Source of the DNA: Telmatospirillum siberiense
GTDB taxonomy: Bacteria > Pseudomonadota > Alphaproteobacteria > Rhodospirillales > Magnetospirillaceae
NCBI RefSeq assembly: GCF_002845745.1
Contig: NZ_PIUM01000013.1
Coordinates: forward strand, 1 to 64,000
Direction: 5' to 3'
DNA: 64,000 nucleotides
Every line of letters starts with the position of its first letter. Within the stretch, counting starts at the first letter, position 1. The notes under the pieces were generated by a model. That model saw nothing but the letters and a program-made list of their open reading frames with translations, did not search any database and had not been told where the DNA came from. Below are positions 1 through 64,000 of the stretch, piece by piece. A program made the position numbers and the translations under genes.

Positions 1-99
1 CTCAAGCAATTTCGCGCCATTGCGACACGGTTTGACAAAACCGCACGGAATTTCCTCGCCGCCGTTCACCTGGCCGCCTCTGTCGTCTGGCTTAATTGA
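1..99 (+). CDS. IS5-family transposase, C-terminal fragment
   Basis: Only the last 32 codons lie in the window; the frame is open from base 1 and stops at TGA 97-99. The peptide (ending ...AAVHLAASVVWLN, with FRAIATRFDKTARN before it) matches the C-terminal end usual for DDE transposases of IS5-type elements. That end normally sits a few bases inside the element's terminal inverted repeat, and this is the arrangement here. Identity rests on a short peptide plus the terminal repeat, so the subgroup is not assigned. Whether the rest of the gene is intact cannot be seen. Confidence 0.75.
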   Translation, partial: LKQFRAIATRFDKTARNFLAAVHLAASVVWLN

Positions 100-111
100 G
101 GACACGCCCTA
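1..111 (+). mobile_element. right end of an IS5-type insertion sequence
   Basis: The transposase stop codon is followed directly by GGACACGCCCTA. Read inward from the end this gives TAGGGCGTGTCCTCAATT (94-111), a likely terminal inverted repeat. The same GGGCGTGT start occurs at the ends of the small repeats near 53.5 and 54.0 kb. The element's left end lies outside the window. Confidence 0.6.
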
Positions 112-187
112 AGGATTGCGCGGAAATAATTCGTCTTCCCTGATGTTTTGAGCGATGTCCCCATCTCCGCCTTCGCGGGTTCATGTT

Positions 188-880
188 TCAGGCGTCCGTA
201 CCGGGGTGTTCGTCATCGCTGCAGAGATAGCAGAGGATAGTGTTGCGGATCATTTTCTTATGTCGTTCCGAGGTTTCCGCGTCGGTGAGATCGCAGTCGA
301 AAATGACCGAAAAGGTGTGCATGTTCGATACCCGGTAATAACACAGGCTGATGATCATCAGATGCAGGTCGAGCGGCCGCAGCTTTCGCCGAAAGGCTCC
401 TTCGGCATAGCCTCGTTCAAGAATTCGGGAAACGCTATCCAGAATATTGCTGTTCAGTTCCTTCACGTTTCTGGATTGCTTTAAATACTGCGCGTAATTC
501 ATGTTTTCGCTGCTGATGATGCGAACGAAATCCGTGTTTTCCTGTTCATAATCGAACGTGAAGTCGACCAGGCGGCACATGGCGAGTTCCGGGGACAAAT
601 GGTCGAGTTCGAGCGTGGTCTCCATGGCCCGGATATCGGCATAGGCCTGTTCGAGGGCGGCGACGTAAAGTCCCTCCTTGTTGCCGAAATAATAATAAAT
701 CATCCGCTTGGCGGTCTTGGTGCGGGCGCCGATGTCATCGATGCGGGCGCCGCTGAACCCCTTTTCGGCAAATTCGATGCGCGCCTCGCGCAGGATTTCC
801 CGCCTGGTGCCGTCCGGATCCAGTTTGCGCCCGCGCTTCGACCGGCGGGAGGGGGGCTCCTGCCTGGCGTTGTCATTCAT
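188..880 (-). CDS. TetR/AcrR-family transcriptional regulator, probable regulator of the shikimate/quinate genes
   Basis: A repressor-type protein of about 230 residues. An N-terminal basic stretch (RRSKRGRKLDP) precedes the TetR helix-turn-helix, seen as TRREILREARIEFAEKGFSGARIDDIG with AKRMIYYYFGNKEGLY, the family's recognition-helix signature. The C-terminal ligand-binding half has no ligand I can infer from sequence. The start is taken at ATG 880 (MNDNARQ); ATG 919 is in frame and neither has a clear ribosome site. It is divergent from an aromatic-acid transporter followed by shikimate catabolic genes, and the 385-bp gap holds palindromes that fit a TetR operator. Control of those genes, probably relieved by an aromatic or hydroaromatic acid, is inferred from this layout. 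Confidence 0.85.
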   Translation of the reverse strand: MNDNARQEPPSRRSKRGRKLDPDGTRREILREARIEFAEKGFSGARIDDIGARTKTAKRMIYYYFGNKEGLYVAALEQAYADIRAMETTLELDHLSPELAMCRLVDFTFDYEQENTDFVRIISSENMNYAQYLKQSRNVKELNSNILDSVSRILERGYAEGAFRRKLRPLDLHLMIISLCYYRVSNMHTFSVIFDCDLTDAETSERHKKMIRNTILCYLCSDDEHPGTDA

Positions 881-1061
881 CGAGGGTTTATTGTCGGGGT
901 CGGACGTGATTCTGATCATGCAAATGATCAAACTGCCTGGGTTTGCGTCCGTCAATGGCTTATCGCCGCATGTCCGGGATGATCGCTTTTCCACATCGAC
1001 CCGAAAAATTGCGATCTTTAAACTGGAATCAAATTCTAATTTGGTTCAATCTCCCAAAAAT

Positions 1062-1085
1062 AAGATGGAAAAATTGGTCCATCTT
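1062..1085. promoter_or_regulatory. inverted repeat, possible third operator site
   Basis: AAGATGGA-N8-TCCATCTT is a perfect 8-bp inverted repeat. It lies just upstream of two stronger palindromes and resembles them loosely (GATGGA versus GACGGA half sites), so it may be a weaker site for the same regulator. A further imperfect repeat, GAATCAAATT-CT-AATTTGGTTC, sits at 1026-1047. Confidence 0.4.
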
Positions 1086-1099
1086 TGGCGCCGGCAGTT

Positions 1100-1117
1100 G
1101 GACGGAATTTTCCGTCC
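1100..1117. promoter_or_regulatory. palindromic operator, copy 1 (TetR-type)
   Basis: GGACGGAATTTTCCGTCC has perfect 8-bp arms (GGACGGAA/TTCCGTCC). It lies in the divergent gap between the TetR gene and the transporter gene, inside a repeated AGTTGGACGGAA...TTCCGTCCTTC unit. Size and symmetry fit a TetR-family operator. Confidence 0.6.
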
Positions 1118-1136
1118 TTCTTTATAGGCGAAAGTT

Positions 1137-1154
1137 GGACGGAAAATTCCGTCC
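1137..1154. promoter_or_regulatory. palindromic operator, copy 2 (TetR-type)
   Basis: GGACGGAAAATTCCGTCC is a perfect 18-bp palindrome. Its centre is 37 bp from that of copy 1 and about 120 bp upstream of the transporter start. The outer flanks (AGTT on the left, TTC on the right) are also shared with copy 1, so the unit has been duplicated. Confidence 0.6.
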
Positions 1155-1265
1155 TTCATTTGAGTTGAGGAGGCGATCACCCCGGCCGAGTTGGCTGCTG
1201 TAAATATCAATATAAAAACAGGATTTGAAATCCCATCAAATAAATAAAGTGTTGAGGAGGAAACA

Positions 1266-2645
1266 ATGTCGACACAAATGACGGGTAGTGCAAATCGACT
1301 AAATCTACAAGAATTATTAAACAAGAGTGCGGTAAGCGCCTTTCAATGGCGCGTCGGTCTTCTTGCGTTCAGTGTCCTTGTTTGTGACGGGTTCGATATC
1401 GTCGCTATCGGGTTTATCCTGCCCTCGTTGATCAATGACTGGCATGTTACCCGCGAAGCGCTGGGGCCCGCCCTCGTCGCCGGACTGTTCGGCTTGGCCA
1501 CGGGGGCCTTTTGCGGGGGGCCGATTGCCGATCGTATCGGCCGGCGGAAGGTCATCATCGGCTCCGTCATGTTCTTCGGCATCATGAGCTTTGCCACCGC
1601 CTGGTCGACCAGTCTGACCATGCTCGTGGTCATGCGGTTCCTGACGGGATTGGGTCTGGGCGCATCGCAACCGAACACGGGAACCTTGATGGCCGAGTTC
1701 GCTCCCTGGCGGCATCGTTCCGTCTTCGTCACTTTGACCTATTGCGGCTTTACCGTCGGGGCCGCCGCGGGTGGTTTCCTGAGCGCCGGCATGCTGGCGT
1801 CCTACGGTTGGCCGTCGATTTTGATCGTCGGCGGCATCGTGCCGATGTTTTTTGCGGTCCTGTATTTCTTCTTCCTGCCGGAATCTCCCCGCTTCCTGTC
1901 CCTGCATCCCGACCGGCACCGGGACCTGTGCGCGATCGTCAACAAGATCGCTCCCGGTACGGCTGGTCCCAATACCCAGTTCGTCAACGAGGCCGTGGTC
2001 AAAAGCAAGGTGCCCTTCGTCAGGATCGTCACCCCTCCCTACCTCTCGGTGACCGTCCTGTTGTGGCTTGGCGTCTTTTGCGCGCAGGTGACCGTTTATC
2101 TGATGAACAGTTGGTTGCCGACCCTGATTAAGGACGTCGGCTTTAGTGTCGGCGATGCCGCCCTGATCGGCGCCATGGGCCAGGTCGGCGGCACCATCGG
2201 CAATATTTTCATCGGCTGGGCCATGGATAAGTGGGAACAGCATCGCGTGGTCTGCGTGGTGTTGTTCGTCGGCGCTCTCGCCGCCATCGCGCTCGGCGTC
2301 GCGGCCATGGGCGTGAAGCTCAGCCTGCCGATCCTGATGGTCATGATCTTCGTCATCGGCCTGACCACCAATTGTACCCATACCGCCTGGTATCCGATGT
2401 CCACCAACTTCTATCCGACGGAGATGCGGGCAACGGGAACCGGCTGGGTGACCTTCTTCGGTCGTCTCGGCGGAATCTCCGGGGCTTCCGTCGGCGCCGT
2501 GCTGCTGGCCTTCCATCTGACCATGGGAGAAATCTTCTGGTTCCTCTGCCTGCCCATCGGGGTCGGGATCATCGCTGCCTTCGTCAAGGGTCGTCTGACG
2601 AGGAAACAAGCGATCGGTCCCGCCGTTTCGGTGGCAGCCCACTGA
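1266..2645 (+). CDS. MFS transporter, aromatic acid:H+ symporter (AAHS) family
   Basis: A 459-residue inner-membrane secondary transporter with about 12 hydrophobic segments. The AAHS signature DGFDIVAIG lies in the first membrane helix, and the MFS loop 2-3 motif appears as GPIADRIGRRKV. PcaK, BenK and similar proteins share this size and these motifs and import aromatic acids with protons. It opens a + strand group with a catabolic shikimate dehydrogenase and dehydroquinase, so quinate, shikimate or a related acid is the likely substrate (inferred). A strong AGGAGGAAAC site precedes ATG 1266. Palindromic operators upstream suggest control by the divergent TetR protein. Confidence 0.88.
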   Translation: MSTQMTGSANRLNLQELLNKSAVSAFQWRVGLLAFSVLVCDGFDIVAIGFILPSLINDWHVTREALGPALVAGLFGLATGAFCGGPIADRIGRRKVIIGSVMFFGIMSFATAWSTSLTMLVVMRFLTGLGLGASQPNTGTLMAEFAPWRHRSVFVTLTYCGFTVGAAAGGFLSAGMLASYGWPSILIVGGIVPMFFAVLYFFFLPESPRFLSLHPDRHRDLCAIVNKIAPGTAGPNTQFVNEAVVKSKVPFVRIVTPPYLSVTVLLWLGVFCAQVTVYLMNSWLPTLIKDVGFSVGDAALIGAMGQVGGTIGNIFIGWAMDKWEQHRVVCVVLFVGALAAIALGVAAMGVKLSLPILMVMIFVIGLTTNCTHTAWYPMSTNFYPTEMRATGTGWVTFFGRLGGISGASVGAVLLAFHLTMGEIFWFLCLPIGVGIIAAFVKGRLTRKQAIGPAVSVAAH

Positions 2646-2778
2646 GCGCATCGAGCCGGTCTGCCCGCTTGTGAAACTGTCCCCTCATCCGTCGCCGGGT
2701 GAGGGGGGAACGGGCGGACCTTCTCTTTCCTGAGCAAGGGAGCGCCCCTGTCAGCGGCGCTCATGCGGAGTAATCGTC

Positions 2779-3681
2779 ATGCAGCCTGACCCTGCCATTT
2801 TAGTACCTTTCCCCGCCGACAGGAGCGGCCGTTCCTACTTGTGCGGGTTGCTGGGCAGCGGGATTAGAAAATCCCGCAGTCCCGATATCCACGAGACGGA
2901 AGCCGCCGCGCTCGGGCTTCGCCTGGTCTATCGCACGATCGACTTCGAAAGTTTCGGCGCAGGCGGCGAGGCGTTGCCCAACGTCCTGCAAGCCGCCGAA
3001 CGGTTCGGCTTCGACGGGTTGAACGTCACCCATCCCTATAAGCAACTCATCTTGCCGTTCCTTGATGAAATGTCGGACATGGCGCGCGGCGTCGGCGCCG
3101 TCAATACGGTTGTCTTCCGGGGCGGTAAACGCATCGGCTACAACACCGACGCCTCGGGCTTTCTCGGCTGTTTTCATGACGGTCTGCCGGGGGCGGTCGT
3201 CGAGAGAATCGTCCAGTTGGGAGCCGGCGGGGCCGGTTCCGCCACATCGCACGCTCTTCTGCTGAGGGGTGGGGCGGGCAACATCGGCATCTATGACGTC
3301 GATGCGGCGCGCAGCGGGAAACTGGTGGAAAACCTCGTCCGGCATTTCGGCGAGGGCAGGGCCTACGTCATTCCCGATCTGAGTGCCCTGGCCGAGGCCG
3401 TGAAGAAAGCGGATGGGTTGGTCCAGACCTCGCCGGTCGGCATGAGCAGCCATCCCGGTCTGCCCATGCCGACCGCGTTGCTGCGCCCGGAAATGTGGGT
3501 GGCGGACATCATCTATTTTCCGGCCGAAACCGAATTGCTGCACGCGGCGAGAACCCTCGGCTGCCGAACGGTCGGCGGCGGGGCGATGGTAGTCCTCCAG
3601 GCCGCCGACGCATTCAAACATTTCACCGGTGTAAAGCCCGATATCGCGAGAATGTTGCGCCACTTCAACGAAGAAAATTAA
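2779..3681 (+). CDS. aroE: shikimate/quinate 5-dehydrogenase, catabolic type
   Basis: An oxidoreductase interconverting shikimate (or quinate) and the 3-dehydro acid with a nicotinamide cofactor. The substrate loop reads GSGIRKSRSPDIHE near residue 30, not the usual biosynthetic SLSPxxHN. The catalytic Lys is in NVTHPYKQ and the Asp in NTDASGF; a Rossmann turn appears as LGAGGAGSA near residue 155. The R-SRSP-IHE-E form is like the NAD-dependent quinate/shikimate dehydrogenase (QsuD) of Corynebacterium, which points to breakdown, not synthesis. It sits between an aromatic-acid transporter and a dehydroquinase. The aroE symbol denotes the family; a separate biosynthetic aroE is expected elsewhere. 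Confidence 0.88.
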   Translation: MQPDPAILVPFPADRSGRSYLCGLLGSGIRKSRSPDIHETEAAALGLRLVYRTIDFESFGAGGEALPNVLQAAERFGFDGLNVTHPYKQLILPFLDEMSDMARGVGAVNTVVFRGGKRIGYNTDASGFLGCFHDGLPGAVVERIVQLGAGGAGSATSHALLLRGGAGNIGIYDVDAARSGKLVENLVRHFGEGRAYVIPDLSALAEAVKKADGLVQTSPVGMSSHPGLPMPTALLRPEMWVADIIYFPAETELLHAARTLGCRTVGGGAMVVLQAADAFKHFTGVKPDIARMLRHFNEEN

Positions 3682-3727
3682 AGAACAGTGCGTTCTGTTC
3701 TTGGTATGAGATAGCAGAGAGAGTGTA

Positions 3728-4171
3728 ATGATGACGAAATCCATCCTTGTCCTGAATGGACCGAACTTGAATCTTCTTGGGACCAGGGACCCCAAGGTAT
3801 ATGGCAAGGTGACGCTCGCCGAAATCGAGAAAGACTGCATTCTTCGCGGAAAGGCGCTCGGCTACCAGGTCGAGTGTCGCCAGAGCAACCACGAAGGACA
3901 ACTGGTCGACTGGATCCACGAGGCGAAAGGCAAGTTCGCCGCGATTGTAATGAATGCGGGAGCCTATACCCACACCTCCATCGCCCTGATGGATGCCATC
4001 ACCTCCGTCGAACTGCCCGTGGCCGAGGTGCATTTGTCCAATATCCACAAGCGCGAGACTTTCCGGCATCTGTCCTATCTGTCGAAGGTGTCGGTCGGCA
4101 TGATTTGCGGCTTTGGCGCCATCGGTTACCAACTGGCCCTGGAGGCTCTGGCCGATCATCTGGCCGCGTAA
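3728..4171 (+). CDS. aroQ: 3-dehydroquinate dehydratase, type II
   Basis: Converts 3-dehydroquinate to 3-dehydroshikimate by the type II mechanism. The 147-residue length is typical for these dodecameric enzymes. The signature LNGPNLNLLGTRDPKVYG is at residues 9-26, including the active-site Tyr; NAGAYTHTSIAL, the HLSN histidine and the RETFRH arginine follow. It begins 46 bp after the dehydrogenase and probably shares its transcript. In this context it would act in quinate catabolism. The next enzyme, dehydroshikimate dehydratase to protocatechuate, is not in the window. A dispersed repeat begins at the base after its stop codon. Confidence 0.93.
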   Translation: MMTKSILVLNGPNLNLLGTRDPKVYGKVTLAEIEKDCILRGKALGYQVECRQSNHEGQLVDWIHEAKGKFAAIVMNAGAYTHTSIALMDAITSVELPVAEVHLSNIHKRETFRHLSYLSKVSVGMICGFGAIGYQLALEALADHLAA

Positions 4172-4240
4172 TACCAAATCTCGGTGATCGCAACTGATCA
4201 CCGAGCCCTCAATCGCCGGGCGGGGTGCCTCCGAAACCGT
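4172..4240 (+). repeat. dispersed hairpin repeat, family C copy 1
   Basis: It starts TACCAAATCTCGGTGATC immediately after the aroQ stop. A hairpin (TCTCGGTGATCG/TGATCACCGAG) is followed by CCCTCAATCGCCGGGCGGG. The same module recurs at 58.62 kb and, inverted, at 62.89 kb. The role is unknown; the hairpin could help end or stabilise transcripts. Confidence 0.75.
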
Positions 4241-4345
4241 TGCTTGGCATTAACGGACGCCCTTCCTTCTCCGCAGGTCAGGCTCCCTGCGGAGGCCTGT
4301 TCCGTTCTTCAGACGACGGAATCGCGGTTCGCATGAGCCTCACTT

Positions 4346-4374
4346 GGCCGGACGGGAAACCGTCCGGCCTTTTT
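4346..4374 (+). terminator. Rho-independent terminator
   Basis: GGCCGGACGG-GAAA-CCGTCCGGCC is a perfect 10-bp GC-rich stem with a GAAA loop, followed by TTTTT. It lies 175 bp after aroQ and 168 bp before the next transporter gene, so it probably ends the transporter-dehydrogenase-dehydroquinase transcript. Confidence 0.9.
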
Positions 4375-4541
4375 CGTCGGATTGAAGGATCGGCGGTGCC
4401 GCTTTTCATCGGCACGAAACCCGATGCCGATCGAATGTTCAGAAATTTTCTGGCAAACAATTAGAAAAAAAGAAGGCATGTGCGCTAAAAGACAAACCGG
4501 CGACACGTGGCGGGTCATAACAAATCTGGAGGAAACGCAAT

Positions 4542-5861
4542 ATGGCAACCGGCTCTTTGGCCTCAGGCGAGGGTCTCGTCTCGGAGCGAACACTTGCTGA
4601 GCGCCGTTCTCGGAAGGCCGCACTTGGAAGCTTCGTCGGCGCGATCGTCGATTGGTACGATTTCCTGCTCTATGGCATTACCGCCGCCATCGTCTTCAAC
4701 AGCCAGTTCTTTCCCAACGTCAGTCCGACGGCGGGGACCTTGGCCGCCTTCGCCACTTTCGGCGTCGGCTTCCTTTTCCGGCCGCTGGGCGGCATCGTGT
4801 TCGGCCATTACGGCGATCACCTGGGGCGCAAGCGCATGCTGGTGATCACCGTCGGCATGATGGGAATCTGTACCGCCCTCATCGGCGTGCTGCCGACCTA
4901 TGACCAGATCGGCTGGTACGCGCCTCTCGCCCTGGTCATCCTGCGGGCCCTGCAAGGTTTCGCGGTGGGCGGCGAATGGGGGGGCGCGGCCTTGATGGCC
5001 GTCGAGAGCGCGCCGGAAGGCAAGAAGGCCTTCTATAGCAGCGGCGTGCAGGTCGGCTATGGGGTCGGGCTGGTTCTGGCCACCGGCATCGTCTCGCTTC
5101 TCAGCCATGCGCTGGACAACGACGCCTTCATGTCGTGGGGGTGGCGCATTCCCTTCGTGTTCAGCATCGTCCTCGTCGCCATCGCCCTGTGGATTCGCAT
5201 CACCATGGACGAATCCCGGGAATTCGTCGAAAAGGTCGGCGTCCATGGCGAGCGCAAGGTGAAGATTCCGGTGATCGCCGCGCTGCGCCAGCATCCCGAG
5301 GGCTTTCTGTTCATCATCGCGCTGCGCATGGCCGAAATGTTCAGCATGTACATCGTCACCGCCTTCGCCCTGGCCTATTCGACGAAAAATCTCGGCATGT
5401 CGCGGGATCTGTTTCTCAACATCAGCCTGCTGGTCGGCGCGATCAGTTGCGTGACGATTCCGATTTTCGCGGCGCTGGCCGACCGCTTCGGCAAGAAGCG
5501 CATCTATGTGACGGGGGCGGTGATCGGCGTGTTGTCGTCGGTTCCGTTCTTCCTCGCCCTCGAGGCCCGGTCCATCGTGTGGATCGTGGTCTTCTCGGTC
5601 ATGCTGGCCAATGTCGCCCATGACATGGTAGTCAGCGTCCAGCAGCCCTTGTTCACCGCGTTCTTCGGCACTGAATACCGTTACAGCGGCGCCGGCGTCG
5701 GCTATCAGGTGGCCAGCGTCGTCTGTGGTGGTTTCACGCCCTTCATCGCCACCGCTCTGCTCGGCATCGACGGCACCTGGCATGCGGTTGCAGCCTATCT
5801 GGCCGGCGGCTGCCTGCTCTCGGTGGTCGTTTCCGTCAGCATGAAGATGAAACGGTCCTGA
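4542..5861 (+). CDS. MHS-family MFS transporter, shikimate/metabolite:H+ symporter type
   Basis: A 439-residue inner-membrane symporter with about 12 hydrophobic segments. Hallmarks of the metabolite:H+ symporter (MHS) family are GAIVDWYDFLLYGITAA in helix 1, FRPLGGIVFGHYGDHLGRKRML in loop 2-3 and RALQGFAVGGEWGGAALM in helix 4. ShiA (shikimate) and KgtP belong here. Together with the shikimate catabolic genes just upstream, shikimate or quinate is a reasonable substrate, but the family is broad. The start at ATG 4542 follows a CTGGAGGAAACG ribosome site. A terminator separates it from aroQ, so it probably has its own promoter. Confidence 0.85.
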   Translation: MATGSLASGEGLVSERTLAERRSRKAALGSFVGAIVDWYDFLLYGITAAIVFNSQFFPNVSPTAGTLAAFATFGVGFLFRPLGGIVFGHYGDHLGRKRMLVITVGMMGICTALIGVLPTYDQIGWYAPLALVILRALQGFAVGGEWGGAALMAVESAPEGKKAFYSSGVQVGYGVGLVLATGIVSLLSHALDNDAFMSWGWRIPFVFSIVLVAIALWIRITMDESREFVEKVGVHGERKVKIPVIAALRQHPEGFLFIIALRMAEMFSMYIVTAFALAYSTKNLGMSRDLFLNISLLVGAISCVTIPIFAALADRFGKKRIYVTGAVIGVLSSVPFFLALEARSIVWIVVFSVMLANVAHDMVVSVQQPLFTAFFGTEYRYSGAGVGYQVASVVCGGFTPFIATALLGIDGTWHAVAAYLAGGCLLSVVVSVSMKMKRS

Positions 5862-5910
5862 CGGACTTAGGACTTGGGACGAAATAGTCACGTCCCCGTC
5901 CTGAGAGCCC

Positions 5911-6172
5911 GAGCGGCGTAAGAGGGGCAAAAGGGCGGGCACGCAGGTGCGGCAAAACTCGAAATCGTCATGCCCGGCCTTGAGCCGGGTATCCACGCCG
6001 TGCAACCTCTCAGGCTTAAACGGTTTAAAAAAATCATGTTAATTCAATAGACTGATCTCAATGGAAGCGCCTGTGCCGTCCCCCGGCGTGGATGGCCGGG
6101 ACAAGCCCGGCCATGACGAAACTGATAATTGCTGCACCTGCGTTTTTGCCCCTCTTACCGAGCGGCGCTCCC
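5911..6172. repeat. nested long inverted repeat (MITE-like)
   Basis: The outer arms at 5911-5955 and 6129-6172 are imperfect inverted copies sharing GAGCGGCG, AAGAGGGGCAAAA and CGCAGGTGC-GCAA. Inner arms at 5966-6000 and 6085-6119 pair too (GGCGTGGAT...CATGACGA), and each is itself a small hairpin around CCCGGC/GCCGGG. The whole could fold into one long cruciform. It contains no gene. The inner arms match modules in the repeat at 53.85-54.05 kb. Confidence 0.75.
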
Positions 6173-6225
6173 GCCCGGCGAAGCCGGAGGCGCAGGCGTC
6201 ATATAAACCTTAGGCTCTGGAGCGA

Positions 6226-7245
<1,020 letters not shown>

Positions 7246-7379
7246 CTCCTATCAAATAGGGCGGGGCGGGCGCTTTCCAAGATGCGGTGAGCCGATGGAA
7301 CGGCTGCGAATTGTCTTGGCGTTCGGGAACTCCGACGCTTCAAATATCTCCTTCCCCTCCCAGCAAGGAGCATTCATCC

Positions 7380-8000
7380 GTGCCCGACGCCATTCACAGC
7401 TACGAGCCCAGGGCGGGCCATGGTCTGCCGCATGATCCCTTCAATGCCATCGTCGGTCCGCGGCCGATCGGCTGGATATCGAGCCGGGCCGGAAACGGTA
7501 ATCTCAATCTGGCGCCCTACAGCTTCTTCAACGCCTTCAACTACATTCCGCCGATCGTCGGTTTTGCCAGCGTCGGGCGCAAGGATTCGGTGCGCAATAT
7601 CGGGGAAACCGGCGAATTCGTCTGGAACCTGGTGACCCGTCCGTTGGCCGAGGCGATGAACCAGACCTGCGCCGCGGTACCGCCCGAGGTCAGCGAATTC
7701 GGGCTGGCCGGATTAACGCCGGTGCCATCCGACCTGATCGCGGTGCCGCGTGTCGGCGAAAGCCCGGTGAGTTTCGAGTGCCGTCGCACCCAGATCATCG
7801 AATTGCAAGGCGCCGACGGAAGCAGGGTGGGCACCTGGCTGGTCCTCGGCGAGGTGGTGAAGGTGCATATCGCGAAAGCGCTTCTGAAGGATGGCGTTTA
7901 TGACACGGCCGCCGCCGGACATGTTCTGCGTGGCGGCGGACCCGCCGATTATTTCTCCATCGGTCCGAATCAGTTGTTCCGCATGCGCAGGCCCGCGTGA
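7380..8000 (+). CDS. flavin reductase family protein
   Basis: About 206 residues with the split-barrel flavin reductase fold: FNAIVGPRPIGWISSRAGNGNLNLAPYSFFNAFNYIPPIVGFAS is the conserved FMN-binding half, and the end has DYFSIGPNQLFRMRRP. The start is taken at GTG 7380, which follows AAGGAG at 7365-7370; the frame is open upstream to 7287 without family-like sequence. It is likely to reduce FMN with NAD(P)H and pass it to a partner oxygenase, the divergent luciferase-like protein being the obvious candidate. That pairing is inferred from position only. Some members have other flavin-dependent roles. Confidence 0.85.
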   Translation: MPDAIHSYEPRAGHGLPHDPFNAIVGPRPIGWISSRAGNGNLNLAPYSFFNAFNYIPPIVGFASVGRKDSVRNIGETGEFVWNLVTRPLAEAMNQTCAAVPPEVSEFGLAGLTPVPSDLIAVPRVGESPVSFECRRTQIIELQGADGSRVGTWLVLGEVVKVHIAKALLKDGVYDTAAAGHVLRGGGPADYFSIGPNQLFRMRRPA

Positions 8001-8131
8001 GCGGACGCCCATCATGAGCGAAAGCGAATTCGTCAAAATATGATCGACAGTCCCCAAATGGGGATATCGACGGGCTGTCTTCGGCTCTAACTTCATGGAG
8101 CATTGAATGTTTTCCCCTCCAAAAAACTCAG

Positions 8132-8159
8132 GCCCTCACTCCGGTGGGGGCTTTTTTTT
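8132..8159 (+). terminator. Rho-independent terminator
   Basis: GCCCTCAC-TCCG-GTGGGGGC makes an 8-bp stem (one G-T pair) followed by eight T residues. It lies 132 bp past the flavin reductase stop and before the mos promoter region. Confidence 0.85.
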
Positions 8160-8245
8160 GGGGGCGGTGATCGGTTCGGATCGTCGCTGGTCGGCATTGT
8201 CGAGTTTTCGGCCGGCTTTAGGGAACGTGGGGCTTCCCATGATAC

Positions 8246-8270
8246 CGTTATAGCTTGAACCGTTATAACG
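8246..8270. promoter_or_regulatory. possible ModE-type molybdate-responsive operator (Mo-box)
   Basis: CGTTATA-N11-TATAACG is a perfect 7-bp inverted repeat spanning 25 bp, 166 bp upstream of mosB. ModE operators of enterobacteria and phototrophic alphaproteobacteria have CGnTATA-type arms facing each other over similar spacing. The assignment is inferred from resemblance and from the molybdenum-storage genes downstream. Confidence 0.5.
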
Positions 8271-8435
8271 AATTGAAATACAACGATTTTTTTAATTCTT
8301 CGATTGACGCGCCAGCGGGGATTGGTCATTTTCTCGTGCGTGCCTAGGTATGAAACGGCGCGTATGGTTTCTCGGTGGGGTTTGCCGGCCCGCCGGGCCG
8401 ACAGGCATCGTAACAACGAAGGAGAGGACCCCCCC

Positions 8436-9248
8436 ATGGCCAATACGACGGCAGAGCTCGAGGCGCTTCTCATGGAGCGATCCCTGACCGACGCGCAGTT
8501 GCAAACGGCGGCGGAGGCGGCGGCGGACTTCCGGATCCAGCCGGACGCGACGGTGATCAAGATCGGCGGGCAGAGCATTATCGACCGGGGCCGCGCGGGG
8601 CTCTACCCGCTCGTTGACGAGATCGCCGCCGCCCGCAAGACCCACAAGCTTCTTATCGGGACCGGCGCGGGCACCCGGGCCCGGCACCTCTATTCGATCG
8701 CGGCCGGGCTCAACCTGCCGGCGGGCGTGCTCTCGCAGCTCGGCGCCTCGGTTGCCGACCAGAACGCCGCGATGCTGGGACAGCTCCTCGCCAAGCACGG
8801 TATCTCGGTGGTCGACGATGTCGGGCTTTCCTCGGTGCCGCTCTACCTCGCCGAGGTGAATGCCGTGATCTTCAGCGGCATGCCGCCCTACAAGCTGTGG
8901 ATCCGCCCGGCCCCCGAGGGGGTCATTCCGCCCTATCGCACCGACGCCGGATGTTTCCTCGTCGCCGAGCAGTTCGGCTGCAAGGCGATGATCTATGTGA
9001 AGGACGAAGACGGTCTTTATACCGCCAATCCGAAAACATCGAAGGGTGCCACCTTCATCCCGAAGATCTCGGTTGACGAGATGAAGGCGAAGGGGCTGCA
9101 GGACTCGATCCTGGAATTCCCGGTGCTCGACCTGCTCAAGTCGGCACGCCACGTCCGCCAGGTGCAGGTCGTCAACGGCCTCGTCCCCGGCAACCTGACC
9201 CGCGCGCTCGCCGGAGAGCACGTCGGCACCATCATCACCGCGAGCTAG
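8436..9248 (+). CDS. mosB: molybdenum storage protein subunit beta
   Basis: A 270-residue protein, the same length as MosB of Azotobacter vinelandii. With MosA it forms a cytoplasmic hexamer that packs molybdate (or tungstate) into polyoxometalate clusters, driven by ATP. The amino acid kinase (UMP-kinase-like) fold shows as VIKIGGQSIIDRG near residue 40, LLIGTGAGTRARHLYS, GQLLAKHGI, MPPYKLW, IPPYRTDAGCFL and VKDEDGLYTANPKTSKGATF. The start is ATG 8436 (MANTTAELEALL) after GAAGGAGAGG; an upstream in-frame ATG at 8304 gives no family sequence. It is followed by mosA after 12 bp. Mo storage usually accompanies nitrogenase or other Mo enzymes, none of which lie here. Confidence 0.95.
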   Translation: MANTTAELEALLMERSLTDAQLQTAAEAAADFRIQPDATVIKIGGQSIIDRGRAGLYPLVDEIAAARKTHKLLIGTGAGTRARHLYSIAAGLNLPAGVLSQLGASVADQNAAMLGQLLAKHGISVVDDVGLSSVPLYLAEVNAVIFSGMPPYKLWIRPAPEGVIPPYRTDAGCFLVAEQFGCKAMIYVKDEDGLYTANPKTSKGATFIPKISVDEMKAKGLQDSILEFPVLDLLKSARHVRQVQVVNGLVPGNLTRALAGEHVGTIITAS

Positions 9249-9260
9249 AGGACCACTGCC

Positions 9261-10094
9261 ATGTCCGAATCCACCAATAGCATCAAGCACGTCGCTTCGC
9301 CGCTCGCGCGCCAGACCCTCCTCGACGGCGATCTTACCCGTCCCGTCGCCGGCGTTCGCCCGATCCGGCTCCTCCCCTGGCTGCAGGTCGTGAAGATCGG
9401 CGGCCGTTCCATCATGGACCGCGGCCGTGACGCCATTCTCCCGATCGTCGACGAGCTGCGGAAACTGCTGCCCGAGCATCGTCTGCTGATCCTGACCGGT
9501 GCCGGCATCCGCGCCCGCCACCTTTATGGCGTCGGCCTCGACCTCGGCCTGCCGGTCGGCTCGCTCGCTCCGCTCGCCGCGAGCGAGGCCGGGCAGAACG
9601 GCCACATTCTCGCCTCGCTGCTCGCGCCCGAGGGGGTTTCCTACGTCGAACATCCCACCATCTCGAGTCAGCTGGCGATCCATCTTTCGGCGGCTCGCGC
9701 GGTGGTGGGAAGCGCTTTTCCTCCTTATCACCACCACGAGTTCCCGACCTCGCGCATTCCGCCTCACCGGGCCGACACGGGCGCGTTTCTGCTCGCCGAC
9801 GCGCTCGGCGCGGCCGGACTGACGATCGTCGAGGACGTGGACGGGGTTTACACCAGCGATCCCCACGGCCCCGGTGGTGAGAAGGCGCAGTTGATCCGCG
9901 AGACGAGCGCCGCCGATCTGGTGGAGTTCGAGGGCACGTTGCCGGTGGACCGTGCGCTTCCCGAGGTGATGGCGAATGCCCGCCATATCGAGCGCGTGCA
10001 GATCGTCAACGGGCTCGTTCCGGGCCGGCTCACCGCCGCGCTGCGTGGCGATCACGTCGGAACGATCATCCGTACCGGCGCCCGCCCGCTCTGA
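9261..10094 (+). CDS. mosA: molybdenum storage protein subunit alpha
   Basis: A 277-residue partner of MosB, with the alpha-subunit N-terminus [15 protein letters not shown] and the same kinase-like fold: [70 protein letters not shown] and [15 protein letters not shown]. The histidine-rich PPYHHHEFP stretch matches the MosA region near the metal-oxide clusters and ATP. It is probably cotranscribed with mosB, and both end with the near-identical NGLVPG-LT-AL-G-HVGTII tail, showing an old gene duplication. Both mos genes are rich in CTC and CGC codons compared with their neighbours. Confidence 0.95.
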
Positions 10095-10123
10095 TACGAG
10101 TGGCTCCGGCGGCGTTAGGATAA

Positions 10124-10301
10124 ACCCTCGCCCGCTTTGCGGGAGAGGGCGGCGAGCGGAGGCGAGCGGGTGAGGGGGGCTTAGCGTCCGCGCGACATAA
10201 AGACTTGCTTGTTTCCGCACACTTTTTCCGCGCGTCCGCGCGTAAATCCCCTCACCCCGCTCGCTTACGCTCGTCCCCTCTCCCTCAAGGGGCGAGGGGA
10301 G
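10124..10301. repeat. inverted CCCTC(A/G)CCC-type repeat pair
   Basis: The arms at 10124-10179 and 10247-10301 are imperfect inverted copies rich in CCCTC/GAGGG and CTCGC/GCGAG, separated by about 67 bases that hold CGTCCGCGCG twice. Similar GC-rich palindromic elements are common between alphaproteobacterial genes. This one fills the gap between mosA and the convergent SoxYZ-like gene and may end transcription from both sides. Confidence 0.65.
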
Positions 10302-10378
10302 ATTTTTCTTAATCCGAGCGCCGCCGATGCCTCTCGTGTCTATCCAAGAAGGCTCGATGCCGGCCTTCCGCTTGGCCG

Positions 10379-11203
10379 TCAACGCCCCGCCGGTCCCACC
10401 GCCCAGCTTCCGGAGAAGGTCTGGTCCAGGTTGTCCCTCGCGCTGATCTTCAGGGTGGCTGGGCCATGGGGCAGATAGAAGAAACGGAAATGCGGATCCT
10501 CGCTCAGCGAGATGTCGGCGTCGATGGCCAGGACCGGCTTGCCGTCCAGGGTGACGGCGATGGATTGGACATAGTGCGCCGGCAGATAGAGGCGGGTGAT
10601 CTGGTCCATTTGCATGCCGGAATTGTTGGGGTGGCGGATCATCACTTGCGCGCGGTTGGGCACATCCGGCTGAAACGCGCCGATCTGCTGAAATCTCATT
10701 TCCCCCAGATGGCCGGCTTCGGCCTCGGCGTTCTTGCTCATCGGGGCTGAACAGCCTCCGGCCGCTTTCACATAGGTTCTGACGACGTAAGTCTTGCCGT
10801 CGTTCGTTTCGGCGACCGCATGGATATAGGTGTAGTCGTTGACCCTGAGCCTGGTTTCGATATCGGCCTGTCCGCTGTCCGGGGTGAAATGGAAAACGGC
10901 GGCCAGCGGCGCCGGATTCTCGTCGATGACCAGGCTGAGCGAAGTCACGTAGCGTTCGGCGGTCTGGGGAAATTTGACATGGACGCCGACCGGCACCAGG
11001 GCCGCTTCCACCGCCCGGGCCGGGGCTTGCAGTTCCAGGACGTCCGAGCCGTCGATCAGCGTTTTGCCTTTGAACAGGGCCGAGCGGATATCCTCCCAGC
11101 GGGCTTCGGCGGCGGCCCCGTCTTCGGCCACGGCTGGGCAGGGGACGGTCAATCCCGTCAGCAGAAGGGTCAGGACGGCGAGGACGGGCTTCGATGATCG
11201 CAT
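10379..11203 (-). CDS. quinoprotein dehydrogenase-associated SoxYZ-like carrier protein
   Basis: A 274-residue exported protein (signal peptide about residues 1-27, ending CPAVAED) matching the fused SoxY-SoxZ-like carriers found beside PQQ-dependent dehydrogenases. The SoxY-like half carries WEDIRSALFKGKTLIDGSDVLELQAP and the C-terminal SoxZ-like half carries QVMIRHPNNSGMQMDQITRLYLPAHYV. The canonical SoxY GGCG swinging-arm end is absent; a lone Cys occurs in KAAGGCSAP near the junction, and it may be the carrier residue. The start is ATG 11203, preceded by AGGAGGAAACAG. It is the last gene of a minus-strand cluster with a zinc hydrolase and a YVTN propeller. Its role in periplasmic alcohol or aldehyde oxidation is inferred from the family. 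Confidence 0.85.
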   Translation of the reverse strand: MRSSKPVLAVLTLLLTGLTVPCPAVAEDGAAAEARWEDIRSALFKGKTLIDGSDVLELQAPARAVEAALVPVGVHVKFPQTAERYVTSLSLVIDENPAPLAAVFHFTPDSGQADIETRLRVNDYTYIHAVAETNDGKTYVVRTYVKAAGGCSAPMSKNAEAEAGHLGEMRFQQIGAFQPDVPNRAQVMIRHPNNSGMQMDQITRLYLPAHYVQSIAVTLDGKPVLAIDADISLSEDPHFRFFYLPHGPATLKISARDNLDQTFSGSWAVGPAGR

Positions 11204-11244
11204 TTCTGTTTCCTCCTGCTTCGCGAGAGGCATCCGTGGCCGGA

Positions 11245-12192
11245 TTACTCCCATTCCAGTTCGGCGAAGGCGACGGCGACATTGCGCGGATGGACGGTCT
11301 CGAACAGGATCCAGTCGGCCTTGAGGTCCCGGCCGACGGTCCCGGTGGCCTCCGCGAGGCTGACGCCATTCTTCAAGGCCGTGCGCACCTCGTCCGACAA
11401 GCCGGTCAGATAGCGCAGCAGCGGGTCGGTGGCGTCCGGCCAGGCAACAGTGGCCGGACCGTGACCGGGTACTGCGCGGGCGGCCGGAATGGCGCGCAGT
11501 TGCTCCAGCCGCGCGATCCAGCCGCGCAGGCTGCCGTCGATGGTCGGCATGCGCCGGCAGAACAGCAGATCGCCCAGGAACCAGCTATCCGTCCGCTCGT
11601 CGCGCACCGTCATATCGCAATCGGTATGGGCGGGGGGCCATGCCTGCAACAGCAGCCGCCGGTTGCCCAGGTCCAAGCCCAGGCTGTCCGTGACCGCCAG
11701 ATCGGGCGGCACCACCGCCGATCCGGCCGCCACCTCTCCCAGATCGCGGTCCAGGGTTTGCCGGTAATAGGCGCCGCGGTCCTTGAGGGCGGCGGCCATG
11801 CGCTGATGTCCGACGATGCGGGCAACGGGAAAGGCCGCGTTGCCGAAAATATGATCGGGGTGGAAGTGGGTATTGATCACATAGGCGACGGGGCGGTCGG
11901 TGACGCGGCGGACGGCCGCCAGCAGGGCCTTGCCCTCCCGCAGGCTGCCGCCGCTGTCGATGACGGCGGCCGCCTGATCTCCGACGATGAAGCCCAGATT
12001 GGCGATGTCGCCCCGATTGGCCGGCGTGGCCTCCTCGTAGGGGGCCTGATGGACGAATACGCCGGGGGCGATTTCCCGCATTTCCAGGGGGGTGTCGCCG
12101 GTGCTCGCGCGGGCGATGCCGGCGAAGGGCAGGGCCGCCAGTCCCTGCAGGACCCGCCTTCGACCGATCTGTCGGTTTCCTTTTCCGTTCAT
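11245..12192 (-). CDS. quinoprotein relay system zinc metallohydrolase (MBL fold)
   Basis: A 315-residue metallo-beta-lactamase-fold protein with an N-terminal twin-arginine signal (GRRRVLQGLAALPFAGIARAS). The zinc motif HxHxDH reads NTHFHPDHIFGN near residue 105, and AVPGHGPA supplies another likely ligand. Members cluster with PQQ-dependent dehydrogenases and SoxYZ-like carriers, as here; the substrate of these periplasmic hydrolases is not established. It begins 1 bp after the preceding gene's stop codon, so coupled translation is likely. The Tat signal suggests cofactor insertion before export. Confidence 0.87.
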   Translation of the reverse strand: MNGKGNRQIGRRRVLQGLAALPFAGIARASTGDTPLEMREIAPGVFVHQAPYEEATPANRGDIANLGFIVGDQAAAVIDSGGSLREGKALLAAVRRVTDRPVAYVINTHFHPDHIFGNAAFPVARIVGHQRMAAALKDRGAYYRQTLDRDLGEVAAGSAVVPPDLAVTDSLGLDLGNRRLLLQAWPPAHTDCDMTVRDERTDSWFLGDLLFCRRMPTIDGSLRGWIARLEQLRAIPAARAVPGHGPATVAWPDATDPLLRYLTGLSDEVRTALKNGVSLAEATGTVGRDLKADWILFETVHPRNVAVAFAELEWE

Positions 12193-12193
12193 G

Positions 12194-12568
12194 TCAAAAG
12201 CACGTGAGGTCGGCGTCGGCCTGGGCGCGGTGCAGTTTTTCGATCAACAGCTTCAATTCCGGGGGATCACGGAACAGGCCGACCCGGCCGCCGACCCCGC
12301 CGCCCGCCTGCATGCCAAGCGCGGTCTGCGCCTTTTCATAATCGGCGAAGGGCATGGTCCGGGCGATGGCGTCGATGGCGCAGGAGCATTTCAGCAGGGC
12401 CATGCGGCTGTTGCCGTTGGCCGCCATGCAGCCCAGCACGTAATCGGCGCGCTCGGCCGTGGGGTAGTCGTTGATCTTCTCCGTCCGCTGCGCGGCTGCG
12501 GCCGTGCTCGCCGCCGCGCCGAACAGCCAGAGCAGGACGAGCCCCGCCGCTCGCCAAGCGGCTTTCAT
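12194..12568 (-). CDS. small exported cysteine-containing protein of unknown function
   Basis: A 124-residue protein with a clear signal peptide (LVLLWLFGAAASTAAAAQ). The mature part has four cysteines, in YVLGCMAANG, LKCSCAIDAI and the final DLTCF. This spacing would suit two disulfides or metal binding. Its start overlaps the previous gene's stop by four bases (ATGA). It is a recurrent type of neighbour in quinoprotein dehydrogenase clusters, but I do not recognise a defined function. Confidence 0.75.
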   Translation of the reverse strand: MKAAWRAAGLVLLWLFGAAASTAAAAQRTEKINDYPTAERADYVLGCMAANGNSRMALLKCSCAIDAIARTMPFADYEKAQTALGMQAGGGVGGRVGLFRDPPELKLLIEKLHRAQADADLTCF

Positions 12569-13248
12569 GGCTGTTTCCCGGCGAAGGTCATCACTTCGTC
12601 GATGCCCGCCGCCCCGGCGGATGGCGGCGCGTGCGAACTGATCTGGTAGAGCGTGCCCGGAACCTCGGCACTCAGGACGAAACGGTAGCTCTTGCCGGCG
12701 ACGGTGGGCAGTTCGGTCAGCGCCGGATCGTCGCGGAACGGCGTGATGTCGATTTCGGTGGCGGGGGCCGTCCGGCCTTGAAGGTCAAGAGTGATTTGGC
12801 TGACCTGCGCGCCGTCGAGAAAGGCCCGGCGGATGCGGTTGCGGAAATAGGTTGCCGGCCGGCCGGTTTCCTGGCGCATCTCCAGTACGTCATGTTCCAG
12901 GAAAAACATCAAAAGGGGATTGCCGTGGAACCCGCTCACCGGCGGCGTCGGCATCCGCCGGTCGCCGCTCAGGAAGTCGGTCCACACATCTTTTCCGCCG
13001 TTGTCGCGAAGCGTCCGGATGTCGGCGCTCACGCGGTCATCGTAGGTTCGCGCCGGATCGCCTTGGCGGACGAAACTGTAATCGAGGCGGACCGGCGCCG
13101 TGATGTTGCCCAGATGGTCGCTGTCGAACAGGGCGATCTGTGCGGGTGTGTCAGGCGGGACGACGGACGTTTCCGCCATCGCCGCCGCGGACGGCAACAG
13201 CGTGGCCAGACAAAACAGCCAACGGCCGGCGGATATACGTCTTGTCAT
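12565..13248 (-). CDS. exported protein of unknown function in the quinoprotein accessory cluster
   Basis: A 227-residue protein starting at ATG 13248 after GGGAGACG, with signal peptide MTRRISAGRWLFCLATLLPSAAAMAET. The mature part reads like a periplasmic beta-rich protein (DYSFVRQGDPARTYDDRVSADIR, GFHGNPLLMFFLEHDVLEMRQETGRPATYFRNRIRRAFLDGA). No catalytic motif is recognised. It is translationally coupled to the next gene (4-base overlap). Conservation next to the zinc hydrolase and YVTN protein suggests a part in periplasmic oxidation, but this rests on context only. Confidence 0.75.
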   Translation of the reverse strand: MTRRISAGRWLFCLATLLPSAAAMAETSVVPPDTPAQIALFDSDHLGNITAPVRLDYSFVRQGDPARTYDDRVSADIRTLRDNGGKDVWTDFLSGDRRMPTPPVSGFHGNPLLMFFLEHDVLEMRQETGRPATYFRNRIRRAFLDGAQVSQITLDLQGRTAPATEIDITPFRDDPALTELPTVAGKSYRFVLSAEVPGTLYQISSHAPPSAGAAGIDEVMTFAGKQP

Positions 13249-13324
13249 GCGGCGTCTCCCTCGCTTGTCGTTTGATATCGGCGAACGGCACGGATCGACG
13301 GTTCGCCCCCATGAGAAATCCGTT

Positions 13325-13927
13325 TCAGCGGATACCCTCCTGCAGGGCCCGCACATAAGCCCCCAGCCGCTGGTCGAGTTCCGCCGGAATTTCACAGGCA
13401 TAGCGCAGGGTGCGCTGCGCCTCGTAATAGGTCCTCTGGGTGAGGGTCCAGCGGTCCGTCAGCTCGGCGCTGGCGCCCTGGCCCGCCTTTTCCCGTTCGT
13501 TCGCCATCTCCGAGACCAGTCCGGCAAAGGTGCGCTGTCGCTCGGCCAGCATCTTGATATGCTCGATCACCCGCGTCCTGGCGGTGGCGTTCTCTTCGAG
13601 AAGCCCGGCGACGGCTCGTTTGATGGCGCGCGTGCGGTTCGGGGGGCGGGCCCGCAGGAAGCGGCCGATGGCCGCCAGCCCCTCGGCGAGGGGAACCTCG
13701 CGGGGCGAGATGGCGGCGACCAGGGGGGCGGCGGTGGGATCGCTCCGCCAGTCGCCGATGCCGTCGAGCGGCGGGCCGCTCCACACCATTTCCGCCGAGA
13801 CCGACGGCACCAGGGCCTGCTCGCAGGGCCAGTCGGGATCGGAAGAGGGGGGCGCGGCAGCGGCCCGTCCGGACGGCAGGCCGAGCAGCGCGGCGAAGAC
13901 GATGACCAGAATCATCCGTCCGGTCAT
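13325..13927 (-). CDS. exported helical protein of unknown function
   Basis: A 200-residue protein with N-terminal signal MILVIVFAALLGLPSGRAAAA. The second half is helical and charged (RTRAIKRAVAGLLEENATARTRVIEHIKMLAERQRTFAGLVSEMANEREKA). Two cysteines remain in the mature protein (PDWPCEQAL, LRYACEIP) and might pair. Its start overlaps the end of the YVTN propeller gene by four bases. The function is not recognised; position ties it to the alcohol-oxidation accessory cluster. Confidence 0.75.
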   Translation of the reverse strand: MTGRMILVIVFAALLGLPSGRAAAAPPSSDPDWPCEQALVPSVSAEMVWSGPPLDGIGDWRSDPTAAPLVAAISPREVPLAEGLAAIGRFLRARPPNRTRAIKRAVAGLLEENATARTRVIEHIKMLAERQRTFAGLVSEMANEREKAGQGASAELTDRWTLTQRTYYEAQRTLRYACEIPAELDQRLGAYVRALQEGIR

Positions 13928-14901
13928 GGCCGCACCACCACGCCCCAGGGCTGGTTGCCGACGGTGACCGATTTCAACACCCGCAGATTGGGGACATCGA
14001 TGGCCGAGATGTCGTTGCTGACCCCGTTGGTGGTGAACAGCCGGCTTTCATCGTGATTGAAGGCCAGATTCCACACCCGCTGGCCGACCAGAAGATATTT
14101 GACCACCTCGAAGGTTTCCATATCGATCACGGCGACACGATTCGATGGCCCCAAGGCGACAAAAGCCCGTTTGCGATCCTTGGTCAGGGCGATGCCCACC
14201 GCCTGGATGGCTTGTTTGGGAACGCCCGGCACGGCGAAGCCGATCTTGTGAACGACCTGACGGGTGGCCGCGTCGATGACGCTGACGGTGCCGCCAATTT
14301 CCGAGGAAACCCAGACCTGCGCGCCGTCCGATGTCCATTCGGCATGCCGGGGGCGGCTGTCGACCAGGACGTTGCCGACCACCTGATGGCTGTCGTTGTC
14401 GACGAAATGCGCCATGTTGGTGGTTTCCGAGGTGTTGACCGTCCATTTGCCGTCCGGGCTGACCGCCATGCCCTCGGGCTCGACGCCCACGGGAATTTCG
14501 CCTTCGATGCGTCTTCCCGCGATGTCGACGATGGAAACCAGGCTGTTGTCTTCGTTGGAGACGTAGAGATGGTTGCCGTCCGGATGCAGGGCGAAGGTCT
14601 CGGGATCCGGTCCGCTCGGCAGCGGCGGCTTCAGGGTGTAGGTGTCGAGATCCAGAACGTCGATCCGGTTGTCGTCGCTGGCGCAGATATAAAGAAACTT
14701 GTGGTCCTTGGACAACAGGATGCCACGGGGGCGCTGCCCGACGCGGATCGTGCGGATGACGGCGAGGCTGTCGGCGTCCAGCGCGGTGATGCTGTTGCCC
14801 TTTTCGTTGGAAACCAGCACCGTTTCGCCCGCCGCCGCCGCCGTCCAGAACAAGGCGGCCAGGGCGGCGGAAAGCTCGGGGAGACGACGGCAGCATGGCA
14901 T
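13924..14901 (-). CDS. PQQ-dependent catabolism-associated YVTN beta-propeller protein
   Basis: A 325-residue exported protein. The signal peptide (LSAALAALFWTAAAAGE) precedes about seven propeller blades with YVTN-type repeats (VLVSNEKGNSITALDADSL, LYICASDDNRIDVLDLDT, LYVSNEDNSLVSIVDIA, LFTTNGVSNDISAIDVP). This propeller family sits in gene sets for PQQ-linked alcohol catabolism next to a periplasmic binding protein, as here. LutD of the lanthanide-uptake cluster of Methylorubrum is a comparable protein. The start is ATG 14901; upstream in-frame codons lack a signal sequence. The exact role is not established. Confidence 0.87.
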   Translation of the reverse strand: MPCCRRLPELSAALAALFWTAAAAGETVLVSNEKGNSITALDADSLAVIRTIRVGQRPRGILLSKDHKFLYICASDDNRIDVLDLDTYTLKPPLPSGPDPETFALHPDGNHLYVSNEDNSLVSIVDIAGRRIEGEIPVGVEPEGMAVSPDGKWTVNTSETTNMAHFVDNDSHQVVGNVLVDSRPRHAEWTSDGAQVWVSSEIGGTVSVIDAATRQVVHKIGFAVPGVPKQAIQAVGIALTKDRKRAFVALGPSNRVAVIDMETFEVVKYLLVGQRVWNLAFNHDESRLFTTNGVSNDISAIDVPNLRVLKSVTVGNQPWGVVVRP

Positions 14902-14932
14902 GTCCGGATCCTTTTCGCATGAGGGGACTGCG

Positions 14933-16111
14933 TTATCGCGCATGGCATCGGCTTTCCGGACGGTCCTGGCCAAGCGTGTCGAGACCCGTGGTCGGATGCA
15001 GGAAACCCGTCTGCGGCGAGACCGAAACCAGGACATGCGAGTCGGACAGCAGGATGGCCTGTCGCATCTGGCCGTCCCATGGACGAAAGCTCAAGGGTTC
15101 GCCTTTGTAACCGGGCAATTGGAATTGATCGCCGCGCACATAGGCGGCGATCCGCTCCGGCTCCGTCGAGGCGGTCCGCGTGGCGCCTTCTCCGACGGCG
15201 CGGACCGCCAGCCATGCCGCATAATCCCGCGCTTCCATCGGGCGGTTGAAACGGTGGCGGAAGCGGTTCTGCAATTGGCTGGCGCCCCATTCGTCGTGCG
15301 GCCGCGACCAGGCGGCGGGAACCAGTCCCTGGGTGCCGGCGACGGGACGCGGCAAGCTGGTCGCATAGGACAGATAGTCTCCGAACTGGGCATCTTCGTC
15401 GGCGACGATCAAAATGTCGTAGCTCACGCCCTGGGTGAACTCCGCGACCTGGGCGGCGACGGCGTAATGGCCGCTGTCGGAGCGTTTGGCGCCAGGGTCG
15501 AAGGTCCATGCCTTCTCGGCCGCCAGCCGGGCGCGAAATTTGGCGATGGACTGTTTGATCGCCGCGGCATAAGCCCGGTCGGCGTCGGTCGGGCCGACGA
15601 CGAGGAAGATGTTCGGCCATTTCTTCGCGATCAGATATTCGATCAGCGCGTCGGCCAGCATGGCCCGGCTGGGCGCCGTATGCAGAATGTTCGGGCGGCA
15701 GTCGGCGCCGCGCAATTCGTCGTCCGTGGCGCGCACATTGAAGAGCGTCACGCCCTTCGCCTCGGGCAGGTCGGCCAAATCCCGCAGATCCTTCGCCGGC
15801 AGATCCACCAGGATCAGGCGCTGGCCTTCTCCCGTCAGGGCGCGGAACGCCGCCGGCAGGTCCCCGTCGGCCGGAAGTCTGGCGTCTTTCAGCAAGAAAC
15901 GCTGTCCGACGAATTGCCCGGTGGTGTTGTCGTCGTCGATGGCCTGCGACGCCCCGTCGAAACCCAGGCCGGCGGGGTCGGTGGCCGGATCCGGCGATCG
16001 GCCGAGATAGGCGGCATTCACCGGTTGCAAGGTTTCCGCGCCAGCCGCATGACCGATGAGGCATGTCATGGCAAAGAGCAATATCGCCCGCGCGCAAACT
16101 TTGCCGATCAC
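14933..16111 (-). CDS. PQQ-linked ABC-type periplasmic binding protein (alcohol dehydrogenase system family)
   Basis: About 392 residues from GTG 16111, with a signal peptide (AILLFAMTCLIGHAAGAE); upstream in-frame codons reach 16240 but do not look like a signal. It resembles the branched-chain-type (LivK fold) binding proteins found only with PQQ-dependent alcohol dehydrogenases, with NAAYLGRSPDPATDPAGLGF and LFNVRATDDELRGADCRPNILHT. LutA is related. In those systems it works with a cognate ATPase and permease that are not seen in this window. The gene leads the minus-strand cluster ending in the SoxYZ-like carrier and is divergent from an AgmR-like regulator. The start is uncertain. Confidence 0.82.
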   Translation of the reverse strand: MIGKVCARAILLFAMTCLIGHAAGAETLQPVNAAYLGRSPDPATDPAGLGFDGASQAIDDDNTTGQFVGQRFLLKDARLPADGDLPAAFRALTGEGQRLILVDLPAKDLRDLADLPEAKGVTLFNVRATDDELRGADCRPNILHTAPSRAMLADALIEYLIAKKWPNIFLVVGPTDADRAYAAAIKQSIAKFRARLAAEKAWTFDPGAKRSDSGHYAVAAQVAEFTQGVSYDILIVADEDAQFGDYLSYATSLPRPVAGTQGLVPAAWSRPHDEWGASQLQNRFRHRFNRPMEARDYAAWLAVRAVGEGATRTASTEPERIAAYVRGDQFQLPGYKGEPLSFRPWDGQMRQAILLSDSHVLVSVSPQTGFLHPTTGLDTLGQDRPESRCHAR

Positions 16112-16483
16112 GCTATGTCGTCTCCCGATAGTTCGATGCCATGGATCTTTCAATCCAGCGACGATGCCTGGGTTATTCCCTCTACCAAAAGAAGAAATAT
16201 TTCGTTTGATCATTAGTAAGCAGTCGTCGAGATTGTCCAATATATAAGAAAATTACAATGCTGCATTGCAGCAATAATTTTATGGTATCTGTTCCATATA
16301 TTTCATCTGGAAAATAAGAGCTGTGCAACCGGTCTGTGTATAGACTTTAGGATGAGTGTGGTTATACGGTTTCCTGATCGATTCTTTCTCTAGATATAGG
16401 TGCGGCACTCTTGTTTTTTCTATTTCCCCACCCCAGGTCCTTGGGACAATGACCTAAAGAACAATAAGCTAGGGATGGGAGAG
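16112..16483. other. divergent intergenic region, AT-rich
   Basis: These 372 bases contain no supported gene. They are markedly AT-rich compared with the flanks and separate the binding-protein operon from the response regulator, so promoters in both directions are expected. A palindrome lies near 16265. Confidence 0.6.
16249..16281. promoter_or_regulatory. palindrome in the divergent promoter region
   Basis: AAAATTA-CAA-TGCTGCATTGCAGCA-A-TAATTTT is nearly symmetrical over 33 bp, with a perfect 15-base core. It lies about 140 bp from the binding-protein gene and 200 bp from the regulator gene. It could be an operator or a structured leader; no regulator can be assigned. Confidence 0.4.
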
Positions 16484-17164
16484 ATGTCAGAAAACGACAG
16501 TGCGACCATATTGATTGCGGATGATCATCCGCTGTTTCGCGAAGCATTACAGAGGGTTGCCTCCGAGGTTTTCGCCGATCACGCCTTTTTCGAGGTCGAC
16601 AGCTGCGACAAGGCCGTCGCGGCGATCGATGACGACAATCTCGAACTCATCTTCCTCGATCTCAACATGCCGGGAATGGACGGCTTCAACGGTTTGATGT
16701 CGCTGCGCAACGCGGCGCCGTCTGTTCCGATCATCGTCGTTTCGGCGACCGAGGACGTCGGGACCGTGCGCGAGGCGATCACCTACGGCGCATCGGGGTT
16801 CATTCCGAAATCCCTGTCCAAGGACGAGATGGTGGCGGCGGTGCGTCTGGTTCTGGACGGCGGCGTCTATACGCCGCCTACCGCCATCGGCGGTGGGCAG
16901 CGGCAAGCCATTCGCGTCGACATGAAACTCGCCGAGAGCATTTCCCAACTGTCCCATCAGCAACGCATCGTTCTGCAAATGCTGGTCAGCGGCCGACCCA
17001 ACAAACAGATCGCCTATGAGCTCAATATCGTTGAAAGCACGGTGAAAGCCCATGTTTCGGCGATTTTGAGAAAACTCAAGGTGCATTCGCGCACCCAGGC
17101 GGTCATCAAGGCGGGCAAGATCCTCTCGCAAATGAACGATCAGTCGGCACGGCCGTCGATGTGA
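16484..17164 (+). CDS. LuxR-type response regulator, AgmR/ErdR-like
   Basis: 226 residues. The receiver domain (residues 8-125) has the DD pair in ILIADDHPLFREAL, phospho-acceptor Asp in IFLDLNMPGMDGF and Lys in GFIPKS. A LuxR helix-turn-helix follows at about 150-215 (LSHQQRIVLQMLVSGRPNKQIAYELNIVESTVKAHVSAILRKLKVHSRTQAV). It resembles the AgmR/ErdR/ExaE group controlling PQQ-dependent alcohol oxidation in Pseudomonas, and it is divergent from quinoprotein accessory genes. ATG 16484 follows GGGATGGGAG. The hybrid kinase at 20-22.6 kb may be its input (inferred). The last 59 bases overlap the convergent ATPase gene. Confidence 0.87.
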   Translation: MSENDSATILIADDHPLFREALQRVASEVFADHAFFEVDSCDKAVAAIDDDNLELIFLDLNMPGMDGFNGLMSLRNAAPSVPIIVVSATEDVGTVREAITYGASGFIPKSLSKDEMVAAVRLVLDGGVYTPPTAIGGGQRQAIRVDMKLAESISQLSHQQRIVLQMLVSGRPNKQIAYELNIVESTVKAHVSAILRKLKVHSRTQAVIKAGKILSQMNDQSARPSM

Positions 17165-17837
17165 GGGTCGGCGCCGACGTCCGCGTCGGCATCGCCCTTT
17201 CATCGACGACGCGGGCCGGCGTTCCGCCCAGAACCAGCAGACGGTCGGCCATCTCCTCGGCGTCGCGGAGATCGTGGGTGACCATCAGCACGGACATGCG
17301 GCGGTTGGCCACCCTGGTCATCACGCTGGCTCGCAGCTTTCCGGCGGCCTCGTCGTCGAGCGAGGCGAAGGCTTCATCCAGCAAAAGCAGATCGGGTTCC
17401 GACAACAGGGCCCGGGCGAACGCGACACGGCGGGCCATGCCGAGGGAGAGGCGCGCGGGATAGACATCCGCCGCCTCGCTCAAGCCGACCTCGGCCAGGG
17501 CTTGGCGGGCGGGCGATGTATTTTTCGCGCCGTCGGCGAGACCCAGGGAGACGTTGGCCAGCACCGTGCGCCAGGGCAACAGCCGTGGAGTCTGGAAAAC
17601 GATGCCGAGCCCGGGTGGCTGTCCGCCCGACCACTCGAGGCGGCCGTCGAAAGCCTGGTCCAGGCCGGCGACGATGGACAACAGGGTGGATTTTCCACAG
17701 CCCGAAGGTCCGGAAATGGCAAGTACTTCACCTACCGCCAATGAAAAATTCATGGCTCCGAGAACCTGCCGGCCATCCGGCCAATGCTTGGCGTGAAGCG
17801 AAAGGGAGAGCCGCTTAGCGTTGCCAACGACCGACAT
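17106..17837 (-). CDS. ABC transporter ATP-binding protein, NitT/TauT (SsuB/TauB) type
   Basis: A 243-residue ATPase. Walker A is GPSGCGKST, the Q-loop is in GIVFQTPRLLPWRTV, the signature is degenerate LSLGMARRVAFARAL (LSxGM, not LSGGQ), Walker B is LLLLDEAFASLDD and the H-loop is MVTHDLRDAEE. Start ATG 17837 overlaps the permease gene by 23 bases. With the permease and binding protein upstream it makes a complete importer. LLPWRTV after the Q-loop is typical of nitrate/sulfonate/taurine-type systems. Its 3' end overlaps the convergent response regulator gene. The substrate is unknown; location suggests something needed for alcohol oxidation. Confidence 0.9.
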   Translation of the reverse strand: MSVVGNAKRLSLSLHAKHWPDGRQVLGAMNFSLAVGEVLAISGPSGCGKSTLLSIVAGLDQAFDGRLEWSGGQPPGLGIVFQTPRLLPWRTVLANVSLGLADGAKNTSPARQALAEVGLSEAADVYPARLSLGMARRVAFARALLSEPDLLLLDEAFASLDDEAAGKLRASVMTRVANRRMSVLMVTHDLRDAEEMADRLLVLGGTPARVVDERAMPTRTSAPTLTSTAVPTDRSFARGSCPP

Positions 17838-18609
17838 GGCGATCCACCCATGAGAGAAGCAGGACGTCGACCAACTGGATGGCCAGCATGAAACTGGCCG
17901 CATAGGCGAGAATCCGCGTCATGTCGAACATCTGGAAATAGACGTTGAGCTGAAAGCCGATACCGTCCGACCGCCCCAACAGTTCGACCAGCAGGACGAT
18001 CTTCCAGACCAGCGACAGGCCGGAGCGCGCCGCCGCCAGGAAGAACGGCGCCAATTCGGGGATCAGAACGTCGAACAGCAGAGCTTTCCGCGGAAAGCGG
18101 AAGGCCCGGGCCATGTCCGCCAGATCGCGGTCGTGGCGGCGGCGGCCTTCCCGCAGAATCACCATCACATTGGGCAGCTTGGACAGCGTCACCGCCAGGA
18201 TGGCCGCCGGTTCGCCCAGGCCCAGCCAGACATAGACGAGAATGGCCACCACCATCGCCGGCATGTTCAGAAAAAGCTGGAGCCAGGGATCGAGCCAGCG
18301 ATTGAGACGCTGCGACGAGCCCATGGCGATGCCGAGAGCGCTGCCCGCCGTCATGGCGAGAAGGAAGCAGAGGGCGACACGGAGCAGGGTAACGCCGAGA
18401 TGATGGAGCAGCGGTCCATGTAGCGTTTCGGCGACCAGCATTTCGAGGACGGCGAGGGGCGAGGGCAGCCGTGGACTGTTCAATCCGGACGCCAGCATCT
18501 GCCAGACGGCAAGGATCGAAAGGGCCGGCACCAGTCGGCCCGTCCGCGCCGTGATCGGCGGGTTCCTTCGCGGCCATCGAAGGGCGGGCAGCAGTCCGGC
18601 CGGCATCAT
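17815..18609 (-). CDS. ABC transporter permease, NitT/TauT type
   Basis: A 264-residue inner-membrane protein with about six hydrophobic segments and the BPD transport permease signature in the EAA loop region (DLADMARAFRFPRKALLFDVLIPELAPFFLAAARSGLSLVWKIVLLVELLG), like SsuC/TauC. ATG 18609 overlaps the binding-protein stop codon by four bases; ATG 18606 is equally possible. It is the middle gene of a binding protein-permease-ATPase operon. The substrate cannot be read from the sequence. Confidence 0.9.
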   Translation of the reverse strand: MMPAGLLPALRWPRRNPPITARTGRLVPALSILAVWQMLASGLNSPRLPSPLAVLEMLVAETLHGPLLHHLGVTLLRVALCFLLAMTAGSALGIAMGSSQRLNRWLDPWLQLFLNMPAMVVAILVYVWLGLGEPAAILAVTLSKLPNVMVILREGRRRHDRDLADMARAFRFPRKALLFDVLIPELAPFFLAAARSGLSLVWKIVLLVELLGRSDGIGFQLNVYFQMFDMTRILAYAASFMLAIQLVDVLLLSWVDRHVGRWQR

Positions 18610-19586
18610 GGCCGGTCCCCCGTCCAGAAGGTTCCGGCGGGAATGGTCCGGGCGCCGCCGGTCAAATCGTTACCGCCGGTTTCGGCCATCAGGGCGAGCA
18701 GCGTCGCGGTCTGGGAGAGGCCGGCCGGCGTCCAGGTCGGCACCAGGCCATGGCGGAAGCGGTCGCGCAGAGCGCTCAGCACGGCGTCGTTCTCGGCGGC
18801 GGTCAACGGGCCCAGTTGGCGCCATTCCTCGTCCGAGGACGCCATTACCGCGTCGGCCTGCCCGATGGCGGCCAGAAACGCCTGCAAGCCGCCCGGATGG
18901 CCGGAGATCCACAATTCGGAGATGGCGAATCCCAGCATGGGGACGGGATTGTCGAGCCCAAGTCCGGCGATGACGTCGGAAAGCGCGAAAAGGCTGCGGT
19001 AGCCCCGCAAACCGAGGCGGGCGGCGAACGGCCAATAGGTCAGCAGCGCGTCGATGCGTCCGGCTTCCAGTTCCTGCGAGAGAAGCGGGGGCGCGCCATA
19101 AACCGGCACCGCCCGCTGGGCCAGGTCCCATCCCAGGGATTTCCGGCTGTAGGCCCGGAGGAGTAGCCAGGATTTGTCGATGGGGCCGCCCGCCACGCCC
19201 AGACGCTTGCCGTCGAGGTCGGCCAGCGTCCGCACGGGAGAGTCGGCGGGAACGACGAGGTCGCCCAGGATGGCGTTATGCGGGACGAAGGTCAGCGGCT
19301 GTCCGGCCAGCCGTTGGCGGGCCACCCAAAGCCAGTCGGTCATGATGGCGTCGACGCCGCCGGCCATCAGGGCGACCTCGCCGGCGGCGGGATTGGCCAG
19401 TTCGACGCCGTCGATGACGATACCGTTGCCGCCGTCGAAATGATGCCGCCGGATGCTGTCCACTTCCCAGGCCGCCGTGCCATATTTGACCAGGCCCAGG
19501 CGCAGATGAAGCGCGTCGGCGGACGTCGCCGCCGGAGCGAGGGCGCAGAGCGCCGCCAGAACGAACAGGATGCGGATCACGGTCAT
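18606..19586 (-). CDS. ABC transporter substrate-binding protein, NitT/TauT type
   Basis: A 326-residue periplasmic binding protein. The signal peptide is about residues 1-23 (ILFVLAALCALAPAATSADA). The type II binding fold shows as LRLGLVKYGTAAWEVDSIRRHHFD, VALMAGGVDAIMTDWLWVARQR, LADLDGKRLGVAGGPIDKSWLLLRAYSR and LEAGRIDALLTYWPFAAR. This is the pattern of nitrate/taurine/thiamine-precursor binding proteins. The substrate is unknown. A dispersed repeat lies between it and the kinase gene upstream. It stands in a locus otherwise made of PQQ-alcohol oxidation functions, so uptake linked to that pathway is inferred. Confidence 0.87.
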   Translation of the reverse strand: MTVIRILFVLAALCALAPAATSADALHLRLGLVKYGTAAWEVDSIRRHHFDGGNGIVIDGVELANPAAGEVALMAGGVDAIMTDWLWVARQRLAGQPLTFVPHNAILGDLVVPADSPVRTLADLDGKRLGVAGGPIDKSWLLLRAYSRKSLGWDLAQRAVPVYGAPPLLSQELEAGRIDALLTYWPFAARLGLRGYRSLFALSDVIAGLGLDNPVPMLGFAISELWISGHPGGLQAFLAAIGQADAVMASSDEEWRQLGPLTAAENDAVLSALRDRFRHGLVPTWTPAGLSQTATLLALMAETGGNDLTGGARTIPAGTFWTGDRP

Positions 19587-19648
19587 GGGGGAAGTTTAGA
19601 AGCCCGCCCGAGCGCGCCAAATGAGACTTTAGGACAGGAAGCCGCCTA

Positions 19649-19983
19649 GGGCGCGAGGACATTTGGCAATTGGCCAGATTCTCTTCGTCCTCTTGATCGT
19701 TCCGGTGCGCTCCAGCTTTTGATGAACCACCAAGGCACCAAGACACCAAGGTGGCGGAGTGTACCGCTGGCATTTTTCCGTCCTGTCATCGGCTGTCGGC
19801 CGAATGCCTGCGGCGCAGACTGGCCGCCGCCGACTGATCCGAAAGACGCCTTGGTGTCTTGGTGCCTTGGTGGTTCAAAATATCAGGGGTTTCCTTTCAT
19901 GCCATTGGGGAACCAGAGGCAACGGGAGAAGTCTTAGGGCGCCCCATCAAGGGGGCATGGCCGTCATGAATGTCCACACGCCA
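19649..19983. repeat. MITE-like dispersed repeat, family A copy 1
   Basis: About 335 bp, highly similar over its whole length to the copy at 53514-53848. The outer ends are degenerate inverted repeats (GGGCGCGAGGACATT...AATGTCCACACGCC). Inside, ACCACCAAGGCACC-type arms at 19726-19751 and 19849-19874 are perfect inverted copies over 26 bp. It contains no coding frame of interest. Its right edge supplies the TAG stop of the kinase gene. Confidence 0.85.
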
Positions 19984-22629
19984 CTAGTCGTGCGCTGTCA
20001 GATGAGCCAGCAGGGAACGCAGGCGGGCCGGTTTCAGCGGTTTGTTGAGCAGGTGGCAGCCGGCCCGGCGGATGGCGGCATGGACCTCGTCGGTGCGGTC
20101 GGCGGTAATGATGATGCCGGGGATGGGGAGCGCAAAGAGGGCCTGGATGGAGTGAAAGGCTTCAAGGCCGGTCGCGCCGTCATCGAGCTGATAGTCGGCA
20201 ACGACGACCTGGGGCGGCTTGCCGGCGGCGCGCAGTTGCTGAAGGGCGCCTTCCTTGTGCTTGGCGATTTGCACCTCGCATCGCCAGGACTGTAACAGCG
20301 CCTTCATGCCTGCCAGTTCCCCGGGATCGTTCTCGATGACGATGACTGAGGTGTCGGCCACGCGATCGACGGTCGGCGGAAGCTCGAAGCCGGCGGCTTG
20401 CAGGCTGACCCGCTGTGGATTGCCGTAAGGCAGGACGATGCCGAACAGCGATCCCTTGCCGAGTTGCGAGCGGACGACGACCTGATGGCCGAGCCGGCGG
20501 GAGATCCGTTCGACGATGGCCAGCCCCAGGCCCATTCCCCGGTCATTTTCCCGCGATCCCGCGTCCAGGCGGTGAAATTCCTCGAAAACCGCGGTGAGTT
20601 TGTCGGGCGGGATGCCGATGCCGGTGTCCCAGACCTGGACCTCCACCCCATCGGGGCGGCGCCGGCACCCCAACAGGATCCGTCCCGAATGCGTGTAGCG
20701 CATGGCATTGCTGAGGAAGTTCCGCAAGATCCGCGTGATCAGGACCGGATCGGTCCGCACGACGGCCGAGCTGGAAACCCAGTGCAAGCCGAGCTGCCGG
20801 ACCTTGGCCTGGGGTACATGTTCGTCGACCAGCGACTTCAAGATGCCGTCCAGGCGGAAATCGACGATGTCGGGAGTGTGGGCGCCGGCGTCGAACTTCG
20901 AGATGTCGAGCAGCGCGCTCAGCAGTTCGTCGACCGAGTTGAGGGCCAGGGTGACATTGGCCACCAGGTCACGGTTGCGCTCGGCCATGCGGGATTCGCC
21001 CAGGGCGGCGGCGAAGACGCGGGCGGCGTTCAGCGGTTGCAGAAGATCATGGCTGGCGGCGGCGAGGAATTTTGTTTTGCTCATATTGGCCTGCTCGGCT
21101 TCCGCCTTGGCGGCATGCAGGGCCTCCTCGGCCTGGCGTCGCTCCTCGACCTCCTGCTTCAGTTGCAGATTGAGCGTCGTCAGTTCCCGCGTGCGTTCGG
21201 CGACGCGCAGTTCCAGACCTTCCTTCGCCTCCTGGAGTTGCCGGGCGGCTTCCTTGCGTTCGGTGATGTCCTGGATGAGGGCGAAAAAGCCGAGCACCGT
21301 CCCATCGGGGCCGAAATGGGGAACGTAGGTGGCCAGGGCGTAACGGAATTTCTGATCCGTCGTGCTCAAATCGATCTCGAAGGTGGTGTTTCGCCCGCTC
21401 AAAGCCAGTTCGACATGGGATTGCCGCGCTTCATAAAGCTTCCGTCCCAGCACCTTGCTCATGGGCTGGCCGTTGATTTCGCTGCGTGGCCGTCCGAACC
21501 AGTCCTCATAGGGCTTATTGGTGAAACGGAAGCACTGCTCGGCGTCGACATAGGCGATCAGGGCCGGCAGCGCGTCGGTGATGACCCGGATGCGATGTTC
21601 GCTGTCCCTGAGCGCCCATTCCGAGCGCTTTCGTTCGGTGATGTCCGTATAGGTGCTGACGATGCCGCCGCCGGGCATGGGGCTCAGGCGGATTTCGACG
21701 ACCCTTCCGTCGTCCCCCGTTTCCTCCATGCAAAAGGAATCGAAGTGATTGGGGTCCGAGCCAAAGCCGAAATAGATGAACAGGCAGCGGACCGCCTTGA
21801 CGTGAATGAAGTCGCGGATGCTCTTGCCTGCGGCCAGTTCGCTTGACGGAAGCTTGAGGATTTCCAGGAATCGGTCGTTCCAGGCGACGATGCGCCGCTC
21901 CTCGTCGACCACCAGGATGCCTTGCGAAATGTTGTGGAAGATGGCCTGCAACAGAGTGTTCTTGACCGCCAGTTCGCGTTCGCGCTGACGTTGTTCGGAC
22001 AGCTTCAGGGCGGTGATGTCGGTATAGATGGCGACGCTGCCGCCGTCCTCGGTCCGCTGTTCGTTGATCTGCAGCCAGCGGCCGTCGGTCAGTTTGACCA
22101 CCAGCAATCCCTCCGGCCGCTCATGATACTGCAGACGCTGCTGGAGGGCTTCCTCACCGGAACCTTCCACGGTGTCGAAGAGGCCCAGGGACTGGGCGCG
22201 CCGGAGCAGCGCCGTGAAGGGAACGCCGGGTTTGATCATGTCGGTCAGGCCCGGCCAGAATTCACGGTACTTGCCGTTGCACATGACCAGACGGTCATTG
22301 GCGTCGCAAAGAACGAATCCCTCGCTGATCGATTCGATGGCCACCGTCAGGCGGACCCGGGCGGTTTCGGCTTCCTCCTTGGTGAAGTGCAGGTCGCGGT
22401 TGATCTTGCCCAGTTCGCGCAGAGCGCTTCCCAATTCCTCGGTGCGGTCCCGCACCTGGTTTTCCAAGACGATGGCGGTTTGGAACAGGGAATAGGCGTT
22501 GCCCTGGAAATCCATGCTGCGCTCGACACGATCGATCAGCACCTGGTTGATCTTGCGCAGCTTGGCGTTTTCCCGCTCCAGTTCGGCGAGACGGCTCCAG
22601 GCTTCGTCGGAGGGGGGGCGCTGCGCCAT
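19984..22629 (-). CDS. PAS-domain hybrid sensor histidine kinase, ErcS'/NahK-like
   Basis: An 881-residue cytoplasmic hybrid kinase with no membrane segment. A coiled-coil N-terminus (to about 90) leads into three PAS domains: SISEGFVLCDANDRLVMCNGKYREFW, NISQGILVVDEERRIVAWNDRF and ALPALIAYVDAEQCFRFTNKPYEDWFG. The phospho-acceptor His is in FLAAASHDLLQPLNAARVFAAAL, ATP-binding boxes are DTGIGIPPDKL and GMGLGLAIVERI, and a C-terminal receiver has Asp in VVADYQLDDGATGLEAF. The SHDLLQPLNAAR H-box marks the NahK/ErcS' group; ErcS' helps control ethanol oxidation in Pseudomonas aeruginosa and lies beside a FIST gene, as here. Start ATG 22629 is 1 bp after the FIST stop. Confidence 0.87.
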   Translation of the reverse strand: MAQRPPSDEAWSRLAELERENAKLRKINQVLIDRVERSMDFQGNAYSLFQTAIVLENQVRDRTEELGSALRELGKINRDLHFTKEEAETARVRLTVAIESISEGFVLCDANDRLVMCNGKYREFWPGLTDMIKPGVPFTALLRRAQSLGLFDTVEGSGEEALQQRLQYHERPEGLLVVKLTDGRWLQINEQRTEDGGSVAIYTDITALKLSEQRQRERELAVKNTLLQAIFHNISQGILVVDEERRIVAWNDRFLEILKLPSSELAAGKSIRDFIHVKAVRCLFIYFGFGSDPNHFDSFCMEETGDDGRVVEIRLSPMPGGGIVSTYTDITERKRSEWALRDSEHRIRVITDALPALIAYVDAEQCFRFTNKPYEDWFGRPRSEINGQPMSKVLGRKLYEARQSHVELALSGRNTTFEIDLSTTDQKFRYALATYVPHFGPDGTVLGFFALIQDITERKEAARQLQEAKEGLELRVAERTRELTTLNLQLKQEVEERRQAEEALHAAKAEAEQANMSKTKFLAAASHDLLQPLNAARVFAAALGESRMAERNRDLVANVTLALNSVDELLSALLDISKFDAGAHTPDIVDFRLDGILKSLVDEHVPQAKVRQLGLHWVSSSAVVRTDPVLITRILRNFLSNAMRYTHSGRILLGCRRRPDGVEVQVWDTGIGIPPDKLTAVFEEFHRLDAGSRENDRGMGLGLAIVERISRRLGHQVVVRSQLGKGSLFGIVLPYGNPQRVSLQAAGFELPPTVDRVADTSVIVIENDPGELAGMKALLQSWRCEVQIAKHKEGALQQLRAAGKPPQVVVADYQLDDGATGLEAFHSIQALFALPIPGIIITADRTDEVHAAIRRAGCHLLNKPLKPARLRSLLAHLTAHD

Positions 22630-22630
22630 G

Positions 22631-23791
22631 TCAGTCCCGCCGCCCAATAGCCACCCCCGTGAAGGTCTGGTTGACATGCATGGCGTGGAATTGCTCTCCA
22701 TAGGTGTTGAATCCGACGACGTTGTTTTCGATCATCAGATCGGAAACGCGTTTGCCGATTTCCTTCTCGTCGAGTTCGATGCTTCTCAGGATGCAGTCGC
22801 AGCCGATGATCAGTTCGGGCGTCATGATCTGTCGGCGGATGTCTTCGAAGACCCGCGACAGATCCGTCTCGATGTTCATTCCCTTGGCGATGGTGAAGAC
22901 GACGCCTTCGTCAATGGCGCAGAAGAAGGTCAGGCTGCCGTCGGCGTTGACCTTTTGGATGGAGCGGACATAGGGCATGTTGCCGACCCGCACGACGACG
23001 GGATAGTTGGCGAAGATCATCGGTGTCAGCCGGTCGGTGCTGACACCGACCCTTCGGGCGTATTCCTCGGCCGCCGGTTCGGCGTTGATCTCGCGGACCG
23101 TGCGGCGGGCCGGATCGGCCGCGGTGACGACCAGCTTTTCCCCGGAACTCGCGAATTGTTCCGTTTTGAAAACCCGGAACGGATGGTTGGTGGCGACCAG
23201 GACGAGGGCCGCCGAATGCCGGTGCCATGTGGAGTCCCATAAGACCCTGGTGGCCTTGAAGGCCAGTTCATCGGCGGCCGACCCGCCGAACAGGGGAATG
23301 GGACCCAATTCCCTGTGGATGGCGCTGACCACCGATTCCTCGCAGGCATCCAGGCCGTCGATGAGCAGCATGGCGAAGATCTGGTCGGCGGACAGTCCAG
23401 GTGCCCGGCCGCGCAGGTCGGCCAGGGCGTTCTGCACCAGATCGCGTCCGTCGGCCACGCTGAAGCTGCGGACATCCGGGATGCCACGGACGGCCGCATG
23501 GAAATCGGGGCCGGCGAGGCTCACTCCGGTGATGCTGCCATGGCGGTGGCCGAACGGGGTTATTTCTCCCGCCGTCGTGCAGGCGACAACGGGAACCTCC
23601 GGAAAGCGGCCGGCGATCTCACCGGCGAAGGCGTCGGAGGAAAGGGACGGCGAGCAGAACAACAGAACCAGGGCAAGATCCTGCTGCATGAGATCCGCGG
23701 CGATCTGATCGGCGGCCAGCGTGACATCGGTCGTGCTGGCCGCAGTGCGTCTGATCTTCTGATCGAGAATGTTCAGCGATGCGACGTTCAT
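22631..23791 (-). CDS. FIST-domain sensory protein
   Basis: 386 residues covering a FIST N domain (about 35-230; LALVLLFCSPSLSSDAFAGEIAGRFPEVPVVACTTAGEITPFG, ELGPIPLFGGSAADELAF) and a FIST C domain (about 235-375; REINAEPAAEEYARRVGVS, CDCILRSIELDEKEIGKRVSDLM, VVGFNTYGEQFHAMHVNQTFTGVAIG). FIST domains are predicted small-ligand sensors. The next gene, 1 bp away, is the hybrid kinase, and the order FIST-kinase-aldehyde dehydrogenase recalls the exa/erc locus of Pseudomonas (PA1975-PA1976). It probably supplies the signal input to the kinase, which is inferred. Confidence 0.9.
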   Translation of the reverse strand: MNVASLNILDQKIRRTAASTTDVTLAADQIAADLMQQDLALVLLFCSPSLSSDAFAGEIAGRFPEVPVVACTTAGEITPFGHRHGSITGVSLAGPDFHAAVRGIPDVRSFSVADGRDLVQNALADLRGRAPGLSADQIFAMLLIDGLDACEESVVSAIHRELGPIPLFGGSAADELAFKATRVLWDSTWHRHSAALVLVATNHPFRVFKTEQFASSGEKLVVTAADPARRTVREINAEPAAEEYARRVGVSTDRLTPMIFANYPVVVRVGNMPYVRSIQKVNADGSLTFFCAIDEGVVFTIAKGMNIETDLSRVFEDIRRQIMTPELIIGCDCILRSIELDEKEIGKRVSDLMIENNVVGFNTYGEQFHAMHVNQTFTGVAIGRRD

Positions 23792-23830
23792 TTCCTGCCG
23801 TTCCGCTCCCGCCCATTTTCTCTCGGTCGA

Positions 23831-25351
23831 TCAGAAGAACCCCAACGCCTTCGAATTGTAGCTGGTCAGGATATTCTTCGTCTGCTGATAGTGATCCAGC
23901 ATCATTTTGTGTGTTTCGCGACCAATGCCGGATTGCTTGTAGCCGCCAAAGGCCGCATGCGCCGGGTAGAGGTGATAGCAGTTGGTCCAGACGCGGCCGG
24001 CTTTCAAGCCTCGGCCCAGACGATAGGCGGTATTGCCGTCTCTGGACCATACGCCGGCGCCCAGGCCGTAGAGTGAGTCGTTGGCGATGTGCAGCGCGTC
24101 CTCGATGTCCTTGAAGGGTGTGACGGAAACCACGGGGCCGAAGATTTCCTCCTGAAAGATGCGCATCTTGTTGTGCCCCAGGAAGACCGTCGGCTGGACG
24201 TAGAAACCTTTTTCGAGTTCGCCGCCAAGATGGTTGCGTTCGCCGCCGGTCAGGCAGCGGGCGCCTTCCTCCTTGCCGATTTCGATATAGGACAGGATTT
24301 TCTGCAATTGATCGTTGGAGGCCTGGGCGCCGATCATCGTTTCCGGGTCGAGCGGATGGCCGGCCTTGATGGTCCTCACCCGGGCGACGGCGCGCTCCAT
24401 GAATTTATCGAAGATCGCCTCGTGCACCAGAACCCTGGAGGGGCAGGTGCAGACCTCGCCCTGGTTCAGGGCGAACATGGCGAAGCCTTCCAAGGCCTTG
24501 TCGAAGAAATCATCGTCGGCGTCCATCACGTCGGGCATGAAGATGTTGGCCGATTTGCCGCCCAGTTCCAACGTCACCGGAATGATGTTCTCGGATGCAT
24601 ATTGCATGATCAGCCGGCCGGTCGTCGTCTCGCCGGTGAAGGCGATCTTGGCGATGCGGGGGCTCGACGCCAGGGGCTTCCCCGCCTCGATGCCGAATCC
24701 GTTGACCACGTTCAGAATTCCGGGCGGCAGCAGGTCGCTGATGATCTCAAGCAGCACCATGATGCTCATCGGTGTCTGTTCGGCGGGTTTCAGGACGATG
24801 CAATTCCCGGCCGCCAGGGCGGGTGCCACTTTCCAGGTGGCCATCAGGATCGGGAAATTCCAGGGAATGATCTGGCCGACCACGCCCAGAGGTTCGTGAA
24901 AATGATAGGCGATGGTATCGCCGTCGATCTCGCCTAGCGATCCCTCCTGAGCCCGAATGCAGCCGGCGAAATAACGGAAATGATCGATGGCCAGCGGAAT
25001 GTCGGCGGCCCGGGTTTCCCGGATGGGTTTGCCATTGTCCAATGTTTCGGCGACGGCGAGCAGATCGAGGTTTTGTTCCATCCGATCGGCGATCCGGCAC
25101 AGGACCTGCGCGCGATCGGCGGCGGCGGTGTGGCCCCAGGCGTCCTTCGCCGCATGGGCCGCGTCGAGCGCCAGTTCGATGTCCTCGGCGGTTGAGCGGG
25201 CCACTTCGCAAAGCGGTTCGTCGTTGATCGGGCTGTTGTTGACGAAATATTGGCCTTTGACCGGGCTGACCCACTTTCCGCCGATGTAGTTGTCATAGCG
25301 GGTGCGGAAGCCGGTCTGCTTGCGCAGGGCATCCAGGGATTGCTGAAACAT
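23831..25351 (-). CDS. exaC: NAD+-dependent aldehyde dehydrogenase, ExaC/AldB type
   Basis: A 506-residue cytosolic enzyme oxidising acetaldehyde or related aldehydes to the acid. The motif [12 protein letters not shown], the NAD-binding region [11 protein letters not shown], catalytic Glu in [10 protein letters not shown] and nucleophile Cys in [12 protein letters not shown] are all present; [11 protein letters not shown] and the C-terminus ([25 protein letters not shown]) are typical of ExaC/AldB acetaldehyde dehydrogenases. In alcohol oxidation it takes the aldehyde made by a periplasmic quinoprotein dehydrogenase. It lies just upstream of the FIST/kinase pair on the same strand (39-bp gap). 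The 275-bp region upstream is AT-rich and is likely to hold the promoter. Confidence 0.9.
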
Positions 25352-25626
25352 GACGTCCGTCCTCCATGGTGGAGCGCTCGATGCGCGATGCCGTGCAGGC
25401 AGTCAGCACTCTCGCCTCGGGAGGAGTCAATCCGACCTAGGTATGACGTCTTCTTTGTCGCAGATGATTATTTATTAATCATAAGAATAACCAAGAAAAA
25501 ATATTGATTAATATTTCTGTTAATCATGTAGGTCGACCAAAGTAGCAGGGCGAGGCCGAGTTCTTTCCGCTAGGTTGGCAAAACAGTCGGGCTGTTTGAA
25601 ACCCGTCCGGCGTTCGAGGGGGTGCG

Positions 25627-26124
25627 ATGTTTCGGAAAATCATTTTCACCGCGATACTGGCATCGGCCGCATCCTTTGCGTCCGGCGGTTCCGCCCATGC
25701 CATCGATGTCGAAAAGCATGTCCCGGTGGCCGCCGCCCCGTCGGCGGCATGGCGTGCCATCGGCGATTTCTGCGGTATCGCTCAGTGGCACCCGGCCGTG
25801 GCCAAATGCGAATTGTCCAGGCGGGACGGCATAACCTACCGGACATTGTCGTTGAACGGCGGCGGGACGCTCGTCGAGAAATTGCTGTCCTGGGACGCGG
25901 CTCACAGGCGCTACAGCTATGGGATTGTCGACGGTCCGCTGCCCGTTGCCGGTTATCGATCGACTATCTCGGTCCGGCGCGGGGCGCATGGGGCCATTAT
26001 CACCTGGGGCGGCACATTCAGCGCCAAAGGTGTTCCCGACGATAAGGCCAAGGCGGTCATCGCCGAGATCTATACGGGTGGGCTCGACTCGCTGGCCGGG
26101 AAACTGACGGTCAGCCGCCGCTGA
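25627..26124 (+). CDS. exported SRPBCC (START-like) family protein
   Basis: 165 residues with a clear signal peptide (IIFTAILASAASFASGGSAHA). The mature part matches the polyketide cyclase/PYR-like SRPBCC fold: VPVAAAPSAAWRAIGDFCGIAQWHPAVAKCELS and YSYGIVDGPLPVAGYRSTISV. Proteins of this form have a hydrophobic ligand cavity and are often annotated MxaD-like when found with methanol or alcohol oxidation genes, which fits the locus just upstream. No ligand can be inferred. The start is ATG 25627. Confidence 0.82.
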   Translation: MFRKIIFTAILASAASFASGGSAHAIDVEKHVPVAAAPSAAWRAIGDFCGIAQWHPAVAKCELSRRDGITYRTLSLNGGGTLVEKLLSWDAAHRRYSYGIVDGPLPVAGYRSTISVRRGAHGAIITWGGTFSAKGVPDDKAKAVIAEIYTGGLDSLAGKLTVSRR

Positions 26125-26130
26125 AAACCG

Positions 26131-26436
26131 TCAGGGCGTCGGCCAGTGAACCATCCGTTGCCATTCCTCCAATTCCTCGGTGCCGAAGCCGCCCAGGCTT
26201 CCTCGAAAACCACCGCGGGTTGGCGGCGTATTGTCATGCGCCAGCAGGCTTTTCACTTCCTCGCTGTTGGTAAAGCGAACGCATTGGGTGGGCGTCAAGA
26301 GACTCCACATGCTTCTGACAAGCTTTTCCAGCTCATGCGCTTCTGATACGGCGCTATAAGTTTCCGCTTTATCATGAATAATGTGCATAAATTCATCTAT
26401 TGATTTCTGATTATCAGCGTAACGTGTCTGGCTCAT
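26131..26436 (-). CDS. hypothetical protein
   Basis: 101 residues, acidic and helical in the first half (SIDEFMHIIHDKAETYSAVSEAHELEKLVRSMWSLLTPTQCVRF), with a Gly-rich, low-complexity tail (TPPTRGGFRGSLGGFGTEELEEWQRMVHW). No signal peptide, membrane segment or known motif. It ends 6 bp from the convergent SRPBCC gene. Reasonable composition and a start near a GAAGAGA stretch support it as real, but the function is unknown. Confidence 0.55.
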   Translation of the reverse strand: MSQTRYADNQKSIDEFMHIIHDKAETYSAVSEAHELEKLVRSMWSLLTPTQCVRFTNSEEVKSLLAHDNTPPTRGGFRGSLGGFGTEELEEWQRMVHWPTP

Positions 26437-26937
26437 GGCATCTTCTCTCTTGATACCGTCTTTTTCTGGCGGGACTTATGCGAGTGAATATGGCTGAAAT
26501 CCATTTTGCATCTTCGTCAGGAGTTCGTGAATGACGATTTTGTCAGCACAGTCATGATCAAAAGAGGCAGGAGACGGACTCCGGTGAGCCGATCTCCCGC
26601 GAAACCCAGGCTTGCCAGGGATGTCCGGCCTTTCGCCCTGATTGATCTGGCGATGAAAAAGTGCCAAAATAATTATGGGTAAATAATGCTCCTTGGATGG
26701 GTACGGGCTGGCCGTGCGTGGGATCGCATCCACGCCGGCGCTTAAGCGATCGTCGAAGTCGATACTTACGAAGAGGCTACTGTTCGTCCGGTGGATTCCT
26801 CCATATATCCAGGACATGTGGGAAGGCCGTGTGGCTCTTGATATGAGGGTCGCTTTTAGGGTTCGGGGTGGGCATGGCCCGCTTTGACGGTGCGGATGCG
26901 GAAATAAGGCGCTCCTTGAGCGCTCGGGAGAGAGACG
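26437..26937. other. 500-bp region without a supported gene
   Basis: Open frames here are short or run antisense into the hemerythrin gene, with no recognisable protein. GGAGAGAGACG at 26926-26936 is the hemerythrin ribosome site. No clear repeat or terminator was seen. A decayed gene or an untranslated RNA cannot be excluded. Confidence 0.5.
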
Positions 26938-27354
26938 ATGCAAATCAGTTGGAAGGTCGAGTATTCGCTCGGGATTCCCGAGATGGATGCGGAACATCAG
27001 CGTATGATCGAGATGATGGCGCGCCTGGAGACGGTCGAAGGGCGTCCTGACGCCTTGCGGACCGTCGGAAAAGTCGTCAGCGAACTGGCCGATTACGTCG
27101 AGACGCATTTCAAGCATGAGGAAGGCCTGATGGAAAAGGCCGGTTATCCGCATTTGGAAATGCATCGCGAGCAGCATAAGGTCTTCGCCCAGAAGGTCAT
27201 CGATCTGCGGTCCCGGGCCAGCCTGGACGCCCGGACAGTCCGCGAATTTCTCCAGCAATGGCTGGGTGAGCATATCCTCAAGGTCGATCGCGATTACGTC
27301 CCTTATGTTCAGCTTTGGCTGGACAAGCGGGGCGCCGAGGGTGGCCTCGAATAG
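26938..27354 (+). CDS. bacteriohemerythrin
   Basis: A 138-residue non-heme di-iron oxygen-binding protein. The ligand set is readable: His in MDAEHQRM (~20), His and Glu in THFKHEEGLM, His pair in LEMHREQHKVF, and His and Asp in HILKVDRDYVPY. It is a single-domain soluble form without a fused sensor, so it may store or deliver oxygen or sense it. Such proteins are frequent in magnetospirilla and relatives. ATG 26938 follows GGAGAGAGACG, and a terminator follows the gene. Confidence 0.93.
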   Translation: MQISWKVEYSLGIPEMDAEHQRMIEMMARLETVEGRPDALRTVGKVVSELADYVETHFKHEEGLMEKAGYPHLEMHREQHKVFAQKVIDLRSRASLDARTVREFLQQWLGEHILKVDRDYVPYVQLWLDKRGAEGGLE

Positions 27355-27383
27355 ACCGGTGAACTGACGATCGCACGACGCGG

Positions 27384-27409
27384 AGACCGGTCTTAGAGGC
27401 CGGTCTTTT
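27384..27409 (+). terminator. Rho-independent terminator
   Basis: AGACCGG-N9-CCGGTCT followed by TTT, 30 bp after the hemerythrin stop. The stem is 7 bp and the T run is short, so strength is moderate. It also separates the gene from the convergent IclR gene. Confidence 0.65.
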
Positions 27410-27479
27410 GCTATGCGCGTGATTTATGCGGAGCCCTCCAGCCGGGCGGGGGTGTCTCCGCACCCTTGGTCCAAGGCGA

Positions 27480-28268
27480 TTAACGTACCAGCAGCAGTCG
27501 GGCTTCGTCGGCGGCGGTTCGCAGCACCGGCAGGAAGCGCCCGATCATTTCGTCTTTCTCGACGCGGGCGGCTTGCGTGCTGACATTGATGGCGGCGACC
27601 ACCACGCCCGAGGGATTTTTGACCGGAACGGCAAGCGAGCGAAGCCCGATCTCCAGTTCCTGGTCGATCAGCGCATATCCTTTGGCCCTGGTTTCTTCGA
27701 TGACCGATTTGAATTCGCTCTTCGCCGTTACCGTCTGCGCGGTGAACGGCTTCAAGGTGACGCGTTTCAGGTAAGCCTCGAAATCTTCCGGCGGCAGGCT
27801 GGCCAGCAGGACCCGTCCCATCGAGGTGCAATAGGCCGGCAGGCGGCTGCCGATATTGAGCCCCAGCGACATGATCCTCTTGGTCGCCACGCGGGCGATG
27901 TAGACCACCTCCTCCTCATCGAGGACGGCGGCCGACGACGATTCCTCCAGCGTGCGGCTGACCTGGCTCAGCACCGGATCGAGCACGGTGGCCAGCGGGG
28001 CCGACGACAGGAAGGAATAGCCCAGAGCCAGAACCTTGGGCCGGAGGAAGAAAACCCGTCCATCCGTGCCGGCGTAACCGAGCTGGGTCAGCGTCAGCAG
28101 GCACCGCCTGGCCGCCGCCCGGGGAAGGCCGGTGATCTTTGCCACGTCGGCGATGGTCAGGTTGCTGGTCTGTTCGGAAAAGGCGCGGATGACCGTCAGT
28201 CCGCGGGCCAGCGACGTCATGAAATTGCGATCGTCGGCGACGGCTTCCGCAGTCTTTGGTTCGATCAT
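27480..28268 (-). CDS. pcaR: IclR-family regulator of protocatechuate genes (PcaR/PcaU/PobR type)
   Basis: 262 residues: an N-terminal winged helix (FMTSLARGLTVIRAFSEQTSNLTIADVAKITGLPRAAARRCLLTLTQLGYA) and a C-terminal effector domain (SSSAAVLDEEEVVYIARV, CTSMGRVLLA, GYALIDQELEIGLRSLAVPV). The FMTSLARGL start and the YxGTDGRxFxLxPKVL linker are characteristic of PcaR/PcaU/PobR regulators, which respond to beta-ketoadipate, protocatechuate or 4-hydroxybenzoate. It is divergent from pcaHGBDC. A box like the known PcaR site lies 46 bp before its start, suggesting autoregulation. Which of the three effectors it uses cannot be told. Confidence 0.87.
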   Translation of the reverse strand: MIEPKTAEAVADDRNFMTSLARGLTVIRAFSEQTSNLTIADVAKITGLPRAAARRCLLTLTQLGYAGTDGRVFFLRPKVLALGYSFLSSAPLATVLDPVLSQVSRTLEESSSAAVLDEEEVVYIARVATKRIMSLGLNIGSRLPAYCTSMGRVLLASLPPEDFEAYLKRVTLKPFTAQTVTAKSEFKSVIEETRAKGYALIDQELEIGLRSLAVPVKNPSGVVVAAINVSTQAARVEKDEMIGRFLPVLRTAADEARLLLVR

Positions 28269-28313
28269 CGCTGAATACCCTTGTCTGTTTCAAATGGAGG
28301 GGGTGTTAGTTTT

Positions 28314-28328
28314 GGGCGATTATCGAAC
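28314..28328. promoter_or_regulatory. PcaR-type operator box at the regulator promoter
   Basis: GGGCGATTATCGAAC; its reverse, GTTCGATAATCGCCC, matches 13 of 15 positions of the Pseudomonas putida PcaR box as I recall it (GTTCGATAATCGCAC). It is nearest the IclR gene start. Confidence 0.7.
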
Positions 28329-28399
28329 GTTATCATCGGAAAACGCCCTTGACAAGGTTTGGGGGCTGGAGCGTAATCTGTGCGATATACTTATTATAA

Positions 28400-28414
28400 G
28401 TGCGATTATCGCAC
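28400..28414. promoter_or_regulatory. PcaR-type operator box at the pcaHGBDC promoter
   Basis: GTGCGATTATCGCAC is a near-perfect palindrome of the same box type, 121 bp before pcaH. A half site, GTGCGATAT, precedes it at 28380-28388, and a TTGACA hexamer lies at 28349. Confidence 0.7.
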
Positions 28415-28534
28415 GGATAATCGGGGCGGGCCTGGGCGAATCGGCCGGAACGAACCATTCGGCTTGTAATTCCCCGGCGCGTCCTCAGATCAAGGAACAA
28501 CGGCCGAAACAGGCCGGTCACGGGAGGATCAGAG

Positions 28535-29239
28535 ATGCCGGAACTCGCCGGTTACCGTCGCCCTTTTTGGGGCACGCAGCCCGAATATCTTCATTCGACC
28601 TATGTTTCGACCAGGATAAGGTCGCCATCGAGGCCATTGGTGTTGATTCCGCAAACCCTTTCGGAGCTCACCGGTCCGGTTTTCGGGCAAGACGGTATCG
28701 GGCGGAACGATGACGACCTGACCCGCCAGCATGACGGCGCCCCCTTGGGGGAACGGATGATCGTTCATGGCCGGGTGCTCGACGAAAACGCGCGGCCCGT
28801 CGCACGGACCCTGGTCGAATTATGGCAGGCCAATGCCGCGGGCCGTTATCATCATCAGCGCGATCAGCACGACGCCCCGCTCGATCCCAATTTCTCCGGC
28901 TGCGGCCGGATGCTGACCGACGAGGCCGGCCGCTATCGCTTCGTCACGGTCAAGCCGGGTGCCTATCCCTGGCGCAATCATCACAATGCCTGGCGTCCGG
29001 CTCATCTTCATTTTTCGCTGTTCGGTCCGGCCTTCATGACGCGGTTGGTTACCCAGATGTATTTTCCGGGCGATCCCCTGCTGCCCTATGACCCGATCTT
29101 CAATTGCACCGCCGATGAAAAGGCCCGCAATCGCCTGATTTCCCAGTTCGACTGGGAGGTGACGATGCCCGAACATGCGTTGGGCTATCGCTTCGACATC
29201 GTCCTGCATGGACGGAACGCCACTCCGATGGAGAGCTGA
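28535..29239 (+). CDS. pcaH: protocatechuate 3,4-dioxygenase subunit beta
   Basis: 234 residues, the iron-bearing subunit of the enzyme that opens protocatechuate between its hydroxyl groups to give beta-carboxy-cis,cis-muconate. The four Fe(III) ligands can be placed: Tyr in AAGRYHHQRD, Tyr in PGAYPWRNHHNAWRP, and two His in RPAHLHFSLFG. N-terminal YRRPFWGTQPEYLHSTYVST and LIPQTLSELTGPVFGQ are conserved PcaH features. ATG 28535 follows GGGAGGATCAGAG. First gene of pcaHGBDC; pcaG begins 1 bp after its stop. Confidence 0.96.
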   Translation: MPELAGYRRPFWGTQPEYLHSTYVSTRIRSPSRPLVLIPQTLSELTGPVFGQDGIGRNDDDLTRQHDGAPLGERMIVHGRVLDENARPVARTLVELWQANAAGRYHHQRDQHDAPLDPNFSGCGRMLTDEAGRYRFVTVKPGAYPWRNHHNAWRPAHLHFSLFGPAFMTRLVTQMYFPGDPLLPYDPIFNCTADEKARNRLISQFDWEVTMPEHALGYRFDIVLHGRNATPMES

Positions 29240-29240
29240 C

Positions 29241-29804
29241 ATGAGCCTACAGGCCACGACGTCGCAAACCGTAGGTCCCTATCTTCATCTCGGGCTGAGC
29301 TGGCTCAACACCGACGAAATCGCACCGCCGGGAATGGCCGGCCGGCGGGTTCGGATCTCCGGCAGGATCATCGATGGCGAGGGCGCCCTCGTTCCCGACG
29401 CCATGCTGGAGATCTGGCAAGCCGACCATCGGGGCCGCTTCGCCCATCCGGAAGATGCGCGGGCTGGCGAGGTGGAACCGGGATTTCGTGGCTTCGGACG
29501 CGTTCCCACCGACGCCGAGGGCGCCTTTCGTTTCCAGACGATCAAGCCCGGCCGCGTTCCAGGGCCGGGCGGCGGGTGGCAAGCCCCCCATCTTCTGGTC
29601 TCGATCTTCGCCCGTGGCCTGCTCAAGCATTTGGTGAGCAGGCTTTATTTCCCCGATGAGCCGGACAACGCCTCGGATCCCATTCTCGCTCTGGTCGACC
29701 CGGAAAGGCGCGACACGCTGATCGCAAGGGCTGCCGGGGATGAACTTCTGGAGTGGGACATCGTCCTGCAAGGCCCGAGGGAAACCGTCTTTTTCGAATT
29801 TTGA
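29241..29804 (+). CDS. pcaG: protocatechuate 3,4-dioxygenase subunit alpha
   Basis: 187 residues, the partner of PcaH in the ring-cleaving dioxygenase. It has the family N-terminus TTSQTVGPYLHLGLSW, then ISGRIIDGEGALVPDAMLEIWQADHRGRFAHPED, FGRVPTDAEGAFRFQTIKPG and APHLLVSIFARGLLKHLVSRLYFPDE. The alpha subunit shares the fold but lacks the iron ligands (APHLLVSIFARG in place of RPAHLHFS), as expected. Start ATG 29241 is almost contiguous with pcaH, so subunit synthesis is coupled. Confidence 0.96.
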   Translation: MSLQATTSQTVGPYLHLGLSWLNTDEIAPPGMAGRRVRISGRIIDGEGALVPDAMLEIWQADHRGRFAHPEDARAGEVEPGFRGFGRVPTDAEGAFRFQTIKPGRVPGPGGGWQAPHLLVSIFARGLLKHLVSRLYFPDEPDNASDPILALVDPERRDTLIARAAGDELLEWDIVLQGPRETVFFEF

Positions 29805-29843
29805 CGGGGACGTCCGCAAAGCCGGTTGAGCAAGGATGACCAT

Positions 29844-31241
29844 GTGACGCGGGACGAGGCGATGGACGAGGGAAAATCGCGGGCGAGAGGCAACGGGCGG
29901 GAATTACTCGATCCCCTGTTCGTCTCCGTCCGGCTGCGCGAGGTTTTCTCGGATCACGGACGTTTGCAGGCGATGCTGGAGGTCGAGGCCGCGCTGGCCC
30001 GGGCCGAGGCGCGCTGCGGTATCGTTCCTGCGGCGGCGGCGGCGGCCATTGCGGCGTGCTGCCGCGCCGAAGCGTTCGATGTCGGGCAATTGGCCGAGGC
30101 GGCGGGACGTGCGGGGAACCCCGCCATTCCCCTCGTCATGGCACTGACCGCCCTGGTCGGAGACCGGAATGCCGAGGCCGCAGCTTTCGTCCATTGGGGC
30201 GCGACGTCGCAGGATGTCATGGATAGCGGCCTGATCCTGCAGTTGCGGGAGGTCTTGCGCCATATCGAAGGGGGGCTGGAACAACTCTCCGGCCTGTTGG
30301 CGGATATGGCGGAACGTCACAGGGGCACCTTGATCGCCGGGCGGACCTGGCTGCAGCAGGCCCAGCCCTCCACCTTCGGGCTCAAAGCGGCCGGATGGCT
30401 GAGCGCCAACGAACGGCACCGGGCGCGGCTCGCCGAGATACGGCCGCGTCTCCTGGTGCTGCAATTCGGTGGCGCCGTGGGGACGCTGGCATCCCTGGGC
30501 GAGCGGGGAATGGCGGTGGCGGCGGCCCTGGCCGAGGAATTGGGGCTGGCTTTGCCGGATCTGCCTTGGCACAGCCAGCGCGATAGATTGGCCGAACTGG
30601 CCGCGGTGTTGGGATTGCTGGTCGGCAGTCTGGGAAAAGTCGCCCGCGATATCTCATTGCTGATGCAAACCGAAGTCGGCGAAGTTTTCGAGCCGGCGGG
30701 ACCGGGACGCGGAGGGTCGTCGGCAATGCCCCACAAGCGCAATCCGGTCGCCTCGGCCAGCGTGCTGGCCGCCGCGATCCGCGTGCCGGGGCTGGTTTCG
30801 ACCATGCTGGCGGCGATGATCCAGGAACATGAGCGCGGTCTCGGCAATTGGCTCGCGGAATGGGAGACGTTGCCCGAGATCTGCGTGCTGGCGGGAGGGG
30901 CGGTGGAACAGATGGCGGCGGTTCTCGAAGGTCTGGAGATCGACGCGGAAAGGATGCGGGACAACATCGGCCTGACGCACGGCCTGATCTTCAGCGCCTC
31001 CGCCGCCATGGCCCTGGCCCCCCATCTGGGGGCCAGGGCGGCCCATGCGGTGGTGGAGGACTGCTCACGCCGCGCCATTGCCGAAGACCGTGAGTTGAGA
31101 GACGTTCTGGCGGGCCATCCGGCCGTGCGGGCCCATCTGACCGAAGCCGGGCTGGACGCGCTGTTCGATCCCGCCAAGTCCTTGGGGCTGGCGGGCGTTT
31201 ATGTCGATCGCGTCCTGGCGGCCTGGCGGGAACGCCGATGA
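29844..31241 (+). CDS. pcaB: 3-carboxy-cis,cis-muconate cycloisomerase
   Basis: About 465 residues of the fumarase/adenylosuccinate lyase superfamily, forming gamma-carboxymuconolactone. The superfamily signature GSSAMPHKRNPVASA is at about residue 290; HWGATSQDVMDSGLI and AGRTWLQQAQPSTFGLKAAGW are PcaB features. The start is uncertain: GTG 29844 has AAGGA 7 bp upstream and is used here; TTG 29826 and ATG 29862 are also in frame. Conserved sequence begins at LLDPLF, so none is ruled out. It lies third in the operon. Confidence 0.93.
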   Translation: MTRDEAMDEGKSRARGNGRELLDPLFVSVRLREVFSDHGRLQAMLEVEAALARAEARCGIVPAAAAAAIAACCRAEAFDVGQLAEAAGRAGNPAIPLVMALTALVGDRNAEAAAFVHWGATSQDVMDSGLILQLREVLRHIEGGLEQLSGLLADMAERHRGTLIAGRTWLQQAQPSTFGLKAAGWLSANERHRARLAEIRPRLLVLQFGGAVGTLASLGERGMAVAAALAEELGLALPDLPWHSQRDRLAELAAVLGLLVGSLGKVARDISLLMQTEVGEVFEPAGPGRGGSSAMPHKRNPVASASVLAAAIRVPGLVSTMLAAMIQEHERGLGNWLAEWETLPEICVLAGGAVEQMAAVLEGLEIDAERMRDNIGLTHGLIFSASAAMALAPHLGARAAHAVVEDCSRRAIAEDRELRDVLAGHPAVRAHLTEAGLDALFDPAKSLGLAGVYVDRVLAAWRERR

Positions 31242-31251
31242 GAGGCCTTTC

Positions 31252-32028
31252 ATGCCGATGATCGATGTCGCCGGGTTGGCGGTGCACTACCGCCTGGATG
31301 GACCGGAAGACGCGCCGGTTCTGGTGTTGTCCAATTCCCTGGGGACCACCCTCGACATGTGGCGGCCGCAACTCGCCGCTTTCAGCCGGCGCTTCCGTCT
31401 CCTGCGTTACGACAGCCGGGGCCATGGAGAAACGACGGTTCCGCCCGGGCCTTACGCAATCGGGCAGATGGCGGGCGATCTTCTGGGATTGCTCGACGCC
31501 TTGGGCTTCGATCGCGTTCATTTCTGCGGGCTGTCCATGGGAGGGATGGTCGGGCAGTCCCTGGCTCTGCGGGCGCCGGAAAGACTGGATCGCCTGCTGC
31601 TTTGCAATACCGCCGCCGTCATCGGTCCACCGGAGGCGTGGGACCGGCGGGCCGCCGCCGTTGAGGCCGGAGGCATGGCGGCCGTCGCTCCGGTGGTCGA
31701 ACGGTGGTTCACCGCCGACTTCCTGCGGCGTTTTCCAGACGATGTGGCGCCGTTCGCCGCGATGCTGAGGGATACGCCGCCCAAGGGGTATGTCGGGTGC
31801 TGTCATGCAATCCGCGAGCATGACTTGCGTTTCCTGGTATCGGCGATCTCTACCAGGACCATGGTCATCGCCGGAACGCACGACGTGGCGACGCCGCCGG
31901 GCGACGGCCGTTTCCTCGCCGGGGCGATCCCCGGGGCGATCTATGTCGAGTTGCCGGCGGCCCATCTGTCCAATGTCGAAGCCGCCGGCCCTTTTACCAG
32001 GGCTGTCCTGGCGTTTCTGAACGGGTAG
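31252..32028 (+). CDS. pcaD: 3-oxoadipate enol-lactonase
   Basis: A 258-residue alpha/beta hydrolase that opens beta-ketoadipate enol-lactone to beta-ketoadipate. SNSLGTTLDMWRPQL is the oxyanion-side motif, the nucleophile Ser is in CGLSMGGMVGQ, Asp in IAGTHDVATPP and His in PAAHLSNVEAA. It is a separate gene here, not the fused PcaL seen in some bacteria. ATG 31252 is 10 bp after pcaB. Confidence 0.95.
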   Translation: MPMIDVAGLAVHYRLDGPEDAPVLVLSNSLGTTLDMWRPQLAAFSRRFRLLRYDSRGHGETTVPPGPYAIGQMAGDLLGLLDALGFDRVHFCGLSMGGMVGQSLALRAPERLDRLLLCNTAAVIGPPEAWDRRAAAVEAGGMAAVAPVVERWFTADFLRRFPDDVAPFAAMLRDTPPKGYVGCCHAIREHDLRFLVSAISTRTMVIAGTHDVATPPGDGRFLAGAIPGAIYVELPAAHLSNVEAAGPFTRAVLAFLNG

Positions 32029-32035
32029 GCGAATC

Positions 32036-32440
32036 ATGGATGAAAAAGATCGTCATCGGCAGGGACAGAGCGTCCGGCGCGAGGTTCTGGGCGATGTCCA
32101 TGTCGACCGGGCCCTTCGTCAGCGTACCGCTTTCAGCGAGGATTTTCAGGATCTGATCACGCGCTATGCCTGGGGTGAAATCTGGACGCGGCCGGGATTG
32201 CCCAGGCATACACGCAGCCTGCTGACCTTGAGCATGATGGTGGCGCTCAATCGCGACGCGGAATTTCAACTTCATGTCCGTGCCGCCGCCAATAACGGCG
32301 TGACGCGTGATGAAATCAAGGAAGTGCTGCTGCAAACGGCGATTTATTGCGGTGTGCCGGCCGCCAATCACGCCTTTCATCTGGCGGTCGGGGTCTTTCA
32401 GGACATGGATCGCGAGGCGTCCCCGCCGCCGGTGGATTGA
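32036..32440 (+). CDS. pcaC: 4-carboxymuconolactone decarboxylase
   Basis: A 134-residue CMD-family enzyme converting gamma-carboxymuconolactone to beta-ketoadipate enol-lactone. N-terminal GQSVRREVLGDVHVDRAL, then YAWGEIWTRPGLPRHTRSLLTLSMMVALNRDAEFQLHVRAAANNGVTRDEIKEVLLQTAIYCGVPAANHAFHLA is the full decarboxylase signature. It starts 7 bp after pcaD and is the last gene of the operon. It meets the convergent GGDEF-EAL gene with a gap of 6 bp and no visible terminator. Confidence 0.95.
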   Translation: MDEKDRHRQGQSVRREVLGDVHVDRALRQRTAFSEDFQDLITRYAWGEIWTRPGLPRHTRSLLTLSMMVALNRDAEFQLHVRAAANNGVTRDEIKEVLLQTAIYCGVPAANHAFHLAVGVFQDMDREASPPPVD

Positions 32441-32446
32441 ATCGGG

Positions 32447-34789
32447 TTACCAGGCTTGCCAGCCTTTCAGGAATTTGAACACCTCCACCGCTTCCATCGG
32501 CCTGGCGACGAGATAACCCTGTACGTCGTCGCAGCCGTAATTGCGGACGGCCGAGAGCTTCTCCTCACTGTCGATCCCCTCGGCCACGGTTCTCAAGTCG
32601 AGGGCCGAGGCAAGATCGATGATCGCGCGGAAAATCGCCCGGCTTTCATCGCCTTGCGTATCGGTCAGGGTCATAACGAAGGATCGGTCGATCTTGAGCT
32701 TGTCGAAGGGGAAGTTCCGTAAATAGGACAGCATGGAATAGCCGGTTCCGAAATCGTCGAGGGCGATTTCGATCCGCATGTCGCGCAAGGCCTGCAAGGT
32801 GGCCTGTGCCGATGCGGCATCGCTGACCAGGGCAGATTCGGTGACCTCCAGTTCCAGCCTGTGCGGCGGCAGGCCGCTGGCGTCGAGGGCTTGGCGGACG
32901 GTCTGGATGATTCCCCGGCTGTTGAGCTGGACGGCGGAAAGGTTGACCGCGACGGTCAGATCGTCCGGCCATTGGGCGGCGTCGCGGCAGGCTTGCTCCA
33001 GAGCCCAGGCGCCGATGGAAATGATCTGCCCCGTCTCCTCGGCGATGGGGATGAAGTGATCCGGAGGGATCAGACCTTTTTCTGGATGCCGCCAGCGCAA
33101 AAGGGCCTCGAACGCCGTGATGCGTCCGCTAAGACAGTCGACCTGGGGCTGGTAGTTCAGGGTGAATTGCCCCTGCTTCAGCGCGAAGCCGAGGTCGCTG
33201 ACGATTTCAAAGCGTTCTTGTTGCCGGTTGCCGAGGGAACTGTCGAAGACGCGCGCCGCGCCGCCGCCGGTTTCCTTGGCCGCATAAAGGGCCGCATCGG
33301 CGTTTCTCAGCAGAAGATTGGTCGTGCGGCCGTGTTCCGGAGCCAGGGCAATACCGATGCTGGCGCGAATTTCGGTTCTGGTATCGGAGACATGGAGGGG
33401 ATCGCTGAGACTGTCCAAAAAGGCGGTGGCCTGCTCGATAACGCTTTCGATCGAATCGATGTCTTTTTCAAGGAAGGCGAATTCATCGCCATCCAACCGG
33501 GCCAACAATCCGCCGCTCGTGGTGCAGGCCTGAAAGCGCCGCGCCACCATTTGCAGCAGTTTGTCGCCGATGGAATGACCCAGTGTGTCGTTGATCGTCT
33601 TGAAGTTGTCGAGATCGATGAGAAAGAGGGCGTTGGTGGTACCCGCCGCCGTCTGGTCCGCCAGGATCTTCAGGAAATGGCGCCGGTTGGGCAGGCCGGT
33701 GAGCGGGTCCTGCTTGGCGAGGGTCTCCAGTTCCATCTCATAGCGGCGTTTTTCGGTGATGTCGGCGCCGACGCCGCGCCAGCCTCCGTGGTTCCCGCGC
33801 TCATCCAGGATGGGTTTGGCGGTCAGGCTCAGCCATCGCCATTCGTTCCCGCCTTTGAAGGGGACGATATGATTGTGGAAGGGTTGGGGAAGCGACAGCC
33901 TATTCTCGAACGCCCGAATTTCCCCGACTGTATCCGTCTTTTCCGACTCCTCGCCGCTGAGGAGGCGGCCGAGTTCGACATTCAGCATTGCGGAAGGCGA
34001 TTGTCCGAAGATCTGGGACATGCGTGTCGAGACGCGGGTCATCCGTCCTTGTTTGTCGCTTTCCCACAGCCAGTTGCTGGCATGGGTTTCGAAATCTCGG
34101 AGCAACAGGCTTACCACCTGTTCCTGATGCTCGGCCGACGCTTCCGCCGTCAGCCTCGCCAGGAACATTTTCGACATGGACAGGACCGAAATGAGGACGA
34201 TCAGGACGTAGATCGCCAGCAATATCAGAATAAAGGAGGAAGAACCGACCGTCGTCTGGCACAGGGCATAGGCGGCGGCGGCGGTGAGCGGCGCCATCCA
34301 GACGAAGGCGCAGGGCGGCACCATCGCCCGTCCCAGGGCGCCGGCGGCGATCAGGCCGCCCAGCAAAGTCAGCAGGACCACCTGCCCGTCGGGGTGGACA
34401 TGGTCGAAAACCATGATGATCGCCACCGCGTAAAGGCAGGCCATGGCGGCGGAAAGCAGGATGGGCCGGGAAAAGGGGGCGCCGCCGGCATTGTCCGGCG
34501 TCCCATTGCGAAACCAGCGCCACCAGACCGATACGCTCATGCCGGCGACCGCCAGAATGCAAACGTACCACCCGGCCAACAGGGGTATTGGAAGTGCCGC
34601 TTGAGCGATGATGCATATCAAAAAAGCATTCGCACAGTCAGCGGCCATTCGAAAAGGAACTAGTCGTGCTATGGCATGGTATTGGCGAAATTTGAACCGT
34701 TCGAGAGTTGCCGTGTCGGCATCCAAAGGTCGCCAATTCGACGTTGTCATTCTCCATGTAGTTTTAAGGATGGTCTTGATTTTCATCAT
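32447..34789 (-). CDS. membrane GGDEF-EAL protein with PAS domain (c-di-GMP metabolism)
   Basis: 780 residues. Six or so N-terminal membrane helices (about 45-210), a PAS domain (about 240-350), a GGDEF domain with the loop written DGDEF (LLARLDGDEFAFLE), then an EAL domain (FEALLRWRHPEKG, DDFGTGYSMLSYLRNFPFDKLKIDRSFV). The EAL motif and metal residues look intact, so a c-di-GMP phosphodiesterase is plausible; the first GGDEF residue is Asp, so cyclase activity is uncertain. The C-terminus (GYLVARPMEAVEV) is typical of EAL domains. It is convergent with pcaC; no functional link to the pca genes is suggested. ATG 34789 is one of several possible starts. Confidence 0.9.
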   Translation of the reverse strand: MMKIKTILKTTWRMTTSNWRPLDADTATLERFKFRQYHAIARLVPFRMAADCANAFLICIIAQAALPIPLLAGWYVCILAVAGMSVSVWWRWFRNGTPDNAGGAPFSRPILLSAAMACLYAVAIIMVFDHVHPDGQVVLLTLLGGLIAAGALGRAMVPPCAFVWMAPLTAAAAYALCQTTVGSSSFILILLAIYVLIVLISVLSMSKMFLARLTAEASAEHQEQVVSLLLRDFETHASNWLWESDKQGRMTRVSTRMSQIFGQSPSAMLNVELGRLLSGEESEKTDTVGEIRAFENRLSLPQPFHNHIVPFKGGNEWRWLSLTAKPILDERGNHGGWRGVGADITEKRRYEMELETLAKQDPLTGLPNRRHFLKILADQTAAGTTNALFLIDLDNFKTINDTLGHSIGDKLLQMVARRFQACTTSGGLLARLDGDEFAFLEKDIDSIESVIEQATAFLDSLSDPLHVSDTRTEIRASIGIALAPEHGRTTNLLLRNADAALYAAKETGGGAARVFDSSLGNRQQERFEIVSDLGFALKQGQFTLNYQPQVDCLSGRITAFEALLRWRHPEKGLIPPDHFIPIAEETGQIISIGAWALEQACRDAAQWPDDLTVAVNLSAVQLNSRGIIQTVRQALDASGLPPHRLELEVTESALVSDAASAQATLQALRDMRIEIALDDFGTGYSMLSYLRNFPFDKLKIDRSFVMTLTDTQGDESRAIFRAIIDLASALDLRTVAEGIDSEEKLSAVRNYGCDDVQGYLVARPMEAVEVFKFLKGWQAW

Positions 34790-35287
34790 GAATCCGACTG
34801 TGAAATAGGATTTCTTACAATTGAAATATATCTTATGTCTATGTCATCGCATATGCTTTATGTCAATGAAATATAAAGATATATATGAATTTTTACTGTC
34901 TGTTTGAGGCTGCATTCGCCAATTCGGCGTATTTGCCGATTCTATTCGTCTATTTTTTCCGGAATTATTGTGTTGAGACTGTGTTTTTCAACCTTAAGAT
35001 GATTGTTCTTTCAGTTTTATAATCTTTGATGCCTTCGGGCGTGGGCCCAGTCGCGGTAGCGGGTCAGTTCCGGAATCATCTGGGACAACGCGCCATTTCA
35101 ATCGCCGGGGGTGGGGGCCAGATGAAACGGCGAACTGCCTAAGTTTTTAGGTCATTTTTCAATTCTTAAGCATCAGTCTTCATCGATTCCTCTGGGCCGC
35201 TTCCATCTCCGCCTTGGGAAGGTCTATGCTGCCGGGAATCGACAGACGGCTGGCCAAAGCTCCTGACAGGAATTCGACCGGAGACAG
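34790..35287. other. 500-bp AT-rich region without a supported gene
   Basis: Divergent space between the GGDEF-EAL gene and the TPR gene. It is strongly AT-rich from 34.80 to 35.02 kb. No gene, terminator or repeat was identified. It should hold the promoters of both flanking genes. Confidence 0.6.
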
Positions 35288-37648
35288 ATGACCCCTTCGC
35301 GGCAGCAGCAAGAACAGACGCCGGTCGCGCCGTCGTTGGCCGAGGCTCTTCGTCTTCATCAGGCGGGGCGTCTGGTCGAGGCGGAGAAGCTTTATCTGAC
35401 TATTTTGGCGGCGGATCCCCGCCATGCGCGTTGCTTGCATCTTCTGGGCATGATTGCCCTGCGGACGGCGCGCCCCGCCTTGGCGGTCGATAGATTTCTG
35501 GCGTCGATCGCGGTCGACGGCACGTCCCCGGCCACTCATGCCGGCCTGGGGGATGCCTTGCGGGCGCAAGGCCGGCCGGCCGAGGCGTGCGTCTGTTACC
35601 GCCAGGCCATCCTCCTGAACGCCGATTTCGCCGAGGCCTATCACAATTGGGGGTTGGCCCTGCGGGCGCGGAGCCGGGAGGCCGAGGCTGCCTCGGCTTA
35701 CCGCCGGGCGCTCGCTCTTGCGCCCGGTCTGCCGCAGATTTATCACAATCTCGGCCTTGTCCTCGCAAGCATGGAACAATGGAGGGACGCCTTCCGTTGC
35801 TTCCTCCACGCGCTCCGTCTCGCCCCCGTCTCGCCCGAGGCCCACTACAATCTGGGAAATGCACTGATCGCCCTGGGCAGGCGCGAGGATGCGATCGACT
35901 GCTTTCGTCGAGCGTTGCGGCTGCGGCCGGATTATGGCGAGCTTCTGGTCAATCTGGGAAATGCGTTGCGAGACGACGGTCGATCAGGTGAGGCCATCGC
36001 CTGTTACGTCCGGGCGATGGCCGTCACGCCGAACGGGTTCGAAGCACTCAACAATCTGGGCAACGCGCTCAAGGATGGGGGGGCGATGGAGGCCGCCCTC
36101 GCGGCCTATCGCTCCGTCGTGACGGTGAGGCCGGATTTCGCCGAAGGCCATTATAATTTGGGGCTGGCCTTGCGCGCCCTGGGTTGCCGGGATGCCGCCG
36201 ACGCGTCCTTTCGCAGGGCGCTCGCCCTGGAGCCCGATTACGCCGAGTGCCGTCTGGTGCGGACGATGGACAGTCTGCCCATTCTGGCCGAAACGCCGGC
36301 CTCCAGTCTGGCCGCCCCACTTTCCTTCGATTTGGCCTTGGATGATCTGGCCGTTTGGGCGAAGGACCATGGCGCCGCTTTCGGAGACGCGGTGGGAAGC
36401 GCCCAGCCATTCTATCTGGCCTATCGTCCCGGCGATCATCGCGGCCGTTTGTCGCGGTTCGGTGATCTGGCGGCGGCGGCCGCCAAAATTCGTTGGCAGG
36501 GGCCGAGAATCGTCCAGGAACGCGGGGGTGTTCCCCGCCATCGTTTGCGTATCGGTATCGTCAGTGCGCAGATCCGGCGGCATCCGGTCTGGGACGTGGT
36601 GTTGCGGGGGATCATCGACGGTCTGGACCGGCGTCGTTTCGAGGTTTTCCTCTATCAGACCCGGCCGGAATCCGACGAGGAAACCATCTGGGCGGCGGGG
36701 CGGGTCGCTCATTTCGAACAGGGCCCCAAAACCATGGCCTCCTGGCTGGCGGATATTTCGGCGCATCGGCCTGATATCCTGTTCTATCCCGAAATCGGCA
36801 TGGATCCCGCGACATCCGCCCTGGCGGCCCTGCGGCTGGCTCCGCTCCAGGTGGCCGGATGGGGGCATCCCATCACCACGGGTTTGCCGACCATCGATCT
36901 GTTCTTTTCCGGCGCGCTGCTCGAGGGCGCCGAGGCCGACCGCCACTATCGGGAGAAACTGGTGCGCCTGCCGGGAACCGGGGTTTGCACCAAGGCCTTC
37001 GCCGTCGATACCGTTCCGATCGATCCGGTGAGCCTGGGACTGCCCGCCGATCGGGCAACCGTCCGCTTCGCCCTTTGCCACACGCCCTTTAAATTCGATC
37101 CCGGCTACGATCATCTCTATGTCCAGATCGCCAAGGCCGCCGGGGCCTGCCAGTTCTGGCTATCGCGGGATGCGAAATATCCCTGGGCCTCGGATCGCCT
37201 GTTCGATCGCCTCGCCGGCGCATTCCGTTCCGAGGGGCTGGATCCGGGTGACTATTTGCGCATGTTGCCGTGGCTGCCGCCCGGAAAATTCGGCGGTTTC
37301 CTCCAGGAAATGGACATCTATTTGGATAGTCCGGCCTTTTCCGGTTATACGACGGCCTGGCAAGCCGCCCATGGCGGGCTACCCATCATCACCCTTGAAG
37401 GGGCTTTTCTGCGTCAGCGCTTGGCGGCGGGCGTGCTTCGTCAGATCGGCCAGAACGAAGGCATCGTTGCTTCCGAGGAGGCCTATGCGGCGCTTGCCGT
37501 CCGGTGGGCCGGGGAATGCCGGAAACCCGCCCCGTGGCTGGCGCGTCGCGAGGCGCTCCGCCTGGCCGCGCCGCGTGCCGATGGCAACCGTCGCGCGGTG
37601 CGCGCTTTCGAACAGGCCCTGATTGACGCGACGAAGGCGGCGCAATAA
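35288..37648 (+). CDS. TPR protein with SPINDLY/O-GlcNAc-transferase-like C-terminal domain
   Basis: 786 residues. About eight tetratricopeptide repeats fill the first ~320 residues (AYHNWGLALRARSREAEAASAYRRALALAPGLPQIYHNLG, AHYNLGNALIALGRREDAIDCFRRALRLRPDYGELLVNLGNAL). The second half resembles the OGT/SPY GT41 catalytic region: RHRLRIGIVSAQIRRHPV, PLQVAGWGHPITTGLPTIDLFFSGAL, VRFALCHTPFKFDPGYDHLY and MDIYLDSPAFSGYTTAWQAAHGGLPIITLEG. A protein or glycan glycosyltransferase is likely; the acceptor is unknown. ATG 35288 follows CGGAGACAG. Its tail converges on pobA with 9 bp between stops. Confidence 0.83.
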   Translation: MTPSRQQQEQTPVAPSLAEALRLHQAGRLVEAEKLYLTILAADPRHARCLHLLGMIALRTARPALAVDRFLASIAVDGTSPATHAGLGDALRAQGRPAEACVCYRQAILLNADFAEAYHNWGLALRARSREAEAASAYRRALALAPGLPQIYHNLGLVLASMEQWRDAFRCFLHALRLAPVSPEAHYNLGNALIALGRREDAIDCFRRALRLRPDYGELLVNLGNALRDDGRSGEAIACYVRAMAVTPNGFEALNNLGNALKDGGAMEAALAAYRSVVTVRPDFAEGHYNLGLALRALGCRDAADASFRRALALEPDYAECRLVRTMDSLPILAETPASSLAAPLSFDLALDDLAVWAKDHGAAFGDAVGSAQPFYLAYRPGDHRGRLSRFGDLAAAAAKIRWQGPRIVQERGGVPRHRLRIGIVSAQIRRHPVWDVVLRGIIDGLDRRRFEVFLYQTRPESDEETIWAAGRVAHFEQGPKTMASWLADISAHRPDILFYPEIGMDPATSALAALRLAPLQVAGWGHPITTGLPTIDLFFSGALLEGAEADRHYREKLVRLPGTGVCTKAFAVDTVPIDPVSLGLPADRATVRFALCHTPFKFDPGYDHLYVQIAKAAGACQFWLSRDAKYPWASDRLFDRLAGAFRSEGLDPGDYLRMLPWLPPGKFGGFLQEMDIYLDSPAFSGYTTAWQAAHGGLPIITLEGAFLRQRLAAGVLRQIGQNEGIVASEEAYAALAVRWAGECRKPAPWLARREALRLAAPRADGNRRAVRAFEQALIDATKAAQ

Positions 37649-37657
37649 CAACACGCC

Positions 37658-38887
<1,230 letters not shown>

Positions 38888-39589
38888 TCAGGCGACGGCG
38901 ACCAGGCGCTGGAGCAGCCTGTCGTCATGCGCCAGGCTGGCACTGTCCGACCGATGAACGATGCGGCCCCGGTCCAGAATGATGGCCTGACGGGTCAGGG
39001 CCAGGGCCAGCCGGGCATGCTGTTCGACGACGATCACCGCCATGCCGGTCCCGGTCGTCAGATCGCGGATGACGCTCACCAGTTCCTGGACGATGATCGG
39101 CGCCAACCCTTCCATCGGCTCGTCCAGCAGCAGCAGGCTCGGGTTGACCATCAGCGCCCGGCCGATGGCCAGCATCTGTTGCTCGCCCCCGGACAACTGG
39201 TTGCCCAGATTGGCCCGCCGTTCCCTGAGGCGTGGGAAAACACGGTAGACCGTCTTCAGAGTCCATCGCCCCGGCCGGGCCACCGAGGTCAGATGCTCCT
39301 CGACGCTGAGCGAGGGGAACATGAGGCGTTCCTGCGGCACCCAGCCCAGTCCGGCATGGGCCCTGCGGAAGGTCGGCATTCCACCGAGGTCGCGGCCGCG
39401 CCAGGCCAGGCGGCCCTTGTGGAGCCGGGTGAAGCCCATCAGGGTGACGAGAAGCGTGGTCTTGCCGACGCCGTTGCGCCCCAGCAGCGCCAGACTGTCC
39501 CCTTCCTTCAGGCTGAAAGAGACGTCGTCCAGGACGATGCCGTCACCATAGCCGGCGGTCACGTTGTCCAGCCTGAGAAGTTCAGACAT
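38888..39589 (-). CDS. livF: branched-chain-type ABC transporter ATP-binding protein (LivF-like)
   Basis: A 233-residue ATPase. Walker A GRNGVGKTT, Q-loop in LGWVPQERLMFPSLSVEEHL, signature LSGGEQQMLAIGRALM, Walker B LLLLDEPMEGLAP and the H-loop in VVEQHARLAL. The DEPMEGLAP form and short length mark LivF. ATG 39589 overlaps livG by 8 bp. Within livKHMGF-pobA it most likely powers uptake of 4-hydroxybenzoate or a similar aromatic acid, not amino acids; that is inferred from context and from HAAT-type aromatic importers. Confidence 0.93.
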   Translation of the reverse strand: MSELLRLDNVTAGYGDGIVLDDVSFSLKEGDSLALLGRNGVGKTTLLVTLMGFTRLHKGRLAWRGRDLGGMPTFRRAHAGLGWVPQERLMFPSLSVEEHLTSVARPGRWTLKTVYRVFPRLRERRANLGNQLSGGEQQMLAIGRALMVNPSLLLLDEPMEGLAPIIVQELVSVIRDLTTGTGMAVIVVEQHARLALALTRQAIILDRGRIVHRSDSASLAHDDRLLQRLVAVA

Positions 39590-40334
39590 GGGGAAGCTCG
39601 CCCAGATAGACCTCGCGGACGCGCGGGTCGGCGGCGATTTCGTCCGGTGTTCCCTCGGTGAGCGGCTTTCCTCCGACCAGGACGGTGATGCGTCGGGCGA
39701 AACGGAAGACCAGATCCATGTCATGTTCGATGAAGAGAATGGTCACATCGTCGGGCAGCCCGGCGATGACGTCGAAGATCTCCGAACTTTCGCCCGTCGG
39801 GATGCCCGCCGCCGGTTCGTCGAGCAGCAGCAGTTTGGGGCGGGCGGCCAGCGCCAGGGCGATTTCCACCAGTCGTTGCCGGCCGTAAGGCAGGCTGCGG
39901 GTCGGGCGGTCGGCGTCGCGGTCCAGGTGCAGGCGGGCCAGCAGATCCCAGGCCTCGTCGATCTCGGCCCGGCGTCCGGCGACCGTGCGATGCCAGATGC
40001 GGGCGGCGCCGGATCGTTCGCAGATGGCCAGGACCACCGATTCCAGCACGGTCAGGCCGGGAAACAGGGTGTTGATCTGAAAGGTCCGTGCCATTCCCCG
40101 TTTTACCCGTTCGTGGGGAGCGAGGTGGGTGACGCGTTCGCCCATCAGAAAGACCTCGCCCGATGACGGCGCCAGCACTCCCGTCAACAGATTGATGAAG
40201 GTGCTTTTGCCGGCGCCGTTGGGGCCGATCAGCGCGTGGCGGGCGCCCTTCGGCAGGGAAAGGCTGATCTGGCTGTTGGCGACGAACCCACCCCAGCTTT
40301 TCGACAGTCCTTCCGTACGAAGGGCGGTGGTCAT
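39582..40334 (-). CDS. livG: branched-chain-type ABC transporter ATP-binding protein (LivG-like)
   Basis: A 250-residue ATPase. Walker A GPNGAGKST, the LivG-specific stretch RVTHLAPHERVKRGMARTFQINTLFPGLTVLESV, signature region RSLPYGRQRLVEIALALA (SYG-type, as usual for LivG), Walker B LLLLDEPAAGIPTGES and H-loop FIEHDMDLVFRFARR. ATG 40334 overlaps the livM stop (ATGA). Pairs with LivF as the motor of the importer. Confidence 0.94.
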   Translation of the reverse strand: MTTALRTEGLSKSWGGFVANSQISLSLPKGARHALIGPNGAGKSTFINLLTGVLAPSSGEVFLMGERVTHLAPHERVKRGMARTFQINTLFPGLTVLESVVLAICERSGAARIWHRTVAGRRAEIDEAWDLLARLHLDRDADRPTRSLPYGRQRLVEIALALAARPKLLLLDEPAAGIPTGESSEIFDVIAGLPDDVTILFIEHDMDLVFRFARRITVLVGGKPLTEGTPDEIAADPRVREVYLGELPHV

Positions 40335-41374
40335 CGGCGTTTTCCCCTGATCCGTCCGGCAAGCAGGGCGGCGCCGCCCAGGACGCCGCCCCGGGCATAG
40401 AGCACGACGGCCACCAGCATCAGGCCCAGCCAGAACTGCCAGTAAACCGGATCGAGCCCGGCCAGGATGTCCTGGGCGAGCAGGAACAGGGCGGCTCCGA
40501 TCAGGGCGCCGTACAGACGGCCGGTGCCGCCCAGCACCAGCATGATCAGAAGCTCGGCGGAACGCTGGAAGGACAGCGAATCCAGCCCGACGAACCTGGT
40601 GGTCTGGGCGAGCAGGGCTCCGGCGGCGCCGGCCAGGGCGGCGGCGATGACGAAAACGCTGACCAGCCGCCGCTCGACGGGGGCGCCCAGCGAGGCCATG
40701 CGCTTGCTGTTCTCCTTGATGCCGCGAAGTGAAAGACCGAAAGGCGAATGGACCAGCCGTCGGCACAACAGGAAGAGAAGGAACAGGACGCCCAGGCTGT
40801 AGAGATAGGCCGTCCGGCCGAACAGGTCGAAATCGAACAGGCCGAACAGGGGGGCGATCTCCATGCCGGACAGCCCGTCGACGCCGCCGGTGATGGCGGC
40901 CGCCTTGTTGGCCGCTTCGAAGAACAGCATGCCGATGCCCAGGGTGACGATCAGCCGGCCCAGGTCCTGGCCGCGCACCACCAGCAGGCTGACCGGCAGG
41001 GCGACGAGGGCGGCGGCGGCGGCCCCGGCGAGAAGGCCGGACAACGGTTCGTGCCAGCCATGGCTGGCCAGCAGTCCGGCGGCATAGGCGCCGGTTCCGA
41101 AAAAGGCGGCATGTCCAAGCGAGACGATGCCGGCATAGCCCATGATCAGGTCAAGGGAGAGGGCGAACAGGCCGGCGATGAGGATCTGGCTGCCCAGCAT
41201 CAGGTAACCGGGGAAGGCGAAATAGCCGAGAACCGGCATCAGCCAGAATGCCGTTTCGCGCAGGGTCCAACGGTCGGCCGGCAACCGGGCGATCCTTTCG
41301 CATGGTCCGGCTGGCCGGATAACGTCCTCCTCCGGGGAAACGGCGGCCGGGGTGGGAAAGGGGCGCAGCATCAT
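40331..41374 (-). CDS. livM: branched-chain-type ABC transporter permease (LivM-like)
   Basis: About 347 residues with roughly ten hydrophobic segments. LivM features include LDLIMGYAGIVSLGHAAFFGTGAYAAGLLA, RGQDLGRLIVTLGIGMLFFE and the cytoplasmic loop FGLSLRGIKENSKRMASLG that contacts the ATPases. ATG 41374 overlaps the livH stop codon; ATG 41371 is adjacent. A proline-rich cytoplasmic N-terminus of about 40 residues precedes the first helix. Confidence 0.93.
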   Translation of the reverse strand: MMLRPFPTPAAVSPEEDVIRPAGPCERIARLPADRWTLRETAFWLMPVLGYFAFPGYLMLGSQILIAGLFALSLDLIMGYAGIVSLGHAAFFGTGAYAAGLLASHGWHEPLSGLLAGAAAAALVALPVSLLVVRGQDLGRLIVTLGIGMLFFEAANKAAAITGGVDGLSGMEIAPLFGLFDFDLFGRTAYLYSLGVLFLLFLLCRRLVHSPFGLSLRGIKENSKRMASLGAPVERRLVSVFVIAAALAGAAGALLAQTTRFVGLDSLSFQRSAELLIMLVLGGTGRLYGALIGAALFLLAQDILAGLDPVYWQFWLGLMLVAVVLYARGGVLGGAALLAGRIRGKRR

Positions 41375-42237
41375 GCCTTCCTCCCGTAAAGACCACGGGG
41401 GAAGAAGGCCAGCAGCGTCAGCATCAGTCCGTAGATGATGAAGGCGCCGGCCTCGGGAACGTAGTATTTCCCCGCCACGTCGAAGACGCCGAGGAGCAGG
41501 GCGGCCAACGCCGGGCCCTTGATGCTGCCGGCGCCGCCGATGGCCACCACCAGCAGAAAATAGACCATATATTTGATGGGAAAGGTCGGGTCGAGCCCCA
41601 GCACGTCGATGCCGACGGCGCCCCCGACGCCGGCCAGTCCGGTGCCCAGGGCGAAGGTCAGGACGAAGATCCTGTCGACGGGAATGCCCAGTCCGGCGGC
41701 GGCGGCCCGATTGTCCACCGAGGCGCGGACGCGGGCGCCGAAGCGGGTTTTCGCCATCAGAAGATGCAGGGCCAGGGTGGTCGCGGCCACCAGGCCGATC
41801 AGGAACAGGCGGTAGGCGCCGAGGTCGACGCCGCCCGGATGAATCTGGCCGCGCAGGAAGCCGGGCAGGCGCACCGGCTGCTGGTTGGGGCCCCAGACAT
41901 AGGTGGCGGCGGCGACGGCCATGAAGGTCAGCCCGATGGAAAACAGCACCTGATCGAGATGACTGGCGTCGTAAAGGCGGCGGTACAGGGTGCGTTCGAG
42001 CGCCGCGCCGACCAGGGCGATGGCCAGGAAAACCAGGGGAAGGGTGGCCAGGAAAGGCATCCCGGCCCGTTGCATCAGCGCGACGCAGAGATATCCCCCC
42101 GCCATGGCGAAGGCGCCATGGGCCAGATTGACGAAATTCATCAGGCCCATGGTCACCGACAGCCCGACGCTGATCAGAAACAGCAGGCTGCCGTAGGCCA
42201 CGCCATCGAACAGAACTCCGAGGACGCTCGCCGCCAT
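41371..42237 (-). CDS. livH: branched-chain-type ABC transporter permease (LivH-like)
   Basis: 288 residues, about eight hydrophobic segments. FDGVAYGSLLFLISVGLSVTMGLMNFVNLAHGAFAMAGGYL is the LivH N-terminal signature and FGARVRASVDNRAAAAGLGIPVDRIFVLTFALGTGLAGVGG is the ATPase-contact loop region. It starts 2 bp after livK and forms the membrane channel with LivM. Confidence 0.94.
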   Translation of the reverse strand: MAASVLGVLFDGVAYGSLLFLISVGLSVTMGLMNFVNLAHGAFAMAGGYLCVALMQRAGMPFLATLPLVFLAIALVGAALERTLYRRLYDASHLDQVLFSIGLTFMAVAAATYVWGPNQQPVRLPGFLRGQIHPGGVDLGAYRLFLIGLVAATTLALHLLMAKTRFGARVRASVDNRAAAAGLGIPVDRIFVLTFALGTGLAGVGGAVGIDVLGLDPTFPIKYMVYFLLVVAIGGAGSIKGPALAALLLGVFDVAGKYYVPEAGAFIIYGLMLTLLAFFPRGLYGRKA

Positions 42238-42239
42238 CG

Positions 42240-43400
42240 TTATTTTCCCGGATCCCGGACGTCGGGGACATGGTCGAATTCGACGTTGAAATAATGACCG
42301 CCGATGTTTTCGACCCGGCGGATGTAAACGGTCTGGACGATGTCGCGGGTATCGGGGTCGATGGCGATCGGCCCGCGTGGGCTGGTGAATTTCATGCCCT
42401 TCAGGATCTCCATCGCCTTGTCGCCGTCGATCTTGCCGTTGAGTTTCGAGGCGACCTGATAGATGGCGTTCATCCCGTCATAGGCGGCCACGGCCATGAA
42501 GTTGGCCCGGCCTCCGCCGCCCGCGACCTCCTCATAGGCTTGCAGGAAGGCTTTGTTTTCCGGTGAATCGTGGGCCGCCGAATAATGGAAGCTGGTGATC
42601 ATGCCCGAGGCGACATCGCCCATCACGTCCAGCACGTGATCGTCGGTGATGTCGCCCGTGGCGATCACTTTGATCCCCGCCGCCCCCAGACCGCGTTCCT
42701 GGAACCCCTTCATGAAGGCGATTCCCTGTTCCCCGGCCGGCACGAAGACGAAGACGGCTTGCGGCTGGCTATCCTTGATGCGCTGGATGAAGGGGGCAAA
42801 TTCGGGACTGCGCAGGGGAACGCGGATGGAATCGACGACTTCGCCGCCGGCTTCGGTCAGCGCCTTTTTGAAGGCCGCTTCCGAATCGATGCCGGGAGCA
42901 TAGTCGGAGACCAGCGTGAACACCCTGCGGATTCCGTTCTTCGCCGCCCAACTGGCGAGCGGCGCCACCACCTGCGGCAGGGCCATCGAGAAGCGGGCGA
43001 TGTAAGGCGACTTGGTGGTAACCACCGAGGAGGCGGCGTTCATCACGATCATCGGTTTTTTCGCCTGGGTGGCGATATCGGCGACGGCCAGGGCCTCGGG
43101 GGTCAGGCCGAAGCCGGCCAGGAAATCCACTTGGTCCCGGACCACCAGTTCCTGGGCCAGACGTTTGGCGATTTCGGGCGACGGACCGGTGGTGTCCCTG
43201 ACGATCACCTCGACCTTGCGACCGGCGACGGTGTCGCCATGCTGGTGCATATAGGCCTTGATCCCGGCGTCCATCTGCTTGCCGTAGTCGGCGAAGGGAC
43301 CCGAGAAGGGGGCGACGAGACCGATCTTCAAAGGCGTCTCGGCCAGGGCCGGCAGGGCCGTCGCCAATAGACAGGCGATGGCCAGGAGAATTCGTTTCAT
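42240..43400 (-). CDS. livK: ABC transporter substrate-binding protein (LivK-like), probable aromatic acid binder
   Basis: 386 residues with a signal peptide cut near LATALPALAE. The type I binding fold shows as PLKIGLVAPFSGPFADYGKQMDAGIKAYMHQHGDTVAGRKVEVIVRDTTGPSPEIAKRLAQELV and PMIVMNAASSVVTTKSPYIARFSM. HAAT-family binding proteins of this type bind aromatic acids in several alphaproteobacteria. The first gene of the operon that ends with pobA; two PcaR-type boxes lie 125-160 bp upstream. 4-Hydroxybenzoate or protocatechuate as ligand is inferred. Confidence 0.9.
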   Translation of the reverse strand: MKRILLAIACLLATALPALAETPLKIGLVAPFSGPFADYGKQMDAGIKAYMHQHGDTVAGRKVEVIVRDTTGPSPEIAKRLAQELVVRDQVDFLAGFGLTPEALAVADIATQAKKPMIVMNAASSVVTTKSPYIARFSMALPQVVAPLASWAAKNGIRRVFTLVSDYAPGIDSEAAFKKALTEAGGEVVDSIRVPLRSPEFAPFIQRIKDSQPQAVFVFVPAGEQGIAFMKGFQERGLGAAGIKVIATGDITDDHVLDVMGDVASGMITSFHYSAAHDSPENKAFLQAYEEVAGGGGRANFMAVAAYDGMNAIYQVASKLNGKIDGDKAMEILKGMKFTSPRGPIAIDPDTRDIVQTVYIRRVENIGGHYFNVEFDHVPDVRDPGK

Positions 43401-43524
43401 TGTTTTTCCTCCCGTCGGGGTCGATGCGCCTTCCGCTTTTCGCGTTGTCGCGCTTATCCATCGAATTCCAGTGCCGCCACTGCCGGCGAGCGTCGCGTGG
43501 CGGTCGCATTTCTGATCGTCGTAT

Positions 43525-43557
43525 GGGCGATTATCGCACTTATGTTCGAATATCGCC
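43525..43557. promoter_or_regulatory. paired PcaR-type boxes at the liv-pobA promoter
   Basis: GGGCGATTATCGCAC (43525-43539) and GTTCGAATATCGCC (43544-43557) are separated by TTAT; their centres are about 19 bp apart. Both match the PcaR box type and lie closest to livK. Confidence 0.7.
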
Positions 43558-43645
43558 TACACGTTAGGGCGTGAAACGGAAAGTGGTCAAGCGAAAAATA
43601 AACGATTTCCCCGCTTGACAGGCTCGTCGCCCGCCGCCTAGTTTC

Positions 43646-43679
43646 GTACGATATTCGAACTTATGTGCGATAATCGAAC
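43646..43679. promoter_or_regulatory. paired PcaR-type boxes at the ligase-thiolase promoter
   Basis: GTACGATATTCGAAC (43646-43660) and GTGCGATAATCGAAC (43665-43679) are again separated by TTAT, with the same centre spacing of 19 bp as the pair facing livK. The second box ends 13 bp before the chosen ligase start, so binding could block initiation or overlap a -10 element. Confidence 0.7.
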
Positions 43680-43692
43680 ATTCGGTGAGTGC

Positions 43693-45327
43693 ATGTCCGA
43701 TCGTTCCCCGCCCGAGAGATCGCCGCTCGAAACCTTGTCATTCTTTCCCCCGCATGACGGCACCTTGTGGGCATTCCTGGAAAGTCGCCAGGGGCCCGAT
43801 CCCGATCGTCCGTTTCTGATCTTCAATGATGTCGCCACGAGCTGGCGGCAATTCCAGGGGGCGGTCGAACAAACCGTTCGCATGCTGCGAGGCAGGGGGG
43901 TGGAACGGGGGGATCGCGTGGCGGCGATGGCCGCCAATTGCGCCGATTATGTCGTGCTTTTCTTCGCCCTGGCGCGAATCGGCGCCATCCTGGTTCCGGT
44001 CAATCCCGACTTCGGGGCCGGCGAGGCCGGTTATATTCTGGCCCATGCCGGCGTTTCAGGCGTGGTCTGCGCACCGGCGAGCCTTCCGGTTGTCCGGCGA
44101 GCCGCGGCTGACGAAGGGCTTGCCGTCTGGTTTCTGGTTTTCGGCGCCGCTGTCGACGATGTCCCCGGATTTTCCGAGGTACCGGACAATGCGCCCCCGA
44201 GGGCGGCGCCCGCCGCCGGAACGGCGGACGACATCTGCCTGATCATGTACACCTCGGGAACCACCGGTTTTCCGAAAGGGGTGACGCATTCCCAGGGAAA
44301 TTTCGTGATGGCCGGTGAGGCCTTTGTCGAAAGAATGCATTTGCAGACGCAGGACCGGCTGCTTTGCATCCTGCCGCTTTTCCACATCAATGGCTTGTTC
44401 TATTCGCTGGGCGGCGCGGTGGCGGCGGGCGCCACGCTGATTCTGGCGCCGCGCTTCAGCGCGTCCGGCTTTTGGCCCCTGGTTTCCCGTTCGCGGGCGA
44501 CCGAGGTCAATATCATCGCGGCCATCGGAACCATTCTGGCCCGTCGCCCGCGCGAGGAATTCGTGCCGGGGCATGGTCTGGTCAAGGTCTATGGCGCGCC
44601 GGTGACGGCGGAAATCGCCGAGGTGTTCATCCGCGATTTCGGGGTGCATCACGTCATCGAGGGTTACGGCATGACGGAAATACCCGGGGCCTGCAATCTG
44701 CCCTTCGATGGCGAACGGCGAATCGGCAGCATGGGGGTGGCGGCCCGGCATCCCGACCCGGCGGTCCGTTTCAGCGAATTGCGCGTCGCCGACGACGAAG
44801 GGCGTGATCTTCCGCCGGGGCAGGTCGGGGAACTGCTCGTCCGGACGCCGATCGTCATGAAGGGCTATTACCGGGACCCTGACCAAACCCGGGCGGCGTT
44901 CCGCGATGGCTGGTTCCTCACCGGCGATCTGGTACGCCGCGACGCCGACGGCTACCACTATTTCGTGGCGCGCAGGAAAGACATCATCCGGCGGCGTGGC
45001 GAGAACATCTCCGGCGCGGAACTCGACCGTGTCGTGGGCGCCCATCCGGATGTGGCCCAGGCGGCGGCCATCGGCGTCGCATCCGATCTGGGGGAGGAGG
45101 ATATTCTGGTGGCTGTCGTCCTCAAGGACGGTTCCCGATTGACCGCCCGCGACCTCCAGAAGTGGTGCGCAACGTCTCTCTCCAGCGTCAAATGTCCAAG
45201 GTATGTTGCATTTCTTGACGCCTTGCCGCAAACACCGACATTCCGTGTCGCCAAGTTCAAATTGAAACAGGACCCCGATCTCCGCGCCCGCGCCGTGGAT
45301 TTGACCCTGTTGGATGAAGAAGGTTGA
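43693..45327 (+). CDS. AMP-forming acyl-CoA ligase, candidate 3-oxoadipate:CoA ligase
   Basis: About 544 residues of the ANL superfamily, CaiC-like. The P-loop motif IMYTSGTTGFPKGVTHS is at about 190, VIEGYGMTE is motif A5, GWFLTGDLVRRDADGYHYFVARRKDIIRRRGENIS covers A7-A8 and the Lys of the adenylation half is in FRVAKFKLKQD. It forms an acyl-adenylate, then the CoA thioester. Start ATG 43693 is preferred because ATG 43663 overlaps an operator box. It sits 1 bp before a PcaF-type thiolase behind PcaR-type boxes, in a window without pcaIJ, so beta-ketoadipate is a plausible substrate. A benzoate- or cinnamate-type acid is the main alternative. Confidence 0.85.
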   Translation: MSDRSPPERSPLETLSFFPPHDGTLWAFLESRQGPDPDRPFLIFNDVATSWRQFQGAVEQTVRMLRGRGVERGDRVAAMAANCADYVVLFFALARIGAILVPVNPDFGAGEAGYILAHAGVSGVVCAPASLPVVRRAAADEGLAVWFLVFGAAVDDVPGFSEVPDNAPPRAAPAAGTADDICLIMYTSGTTGFPKGVTHSQGNFVMAGEAFVERMHLQTQDRLLCILPLFHINGLFYSLGGAVAAGATLILAPRFSASGFWPLVSRSRATEVNIIAAIGTILARRPREEFVPGHGLVKVYGAPVTAEIAEVFIRDFGVHHVIEGYGMTEIPGACNLPFDGERRIGSMGVAARHPDPAVRFSELRVADDEGRDLPPGQVGELLVRTPIVMKGYYRDPDQTRAAFRDGWFLTGDLVRRDADGYHYFVARRKDIIRRRGENISGAELDRVVGAHPDVAQAAAIGVASDLGEEDILVAVVLKDGSRLTARDLQKWCATSLSSVKCPRYVAFLDALPQTPTFRVAKFKLKQDPDLRARAVDLTLLDEEG

Positions 45328-45328
45328 G

Positions 45329-46531
45329 ATGAGCGAAGCATTTGTCTGCGATGCCGTGCGCACGCCTATTGGACGCCATGGGGGCGCCCTGGCCACCGTG
45401 CGGCCCGACGATTTGGCCGCCGTTCCGTTGCGCGCCTTGATGGCGCGAACCCCCGGCGCCGATTGGTCGCGGCTCGACGAGGTCTATCTGGGATGCGCCA
45501 ACCAGGCCGGCGAGGACAACCGCGATGTGGCCCGGATGGCTCTTCTGCTGGCCGATTTTCCGGTGGAGATTCCCGGCGTGACGGTCAATCGGCTATGCGG
45601 CTCGGGCCTGGAGGCGGTCGGCGGCGCGGCGCGGGCCATCGTCGCCGGGGAAATCGACTTCGCCATCGCGGGGGGCGTCGAATCCATGTCGCGGGCTCCC
45701 TTCGTCTTGCCGAAAACCGAACAGGCGTTTTCGCGCGCGGCCGTTCTCGAAGACACGACGGTCGGCTGGCGGCTGGTCAATCCGCTGATGCGGGCCCGCT
45801 ATGGTACCGATTCCATGCCCGAGACCGCCGAGAACGTCGCCGCCGAATTCGAGATCTCGCGCGGCGATCAGGACGCCTTCGCCTTGCGCAGCCAGAACCG
45901 CGCCGCCCTGGCCGCCGAAGCCGGAATCCTGGCCGAGCAGATCGTCCCGGTCGTGGTGGCGAGGAAGGGGGGGGCGTCCCTGATCAGTGTTGATGAACAG
46001 CCCCGGCCGGATAGCTCCCCGGAGGGACTGGCCGCGCTGCGGACGCCGTTCCGCTCTCCCGGAACGGTGACGGCCGGTAACGCGGCGGGCATCAACGATG
46101 GGGCGGCTGCGCTGGTGATCGCCTCCGAAAGGGCTGTCCGCGAGCATGACCTGCGGCCCCGGGCGCGTATTCTGGGAATGGCGACGGCCGGCGTGGTTCC
46201 CCGGCTGATGGGAATCGGGCCGGTGCCGGCCAGCCGAAAGCTGTTGGCCCGGCTTGGCCTGGGGTTCGATGACTTCGACGTGATCGAGATCAACGAGGCC
46301 TTCGCCGCCCAGGCCCTGGCCTGCCTGAGGGACTTTGGCATCGCCGATGATTCGTCTCGGGTCAATCCCTACGGCGGCGCCATCGCCCTTGGTCACCCCT
46401 TGGGGATGAGCGGAGCCCGTCTGGTGCTGTCGGCGGTTCAATATCTGGAAAAAAGCGGTGGCCGGAGGGCGTTGACCACCATGTGTATCGGCGTCGGACA
46501 GGGCATCGCCCTGGCGCTGGAGCGGGTGTGA
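45329..46531 (+). CDS. pcaF: 3-oxoadipyl-CoA thiolase
   Basis: A 400-residue thiolase cleaving beta-ketoadipyl-CoA to succinyl-CoA and acetyl-CoA. The N-terminus EAFVCDAVRTPIGRHGGALATVRPDDLAAVPL is distinctive for PcaF; the nucleophile Cys is in VNRLCGSGLEAV (about 90), with NEAFAAQAL, GGAIALGHPLGMSGAR (His) and TTMCIGVGQG (Cys) completing the site. Start ATG 45329 follows AGAAGGTTGAG and gives the usual PcaF length; ATG 45314 is in frame. It ends the protocatechuate branch. Confidence 0.93.
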   Translation: MSEAFVCDAVRTPIGRHGGALATVRPDDLAAVPLRALMARTPGADWSRLDEVYLGCANQAGEDNRDVARMALLLADFPVEIPGVTVNRLCGSGLEAVGGAARAIVAGEIDFAIAGGVESMSRAPFVLPKTEQAFSRAAVLEDTTVGWRLVNPLMRARYGTDSMPETAENVAAEFEISRGDQDAFALRSQNRAALAAEAGILAEQIVPVVVARKGGASLISVDEQPRPDSSPEGLAALRTPFRSPGTVTAGNAAGINDGAAALVIASERAVREHDLRPRARILGMATAGVVPRLMGIGPVPASRKLLARLGLGFDDFDVIEINEAFAAQALACLRDFGIADDSSRVNPYGGAIALGHPLGMSGARLVLSAVQYLEKSGGRRALTTMCIGVGQGIALALERV

Positions 46532-46540
46532 GAATAATCC

Positions 46541-46556
46541 GTGCGGCGCGCGCCGC
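46541..46556 (+). terminator. GC-rich palindrome between convergent genes, weak terminator candidate
   Basis: GCGGCGCGCGCCGC (46543-46556) is a perfect palindrome in the 40-bp gap between pcaF and the convergent lysozyme gene. A C/T-rich but not uniform T stretch follows, so factor-independent termination is doubtful. Confidence 0.35.
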
Positions 46557-46571
46557 CGGGGCTTCTTTCCC

Positions 46572-47420
46572 TCAGGCCAGCTTCCGGCCGGCTTCTTCGG
46601 TCCAGAACCGGCGAAGCGCCACGGCGTCGCCGGGGAACAGATTGCGGTCGCACTTGTCGACGCCCGACACGCTGCGGGCCTGGGCTCCGAAGGGGCCGCC
46701 CTTCACCGCGTCGCCCGCATATTGCCAGAAGTGCCATCCCTTGTCGGTCCAGGCACCTGGAATCCGGGGTTCGACGCGGTAGTCGGCGAGCCAGAGTTGG
46801 CACTGCGCGAGGATGGATTGGCCGCCGATGGCGCCGCCCAGGTTGCATTTCGCCCGTCCCATCGGCTTTCCGTCCGCCCAGGCCGCGCTGGTGTAGACCA
46901 GGGGTAGGCGGCCGGTGGCGGCGAGGATGGTCTGGACGAATTCCTCGGCCTGGGAAAGTTTCATCGTGTTGCCCGGATTGGCCTCGTTGAATTCGAGATC
47001 GAGGGCCATCAAGGTGTTGGGGCCGGGCTGCGCCGTGGAGAGGAACATCGCCGCCTGCTGGGCGCCGGAATATTGGCGGGTGCCGAAATGATAAGCACCC
47101 CACATGAGTCCCGCTGCCTCGGCTTGCGATCGGCGTTCGACGTAAAGCGGGTCGCGCCAATCGCCCCCTTCGCTGGCCTTGTGGACGACACCCAGGATGT
47201 TGCTGCTTCTCCGGGCTTGGTTGAAGTCGCTTACCGTCGTCCAATGGCTGATATCGATGACCGCATCCAGTCTGCCGCTGGGATCGGTCGCCACGGCCGG
47301 CACCGTCACCGGAGGTGAGGATGTGGTTGAAACGGCCGGCTGCGAACGATTCGCGCAGCCCACCATGGGTGCTGCGGCCAAACCGACCAGACCGGCGATC
47401 ATCCCCCTGCGCGTCAACAT
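46572..47420 (-). CDS. glycoside hydrolase family 25 lysozyme-like lipoprotein
   Basis: About 282 residues. The N-terminus (MLTRRGMIAGLVGLAAAPMVGC) combines a twin-arginine stretch with a lipobox ending at Cys 22, so an exported lipoprotein is likely. The GH25 domain starts LDAVIDISHWTTVSDFNQARRSSNILGVVHKASEGGDWRDPLYVERRSQAEAAGLMWGAYHFG, carrying the conserved Asp and Glu, followed by ALDLEFNEANPGNTM with the DxE pair. It would cleave the glycan of peptidoglycan. Start ATG 47420; upstream in-frame codons lack a signal. It meets pcaF tail to tail and is probably unrelated to it. Confidence 0.88.
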   Translation of the reverse strand: MLTRRGMIAGLVGLAAAPMVGCANRSQPAVSTTSSPPVTVPAVATDPSGRLDAVIDISHWTTVSDFNQARRSSNILGVVHKASEGGDWRDPLYVERRSQAEAAGLMWGAYHFGTRQYSGAQQAAMFLSTAQPGPNTLMALDLEFNEANPGNTMKLSQAEEFVQTILAATGRLPLVYTSAAWADGKPMGRAKCNLGGAIGGQSILAQCQLWLADYRVEPRIPGAWTDKGWHFWQYAGDAVKGGPFGAQARSVSGVDKCDRNLFPGDAVALRRFWTEEAGRKLA

Positions 47421-47570
47421 GCGTGAATCAGTTTCTTTTCGTTTTATCGCCGCCCCCAAGAACGCGGCTCGCCCAACGATGTTTATACCCCAATGGATAA
47501 TGGACAGTAAAAAAAATCGCAAATACGGTAATTTTCCTCGCTTTTTTTAGGGTGGGATGGTCTTGGCTTT

Positions 47571-48482
47571 TCAGTCTATTACGCCCAACAGGCGCAATGT
47601 TTCCTTCACTTTTTCCCGTTTGGCGTCAGACAGCGGGGCCGCCGGCGGCAGGACGTGGGTGGAAATATCGGCCCCCGCCAGTTTCGCCGCCTCCTTCACC
47701 ACCGCGTAGAACGGCGATTCCAGGGAGAACATCGGTGGGCAAAGGCAGAGCTGCCGCTGCCATTCGATCATCCGGGGGCCATCCTTGGCCTGGAACGCCT
47801 TCCACAGGCCGACTGGAATATGGGGGGCGAAGTTGAGTGCCGACGGGAAACCGCCGTCACCGCCCATGATCAGCGTTTCCAGCATATATTCGTCGAAACC
47901 GGCGTAGACGCCGAAATCCGGGCGAACGGGTTTGACGAGCGCGATGACGTCGCGGATGTGCCGCGCCGTATCGGTGGTGTCCTTCACGCCGACGATATTC
48001 GGGCAGGCCTTGGCCAGCGAAAGGATCATCGACGGTGACAGGTCCTGGCCGGTCAGGGCCGGAAAATTGTAAAGAATGAGCGGCAGATCGACGGAGTCGG
48101 CCAGACGGCGGTAATGCCGCTCGATGTTTTCCGGCAGCAGGATGGCGTAATAGGGATTGACCGCGACCACGCCGTTGGCGCCGATGCTTTTGGCGTGCCG
48201 GCCGAAATCGATGGCGAGATCGGTGCCGCAGGCGGCGATACCCACCAGCACAGGGATCCTGCCGGCCACATGCTCAACCGTGAAGGCCGCCACCTCGCGG
48301 CGCTGTCCCTCGGTCATCTGCGAAAATTCACCGGCGCTGCCGCAACAGAACACCACGTCGGCGCCGCCCTTGATGACGAAATCCAGCATATTGCCCATGC
48401 CGGTCCGGTCCAGCGTTCCATCGGCCGTCCAGATGGTGGGAACCGGAGAAATCGTACCGCGAAACAGGGGGGTATCGTTCAT
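47571..48482 (-). CDS. dihydrodipicolinate synthase (DapA)-family aldolase/lyase
   Basis: A 303-residue class I aldolase-fold protein. GSAGEFSQMTEGQRREV, the Tyr in LILYNFPALTG and the Schiff-base Lys in NIVGVKDTTDT are present. It is unlikely to be the lysine-biosynthetic DapA, whose neighbours and motif (GTTGE) differ; 2-keto-3-deoxy-sugar-acid aldolases and dehydratases of this family fit better. It is next to a D-tartrate dehydratase gene on the same strand (172-bp gap). A role in hydroxy-acid or sugar-acid breakdown is inferred. Confidence 0.85.
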   Translation of the reverse strand: MNDTPLFRGTISPVPTIWTADGTLDRTGMGNMLDFVIKGGADVVFCCGSAGEFSQMTEGQRREVAAFTVEHVAGRIPVLVGIAACGTDLAIDFGRHAKSIGANGVVAVNPYYAILLPENIERHYRRLADSVDLPLILYNFPALTGQDLSPSMILSLAKACPNIVGVKDTTDTARHIRDVIALVKPVRPDFGVYAGFDEYMLETLIMGGDGGFPSALNFAPHIPVGLWKAFQAKDGPRMIEWQRQLCLCPPMFSLESPFYAVVKEAAKLAGADISTHVLPPAAPLSDAKREKVKETLRLLGVID

Positions 48483-48654
48483 CGTTCCATCCCGTGCGCT
48501 TTTTGAATTCTGGCGCCGTTATGGGGAAACGCTGACCCCTGGCGGCGAGGGCGTTGGTCCGAAGAAGCCTATCGCAAGAGGGGGCTCGGGGAAATTCGAT
48601 TCCACGCTCTTGGGCGACATGTTTCTTCCAGTTTTTGTTTCATGATCGCCAGGC

Positions 48655-49821
48655 TCAGTCCAGGATCGTTTTCATGACAGAAAACAGCTCGGATTTTTCC
48701 TCGAATCCGACGCCGGGGGCCTGCGGCAGGCCGACATAGCCGTTCTCGACGGCGATGCCGTCGGCGAAACCGCAGAATGGCTTGAAGACGTCGGGATAGG
48801 ATTCGTTGCCACCAAGATGCAGGCCTGCCGCGATGTTGAGCGACATCTGATGCCCGCCGTGCGGGACCAGGCGACGGCTCGACCACCCTTGTGCCTTGAG
48901 CATGTCGAGGGTGCGCAGATATTCGACAAGCCCGTAGGACAGGGCGCAGTCGAACTGCAACCAGTCGCGGTCAGAGCGCATGCCGCCGTAGCGCAGAAGG
49001 TTGCGAGCATCCTGATGCGAGAACAGGTTTTCTCCGGTCGCCATCGGATTGGCGTAATGGGGCGCCAGTTCCGCTTGCAGGGCATAGTCGAGGGGATCGC
49101 CTGCCTCTTCGTACCAGAACAGGCCGTAAGGCCGCAGCGCCTTGGCATAGGCGATGGCGGTCGGCAGGTCGAAGCGGCCGTTGGCGTCGACGGCGAGGCG
49201 GCTGCCATCGCCGACGATCTTGAGGACGGCCTCGATACGGCTCAAATCCTCTTCCAGGGGGACGGCGCCGATCTTCATCTTGACCACCCGGTAACCGCGA
49301 TCCAGATAGCTCTGCATCTCGGCCTGCAAAGCCTTGTGGTCCTTGCCCGGATAATAATAGCCCCCGGCCGCGTAGACCCAGACCTTGTCGTCGGCCTGAC
49401 CGTCGCGATAGCGATCCGCCAGCAAACGATAGAGAGGCTGTCCGGCAATCTTGGCGACGGCGTCCCAGACGGCCATGTCCACCGTGCCGACCGCCACCGA
49501 ACGTTCACCGTGGCCCCCCGGCTTTTCGTTGGACATCATGGTCTTCCAGATACGGAAGGGGTCGAGATTGTCGTTGGCCTCGTCAATCAACGTTTTCGGA
49601 TCGGCCTCGCGCAGTCTGGGCAGGAAGCGGTCACGTAAAAGGCCGCCGGCGCCATAGCGGCCGTTCGAATTGAAGCCGTAGCCGATGACCGGTTTCCCAT
49701 CACGGATCACGTCCGTCACCACGGCCACCACCGAGCAGGTCATCTTGCTGAAATCGATGTAGGCGTTGGCAATGGGCGAAGCGATGGAAAAAGTCTTCTC
49801 GCGAACGTCGGTAATGCGCAT
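48655..49821 (-). CDS. tarD: D(-)-tartrate dehydratase (enolase superfamily)
   Basis: A 388-residue enzyme of the mandelate racemase/enolase superfamily that dehydrates D-tartrate to oxaloacetate. SSVVAVVTDV-like strand, GYGFNSNGRYGAGGLLRDRF, NEKPGGHGERSVAVGTVDMAVWDAVAKIAGQPLYRLLA, the VVKMKIG lysine motif, metal ligands in LAVDANGRF, WYEEAGDP and TGENLFSHQDARNLLRYGG, and IPHGG-like LVPHGGHQMSLNIAAGL match the characterised Bradyrhizobium TarD closely. ATG 49821. It is divergent from a LysR gene with 96 bp between starts, an arrangement typical of inducer-dependent control. Confidence 0.9.
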   Translation of the reverse strand: MRITDVREKTFSIASPIANAYIDFSKMTCSVVAVVTDVIRDGKPVIGYGFNSNGRYGAGGLLRDRFLPRLREADPKTLIDEANDNLDPFRIWKTMMSNEKPGGHGERSVAVGTVDMAVWDAVAKIAGQPLYRLLADRYRDGQADDKVWVYAAGGYYYPGKDHKALQAEMQSYLDRGYRVVKMKIGAVPLEEDLSRIEAVLKIVGDGSRLAVDANGRFDLPTAIAYAKALRPYGLFWYEEAGDPLDYALQAELAPHYANPMATGENLFSHQDARNLLRYGGMRSDRDWLQFDCALSYGLVEYLRTLDMLKAQGWSSRRLVPHGGHQMSLNIAAGLHLGGNESYPDVFKPFCGFADGIAVENGYVGLPQAPGVGFEEKSELFSVMKTILD

Positions 49822-49917
49822 GGTAATATCCTTCGTTGTTGTTGCGAGAGTAGGCTCGGCCGTGGTGTTTGATCCAATTCTGATTTGTGATGGCATAATG
49901 CAGGGGTGGTATTGACC

Positions 49918-50823
49918 ATGGAATTGTCATGGTTGGAGGATTTTTTGGCGCTGGCCAACTGTGCCAACTTTTCGCGTGCCGCCGAATTGCGGAATATGAC
50001 TCAGCCTGCGCTGAGTCGCCGCATTCGGGCTCTCGAAGATTGGGTGGGCGCGCCGCTTTTCGACCGGACCCATCAACCGGTGGCGCTGACCGAGGCCGGC
50101 CGGATATTCCACCCCAGTGCCGACGAGGCATTGCGCCGGCTGTTTCAAAGCAGGGAGGAATGTCGGGAGGTGGACGGTCAGGCCGGCGCGACGCTGCGAT
50201 TCGCCGCGACGCATTCCCTCTCGCTGACCTTCTTTCCATCCTGGCTCAGATCGCTGGAGGATCGCGGGCCGTTCGGGGCGGTCCGGCTGATTTCGGACAG
50301 CCTGCAAGCCTGCGAACAGGTCATGTTGCAGGGCCAGGCCCAGTTCCTTCTATGCCATTGCCATCCCGCCGTTCCCGGTCGGCTGGGACCCGATCTCTTC
50401 CAATCCCGGCTCGTCGGGCGCGACCGCTTGCTGCCGGTCAGCGCCCCGATGAACGGCACGCCGCGATATGCGTTGGAAACGGCGGAAGGGCCTATTCCTT
50501 GCCTTGCCTACAATGCCGAATCGGGATTGGGGCGTATCGTCGCCGCGGCACCTGTCGTCATTCGGGCGCGGTCCTGTCTGGAACCGATTTTCACCTCGCA
50601 TCTGGCCGCCGTATTGCGCGCGCTCGCGTTGGAGGGGCGCGGTGTGGCCTGGCTGCCCTACAGCGTGATCGAACAGGATTTGCATCGCGGGGTGCTGGTT
50701 CGCGCGGCTGGCGAATCCTGGGATATCGATCTGGAAATCCGTTTATTCCGTTCCTTGGCCAAGCAGTCTTTGGCGGCCGAACAGTTCTGGATGCGTCTCA
50801 ATGAAGATCGTGAAATCAAGTAA
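49918..50823 (+). CDS. LysR-family regulator, probable regulator of tarD
   Basis: 301 residues: a winged helix (ELSWLEDFLALANCANFSRAAELRNMTQPALSRRIRALEDWVGAPLFDRTHQPVALTEAGRIF) and a two-lobed effector domain. It is divergent from tarD and the DapA-like gene. The start is ATG 49918; an in-frame GTG at 49906 is possible. LysR proteins usually bind the shared promoter of a divergent catabolic gene and respond to its substrate, here perhaps D-tartrate. This is inferred from the arrangement. Confidence 0.9.
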   Translation: MELSWLEDFLALANCANFSRAAELRNMTQPALSRRIRALEDWVGAPLFDRTHQPVALTEAGRIFHPSADEALRRLFQSREECREVDGQAGATLRFAATHSLSLTFFPSWLRSLEDRGPFGAVRLISDSLQACEQVMLQGQAQFLLCHCHPAVPGRLGPDLFQSRLVGRDRLLPVSAPMNGTPRYALETAEGPIPCLAYNAESGLGRIVAAAPVVIRARSCLEPIFTSHLAAVLRALALEGRGVAWLPYSVIEQDLHRGVLVRAAGESWDIDLEIRLFRSLAKQSLAAEQFWMRLNEDREIK

Positions 50824-50984
50824 AACGCTCCGTTCTACTATAGGGTGCTAAATCAATGGATTGGCGCATCATTTGGTTGATGTGGGGGCCGTATTTTTAA
50901 ATTTTTTAATGTTATATTGACGAAAATAGCAAACTTCACATAGTCTCTTTCCCTAGTTCCTGTGGTTGGGGTGCTAAGGAACAG

Positions 50985-51515
50985 ATGCGCCAGAAAGTTG
51001 TATTCGGAATATTCTGTTCGCTGTGCCTGTTGCTGTCGGGATCCGGGCAGGCGACGACGTTGAACGAATTGAAGGTTGGCGTTCGGATCCTCGACTTCAT
51101 GATGGCGCCGCCCCGGGGGAAAACCCCCTTGGCCGTCATTTATGACGGGGAGAACAAGGCATCGGTCGCCGATGCCCAAACCATACAGGAATGGGTCAAT
51201 TCGGGTGTCAGTTCGGTGAGGGCCGAGCTCGTTCCCAGTCTTGTCGATGCCCATCGACTCGATGAGGTTCCCGCCTTCAAGATCGCCATCGTCGCCAGCG
51301 GTACCACGCAGGCGCTGGACAAGCGTATCCTGGACTACGCGTTGAAAAACCACGCGTTGACCATTTCCTCGGACCTGAGCTGCCTGCAGGCCGGGAAGTG
51401 CGTGGTCGGCATCGCCAGTTCTCCTCGCGTCGAGGTGATCATCAACCGTTCGGTCGCCTCGTCATACCGGGTGGAATTTTCCGAGGCCTTCCGCATGATG
51501 GTCAGGGAGTACTGA
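50985..51515 (+). CDS. YfiR-family periplasmic protein
   Basis: 176 residues with a signal peptide (VVFGIFCSLCLLLSGSGQATT). The YfiR pattern is seen in FKIAIVASGTTQALDKRILDYALKNHALTISSDLSCLQAGKCVVGIASSPRVEVIINRSVASSYRVEFSEAFRMMVREY, including the cysteine pair of YfiR. YfiR restrains the YfiN cyclase from the periplasm in Pseudomonas. Here the partner 1 bp downstream is a TonB-dependent receptor, a pairing seen in many proteobacteria whose role is unclear. No cyclase of the YfiN type is adjacent. Confidence 0.83.
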   Translation: MRQKVVFGIFCSLCLLLSGSGQATTLNELKVGVRILDFMMAPPRGKTPLAVIYDGENKASVADAQTIQEWVNSGVSSVRAELVPSLVDAHRLDEVPAFKIAIVASGTTQALDKRILDYALKNHALTISSDLSCLQAGKCVVGIASSPRVEVIINRSVASSYRVEFSEAFRMMVREY

Positions 51516-51516
51516 G

Positions 51517-53514
51517 ATGAGGTGGCACACTCCCGCGACCATCTGCTGCCTGTCGCTTCTGCTGGCCGGGACCGGCCATGCGCAGGAATTCGACTATGGA
51601 AACTACGAAGCCCTGTTCGGCGAACCGGTGACCATGAGCGCCACCGGAAAGCCCGAACGTGTTTCCGACTCCGCCGTATCGATGGATTTGATCTCCGCCC
51701 AGGACATCGCGCGGTCAGGGGCGCGTGATATTCCGACCCTGCTGCGCCGATTGGCCGGAGTCGACGTCGTTCGCGAATCCGCCGGATCCTCGGATGTCGG
51801 CATCGGCGGCTATATCCAGCCGCTGGTCAGCCGCGTCATGGTGATGGTCAATGGCCGGCAGGTCTATTTCGACGGTTTCGGCGAGGTTTTCTGGGCCGCC
51901 TTGCCGGTGGAGCTTGAGGAGATTCGCCAGATCGAAGTGATCCATGGCGCACAAAGCGCGCTTTACGGCTTCAATGCCGTCGATGGCGTGATCAATATCG
52001 TGACCTTCGATCCGGTCGACGACAAGATCAACATGGCCCGGGCCCGGGTCGGCAATCATGCGCTCAGGAACCTTGCCGCGACGACGACTTGGCCATTGGC
52101 CGATCAGGCGGGTGTTCGCGTGACCGTCGCCAACGATCATATCGATGACAGCGGCATTTCCTCCAAGACTCCCGCCAATCTCGCTTATTCCAAGGATCCG
52201 GCCCGCCGCGCCCTTTCCGTCAGCGCCGGTGCCAGGCTTCCCGACGACAGCCGCCTCAATCTCGAGGCTTCCCACACCGACGTCAGCCAGCGGATGATTT
52301 CCTCCAGCGTGTTTTTTGACGCGAGGATCAAGAGCGACGCGGTGAAAGCCAGTTATACGACGGAGACCGCCATCGGACGGGTGAACGCCAACGCCTCCTA
52401 CAGCGACGTCAACCTGCCCTGGGTGGCGTCGCAGGCCATCGCGAACGTTTTTCGTATGGACGATCAGACCGGTGCCGCGCAAATTTCCGATCTTTTCAAG
52501 ATCGGCGCCGATGACAGTTTCCGTCTCGCCGCCGACGCGCGTCGGGATCGCGTGGACGCGCCCCTGGTGACCGGCGGTGTCCTGACCGGCGATCTGTGGG
52601 CCGCTTCGGCCATGTGGGAACATCAGTTCTCGCCGACCCTGACGACGGTCAACGCCGTTCGCTATGATTATTTCAAGCTGGGCCGGAGCGGCTCCGGCAC
52701 GGTGCACGACTACCTCTACAGCAATGCCGATTTCGACCGGGCCGACATGGGGACCAGCGTCAGTTCGGCGTTGGTCAAGACCGTCACCGACGAAGACAAG
52801 CTGCGCCTGTCCTTTTCGCGGGGACTCAAGCTGCCCTCCTTGATGAATTTCGGGCAGCTTGGGCAATATCAGAGGCAGTATGTCAACGGTCAGACCGTTT
52901 ATTTCGAGGGCAACCCCAACCTCGCCGCGTCGGCGGTCTATGATTACCGGGCGGGGTGGGACCATCAGTTCCGCGATTTGGGCGCCACGGCGCGGGTCAA
53001 CGTCTTTCACGACATGACGATGCGCTATATCGGTTCGCGGAACGCCCTTTTGACCTATGTGCCGGCGCGCTTTGCCCAGGTGACGACCTATACGACCGGT
53101 TCGGTGACCAACGGGTTGGAACTCACTTTGGACCACAAGGCGCGGGAAGGCTGGAACTGGGGGGGCACTTACACCTACCAGCGGCTTCACGAGCATTCGG
53201 ATGGGGGGCTGCGCAACGCCGCCCCCGTCAACAAGGTCAACGCCAATATCGGTTATGGATGGGGCGAGTGGGAGACCGACCTCTATGCGAGCTATGTCTC
53301 GGCGACCAAAGGAGTGCTGATCACCGCCGGTGTTCCGACCGTTACCAGGACGGTCGGGGTGAAGGGGCATGTCGATCTGGCGCCGCGCATCGCTTGGCGT
53401 CCCACGGACAATCTCATGGTCGAACTGAGCGCTGAAAATCTTTGGCCTTACAAGGACGTCGTGACTCAGCGGATGGAAACCAGTTATTTTCTGACGTTGA
53501 AAGTGTCTTATTAG
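51517..53514 (+). CDS. TonB-dependent outer-membrane receptor
   Basis: 665 residues. Signal peptide (ICCLSLLLAGTGHAQE), a plug domain (about 35-165; DLISAQDIARSGARDIPTLLRRLAGVDVVRESAGSSDVGIGGYIQPLVSRVMVMVNGRQVY, ALYGFNAVDGVINIVT) and a 22-strand-type barrel ending in the aromatic ...FLTLKVSY. The substrate is not evident; lengths near 660 suit ligands other than large siderophores. It begins 1 bp after the YfiR-like gene. The TAG stop is formed by the first bases of the repeat element at 53514, so the original C-terminus may have been altered by at most a codon or two. Confidence 0.9.
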   Translation: MRWHTPATICCLSLLLAGTGHAQEFDYGNYEALFGEPVTMSATGKPERVSDSAVSMDLISAQDIARSGARDIPTLLRRLAGVDVVRESAGSSDVGIGGYIQPLVSRVMVMVNGRQVYFDGFGEVFWAALPVELEEIRQIEVIHGAQSALYGFNAVDGVINIVTFDPVDDKINMARARVGNHALRNLAATTTWPLADQAGVRVTVANDHIDDSGISSKTPANLAYSKDPARRALSVSAGARLPDDSRLNLEASHTDVSQRMISSSVFFDARIKSDAVKASYTTETAIGRVNANASYSDVNLPWVASQAIANVFRMDDQTGAAQISDLFKIGADDSFRLAADARRDRVDAPLVTGGVLTGDLWAASAMWEHQFSPTLTTVNAVRYDYFKLGRSGSGTVHDYLYSNADFDRADMGTSVSSALVKTVTDEDKLRLSFSRGLKLPSLMNFGQLGQYQRQYVNGQTVYFEGNPNLAASAVYDYRAGWDHQFRDLGATARVNVFHDMTMRYIGSRNALLTYVPARFAQVTTYTTGSVTNGLELTLDHKAREGWNWGGTYTYQRLHEHSDGGLRNAAPVNKVNANIGYGWGEWETDLYASYVSATKGVLITAGVPTVTRTVGVKGHVDLAPRIAWRPTDNLMVELSAENLWPYKDVVTQRMETSYFLTLKVSY

Positions 53515-53848
53515 GGCGTGTGGACATTTGGCAATCGGCCAGATTCTCTTCGTCCTCTTGATCGTTCCGGTGCGCTCCGGCTTTTGATTAACCACCAAGG
53601 CACCAAGACACCAAGGTGGCAGAGCGTACCACCGGCATTTTCCCGCCCTGTCATCGGCTGTCGGTCGAATGCCTGCGGCGCAGATTGGCCGCCGCCGACC
53701 GATCCGAAAGTCGCCTTGGCGTCTTGGTGCCTTGGTGGTTCAAAATATCCGGGGTTTCCTTTCATGCCATTGGGGAACCAGAGGCAACGGGAGAAGTCTC
53801 AATGTGTCCCATCAAGGGGGCATGGTCGTCATGAATGTCCACACGCCC
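53514..53848. repeat. MITE-like dispersed repeat, family A copy 2
   Basis: About 335 bp ending in perfect inverted repeats, GGGCGTGTGGACATT (53514 on) and AATGTCCACACGCCC (to 53848), flanked by TA on both sides. Inner arms ACCACCAAGGCACC... (53591-53616) and ...GGTGCCTTGGTGGT (53714-53739) form a second inverted repeat with one mismatch. Closely similar to 19649-19983. No gene inside. The GGGCGTGT ends are shared with the IS5-type end at base 109. Confidence 0.88.
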
Positions 53849-53853
53849 TAGCC

Positions 53854-54049
53854 TGTCGTCAGTTACCGGGATATGGTGCTGGTGCCCCAAAAACCGTCAT
53901 GGCCGTGCTCGACACGGCCATCCACGTGGAGGGAGCGAACGACGGAGACTTGTTCGGGGGCGTGGATGCCCGGCTCAAGGCCGGGCATGACGTCTTTTGA
54001 TTGAATCGCGAAACCCAAATACCGGAAGAGCGGTAACTGACGACACGCC
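53854..54049. repeat. second MITE-like element, family B
   Basis: It abuts family A copy 2. Terminal repeats TGTCGTCAGTTACC (53854-53867) and GGTAACTGACGACA (54032-54045) are perfect over 14 bp, and the right end continues CGCC. Inside are two hairpins (GGCCGTG/CACGGCC and TGCCCGGC/GCCGGGCA) with CATCCACG/CGTGGATG flanks. The same inner modules form the inner arms of the repeat at 5911-6172. Confidence 0.8.
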
Positions 54050-54051
54050 AT

Positions 54052-54105
54052 AGTGCATTGACACAAAAGGAAGATTAAGCGATTTCGTCAATGCACTTTG
54101 GCCTG
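54052..54105. repeat. inverted repeat before the chemoreceptor stop
   Basis: AGTGCATTGAC and GTCAATGCACT face each other over about 32 bases between family B and the end of the chemoreceptor gene. There is no T tract. Its role is unknown. Confidence 0.55.
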
Positions 54106-54119
54106 CGCGGCGCCTCAAG

Positions 54120-55799
54120 TCAGGCTTGGCGCATTTCCGTCAGGAAGTTGCCGACTTCGCCATCCAATCGCGCGGCCTGCTGCGCCAGACCGCGCGAGGC
54201 TTCCAGAACGCCCGCCGACGTCTCGCCGACCTGCGCCGTGGAGCGGCTCAGCTCGGTGAGGCTGTGCGTCACCTGCCGGGTGCCTTGCGACGCCTCGATG
54301 ATATTGTGGGTGATCTCCCGCGCGGCGTCGTGTTGCTTCTCGATCGCCGCGGCGATGGCGCCCGAAATCTGATTCAAATTGTCGATGGTGCCGCTGATGC
54401 CGGATATCGCTTCCGCCGCTTGTATCGTCGCACCTTGGACGGCATCGATCTGTCCGACGATTTCCTCCGTCGCCCTGGCCGTTTGTGTGGCCAGGTTCTT
54501 CACCTCGGTGGCCACCACGGCGAACCCCTTGCCGGCCTCTCCCGCCCGAGCCGCCTCGATGGTGGCATTCAAAGCCAGAAGGTTCGTCTGGCTGGCTATA
54601 TCGTTGATCAGCTTGACGACTTCGCCGATGCGCTTGGCCGATTGGGCCAGGCTTTGGACCATCTGATTGGTTTGCTGCGCTTCCGTTACGGCCGATGCCG
54701 ACGTTTGCGACGCCTGGGTGACCTGGCCGCGGATCTCCTGGATCGAGGTCGTCAGCTCTTCCGTCGCCGAGGAAACCGTCTGCACATTGAGAGAGGCCTG
54801 CTGCGCCGCCGCCGCGATGGATGAGGCCTGTTCCGAGGTCGTCACCGCCAGATGAGAAAGTGACCCGGCCGCCTGATGAAGCCCCGCCGCCGAGGCGGTA
54901 ATGGCGTCGGAAACCTGCTTGACGTTGCTTTCCAGGGTGTCGGCCATCTGGATGACCGATTGCTGGCGCTCCCGGGCGACCCGCTCTTCAAGGAGCTTGG
55001 CCTCGGTTTCCGTTTGCCTGGCATGCTGGGCATTGGCTTTGAGCACGCCGACGGCTTCGGCCATGCGTCCGATTTCGTCTTGTCGGTGTTGATGGGGGAT
55101 CTCGGTGTCGAGCATACCGTCGGCCAATTTCCGGAGAACCATCTGGATCTTTTCGAGGGCGCGGAAACTGGCGCGGATGGCCAGGAACAGAGGGATGGCG
55201 AGAAGCAGTGTGACGACGGCGGAAAACCCCGCGATTCTTTCGATCAGGGAGGCGATGACTTTCATGAAATCGCTCTGCGGCAATCCGACGAACAGAATAC
55301 CGATGGTCTTGCCACCCGCATCGACAATCGGGTCGTAGCGCACGTAATAGGTTTGACCGAGGATTTCGGTGGTTCCGGAATAGGAACGCTGCTGACCGAG
55401 AACCGTGTCCCGCACGGGACCCGCGGCCAGTGTGGTGCCCACGGCGCGGCTGCCGTCGGGCTTTTTGACATTGGTGGCGATCCGGAGATCGCCTAGAAAA
55501 ATCGTGGCCGTTCCGCCGACCAGTTCCTGGATATGGTCCACGATATTGTTGTTGTCGTTGAGCCGGGTCTGGCCTGCGAACAGTTGTCCGTCGCGCGCCG
55601 AAAACTCCGATCCCTGGTTTCGTAGGACGTCCCTGGCGACGTTCATATTGACGTTTTGCCGCTCGATTGCCTGACGCTCCATCGCCGTTCGGAGATCGTT
55701 CGCCATCAGGGATGTCAATGCGACGGCCAGCAGCAAGAGGGCTCCGATGCTAAGGAGGGCCAATTTCGCGGTTAGGCTCAGGCGGGAAAGATAGGGCAT
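54120..55799 (-). CDS. methyl-accepting chemotaxis protein with periplasmic Cache-like sensor
   Basis: 559 residues. Membrane helix at about 12-32, a periplasmic single-Cache-type domain (33-185; [79 protein letters not shown]), a second helix near 190-212, a HAMP segment and a cytoplasmic signalling tip with the hairpin core [44 protein letters not shown]. The ligand is unknown. ATG 55799. It is monocistronic and followed by repeats. Confidence 0.93.
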
Positions 55800-56102
55800 G
55801 CATCACCTGGAGTGGAAAATACGTGGTGACAATATATTTCGAATTACCCTGGGTGAATATCTATTATATGGCGTGTAACTATAACAATGGTTGGTCTATA
55901 TCGACAAATGAGAAACTTATCGGCGATTTTCCCTTATTGGAATGTTTGGTAAAAATAGAATATGTCGTTGTTATTTAGTGAAATATAAAGAAGCGAATGA
56001 TTCGATCCGGGAATTGATGCTCACAGGTTGATTGCTCAAGACGTCCCCTGCTATCCTGTGCCAAAGCTTTTTTAATGTTTGGTGTCATGGGGGAAGCGAG
56101 GC
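55800..56102. other. intergenic region, AT-rich
   Basis: 303 bases between divergent genes, AT-rich between 55.83 and 56.00 kb. No gene or repeat was seen; GGGGGAAGCGAGG at its end is the ribosome site of the small gene that follows. Confidence 0.6.
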
Positions 56103-56300
56103 ATGGATGCCACGACGCGCAAGCTGATCGCCGAGGCCTATGATGAAACGATTTCCGAGGCTCTCGCCCAGGGACGGTCCGGCGAGATCGCGCATCGTGA
56201 AGGGATCGTGGCAGGCGCCATGTTTTTATCGTCGATGACGGGGATCGAGGATGCCGCCGCGATTGCCGAAGTGGAAAAGCTTGGGCTGACGATCCAATAG
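56103..56300 (+). CDS. small hypothetical protein
   Basis: 65 residues, helical and acidic (MDATTRKLIAEAYDETISEALAQGRSGEIAHREGIVAGAMFLSSMTGIEDAAAIAEVEKLGLTIQ in pieces: N-terminal AEAYDETISEAL, C-terminal AAIAEVEKLGL). No known domain. ATG 56103 has GGGGGAAGCGAGGC before it, a good ribosome site. The composition fits a real protein, but its function is unknown. It is convergent with the pentapeptide gene. Confidence 0.6.
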   Translation: MDATTRKLIAEAYDETISEALAQGRSGEIAHREGIVAGAMFLSSMTGIEDAAAIAEVEKLGLTIQ

Positions 56301-56324
56301 GATGAAGTTTCGTCGGGGGCGGTA

Positions 56325-56732
56325 TTAAGCCGCGATGGTGGCTCCGCTTCTGATGATTTCGATGGTGTCGATATCGCTGTCTTGAAAGGCCTCGTCATCC
56401 AGGCGGCAGTCTTCGAACTGGGCCGCCGAAAGATCGCAGCCGACGAAACGGCAGCCGGAAAGATCGCACCGGATGAAGCGGGTGTTGAAGATATTCGCCC
56501 CCTTGAAGGACAGCCCGCTCATCCGGCAATCGACGAACAGAGCGTTCCCCAGATCCTCGGGCATGGAGGCGGCCGTCAGATCGCAACGGATCAGGGTCGC
56601 GTCGCTCATGTCGGGCAGCGGCTTGGCGGGCATCACCACGTCTTCCACGATCGCGCAGGAAAACGTCTGAAAATCGGCCATATGTTCAAGGGCCGAGGCA
56701 AGGCCTGAAAGGCGAAACATTCCTGTGCTCAC
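56325..56732 (-). CDS. pentapeptide-repeat protein
   Basis: 135 residues with A(D/N)LxX-type five-residue repeats forming a right-handed beta-helix: SDATLIRCDLTAASMPEDLGNALFVDCRMSGLSFKGANIFNTRFIRCDLSGCRFVGCDLSAAQFEDCRLDD. Five cysteines sit at matching repeat positions. No signal peptide. The start is GTG 56732 or ATG 56720. Pentapeptide proteins act in varied roles, including DNA mimicry; none can be assigned here. Confidence 0.8.
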   Translation of the reverse strand: MSTGMFRLSGLASALEHMADFQTFSCAIVEDVVMPAKPLPDMSDATLIRCDLTAASMPEDLGNALFVDCRMSGLSFKGANIFNTRFIRCDLSGCRFVGCDLSAAQFEDCRLDDEAFQDSDIDTIEIIRSGATIAA

Positions 56733-56963
56733 GGTTATTTTTGCTGAAGGCGAAAATAGTTCCGTGAATCCGTTTCGTAAATAGATGGCAGGTCATGCCA
56801 TCAAAAATTCACCATTTCGATCGTGATTTATGAAAATTTGAAGAAGAAAATATGTGTTTTGTCATTTTGTTTTGATGCATTCACCGGGTTGCGCTTTTCA
56901 ACCCGAGCGGGCGGTATGATAACGAGGTTTCTGCCGCCCGCTCCCGCAATTCGTTGTCGCTTC

Positions 56964-57365
56964 TTAAGCTTTCGCCAGGGCGCGGGCCACAACCATGCGA
57001 ACCCAGGCGGCCCGTGACAGGCCGAGAGCGTCGGCACTGGTGTCGATGCCGGCCAGTTGCGCGTCCTCGAAACGAATGATGACCGCCTCTTTTTTCTTAT
57101 GCTTTTTTTTCTTCGCCTTGTCTTTTTCCTTACCTTTTTCTTTTGATTTCTTTTCCTTGATCAAGGCGCTGGCGGCTTCCGCCGGTTCCGCCGGGGGAAG
57201 TTCCGATTTCACCTTGGGCTTGGCGGACGCTTTTTTGACGGCGGCGGCGGCCGAGGCGCTTTCCGTCTTGGCGCGTTTTTCGGTGGCCTCGATATAGGCC
57301 GAGGCGATGGCGTCGCGCGGCTCCTCGGTCTTTTTCGGACGGCTGGGCTTCTTGGTGATCGTCAT
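56964..57365 (-). CDS. lysine-rich protein with C-terminal RHH-like segment, ParA partner candidate
   Basis: 133 residues from ATG 57365 (after GAAGGAGACC). The N-terminal two thirds are low-complexity and rich in Lys, Ala and Glu (KEKKSKEKGKEKDKAKKKKHKKK region near 85-105), probably disordered. The last 40 residues (EAVIIRFEDAQLAGIDTSADALGLSRAAWVRMVVARAL) resemble a ribbon-helix-helix DNA-binding motif. It starts 18 bp after the ParA-like gene and is probably its adaptor or DNA-binding partner. The cargo is unknown. Confidence 0.7.
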   Translation of the reverse strand: MTITKKPSRPKKTEEPRDAIASAYIEATEKRAKTESASAAAAVKKASAKPKVKSELPPAEPAEAASALIKEKKSKEKGKEKDKAKKKKHKKKEAVIIRFEDAQLAGIDTSADALGLSRAAWVRMVVARALAKA

Positions 57366-57382
57366 CGGGGGGTCTCCTTCAT

Positions 57383-58042
57383 TCATTGGGTGCTGAGGGG
57401 CGTGGTGAAAAGATGGTCGGCCAGTCGTTCCAGCTCCTGGCAGGCTTTGGCGTCCGGTTGGCCCGCTTCGAAGACCGACAAACCAATAGCCGCGTTGTTG
57501 GGGAAGGCTTTGCGCCGGCCGATGGGGCAATCGAGATAGGCGATCTCCGGATTGTCCGCCAAGGCTTCGGCCGCCGCGGCATTGTCCTGACCTTTAGGGT
57601 CGGCGCAATTGAGCACGGCGAGGGCGCGCAGCCCGGGATTGACCAGTTTGGCATCGGCGACAAGACTGGCGACCTTGTCGAGAGTCCAGACGTCGAAACT
57701 GCGAGGCTGGAAAGGAATGACGGCGATATCGGCGAGAGTGAGGGCCGCGCGCAGGGCGCCGCTGTCGCGGCCACCGGCGTCGATGACGACGTCGTCGAAT
57801 TTTTCGCGCAAGGTGGGGATCTGGGTGCGGACGGAGGTTCCTTTCGTCAATTGCACGAGGGTGAAACCGGTGCCGCCCAGGCGCTCACCGCGCAGACTGG
57901 CGAAATCCGTGGCCGTTCCTTGCTCATCGGCGTCGACCAGCAATACGTCGCGATGCCGCCGAATCACCCTTTCGATGGCCAGGTTGACCGCCAAGGTGGT
58001 CTTTCCGACGCCGCCTTTGGTCTGTGCCAAGGCAATGATCAT
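57383..58042 (-). CDS. ParA/MinD-like partition ATPase
   Basis: 219 residues with the deviant Walker A motif KGGVGKTT (residues 10-17), Walker A' VLLVDADEQGTATDF, a Walker B region DDVVIDAGGRDSGALRAAL and IPFQPRSFDVWTLDKV. The small size and lack of an N-terminal helix-turn-helix place it with the small ParA ATPases (ParF/VirC1/McdA types) that position plasmids or protein assemblies on the nucleoid. ATG 58042. It is followed by a lysine-rich RHH-like gene as a likely partner. No centromere-like iterons are seen nearby. Confidence 0.88.
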   Translation of the reverse strand: MIIALAQTKGGVGKTTLAVNLAIERVIRRHRDVLLVDADEQGTATDFASLRGERLGGTGFTLVQLTKGTSVRTQIPTLREKFDDVVIDAGGRDSGALRAALTLADIAVIPFQPRSFDVWTLDKVASLVADAKLVNPGLRALAVLNCADPKGQDNAAAAEALADNPEIAYLDCPIGRRKAFPNNAAIGLSVFEAGQPDAKACQELERLADHLFTTPLSTQ

Positions 58043-58121
58043 TTCTGTCCGTCCCAAGTCTCCATTTGTCTATTTAACATATATCGAAGCGATATCGCTT
58101 TCAAGGGGCATTCGGTCGTGA

Positions 58122-58601
58122 TCAATCTTTGCTGGCCAGGTCGGCCGTCCGGGCATCCAGAATGGCCTGCAGGTGCTGCGGGGCGATTTTGATCTGCAGG
58201 CCCCGTTGCCCGCCGTTGACGATCATGAACGGAAGGTTCTGTGCGCTGTCGTCGATGAAGCAGCGCAATCGTTTCTTTTGGCCGAGGGGGCTGATGCCGC
58301 CGATGTGATAGCCGCTGATTCTCTCGGCGTCGGCGGGACGCAGCATGGCCGCCGATTTTTTTCCGGCGATGGCGGCCAGGGCTTTGAGATTAAGTTCCCG
58401 ATCCGATGGCAGGAGGGCGATGCAGATTTCGTCGCCAGCCGTCACCATCAGGGTCTTGAAGACCATCGCCGGGGAAAGTCCCAAGGCCTCGGCGGCTTGC
58501 AGGCCGATCGAGGGAGCGTCGGGATCGTAATGGTATTCGAGAATTTCGAAGGGTTTTTTAGCCTTTTCCACAGCCAATGTGGCCCGTGTGCCTTTCGCCA
58601 T
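58122..58601 (-). CDS. ybaK: Cys-tRNA(Pro)/Cys-tRNA(Cys) deacylase
   Basis: 159 residues of the YbaK/EbsC editing family, which hydrolyses Cys-tRNA(Pro). The conserved pattern is KPFEILEYHYDPDAPSIGLQAAEALGLSPAMVFKTLMV, with the catalytic-type Lys in the VFKTL motif, then LPSDRELNLKALAAIAGKKSAAMLRPADAERISGYHIGGISPLGQKKRLRCFID. Length is typical. ATG 58601. Near its start lies a family C repeat. Confidence 0.92.
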   Translation of the reverse strand: MAKGTRATLAVEKAKKPFEILEYHYDPDAPSIGLQAAEALGLSPAMVFKTLMVTAGDEICIALLPSDRELNLKALAAIAGKKSAAMLRPADAERISGYHIGGISPLGQKKRLRCFIDDSAQNLPFMIVNGGQRGLQIKIAPQHLQAILDARTADLASKD

Positions 58602-58909
58602 TTGTTGGTTCCTTGAAACGTTATACCAAGTCTCGGTGATGCGTGCCCGATCACCGAGCCCTCAATCGCCGGGCGGGGCCTCCACCCCGTTGGATGCCGG
58701 GATTAAAGGACGGGCCGTGGCCCGTCCGCAAGAGGATGGCTCCTCAATTATGTCGAAATCCGATGGCGAATGCCCCATATCTGCCCAATGATTTTCACAA
58801 TTCACGGTGATATTGCCGCCTTGTGTTAACCAAAACGTCATCGCGACGGTCATGATCATGCCGTCGGCCCCGCGAATGCCAAGGCTCGTGGGGGCGCGGA
58901 GATATAGGG
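58602..58909. other. intergenic region with repeat
   Basis: 308 bases between divergent genes. The left part is a family C repeat and the right part should hold the promoter of the LTXXQ gene. A GGACGGGCC/GGCCCGTCC hairpin lies at about 58710-58728, and no gene was found. Confidence 0.6.
58624..58692 (+). repeat. dispersed hairpin repeat, family C copy 2
   Basis: TACCAAGTCTCGGTGATG...CGATCACCGAGCCCTCAATCGCCGGGCGGGG repeats the module found after aroQ, in the same orientation, with the loop changed. It lies about 20 bp before ybaK. Confidence 0.75.
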
Positions 58910-59413
58910 ATGCAAGTGATGTTCGAGTACGATCGGGGGCGGCCATTTTTGCGGCGGGCGCGTGGAGTGATGACGGCCGGCGGAATTCTGTTGGCTTGTT
59001 TTTCCCCGTTGTTGATCGCCGGGCCTGGCGAGGCGCAGCCGGCCCCTTCCGCTGCGACGACCTCCCAGAAGGACGTGCCCGATTATACCGAGACACGGAT
59101 AGCCGAATTGCACGACAAAATGCACATCAGCGAGGGGCAGGCCGGTCAATGGGAGGCGGTGGCGCGGGTGATGCGCGCCAATGCCAAGGCCATCGAGGCC
59201 CTGACGGCTGAAAGCAGGAAGAACGAGCAGAGCATGACGGCCGTGGAGGATCTGCGGGCCTACCAGGAGATCGTTGCCGCTCAGGCCAAATCCGCCCAGA
59301 AGCTGGCGGATGCCTTTGACGTTCTTTACCAGACCATGACGGACGACCAGCGCAAGCTGGCTGACGCGGTGTTCCGCCAATATCGGCAAAACGCCATGAA
59401 AGCCGGAAAATAA
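58910..59413 (+). CDS. LTXXQ-motif (Spy/CpxP-like) periplasmic protein
   Basis: 167 residues with a signal peptide (VMTAGGILLACFSPLLIAGPGEAQ). The mature helical part (TRIAELHDKMHISEGQAGQWEAVARVMRANAKAIEAL, then MTDDQRKLADAVFRQY) fits the LTXXQ family with relaxed motifs (ISEGQ, MTDDQ). Spy/CpxP relatives act as periplasmic chaperones or stress sensors. ATG 58910 gives the longest frame; ATG 58919 is close. No envelope-stress genes are adjacent. Confidence 0.82.
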   Translation: MQVMFEYDRGRPFLRRARGVMTAGGILLACFSPLLIAGPGEAQPAPSAATTSQKDVPDYTETRIAELHDKMHISEGQAGQWEAVARVMRANAKAIEALTAESRKNEQSMTAVEDLRAYQEIVAAQAKSAQKLADAFDVLYQTMTDDQRKLADAVFRQYRQNAMKAGK

Positions 59414-59446
59414 TATCGGCGAGCCATTGACGTGGCTCGTCGATAT
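59413..59446 (+). terminator. hairpin after the LTXXQ gene, possible terminator
   Basis: ATATCG-G-CGAGCC and GGCTCG-T-CGATAT pair over 12 bp with one internal mismatch, starting at the stop codon. There is no T tract. Confidence 0.5.
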
Positions 59447-59454
59447 GAGTCCCT

Positions 59455-59485
59455 CGCCGATCTCCGTTTCAAGAGGAGATCGGCG
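59455..59485 (-). terminator. hairpin before the STAS gene stop, possible terminator
   Basis: CGCCGATCTCC and GGAGATCGGCG form a perfect 11-bp stem with a 9-base loop in the 77-bp gap between convergent genes. There is no T tract in either direction. Confidence 0.5.
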
Positions 59486-59490
59486 GAAGG

Positions 59491-59793
59491 TCAGTCGGCG
59501 ATATCGAACAGGGTGCCCAACTTGGCGATGCGGATCAGTTCCTTGACCGAGGAACTGCCACCCTTGAGGGTGATCTTGCTGCGGTCGAAGCGTTCGCGCA
59601 TCAAAAGCAGCATGCCGACCGCGGCCGAATCCAGATAGCTCACCTCGGTCAAATCGATCGTGCACTGTCGGGGTGGGGCGTCGGCCCCCAATTCCTCGAT
59701 GATGTGACGAAAGGATTCGTGATCGGCGAAGGTGAAACGCCCTTCGAGGAACAGTTCGACGGCGTCACCGCCCTTTTGAATTCTCGATTGCAC
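59491..59793 (-). CDS. STAS-domain protein (anti-sigma factor antagonist type)
   Basis: 100 residues forming a single STAS domain: AVELFLEGRFTFADHESFRHIIEELG, CTIDLTEVSYLDSAAVGMLLLMRERF with the phospho-acceptor-type Ser in YLDSAA, and a C-terminal helix region. It begins 9 bp after a chemoreceptor gene and is probably cotranscribed. Such proteins relay phosphorylation-dependent signals in partner-switching systems; no kinase or phosphatase partner is adjacent. Confidence 0.88.
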   Translation of the reverse strand: MQSRIQKGGDAVELFLEGRFTFADHESFRHIIEELGADAPPRQCTIDLTEVSYLDSAAVGMLLLMRERFDRSKITLKGGSSSVKELIRIAKLGTLFDIAD

Positions 59794-59802
59794 GACGGGA
59801 CC

Positions 59803-61074
59803 TCAGTTGGTTCGGATATGGGAAATGAAACGGTCGATGTCTTCCCGCAGATGTTCGGCCTGGACGGACAGATCGCGGGCGGCGCCGAGGACCTGTGCCG
59901 AGGCCTGACCGGTCTCGGCCGAGGCTTGGCTGACGCCGTCGATATTATCAGAAACCTGCCTGGTTCCCGTCGACGCTTCGGTGACATTGCGCGCGATGCC
60001 GGAGGTGGCGGCGCCCTGTTCTTCGACCGAGGCGGCGATGGCCTGGGTGATGCGGCTGATGTCTCCGATAGTTTTCGTCATCGATTGGATCATCACGACG
60101 GTTTGCGCCGTCGCCTGCTGCACCTCTTCGATCTGGGTGCCGATCTCCTCGGTCGCCCGCGTCGTCTGGTTGGCCAGGGACTTGACTTCGGAGGCCACCA
60201 CGGCGAAGCCCTTGCCGGCATCGCCGGCCCGGGCGGCTTCGATGGTCGCGTTCAGCGCGAGCAGATTGGTCTGGCTGGCGATGTCGTTGATCAAGGCGAC
60301 GATATCGCCGATCTTTTGGGCTGCCCCCGAAAGGCCTTGCACCATCTGGTCGGTCTGCCGGGCTTCTTCCACGGCATTCCGCGCCACCTGCGACGATTCC
60401 GTCACCTGACGCGAGATTTCACTGATCGACGAGGTGAGGATATGGGTCGATTCCGCCACTGATTCGACATTGGTCGAGGCGCGGTTCGCCGCCTGCGTCA
60501 CCGCGGCGGCCTGGTTGCGGGTCTGCTCCGACATCGCGGCCAATGTTTCCGAGGACGCCTGCAACTCGGTTGCCGACGAGGAGACGATCTGGACGATTCC
60601 CTTGACGCTGGTTTCGAAGCTGTCGGCCAGAGCCGTCATCGCACGGCGCTTCTCCTCTTCCGCCTGACGTTTCAGTTCCTCCTCGCGCCGCTGAAGTTGG
60701 GCGTTGTCGATGGCGTGCTGCTTAAAAGTTTCGAGGGCCCGTCCCAATTGGCCGATTTCGTCCTTGCGGGCCAGATAGGGAATGTCGCAATCGAGTTGTC
60801 CGCCCTCGAGCGCGATCGTGCATTCGATGATCCGGCGCAAGGGGGGGACCAGGGAAAGGATCAGCCAAATAACGATACCGCTGCCGATGGCGATGGTAAT
60901 CAGGCCCAGGGCGAGGGTTGTCAAAAACGAAGTGTAATCTTTATGAAATATTTCCTGAAGATATAAAAAGAAAAAAAACCAGGCAAGCGCACAGGGCGGG
61001 ATAAAAGAAATGACGAGCCTTAAGCCGATGCCTTTGGTGAAAACCTTTAAAACATCCAGTAATTTCTCGGACAA
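59803..61074 (-). CDS. methyl-accepting chemotaxis protein without periplasmic sensor
   Basis: 423 residues. Two membrane helices (about 17-37 and 53-76) are separated by a short loop of about 15 residues, so no periplasmic ligand domain is present. A HAMP segment ([40 protein letters not shown]) leads to the signalling domain with [43 protein letters not shown]. It may sense internal or membrane state. ATG 61074. Paired with the STAS gene. Confidence 0.92.
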
Positions 61075-61356
61075 TTTATATCCTCTTTACGATATAGGCT
61101 CAGCATATCGGTGTATTTGTGGGGCGCGGAGATCATGATTCTGATAATCAATAGGTGCGCGTTTCGAGGGGTACTATTCCCAAGGTTTGTTGACGGGTCA
61201 AGTCGGGAGCTGGCCGATGGAAAATAACCACCTCGATCGGAAGCGGTCGGAGGGAAAGATCGCCGCGTCGGTGACGATGGCCGAGAAAAACCCTTGAAGC
61301 GCGAACCAGTCCCGGTCATGAGAGGGGAAAGAGCATTTCAGGAGTTGGCTCCGATC

Positions 61357-62145
61357 ATGGACGTCGCCATCGTTATTCCCGCCCGTTTCAATTCCCGTCG
61401 GCTTCCCGGCAAGCCGATGGCTGTGGTGGCTGGCCGCAGTCTGCTCGAACGCGTCTGGCGGATCGCCAAGGCGGTCGGCGGCGTCAGCCAGGTCTATGTC
61501 ACCACCGATGATCAGCGCGTCGCCGACCATGCCGCCACGTTCGGCGCTTCGGCCATTTTGACCTCGCCGGATTGCGCCACCGGGACCGATCGGGTGCATG
61601 CGGCGTTGAGCAAGCTTCCCAAACGTCCCGATGCGGTAATCAATCTGCAGGGCGATGCCGTCCTGACTCCGCCCTGGGTGGTCCAGGGGCTGGTCGACGC
61701 CTTCCACGCGGATTCCGGCGTGGGCATGGTGACGGCCGCTGTGCATTGCAGTTGGACGCAGGTCGCCGAGATCGAGGCGCTGAAGAAACTAAGTCCGACC
61801 AGCGGGACCTTGGTGACCATGGATAAATTCGGTCGCGCCCTTTATTTTTCGAAGGCGGTCATTCCCTATCTGCGCAAGCGGGACGGCGAGCTGTCTCCCG
61901 TCCACCGGCATATCGGCATCTACGGCTATTCCTGCGCCGTCCTCGATCGATTGTCCGCTCTGCCCCAGTCGCCGCTCGAGGCCGCCGAGCAACTGGAGCA
62001 GTTGCGCGCGCTGGAAAACGGCATTCCCATCAATGTCGTGGTGGTGGATTATCGGGGGCGGACCCACGGTTCGATCGATTCGCCCGAGGATATTCCTTTC
62101 GTCGAAACCATCATCGCCCGTGAGGGTGAGCTGGTCGGAGAGTGA
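61357..62145 (+). CDS. kdsB: 3-deoxy-manno-octulosonate cytidylyltransferase-like protein
   Basis: About 262 residues of the CMP-KDO synthetase family, activating KDO with CTP for lipopolysaccharide or capsule. VAIVIPARFNSRRLPGKPMAVVAGRSLLERVWRIA is the family N-terminus, with ATGTDRV, INLQGDAVLTPP and RHIGIYGYS as further motifs. Canonical KdsB reads NIQGDEP; here it is NLQGDAVLTPP, so a variant sugar acid is possible. Start ATG 61357 is chosen to match family length; ATG 61318 and 61294 are in frame. It is followed 1 bp later by a histidine phosphatase gene. Confidence 0.83.
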   Translation: MDVAIVIPARFNSRRLPGKPMAVVAGRSLLERVWRIAKAVGGVSQVYVTTDDQRVADHAATFGASAILTSPDCATGTDRVHAALSKLPKRPDAVINLQGDAVLTPPWVVQGLVDAFHADSGVGMVTAAVHCSWTQVAEIEALKKLSPTSGTLVTMDKFGRALYFSKAVIPYLRKRDGELSPVHRHIGIYGYSCAVLDRLSALPQSPLEAAEQLEQLRALENGIPINVVVVDYRGRTHGSIDSPEDIPFVETIIAREGELVGE

Positions 62146-62146
62146 C

Positions 62147-62776
62147 ATGGAGGTTCTGTTCGCCCGCCACGGCAATACCTTCGCTCCGGGAGACAAGGTG
62201 GTCTGGGTCGGCCGCGAGACCGATCTCCCCCTGGTCGACAAAGGTCTGGTCCAAGCCGCGGCCGCGGCGGAAGCCTTGCGCCGGACCGGACTGATTCCCG
62301 ATGCCGTCTATGCCGCCTCGCTGCGCCGCACGCGCCGTTTCGCCGAAATCATCGCCGACAGTTTAGGTCTGGCCGCGCCGGTCATCGATCCCCGCCTCGA
62401 TGAAATCGACTATGGCCGATGGGCCGGCCGGACCAATGACGAGATCGCCTCTGATGGCCCCGACGCCGAGGCGGCGATGGTTGCCTGGGGCGGTCGCGAT
62501 GTTTGGCCCGCCGAGGTCGGCTGGGCCACCACATGGGCCGAGGTCGAGGCGGCGGTGACGGCTTTTTCAACGCAGTGTCTGGCTTTGGCCGGGCATCGGC
62601 GGCCATTGGTGGTCAGCAGCAACGGCATTCTGCGGTTTTTGCCGCGTGTGCTGCTGGCCGGGCAGGCGCAGCCGGACAGCTTCAAGATGCGCACCGGCCA
62701 TCTGGGCATCATCGATTGCCAGGACGGCGAGGCCTGCCTGCGATGCTGGGACGTGGCGCCGGCCGATCTGGCATAA
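62147..62776 (+). CDS. histidine phosphatase (phosphoglycerate mutase-like) family protein
   Basis: 209 residues. The catalytic RHG motif is in LFARHGNTFAPG (5-16), followed by YAASLRRTRRFAEIIA, LDEIDYGRWAGRTNDEI and the second His-type region RTGHLGIID. The start overlaps nothing but comes directly after the KdsB-like gene, suggesting joint expression. It could remove a phosphate in the same sugar-acid pathway, which is inferred from position. A broad-specificity phosphatase is equally possible. Confidence 0.85.
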   Translation: MEVLFARHGNTFAPGDKVVWVGRETDLPLVDKGLVQAAAAAEALRRTGLIPDAVYAASLRRTRRFAEIIADSLGLAAPVIDPRLDEIDYGRWAGRTNDEIASDGPDAEAAMVAWGGRDVWPAEVGWATTWAEVEAAVTAFSTQCLALAGHRRPLVVSSNGILRFLPRVLLAGQAQPDSFKMRTGHLGIIDCQDGEACLRCWDVAPADLA

Positions 62777-62803
62777 TTCTCAATTTCCGCGGCGGCGGCC
62801 CTT

Positions 62804-62844
62804 AAACCAAGTCTCGATGAGAATAACTCATCGAGACTTGGTTT
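62804..62844. terminator. strong hairpin after the phosphatase gene
   Basis: AAACCAAGTCTCGATGAG and CTCATCGAGACTTGGTTT form a perfect 18-bp stem around a 5-base loop. The sequence ACCAAGTCTCG is related to the start of family C repeats. It is likely to end or protect transcripts of the preceding gene; on either strand the outer side has only a short T run. Confidence 0.65.
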
Positions 62845-62885
62845 GGCCCATTGAGACACCCGCGCCATCGTTGGCGCGTAGCCAG

Positions 62886-62953
62886 GGGTTTCGGAGAAAC
62901 CCGCCCGGCGATTGAGGGCAGAGGTGATCGGTTCCGATCACCGAGATCTGGTA
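62886..62953 (-). repeat. dispersed hairpin repeat, family C copy 3 (inverted)
   Basis: On the minus strand it reads TACCAGATCTCGGTGATC...GATCACC...CCCTCAATCGCCGGGCGGG and CTCCGAAACC, matching the copy after aroQ. It starts directly after the NUDIX stop codon, just as copy 1 starts directly after the aroQ stop. Confidence 0.75.
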
Positions 62954-63394
62954 TTAGTCGGCGAAATCGGCCTGCTCCGGATCCTTGGCGAAGGCCAGCA
63001 GCAGGCGTTTCAGGCCTTTCTCGACGACGGCGGCGGCCGCTTCCTCGGGGCGCATCCAGGCGCGCTTGCGCTGGGTTTGCTCGGGCCAGCTATCCAGAAT
63101 TTCCCGAACCTTCAGCGGGAAAACATCGACCAGGCAGGTGACCTTCTGCTTGGGGCCCAGGATTTTTTGATATTCGAAGGCGGCGATCGGTGTTTTGACG
63201 ATGCCGCCGCGTAATCCCGCCTCTTCATACGCCTCGGTCTCGGCAACCTGATAGGGCTTGAGATTTTTCTCCGGCCAACCCTTGGGAATAATCCAGCGAT
63301 GGGTTTCCCGGGAGGTTACCAGCATGATGAGAAGCTCGCCCCCCTCTACGCGGAAGGGTAAGGCTGCATATTGGAGATAAAATTTCTTTTTCAT
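62954..63394 (-). CDS. NUDIX hydrolase
   Basis: 146 residues. The Nudix box can be read in GWPEKNLKPYQVAETEAYEEAGLRG (GxxxxxE... with ETEAYEEAG for the REUXEEXGU core; Thr replaces the usual Arg position). The protein is close to diphosphoinositol polyphosphate phosphohydrolase-type NUDIX enzymes in N-terminal layout (AALPFRVEGGELLIMLVTSRETHRWIIPKGW). The substrate is unknown. ATG 63394, with GTG 63397 adjacent. Confidence 0.88.
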   Translation of the reverse strand: MKKKFYLQYAALPFRVEGGELLIMLVTSRETHRWIIPKGWPEKNLKPYQVAETEAYEEAGLRGGIVKTPIAAFEYQKILGPKQKVTCLVDVFPLKVREILDSWPEQTQRKRAWMRPEEAAAAVVEKGLKRLLLAFAKDPEQADFAD

Positions 63395-63674
63395 CACTGG
63401 ATTGTCACAAATGAGTCGGTGACGTCTTTGCCAAAACCGAGCTGATTAATAAAATATATTTTCAACAAAATTTATCTTATTGCAAGAAATATGTTTGGTT
63501 GTTTTGAATATATCAATGGATGTTTAGAAAGTTTCAGGTGAATTTTGTCCTGTACTGCTGATGTGGTGGCGATGCGGACAGTGCGCTTTCCCGTCCGTCG
63601 GATCGGTGGAATTGAAGGGGAGGGCGCGTCCTGGCAGAGTGGTACATCTTTAATGAAATCATGGGGGATGTTCC

Positions 63675-64000
63675 ATGACCTCTGTCACCATCCGGCCGGC
63701 TGAACCGGAGGATGCCCAGTCCATTCTTGCTCTTCTCGGGCAATTGGCCCGTTTCGAAGGGGCGCCGGAGGGGATTTGTCTGACCGAGAGGGCCATCCGC
63801 GAAGAGGCTTTCGGCGATCACCCCCGCTTTCAGGTGCTGCTGGCCGACACGGACGGCGTTCCTTGCGGCCTGCTGATCTTCTATCAAGCCTATTCCAGTT
63901 GGTCGGCGGCGCCGACCCTGATGGTCCATGATCTGTTCGTCCTGGAGGCCCATCGCCGGTCCGGTGCCGGCCGAGCCTTGCTGGCCGAGGCGGCGCGGAT
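63675..64000 (+). CDS. GNAT-family N-acetyltransferase, 5' part
   Basis: 108 codons are in the window; the gene runs off the right edge. TIRPAEPEDAQSILALLGQLARFEGAPEG is a typical GNAT start, and VHDLFVLEAHRRSGAGRALLAEAAR holds the acetyl-CoA loop (RxxGxGxAL, here RRSGAGRAL). The LARFEG and YSSWSAAPTLMVHDLFV features recall spermidine/diamine acetyltransferase-like GNATs. ATG 63675 follows GGGGGATG. The substrate is not identified. Confidence 0.85.
   Translation, partial: MTSVTIRPAEPEDAQSILALLGQLARFEGAPEGICLTERAIREEAFGDHPRFQVLLADTDGVPCGLLIFYQAYSSWSAAPTLMVHDLFVLEAHRRSGAGRALLAEAAR

Follow-up and report, generated by a model that had tools for sequence, protein, structure and literature searches.

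The acyl-CoA ligase gene that directly precedes pcaF in this stretch of the Telmatospirillum siberiense genome probably encodes a 3-oxoadipate--CoA ligase (AMP-forming) that replaces the transferase PcaIJ, a reading drawn from sequence and gene context to which we assign a probability of about three in four. The ligase would convert ATP, 3-oxoadipate, and CoA into AMP, PPi, and 3-oxoadipyl-CoA, and PcaF would cleave 3-oxoadipyl-CoA with CoA to acetyl-CoA and succinyl-CoA. With PcaIJ replaced by the ligase, the beta-ketoadipate pathway would therefore need no succinyl-CoA as CoA donor. It is also likely, if a little less so, that the ligase represents an undescribed enzyme class, 3-oxoadipate--CoA ligase, giving rise to an ATP-driven, succinyl-CoA-independent beta-ketoadipate pathway. 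This form would occur in a Myxococcota MAG as well as in two genera of a single family, with the ligase in frame with the ring-cleaving dioxygenase subunit PcaH in one genome, and the ligase would be part of a broader clade acting on ring-cleavage and tricarboxylic acids. No paper on a 3-oxoadipate CoA ligase was found in open-access PMC by titles and abstract beginnings.

The window, the whole stretch of 64,000 nucleotides analysed, is situated on the contig labelled C4 of the source genome (G000), and its features are collected in Table 1. NCBIfam cut-offs are exceeded by pcaR and by each of pcaH, pcaG, pcaB, pcaD, and pcaC (28535-32440). The thiolase exceeds the cut-offs of both curated PcaF models, with 649.5 bits for TIGR02430 (cut-off 597) and 667.7 bits for NF006551 (cut-off 605); no other match in the source genome scores above the PcaF cut-off. 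Its translation contains NRLCGSG, GHPLGMSG, and CIGVGQG, which by their role we take to be the active-site motifs carrying the Cys, His, and Cys residues. The ligase stop codon TGA is located at 45325-45327, separated by a single base from the thiolase ATG, and the two genes probably share one transcript. An alternative in-frame ATG exists upstream of the ligase start at 43663, at the edge of an operator. The ABC transporter encoded divergently from the ligase probably functions in aromatic-acid uptake. A sequence-only reading of this DNA had described pobA, pcaH, G, B, D, C, and a PcaF-type thiolase with no pcaIJ, as well as an AMP-forming ligase 1 bp before the thiolase and behind PcaR-type boxes; the former is borne out by the family cut-offs and by contig C4, which holds 0 of the genome's 14 PF01144 (CoA transferase) matches, and the coordinates and box statistics agree with the latter.

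Table 1. Coordinates of the pca, pobA, transporter, and ligase features and of the predicted operators in the window.
Feature	Position	Strand	Basis or remark
pcaR-type IclR regulator	27480..28268	-	TIGR02431, 337.9 bits (cut-off 284.75)
PcaR-type boxes between pcaR and pcaH	28314..28414		
pcaH, protocatechuate 3,4-dioxygenase beta	28535..29239	+	TIGR02422
pcaG, protocatechuate 3,4-dioxygenase alpha	29175..29804	+	TIGR02423; ORF from first start, true start may be later
pcaB, 3-carboxymuconate cycloisomerase	29826..31241	+	NF006554, TIGR02426
pcaD, 3-oxoadipate enol-lactonase	31201..32028	+	TIGR02427
pcaC, 4-carboxymuconolactone decarboxylase	32036..32440	+	TIGR02425
pobA, 4-hydroxybenzoate 3-monooxygenase	37658..38833	-	TIGR02360, 542.9 bits (cut-off 538.7)
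Permease and ATPase genes, same ABC transporter as next row	38888..42237	-	ORFs named by sequence reading
Substrate-binding protein, branched-chain-amino-acid-type ABC transporter, divergent from ligase	42240..43400	-	Urea/branched-chain amino acid binding-protein matches, all below cut-offs
Second paired PcaR-type operator, transporter side of divergent promoter	43525..43558		Starts 19 bp apart
Paired 15-bp PcaR-type operators upstream of ligase	43646..43679		Starts 19 bp apart
AMP-forming acyl-CoA ligase, proposed 3-oxoadipate--CoA ligase	43693..45327	+	544 aa; NCBIfam match, motifs, tree clade
pcaF, 3-oxoadipyl-CoA thiolase	45329..46531	+	TIGR02430 and NF006551, both over cut-off

The ligase has 105 NCBIfam matches, and the top one, NF004808 (PRK06155, ATP-dependent acyl-CoA ligase), spans nearly its full length yet scores 399 bits against a cut-off of 722; hence, naming by a curated family was dropped, and the context points to a substrate other than that of NF004808. 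The protein possesses the P-loop YTSGTTGFPKG, conforming to the pattern YTSGTTGxPKG, together with EGYGMTE and RRKDIIRRRGENI; the motifs beyond the P-loop are scored as A5/A8, which we take to be their ANL names. Lysine at the A10 position matters for adenylation in ANL enzymes. Arg occupies this position in the window ligase, in its orthologues from a genome of another genus of the same family (G036) and from a Myxococcota MAG (locus L061 of genome G1034), and in the ligase at locus L055; the ANL assignment is therefore based on the remaining motifs and the family matches. Lys is present in 9 of 10 sister ligases and in 13 of 16 outgroup ligases, the remaining outgroup ligases carrying Arg (2/16) or Ser (1/16). 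The Arg of the three pca-linked ligases counts against the proposal.

The window contains an excess of PcaR-type boxes. At <=3 mismatches, GTTCGATAATCGCAC gives 12 matches where 2.0 are expected; these fall at 8 places, since palindromes count on both strands, and 0 of 100 shuffles reach this number. Across the source genome, GTGCGATAATCGAAC at <=2 mismatches has 13 matches, compared with none when the pattern is reversed as a control; six of the 13 (5 places), including both matches with <=1 mismatch, are located in the pcaR/pcaH and ABC/ligase promoters. In G036, the corresponding genome-wide search yields 14 matches, compared with 5 when the pattern is reversed. Paired palindromes with starts 19 bp apart, taken as PcaR-type operators, occur in both genomes, the pairing having been scored in the window and at locus L053 with a consensus derived once the sites were known. 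PcaR is predicted to act through these shared operators on the pcaH and ligase-pcaF operons and on the transporter side.

The 14 PF01144 matches of the source genome form five AtoDA-type and two Gct-type pairs, among which no PcaIJ orthologue was found. In trees with four PcaI references (branch 96/94) and four PcaJ references (100/99), all five Ato-type pairs are situated outside the PcaI and PcaJ clades and each was therefore rejected as PcaIJ, though four of the five score above the cut-offs of the broad models TIGR02429 (pcaI_scoA) and TIGR02428 (pcaJ_scoB). All five stay below the cut-off for the acetate CoA-transferase alpha model, and their neighbours include a 3-hydroxybutyrate dehydrogenase, broad TIGR01930-family thiolases, and a gene that resembles a beta-keto acid cleavage enzyme below the cut-off of that model. 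AtoD relatives occur in 552 plasmid records, 60 of which were listed; six served as references. The Gct-type pairs on contigs C30 (source genome) and C187 (G036) were also rejected as a hidden PcaIJ, with 28-33% identity to CatIJ where compared (two of the four source-genome subunits being compared directly); moreover, 7 of 55 family genomes contain the B subunit of Gct-type pair 1, and 5 of these 7 lack pcaH. No CoA-transferase pair was found at any PcaR-type box site in the source genome, and a pcaIJ pair elsewhere under the same box, which the sequence-only reading had named as counter-evidence, was thus not found.

In G036, the ligase orthologue and pcaH share a single reading frame (ligase::pcaH), and the gene order continues with pcaG, pcaB, pcaD, pcaC, and pobA, behind paired boxes and with a divergent PcaR-family gene; its pcaF lies on another contig than the ligase, which counts against the proposal. 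The G036 genome contains no PcaIJ- or CatIJ-type pair that we could find, and its two PF01144 matches both belong to the Gct-type cluster, the B subunit of which is also present in 5 of the 51 family genomes that lack pcaH. In L061, the ligase is 65% identical to that of the window and is separated by 78 bp from a divergent pcaF (669.8 bits), and the G1034 genome has 0 PF01144 matches; no family I CoA transferase was found in it. The window, G036, and L061 ligases form one clade (support 100/98). The earlier proposal of a ligase in place of PcaIJ gains support at the sequence level from the orthologue that heads a box-headed pcaHGBDC-pobA operon in G036 and from the one divergent from pcaF in the Myxococcota MAG.

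Four of the 55 family genomes contain pcaH. Two have the ligase and no PcaIJ or CatIJ orthologue that was found; the two without it (G017 and G025) have a PF01144 pair beside pcaH in the pca cluster, between pobA and pcaF in G017 and between pobA and pcaB in G025. This pair, which has no curated NCBIfam match, we take to be CatIJ-type (Gct-like). G017 possesses a PcaI orthologue in addition, which counts against the proposal. Among the matches listed, linkage of the ligase to pca genes without a PcaIJ or CatIJ orthologue is confined to three lineages, G000, G036, and G1034 (in G1034, to pcaF), and this small number counts against the proposal. Orthologues are rare: one was found in 1 of 385 genomes at class level (E 1e-90; the source genome only), in 3 of 297 at order level, and in 2 of 398 at phylum level (E 1e-110), the second of the latter (G709) being 51% identical with an in-frame stop. 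In the third order-level genome (G038), the ligase is 37-38% identical, and sequence reading shows a thiolase-like gene of a different kind next to it and no recognisable pca gene. A scan of genome contigs gave at least 80 loci with ligase relatives, of which the 8 listed with >=45% identity had their neighbourhoods read, and 3 of 11 plasmid matches were inspected, one of them unannotated.

Sister ligases, 45-58% identical, occur in Cupriavidus necator N-1 (CNE_RS36930) and on Rhizobium leguminosarum plasmids. Citryl-CoA lyase genes adjoin them in Cupriavidus and in a Burkholderiales MAG; in C. necator N-1 and Cupriavidus sp. WGlv3, the ligase is flanked by citryl-CoA lyase and a dioxygenase gene, and C. 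necator has a PcaR-family gene nearby.

It is unlikely that an off-cluster AtoDA-type transferase of the source genome activates 3-oxoadipate, with the ligase serving another function or acting only as an auxiliary. The five pairs offer candidates, as four score above the cut-offs of pcaI_scoA and pcaJ_scoB, and a precedent exists in Roseovarius nubinhibens, where genetics assigns the PcaIJ role to a 3-oxoacid CoA transferase encoded outside the cluster (PMC12442348). However, their position outside both reference clades and away from box sites argues against this, as does the ligase kept in a pca context in G036, where no Ato-type pair was found, and in G1034, which lacks PF01144 matches altogether.

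A peripheral enzyme activating an incoming aromatic acid (hydroxycinnamate or benzoate) from the neighbouring ABC transporter is very improbable. The divergent transporter and pobA beside the same operators would suit such a role, and feruloyl-, 4-coumarate-, and benzoate-CoA ligases are among the PDB sequence matches, but the feruloyl match (207.9 bits) is similar to those of oxalate (211.4 bits) and malonate (200.8-203 bits) ligases; with FadD13, oxalate, feruloyl, and malonyl ligases all within 30 bits, the substrate was not taken from the nearest solved structures. Moreover, the other genes of the G036 ligase operon convert free 4-hydroxybenzoate to 3-oxoadipate, the L061 ligase is paired with pcaF, and the sister ligases of Cupriavidus and the Burkholderiales MAG adjoin citryl-CoA lyase genes. 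The Cupriavidus neighbourhoods, with their dioxygenase gene and, in C. necator, PcaR-family gene, would fit a ligase working in a side branch on another ring-cleavage acid (carboxymuconate or some related tricarboxylate), which may be what the sister clade does. For the window ligase we hold this to be the least probable reading, since its partner in the source genome and L061 is pcaF, whose name-giving substrate is 3-oxoadipyl-CoA, pcaBDC is complete in the source genome and G036, and the three pca-linked ligases form a clade of their own.

The beta-ketoadipate pathway is a textbook route for lignin-derived aromatics, and its CoA activation is taught as succinyl-CoA transfer. If true, a 3-oxoadipate--CoA ligase would account for pca clusters without pcaIJ and shift the pathway's balance of ATP and succinyl-CoA. 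It would also provide a single-chain enzyme that forms 3-oxoadipyl-CoA, which is of interest as a precursor for adipate-type chemicals.

Compared with known systems, the ligase occupies the position of PcaIJ, the 3-oxoadipate:succinyl-CoA transferase of the pcaIJF operon, which is likewise located beside pcaF near an IclR-family regulator gene: records of Sinorhizobium, Novosphingobium, and Acinetobacter show an IclR-family gene followed by pcaI-pcaJ-pcaF, and the window shows box-ligase-pcaF. The product, 3-oxoadipyl-CoA, would be the same, but PcaIJ is a two-subunit transferase, whereas the ligase is a single chain of an unrelated family, proposed to be ATP-dependent without a need for succinyl-CoA. 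The CatIJ-type pair in the pca clusters of the ligase-free family members is also a two-subunit transferase, in contrast to an ANL enzyme. The C. necator and R. leguminosarum ligases are related to the window ligase as sister sequences, with a PcaR-family regulator and a dioxygenase gene nearby in C. necator, but differ from it in the A10 Lys that 9 of 10 sister sequences carry and, in Cupriavidus, in having citryl-CoA lyase as neighbour instead of PcaF. Two ANL enzymes that activate short dicarboxylates, malonyl-CoA synthetase and oxalate--CoA ligase, are among the nearest solved relatives of the window ligase, about as distant from it as the fatty-acid and feruloyl ligases.

Free 3-oxoadipate is delivered by PcaB, PcaC and PcaD, leaving CoA activation and then PcaF thiolysis. 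In the window, pcaR, pcaH, pcaG, pcaB, pcaD, pcaC and pobA individually pass curated-model cut-offs and the contig holds none of the genome's 14 matches to PF01144, the CoA transferase family model, so the sequence-only reading of a pobA-pcaHGBDC set without pcaIJ stands. Its placement of an AMP-forming ligase 1 bp ahead of a PcaF-type thiolase agrees with the ORF coordinates, and the thiolase exceeds the cut-offs of both PcaF models (649.5 bits against 597; 667.7 against 605). The ligase start at 43693 is preferred because the alternative in-frame ATG, 43663, falls at the operator edge. The ligase would couple ATP cleavage to AMP and PPi with CoA activation of 3-oxoadipate, so that succinyl-CoA would be released by the pathway with none consumed.

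PcaR-type boxes ahead of the ligase, likewise proposed from the sequence, are borne out by paired predicted 15-bp palindromes. The window contains 12 box matches (8 places) versus 2.0 expected, a count reached by 0/100 shuffles. Genome-wide, with at most two mismatches, there are 13 matches and none for the reversed control; six of the 13, at five places, lie in the pcaR/pcaH and ABC/ligase promoters, as do the only two with no more than one mismatch. With a consensus made after viewing the sites, two pairs at 19-bp spacing with a combined score ≥24 occur in the window, 0/60 same-length first-order random sequences contain such a pair, and the 13-kb pca locus of G036 (L053), a family member of another genus, likewise has two 19-bp-spaced pairs. 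The pcaH promoter carries a single strong palindrome and weaker ones nearby. No CoA-activating enzyme other than the ligase was recognised at such boxes in T. siberiense or G036.

Coordinates of the ligase, its operators, its G036 orthologue and the Ato-type transferase pairs of T. siberiense
Feature	Position	Remark
Ligase ORF	window 43693-45327	stop codon ends 1 base before thiolase ATG at 45329
Ligase A10 motif, residue 518	window 45244-45246	Arg in place of usual ANL lysine
Paired 15-bp palindromes, ligase side	window, starts 43646, 43665 (19 bp apart)	upstream of ligase
Second palindrome pair, transporter side	window, starts 43525, 43544	same spacing
G036 ligase and PcaH, one uninterrupted frame	L053:8085-10421 (-)	
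Ato-type pair	C22:208k	neighbour: 3-hydroxybutyrate dehydrogenase
Ato-type pairs	C22:226k and 228k	neighbours: two thiolases, 3-keto-5-aminohexanoate cleavage enzyme match below cut-off
Ato-type pair	C2:107k	neighbours: TIGR00366 match below cut-off, thiolase
Ato-type pair	C1:111k	neighbour: thiolase

Among 55 family genomes, pcaH is present in four: T. siberiense, G036, G017 and G025. The G036 ligase orthologue (63-65% identity) shares a single open frame of 778 aa with PcaH, whose internal start is preceded by a ribosome-binding-site-like GGAGGA; therefore, fused and separate PcaH are both possible, and the frame may encode a fusion or yield two translations. Downstream lie pcaG, pcaB, pcaD, pcaC and pobA. 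All five clear a curated cut-off, which for pobA is that of NF006091 and not that of TIGR02360; the divergent gene of the PcaR/PcaU/PobR family scores 298 bits (cut-off 284.75). An operator pair precedes this operon, and L053 has five box matches versus 0.3 expected (0/200 shuffles). Genome-wide, with at most two mismatches, G036 has 14 matches versus five for the reversed control, and its three one-mismatch matches all lie ahead of the ligase-pcaH operon. Thiolysis in G036 could fall to the product of a pcaF on a different contig (684.8 bits), where the adjoining genes read as phenylacetate-like.

In G017 and G025, the ligase has no match at E 1e-60, and a PF01144 pair, presumably CatIJ-type, sits inside the pca cluster; no curated NCBIfam model matches this pair at 1e-12. 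The G017 order is pcaDC, pcaH, pcaG, pobA, catI, catJ, pcaF, pcaB, and in G025 pcaB follows catJ; pcaDC and pcaF of G017 and both pcaH genes were model-scanned, the remaining genes being named by sequence reading. The G017 cluster (L145:8395-16004) has a fused PcaDC and its transferase beside a regulator read as LysR-type, and layout differs within the family.

The T. siberiense assembly (6.2 Mb, 81 contigs, rated 100% complete) was searched for pcaIJ with PF01144; the 14 matches form five pairs that we take to be AtoDA-type and two, on contig C30, that we take to be Gct-type. Four of the five Ato-type pairs pass TIGR02429 (pcaI_scoA) and TIGR02428 (pcaJ_scoB), broad models that do not separate substrates; by score they match the acetate CoA-transferase alpha model best, but none attains its cut-off, and the adjoining thiolases exceed the broad TIGR01930 model. 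PcaI/PcaJ references came from four pca- or cat-bearing clusters, one each in Sinorhizobium, Novosphingobium, Acinetobacter and Mycobacterium. In trees of A subunits (18 rows, one dropped) and B subunits (11 rows), all five pairs lie opposite the PcaI/PcaJ side of the branch (support 96/94 and 100/99). A G017 subunit (C53) groups with PcaI in the A tree, which is therefore able to recognise a PcaI orthologue. The closest reference to the four typical pairs is AtoD/AtoA beside atoSC in Azospirillum, with 65-80% identity to it and mutually. The compared Gct-type subunits share 28-33% identity with CatI or CatJ of G017 and G025. The search thus recognised no pcaIJ. Separately, C22:224967-231106 brings together two of the CoA-transferase pairs with two thiolases and an enzyme resembling the 3-keto-5-aminohexanoate cleavage enzyme, possibly a beta-keto acid cleavage cluster. 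Clusters with two Gct-type pairs and, by sequence reading, enoyl-CoA hydratase-like genes lie at C30:16763-24322 (L019) and on G036 contig C187 (L177); L019 also reads as containing a PaaK-like ligase, and the five Gct-type subunits scanned matched no curated family.

An AtoDA-type pair outside the pca cluster could nevertheless act as PcaIJ in T. siberiense, as an off-cluster CoA transferase does in Roseovarius nubinhibens according to PMC12442348; on that precedent and their TIGR02429/TIGR02428 matches, the pairs remain candidates on sequence grounds, though improbable ones. Against this, G036 and the Myxococcota MAG G1034 hold the ligase in a pca context, and the PF01144 search found no AtoDA-type pair in either. 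G036 has only two PF01144 matches, both in the Gct-type cluster similar to that on C30 (pair 1, 78-84% identity); seven of the 55 family genomes carry the pair 1 B subunit, and five of these lack pcaH. PF01144 can miss Gct-type A subunits, but it scores G017 CatI at 70 bits and CatJ at 144 bits, so a CatIJ pair in G036 should have been detected. In G1034 (4.7 Mb, completeness not stated), PF01144 has no match; the contig binned in it, L061, among the matches listed, carries a 65% identical ligase divergent from pcaF (669.8 bits, above TIGR02430), with a 78-bp gap taking starts 5499 and 5420. Judged by gene content, G036 and G1034 are stronger cases than T. siberiense for a ligase replacing PcaIJ.

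In a 29-row tree, the ligases of the window, G036 and L061 form a clade (100/98) nested in a 13-row clade (100/100). Lineages with pca linkage are few, at least three, the Myxococcota case being among the genome-scan matches listed. The A10 residue is Arg in these three ligases and in the sister sequence L055, and Lys in the remaining nine sisters; the outgroup has Lys in 13/16, Arg in 2/16 and Ser in 1/16. The other 10 rows comprise proteobacterial MAGs, Burkholderiales among them, one Cupriavidus isolate, and plasmids of Cupriavidus and Rhizobium. In both C. necator N-1 and Cupriavidus sp. WGlv3, and also in a Burkholderiales MAG, the sister ligase adjoins a citryl-CoA lyase gene; in another MAG (locus L060) the ligase's neighbour is a citrate-synthase-domain gene. 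The C. necator locus also has dioxygenase- and leuC/leuD-annotated genes and a regulator of the PcaR family, which scores 289 bits against a cut-off of 284.75; the WGlv3 ligase neighbours an intradiol-type dioxygenase (PF00775). Within ~10 kb of the Rhizobium leguminosarum plasmid ligase lie a carboxymuconolactone decarboxylase-family gene, tartrate dehydrogenase and tcuB; the remaining sisters have different neighbours. These contexts are only suggestive of di- and tricarboxylic acid ligases, consistent with 3-oxoadipate. The gene order citryl-CoA lyase, sister ligase, dioxygenase recurs in L187:9168-18724 (C. necator N-1 plasmid pBB2) and L064:9174-15553, the former also with the PcaR-family regulator, a CaiB-type CoA transferase, HMG-CoA lyase and the leuCD-annotated genes; both look like a ring-cleavage route not yet characterised.

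Searches covering open-access PMC turned up no description of a 3-oxoadipate (beta-ketoadipate) CoA ligase or synthetase.
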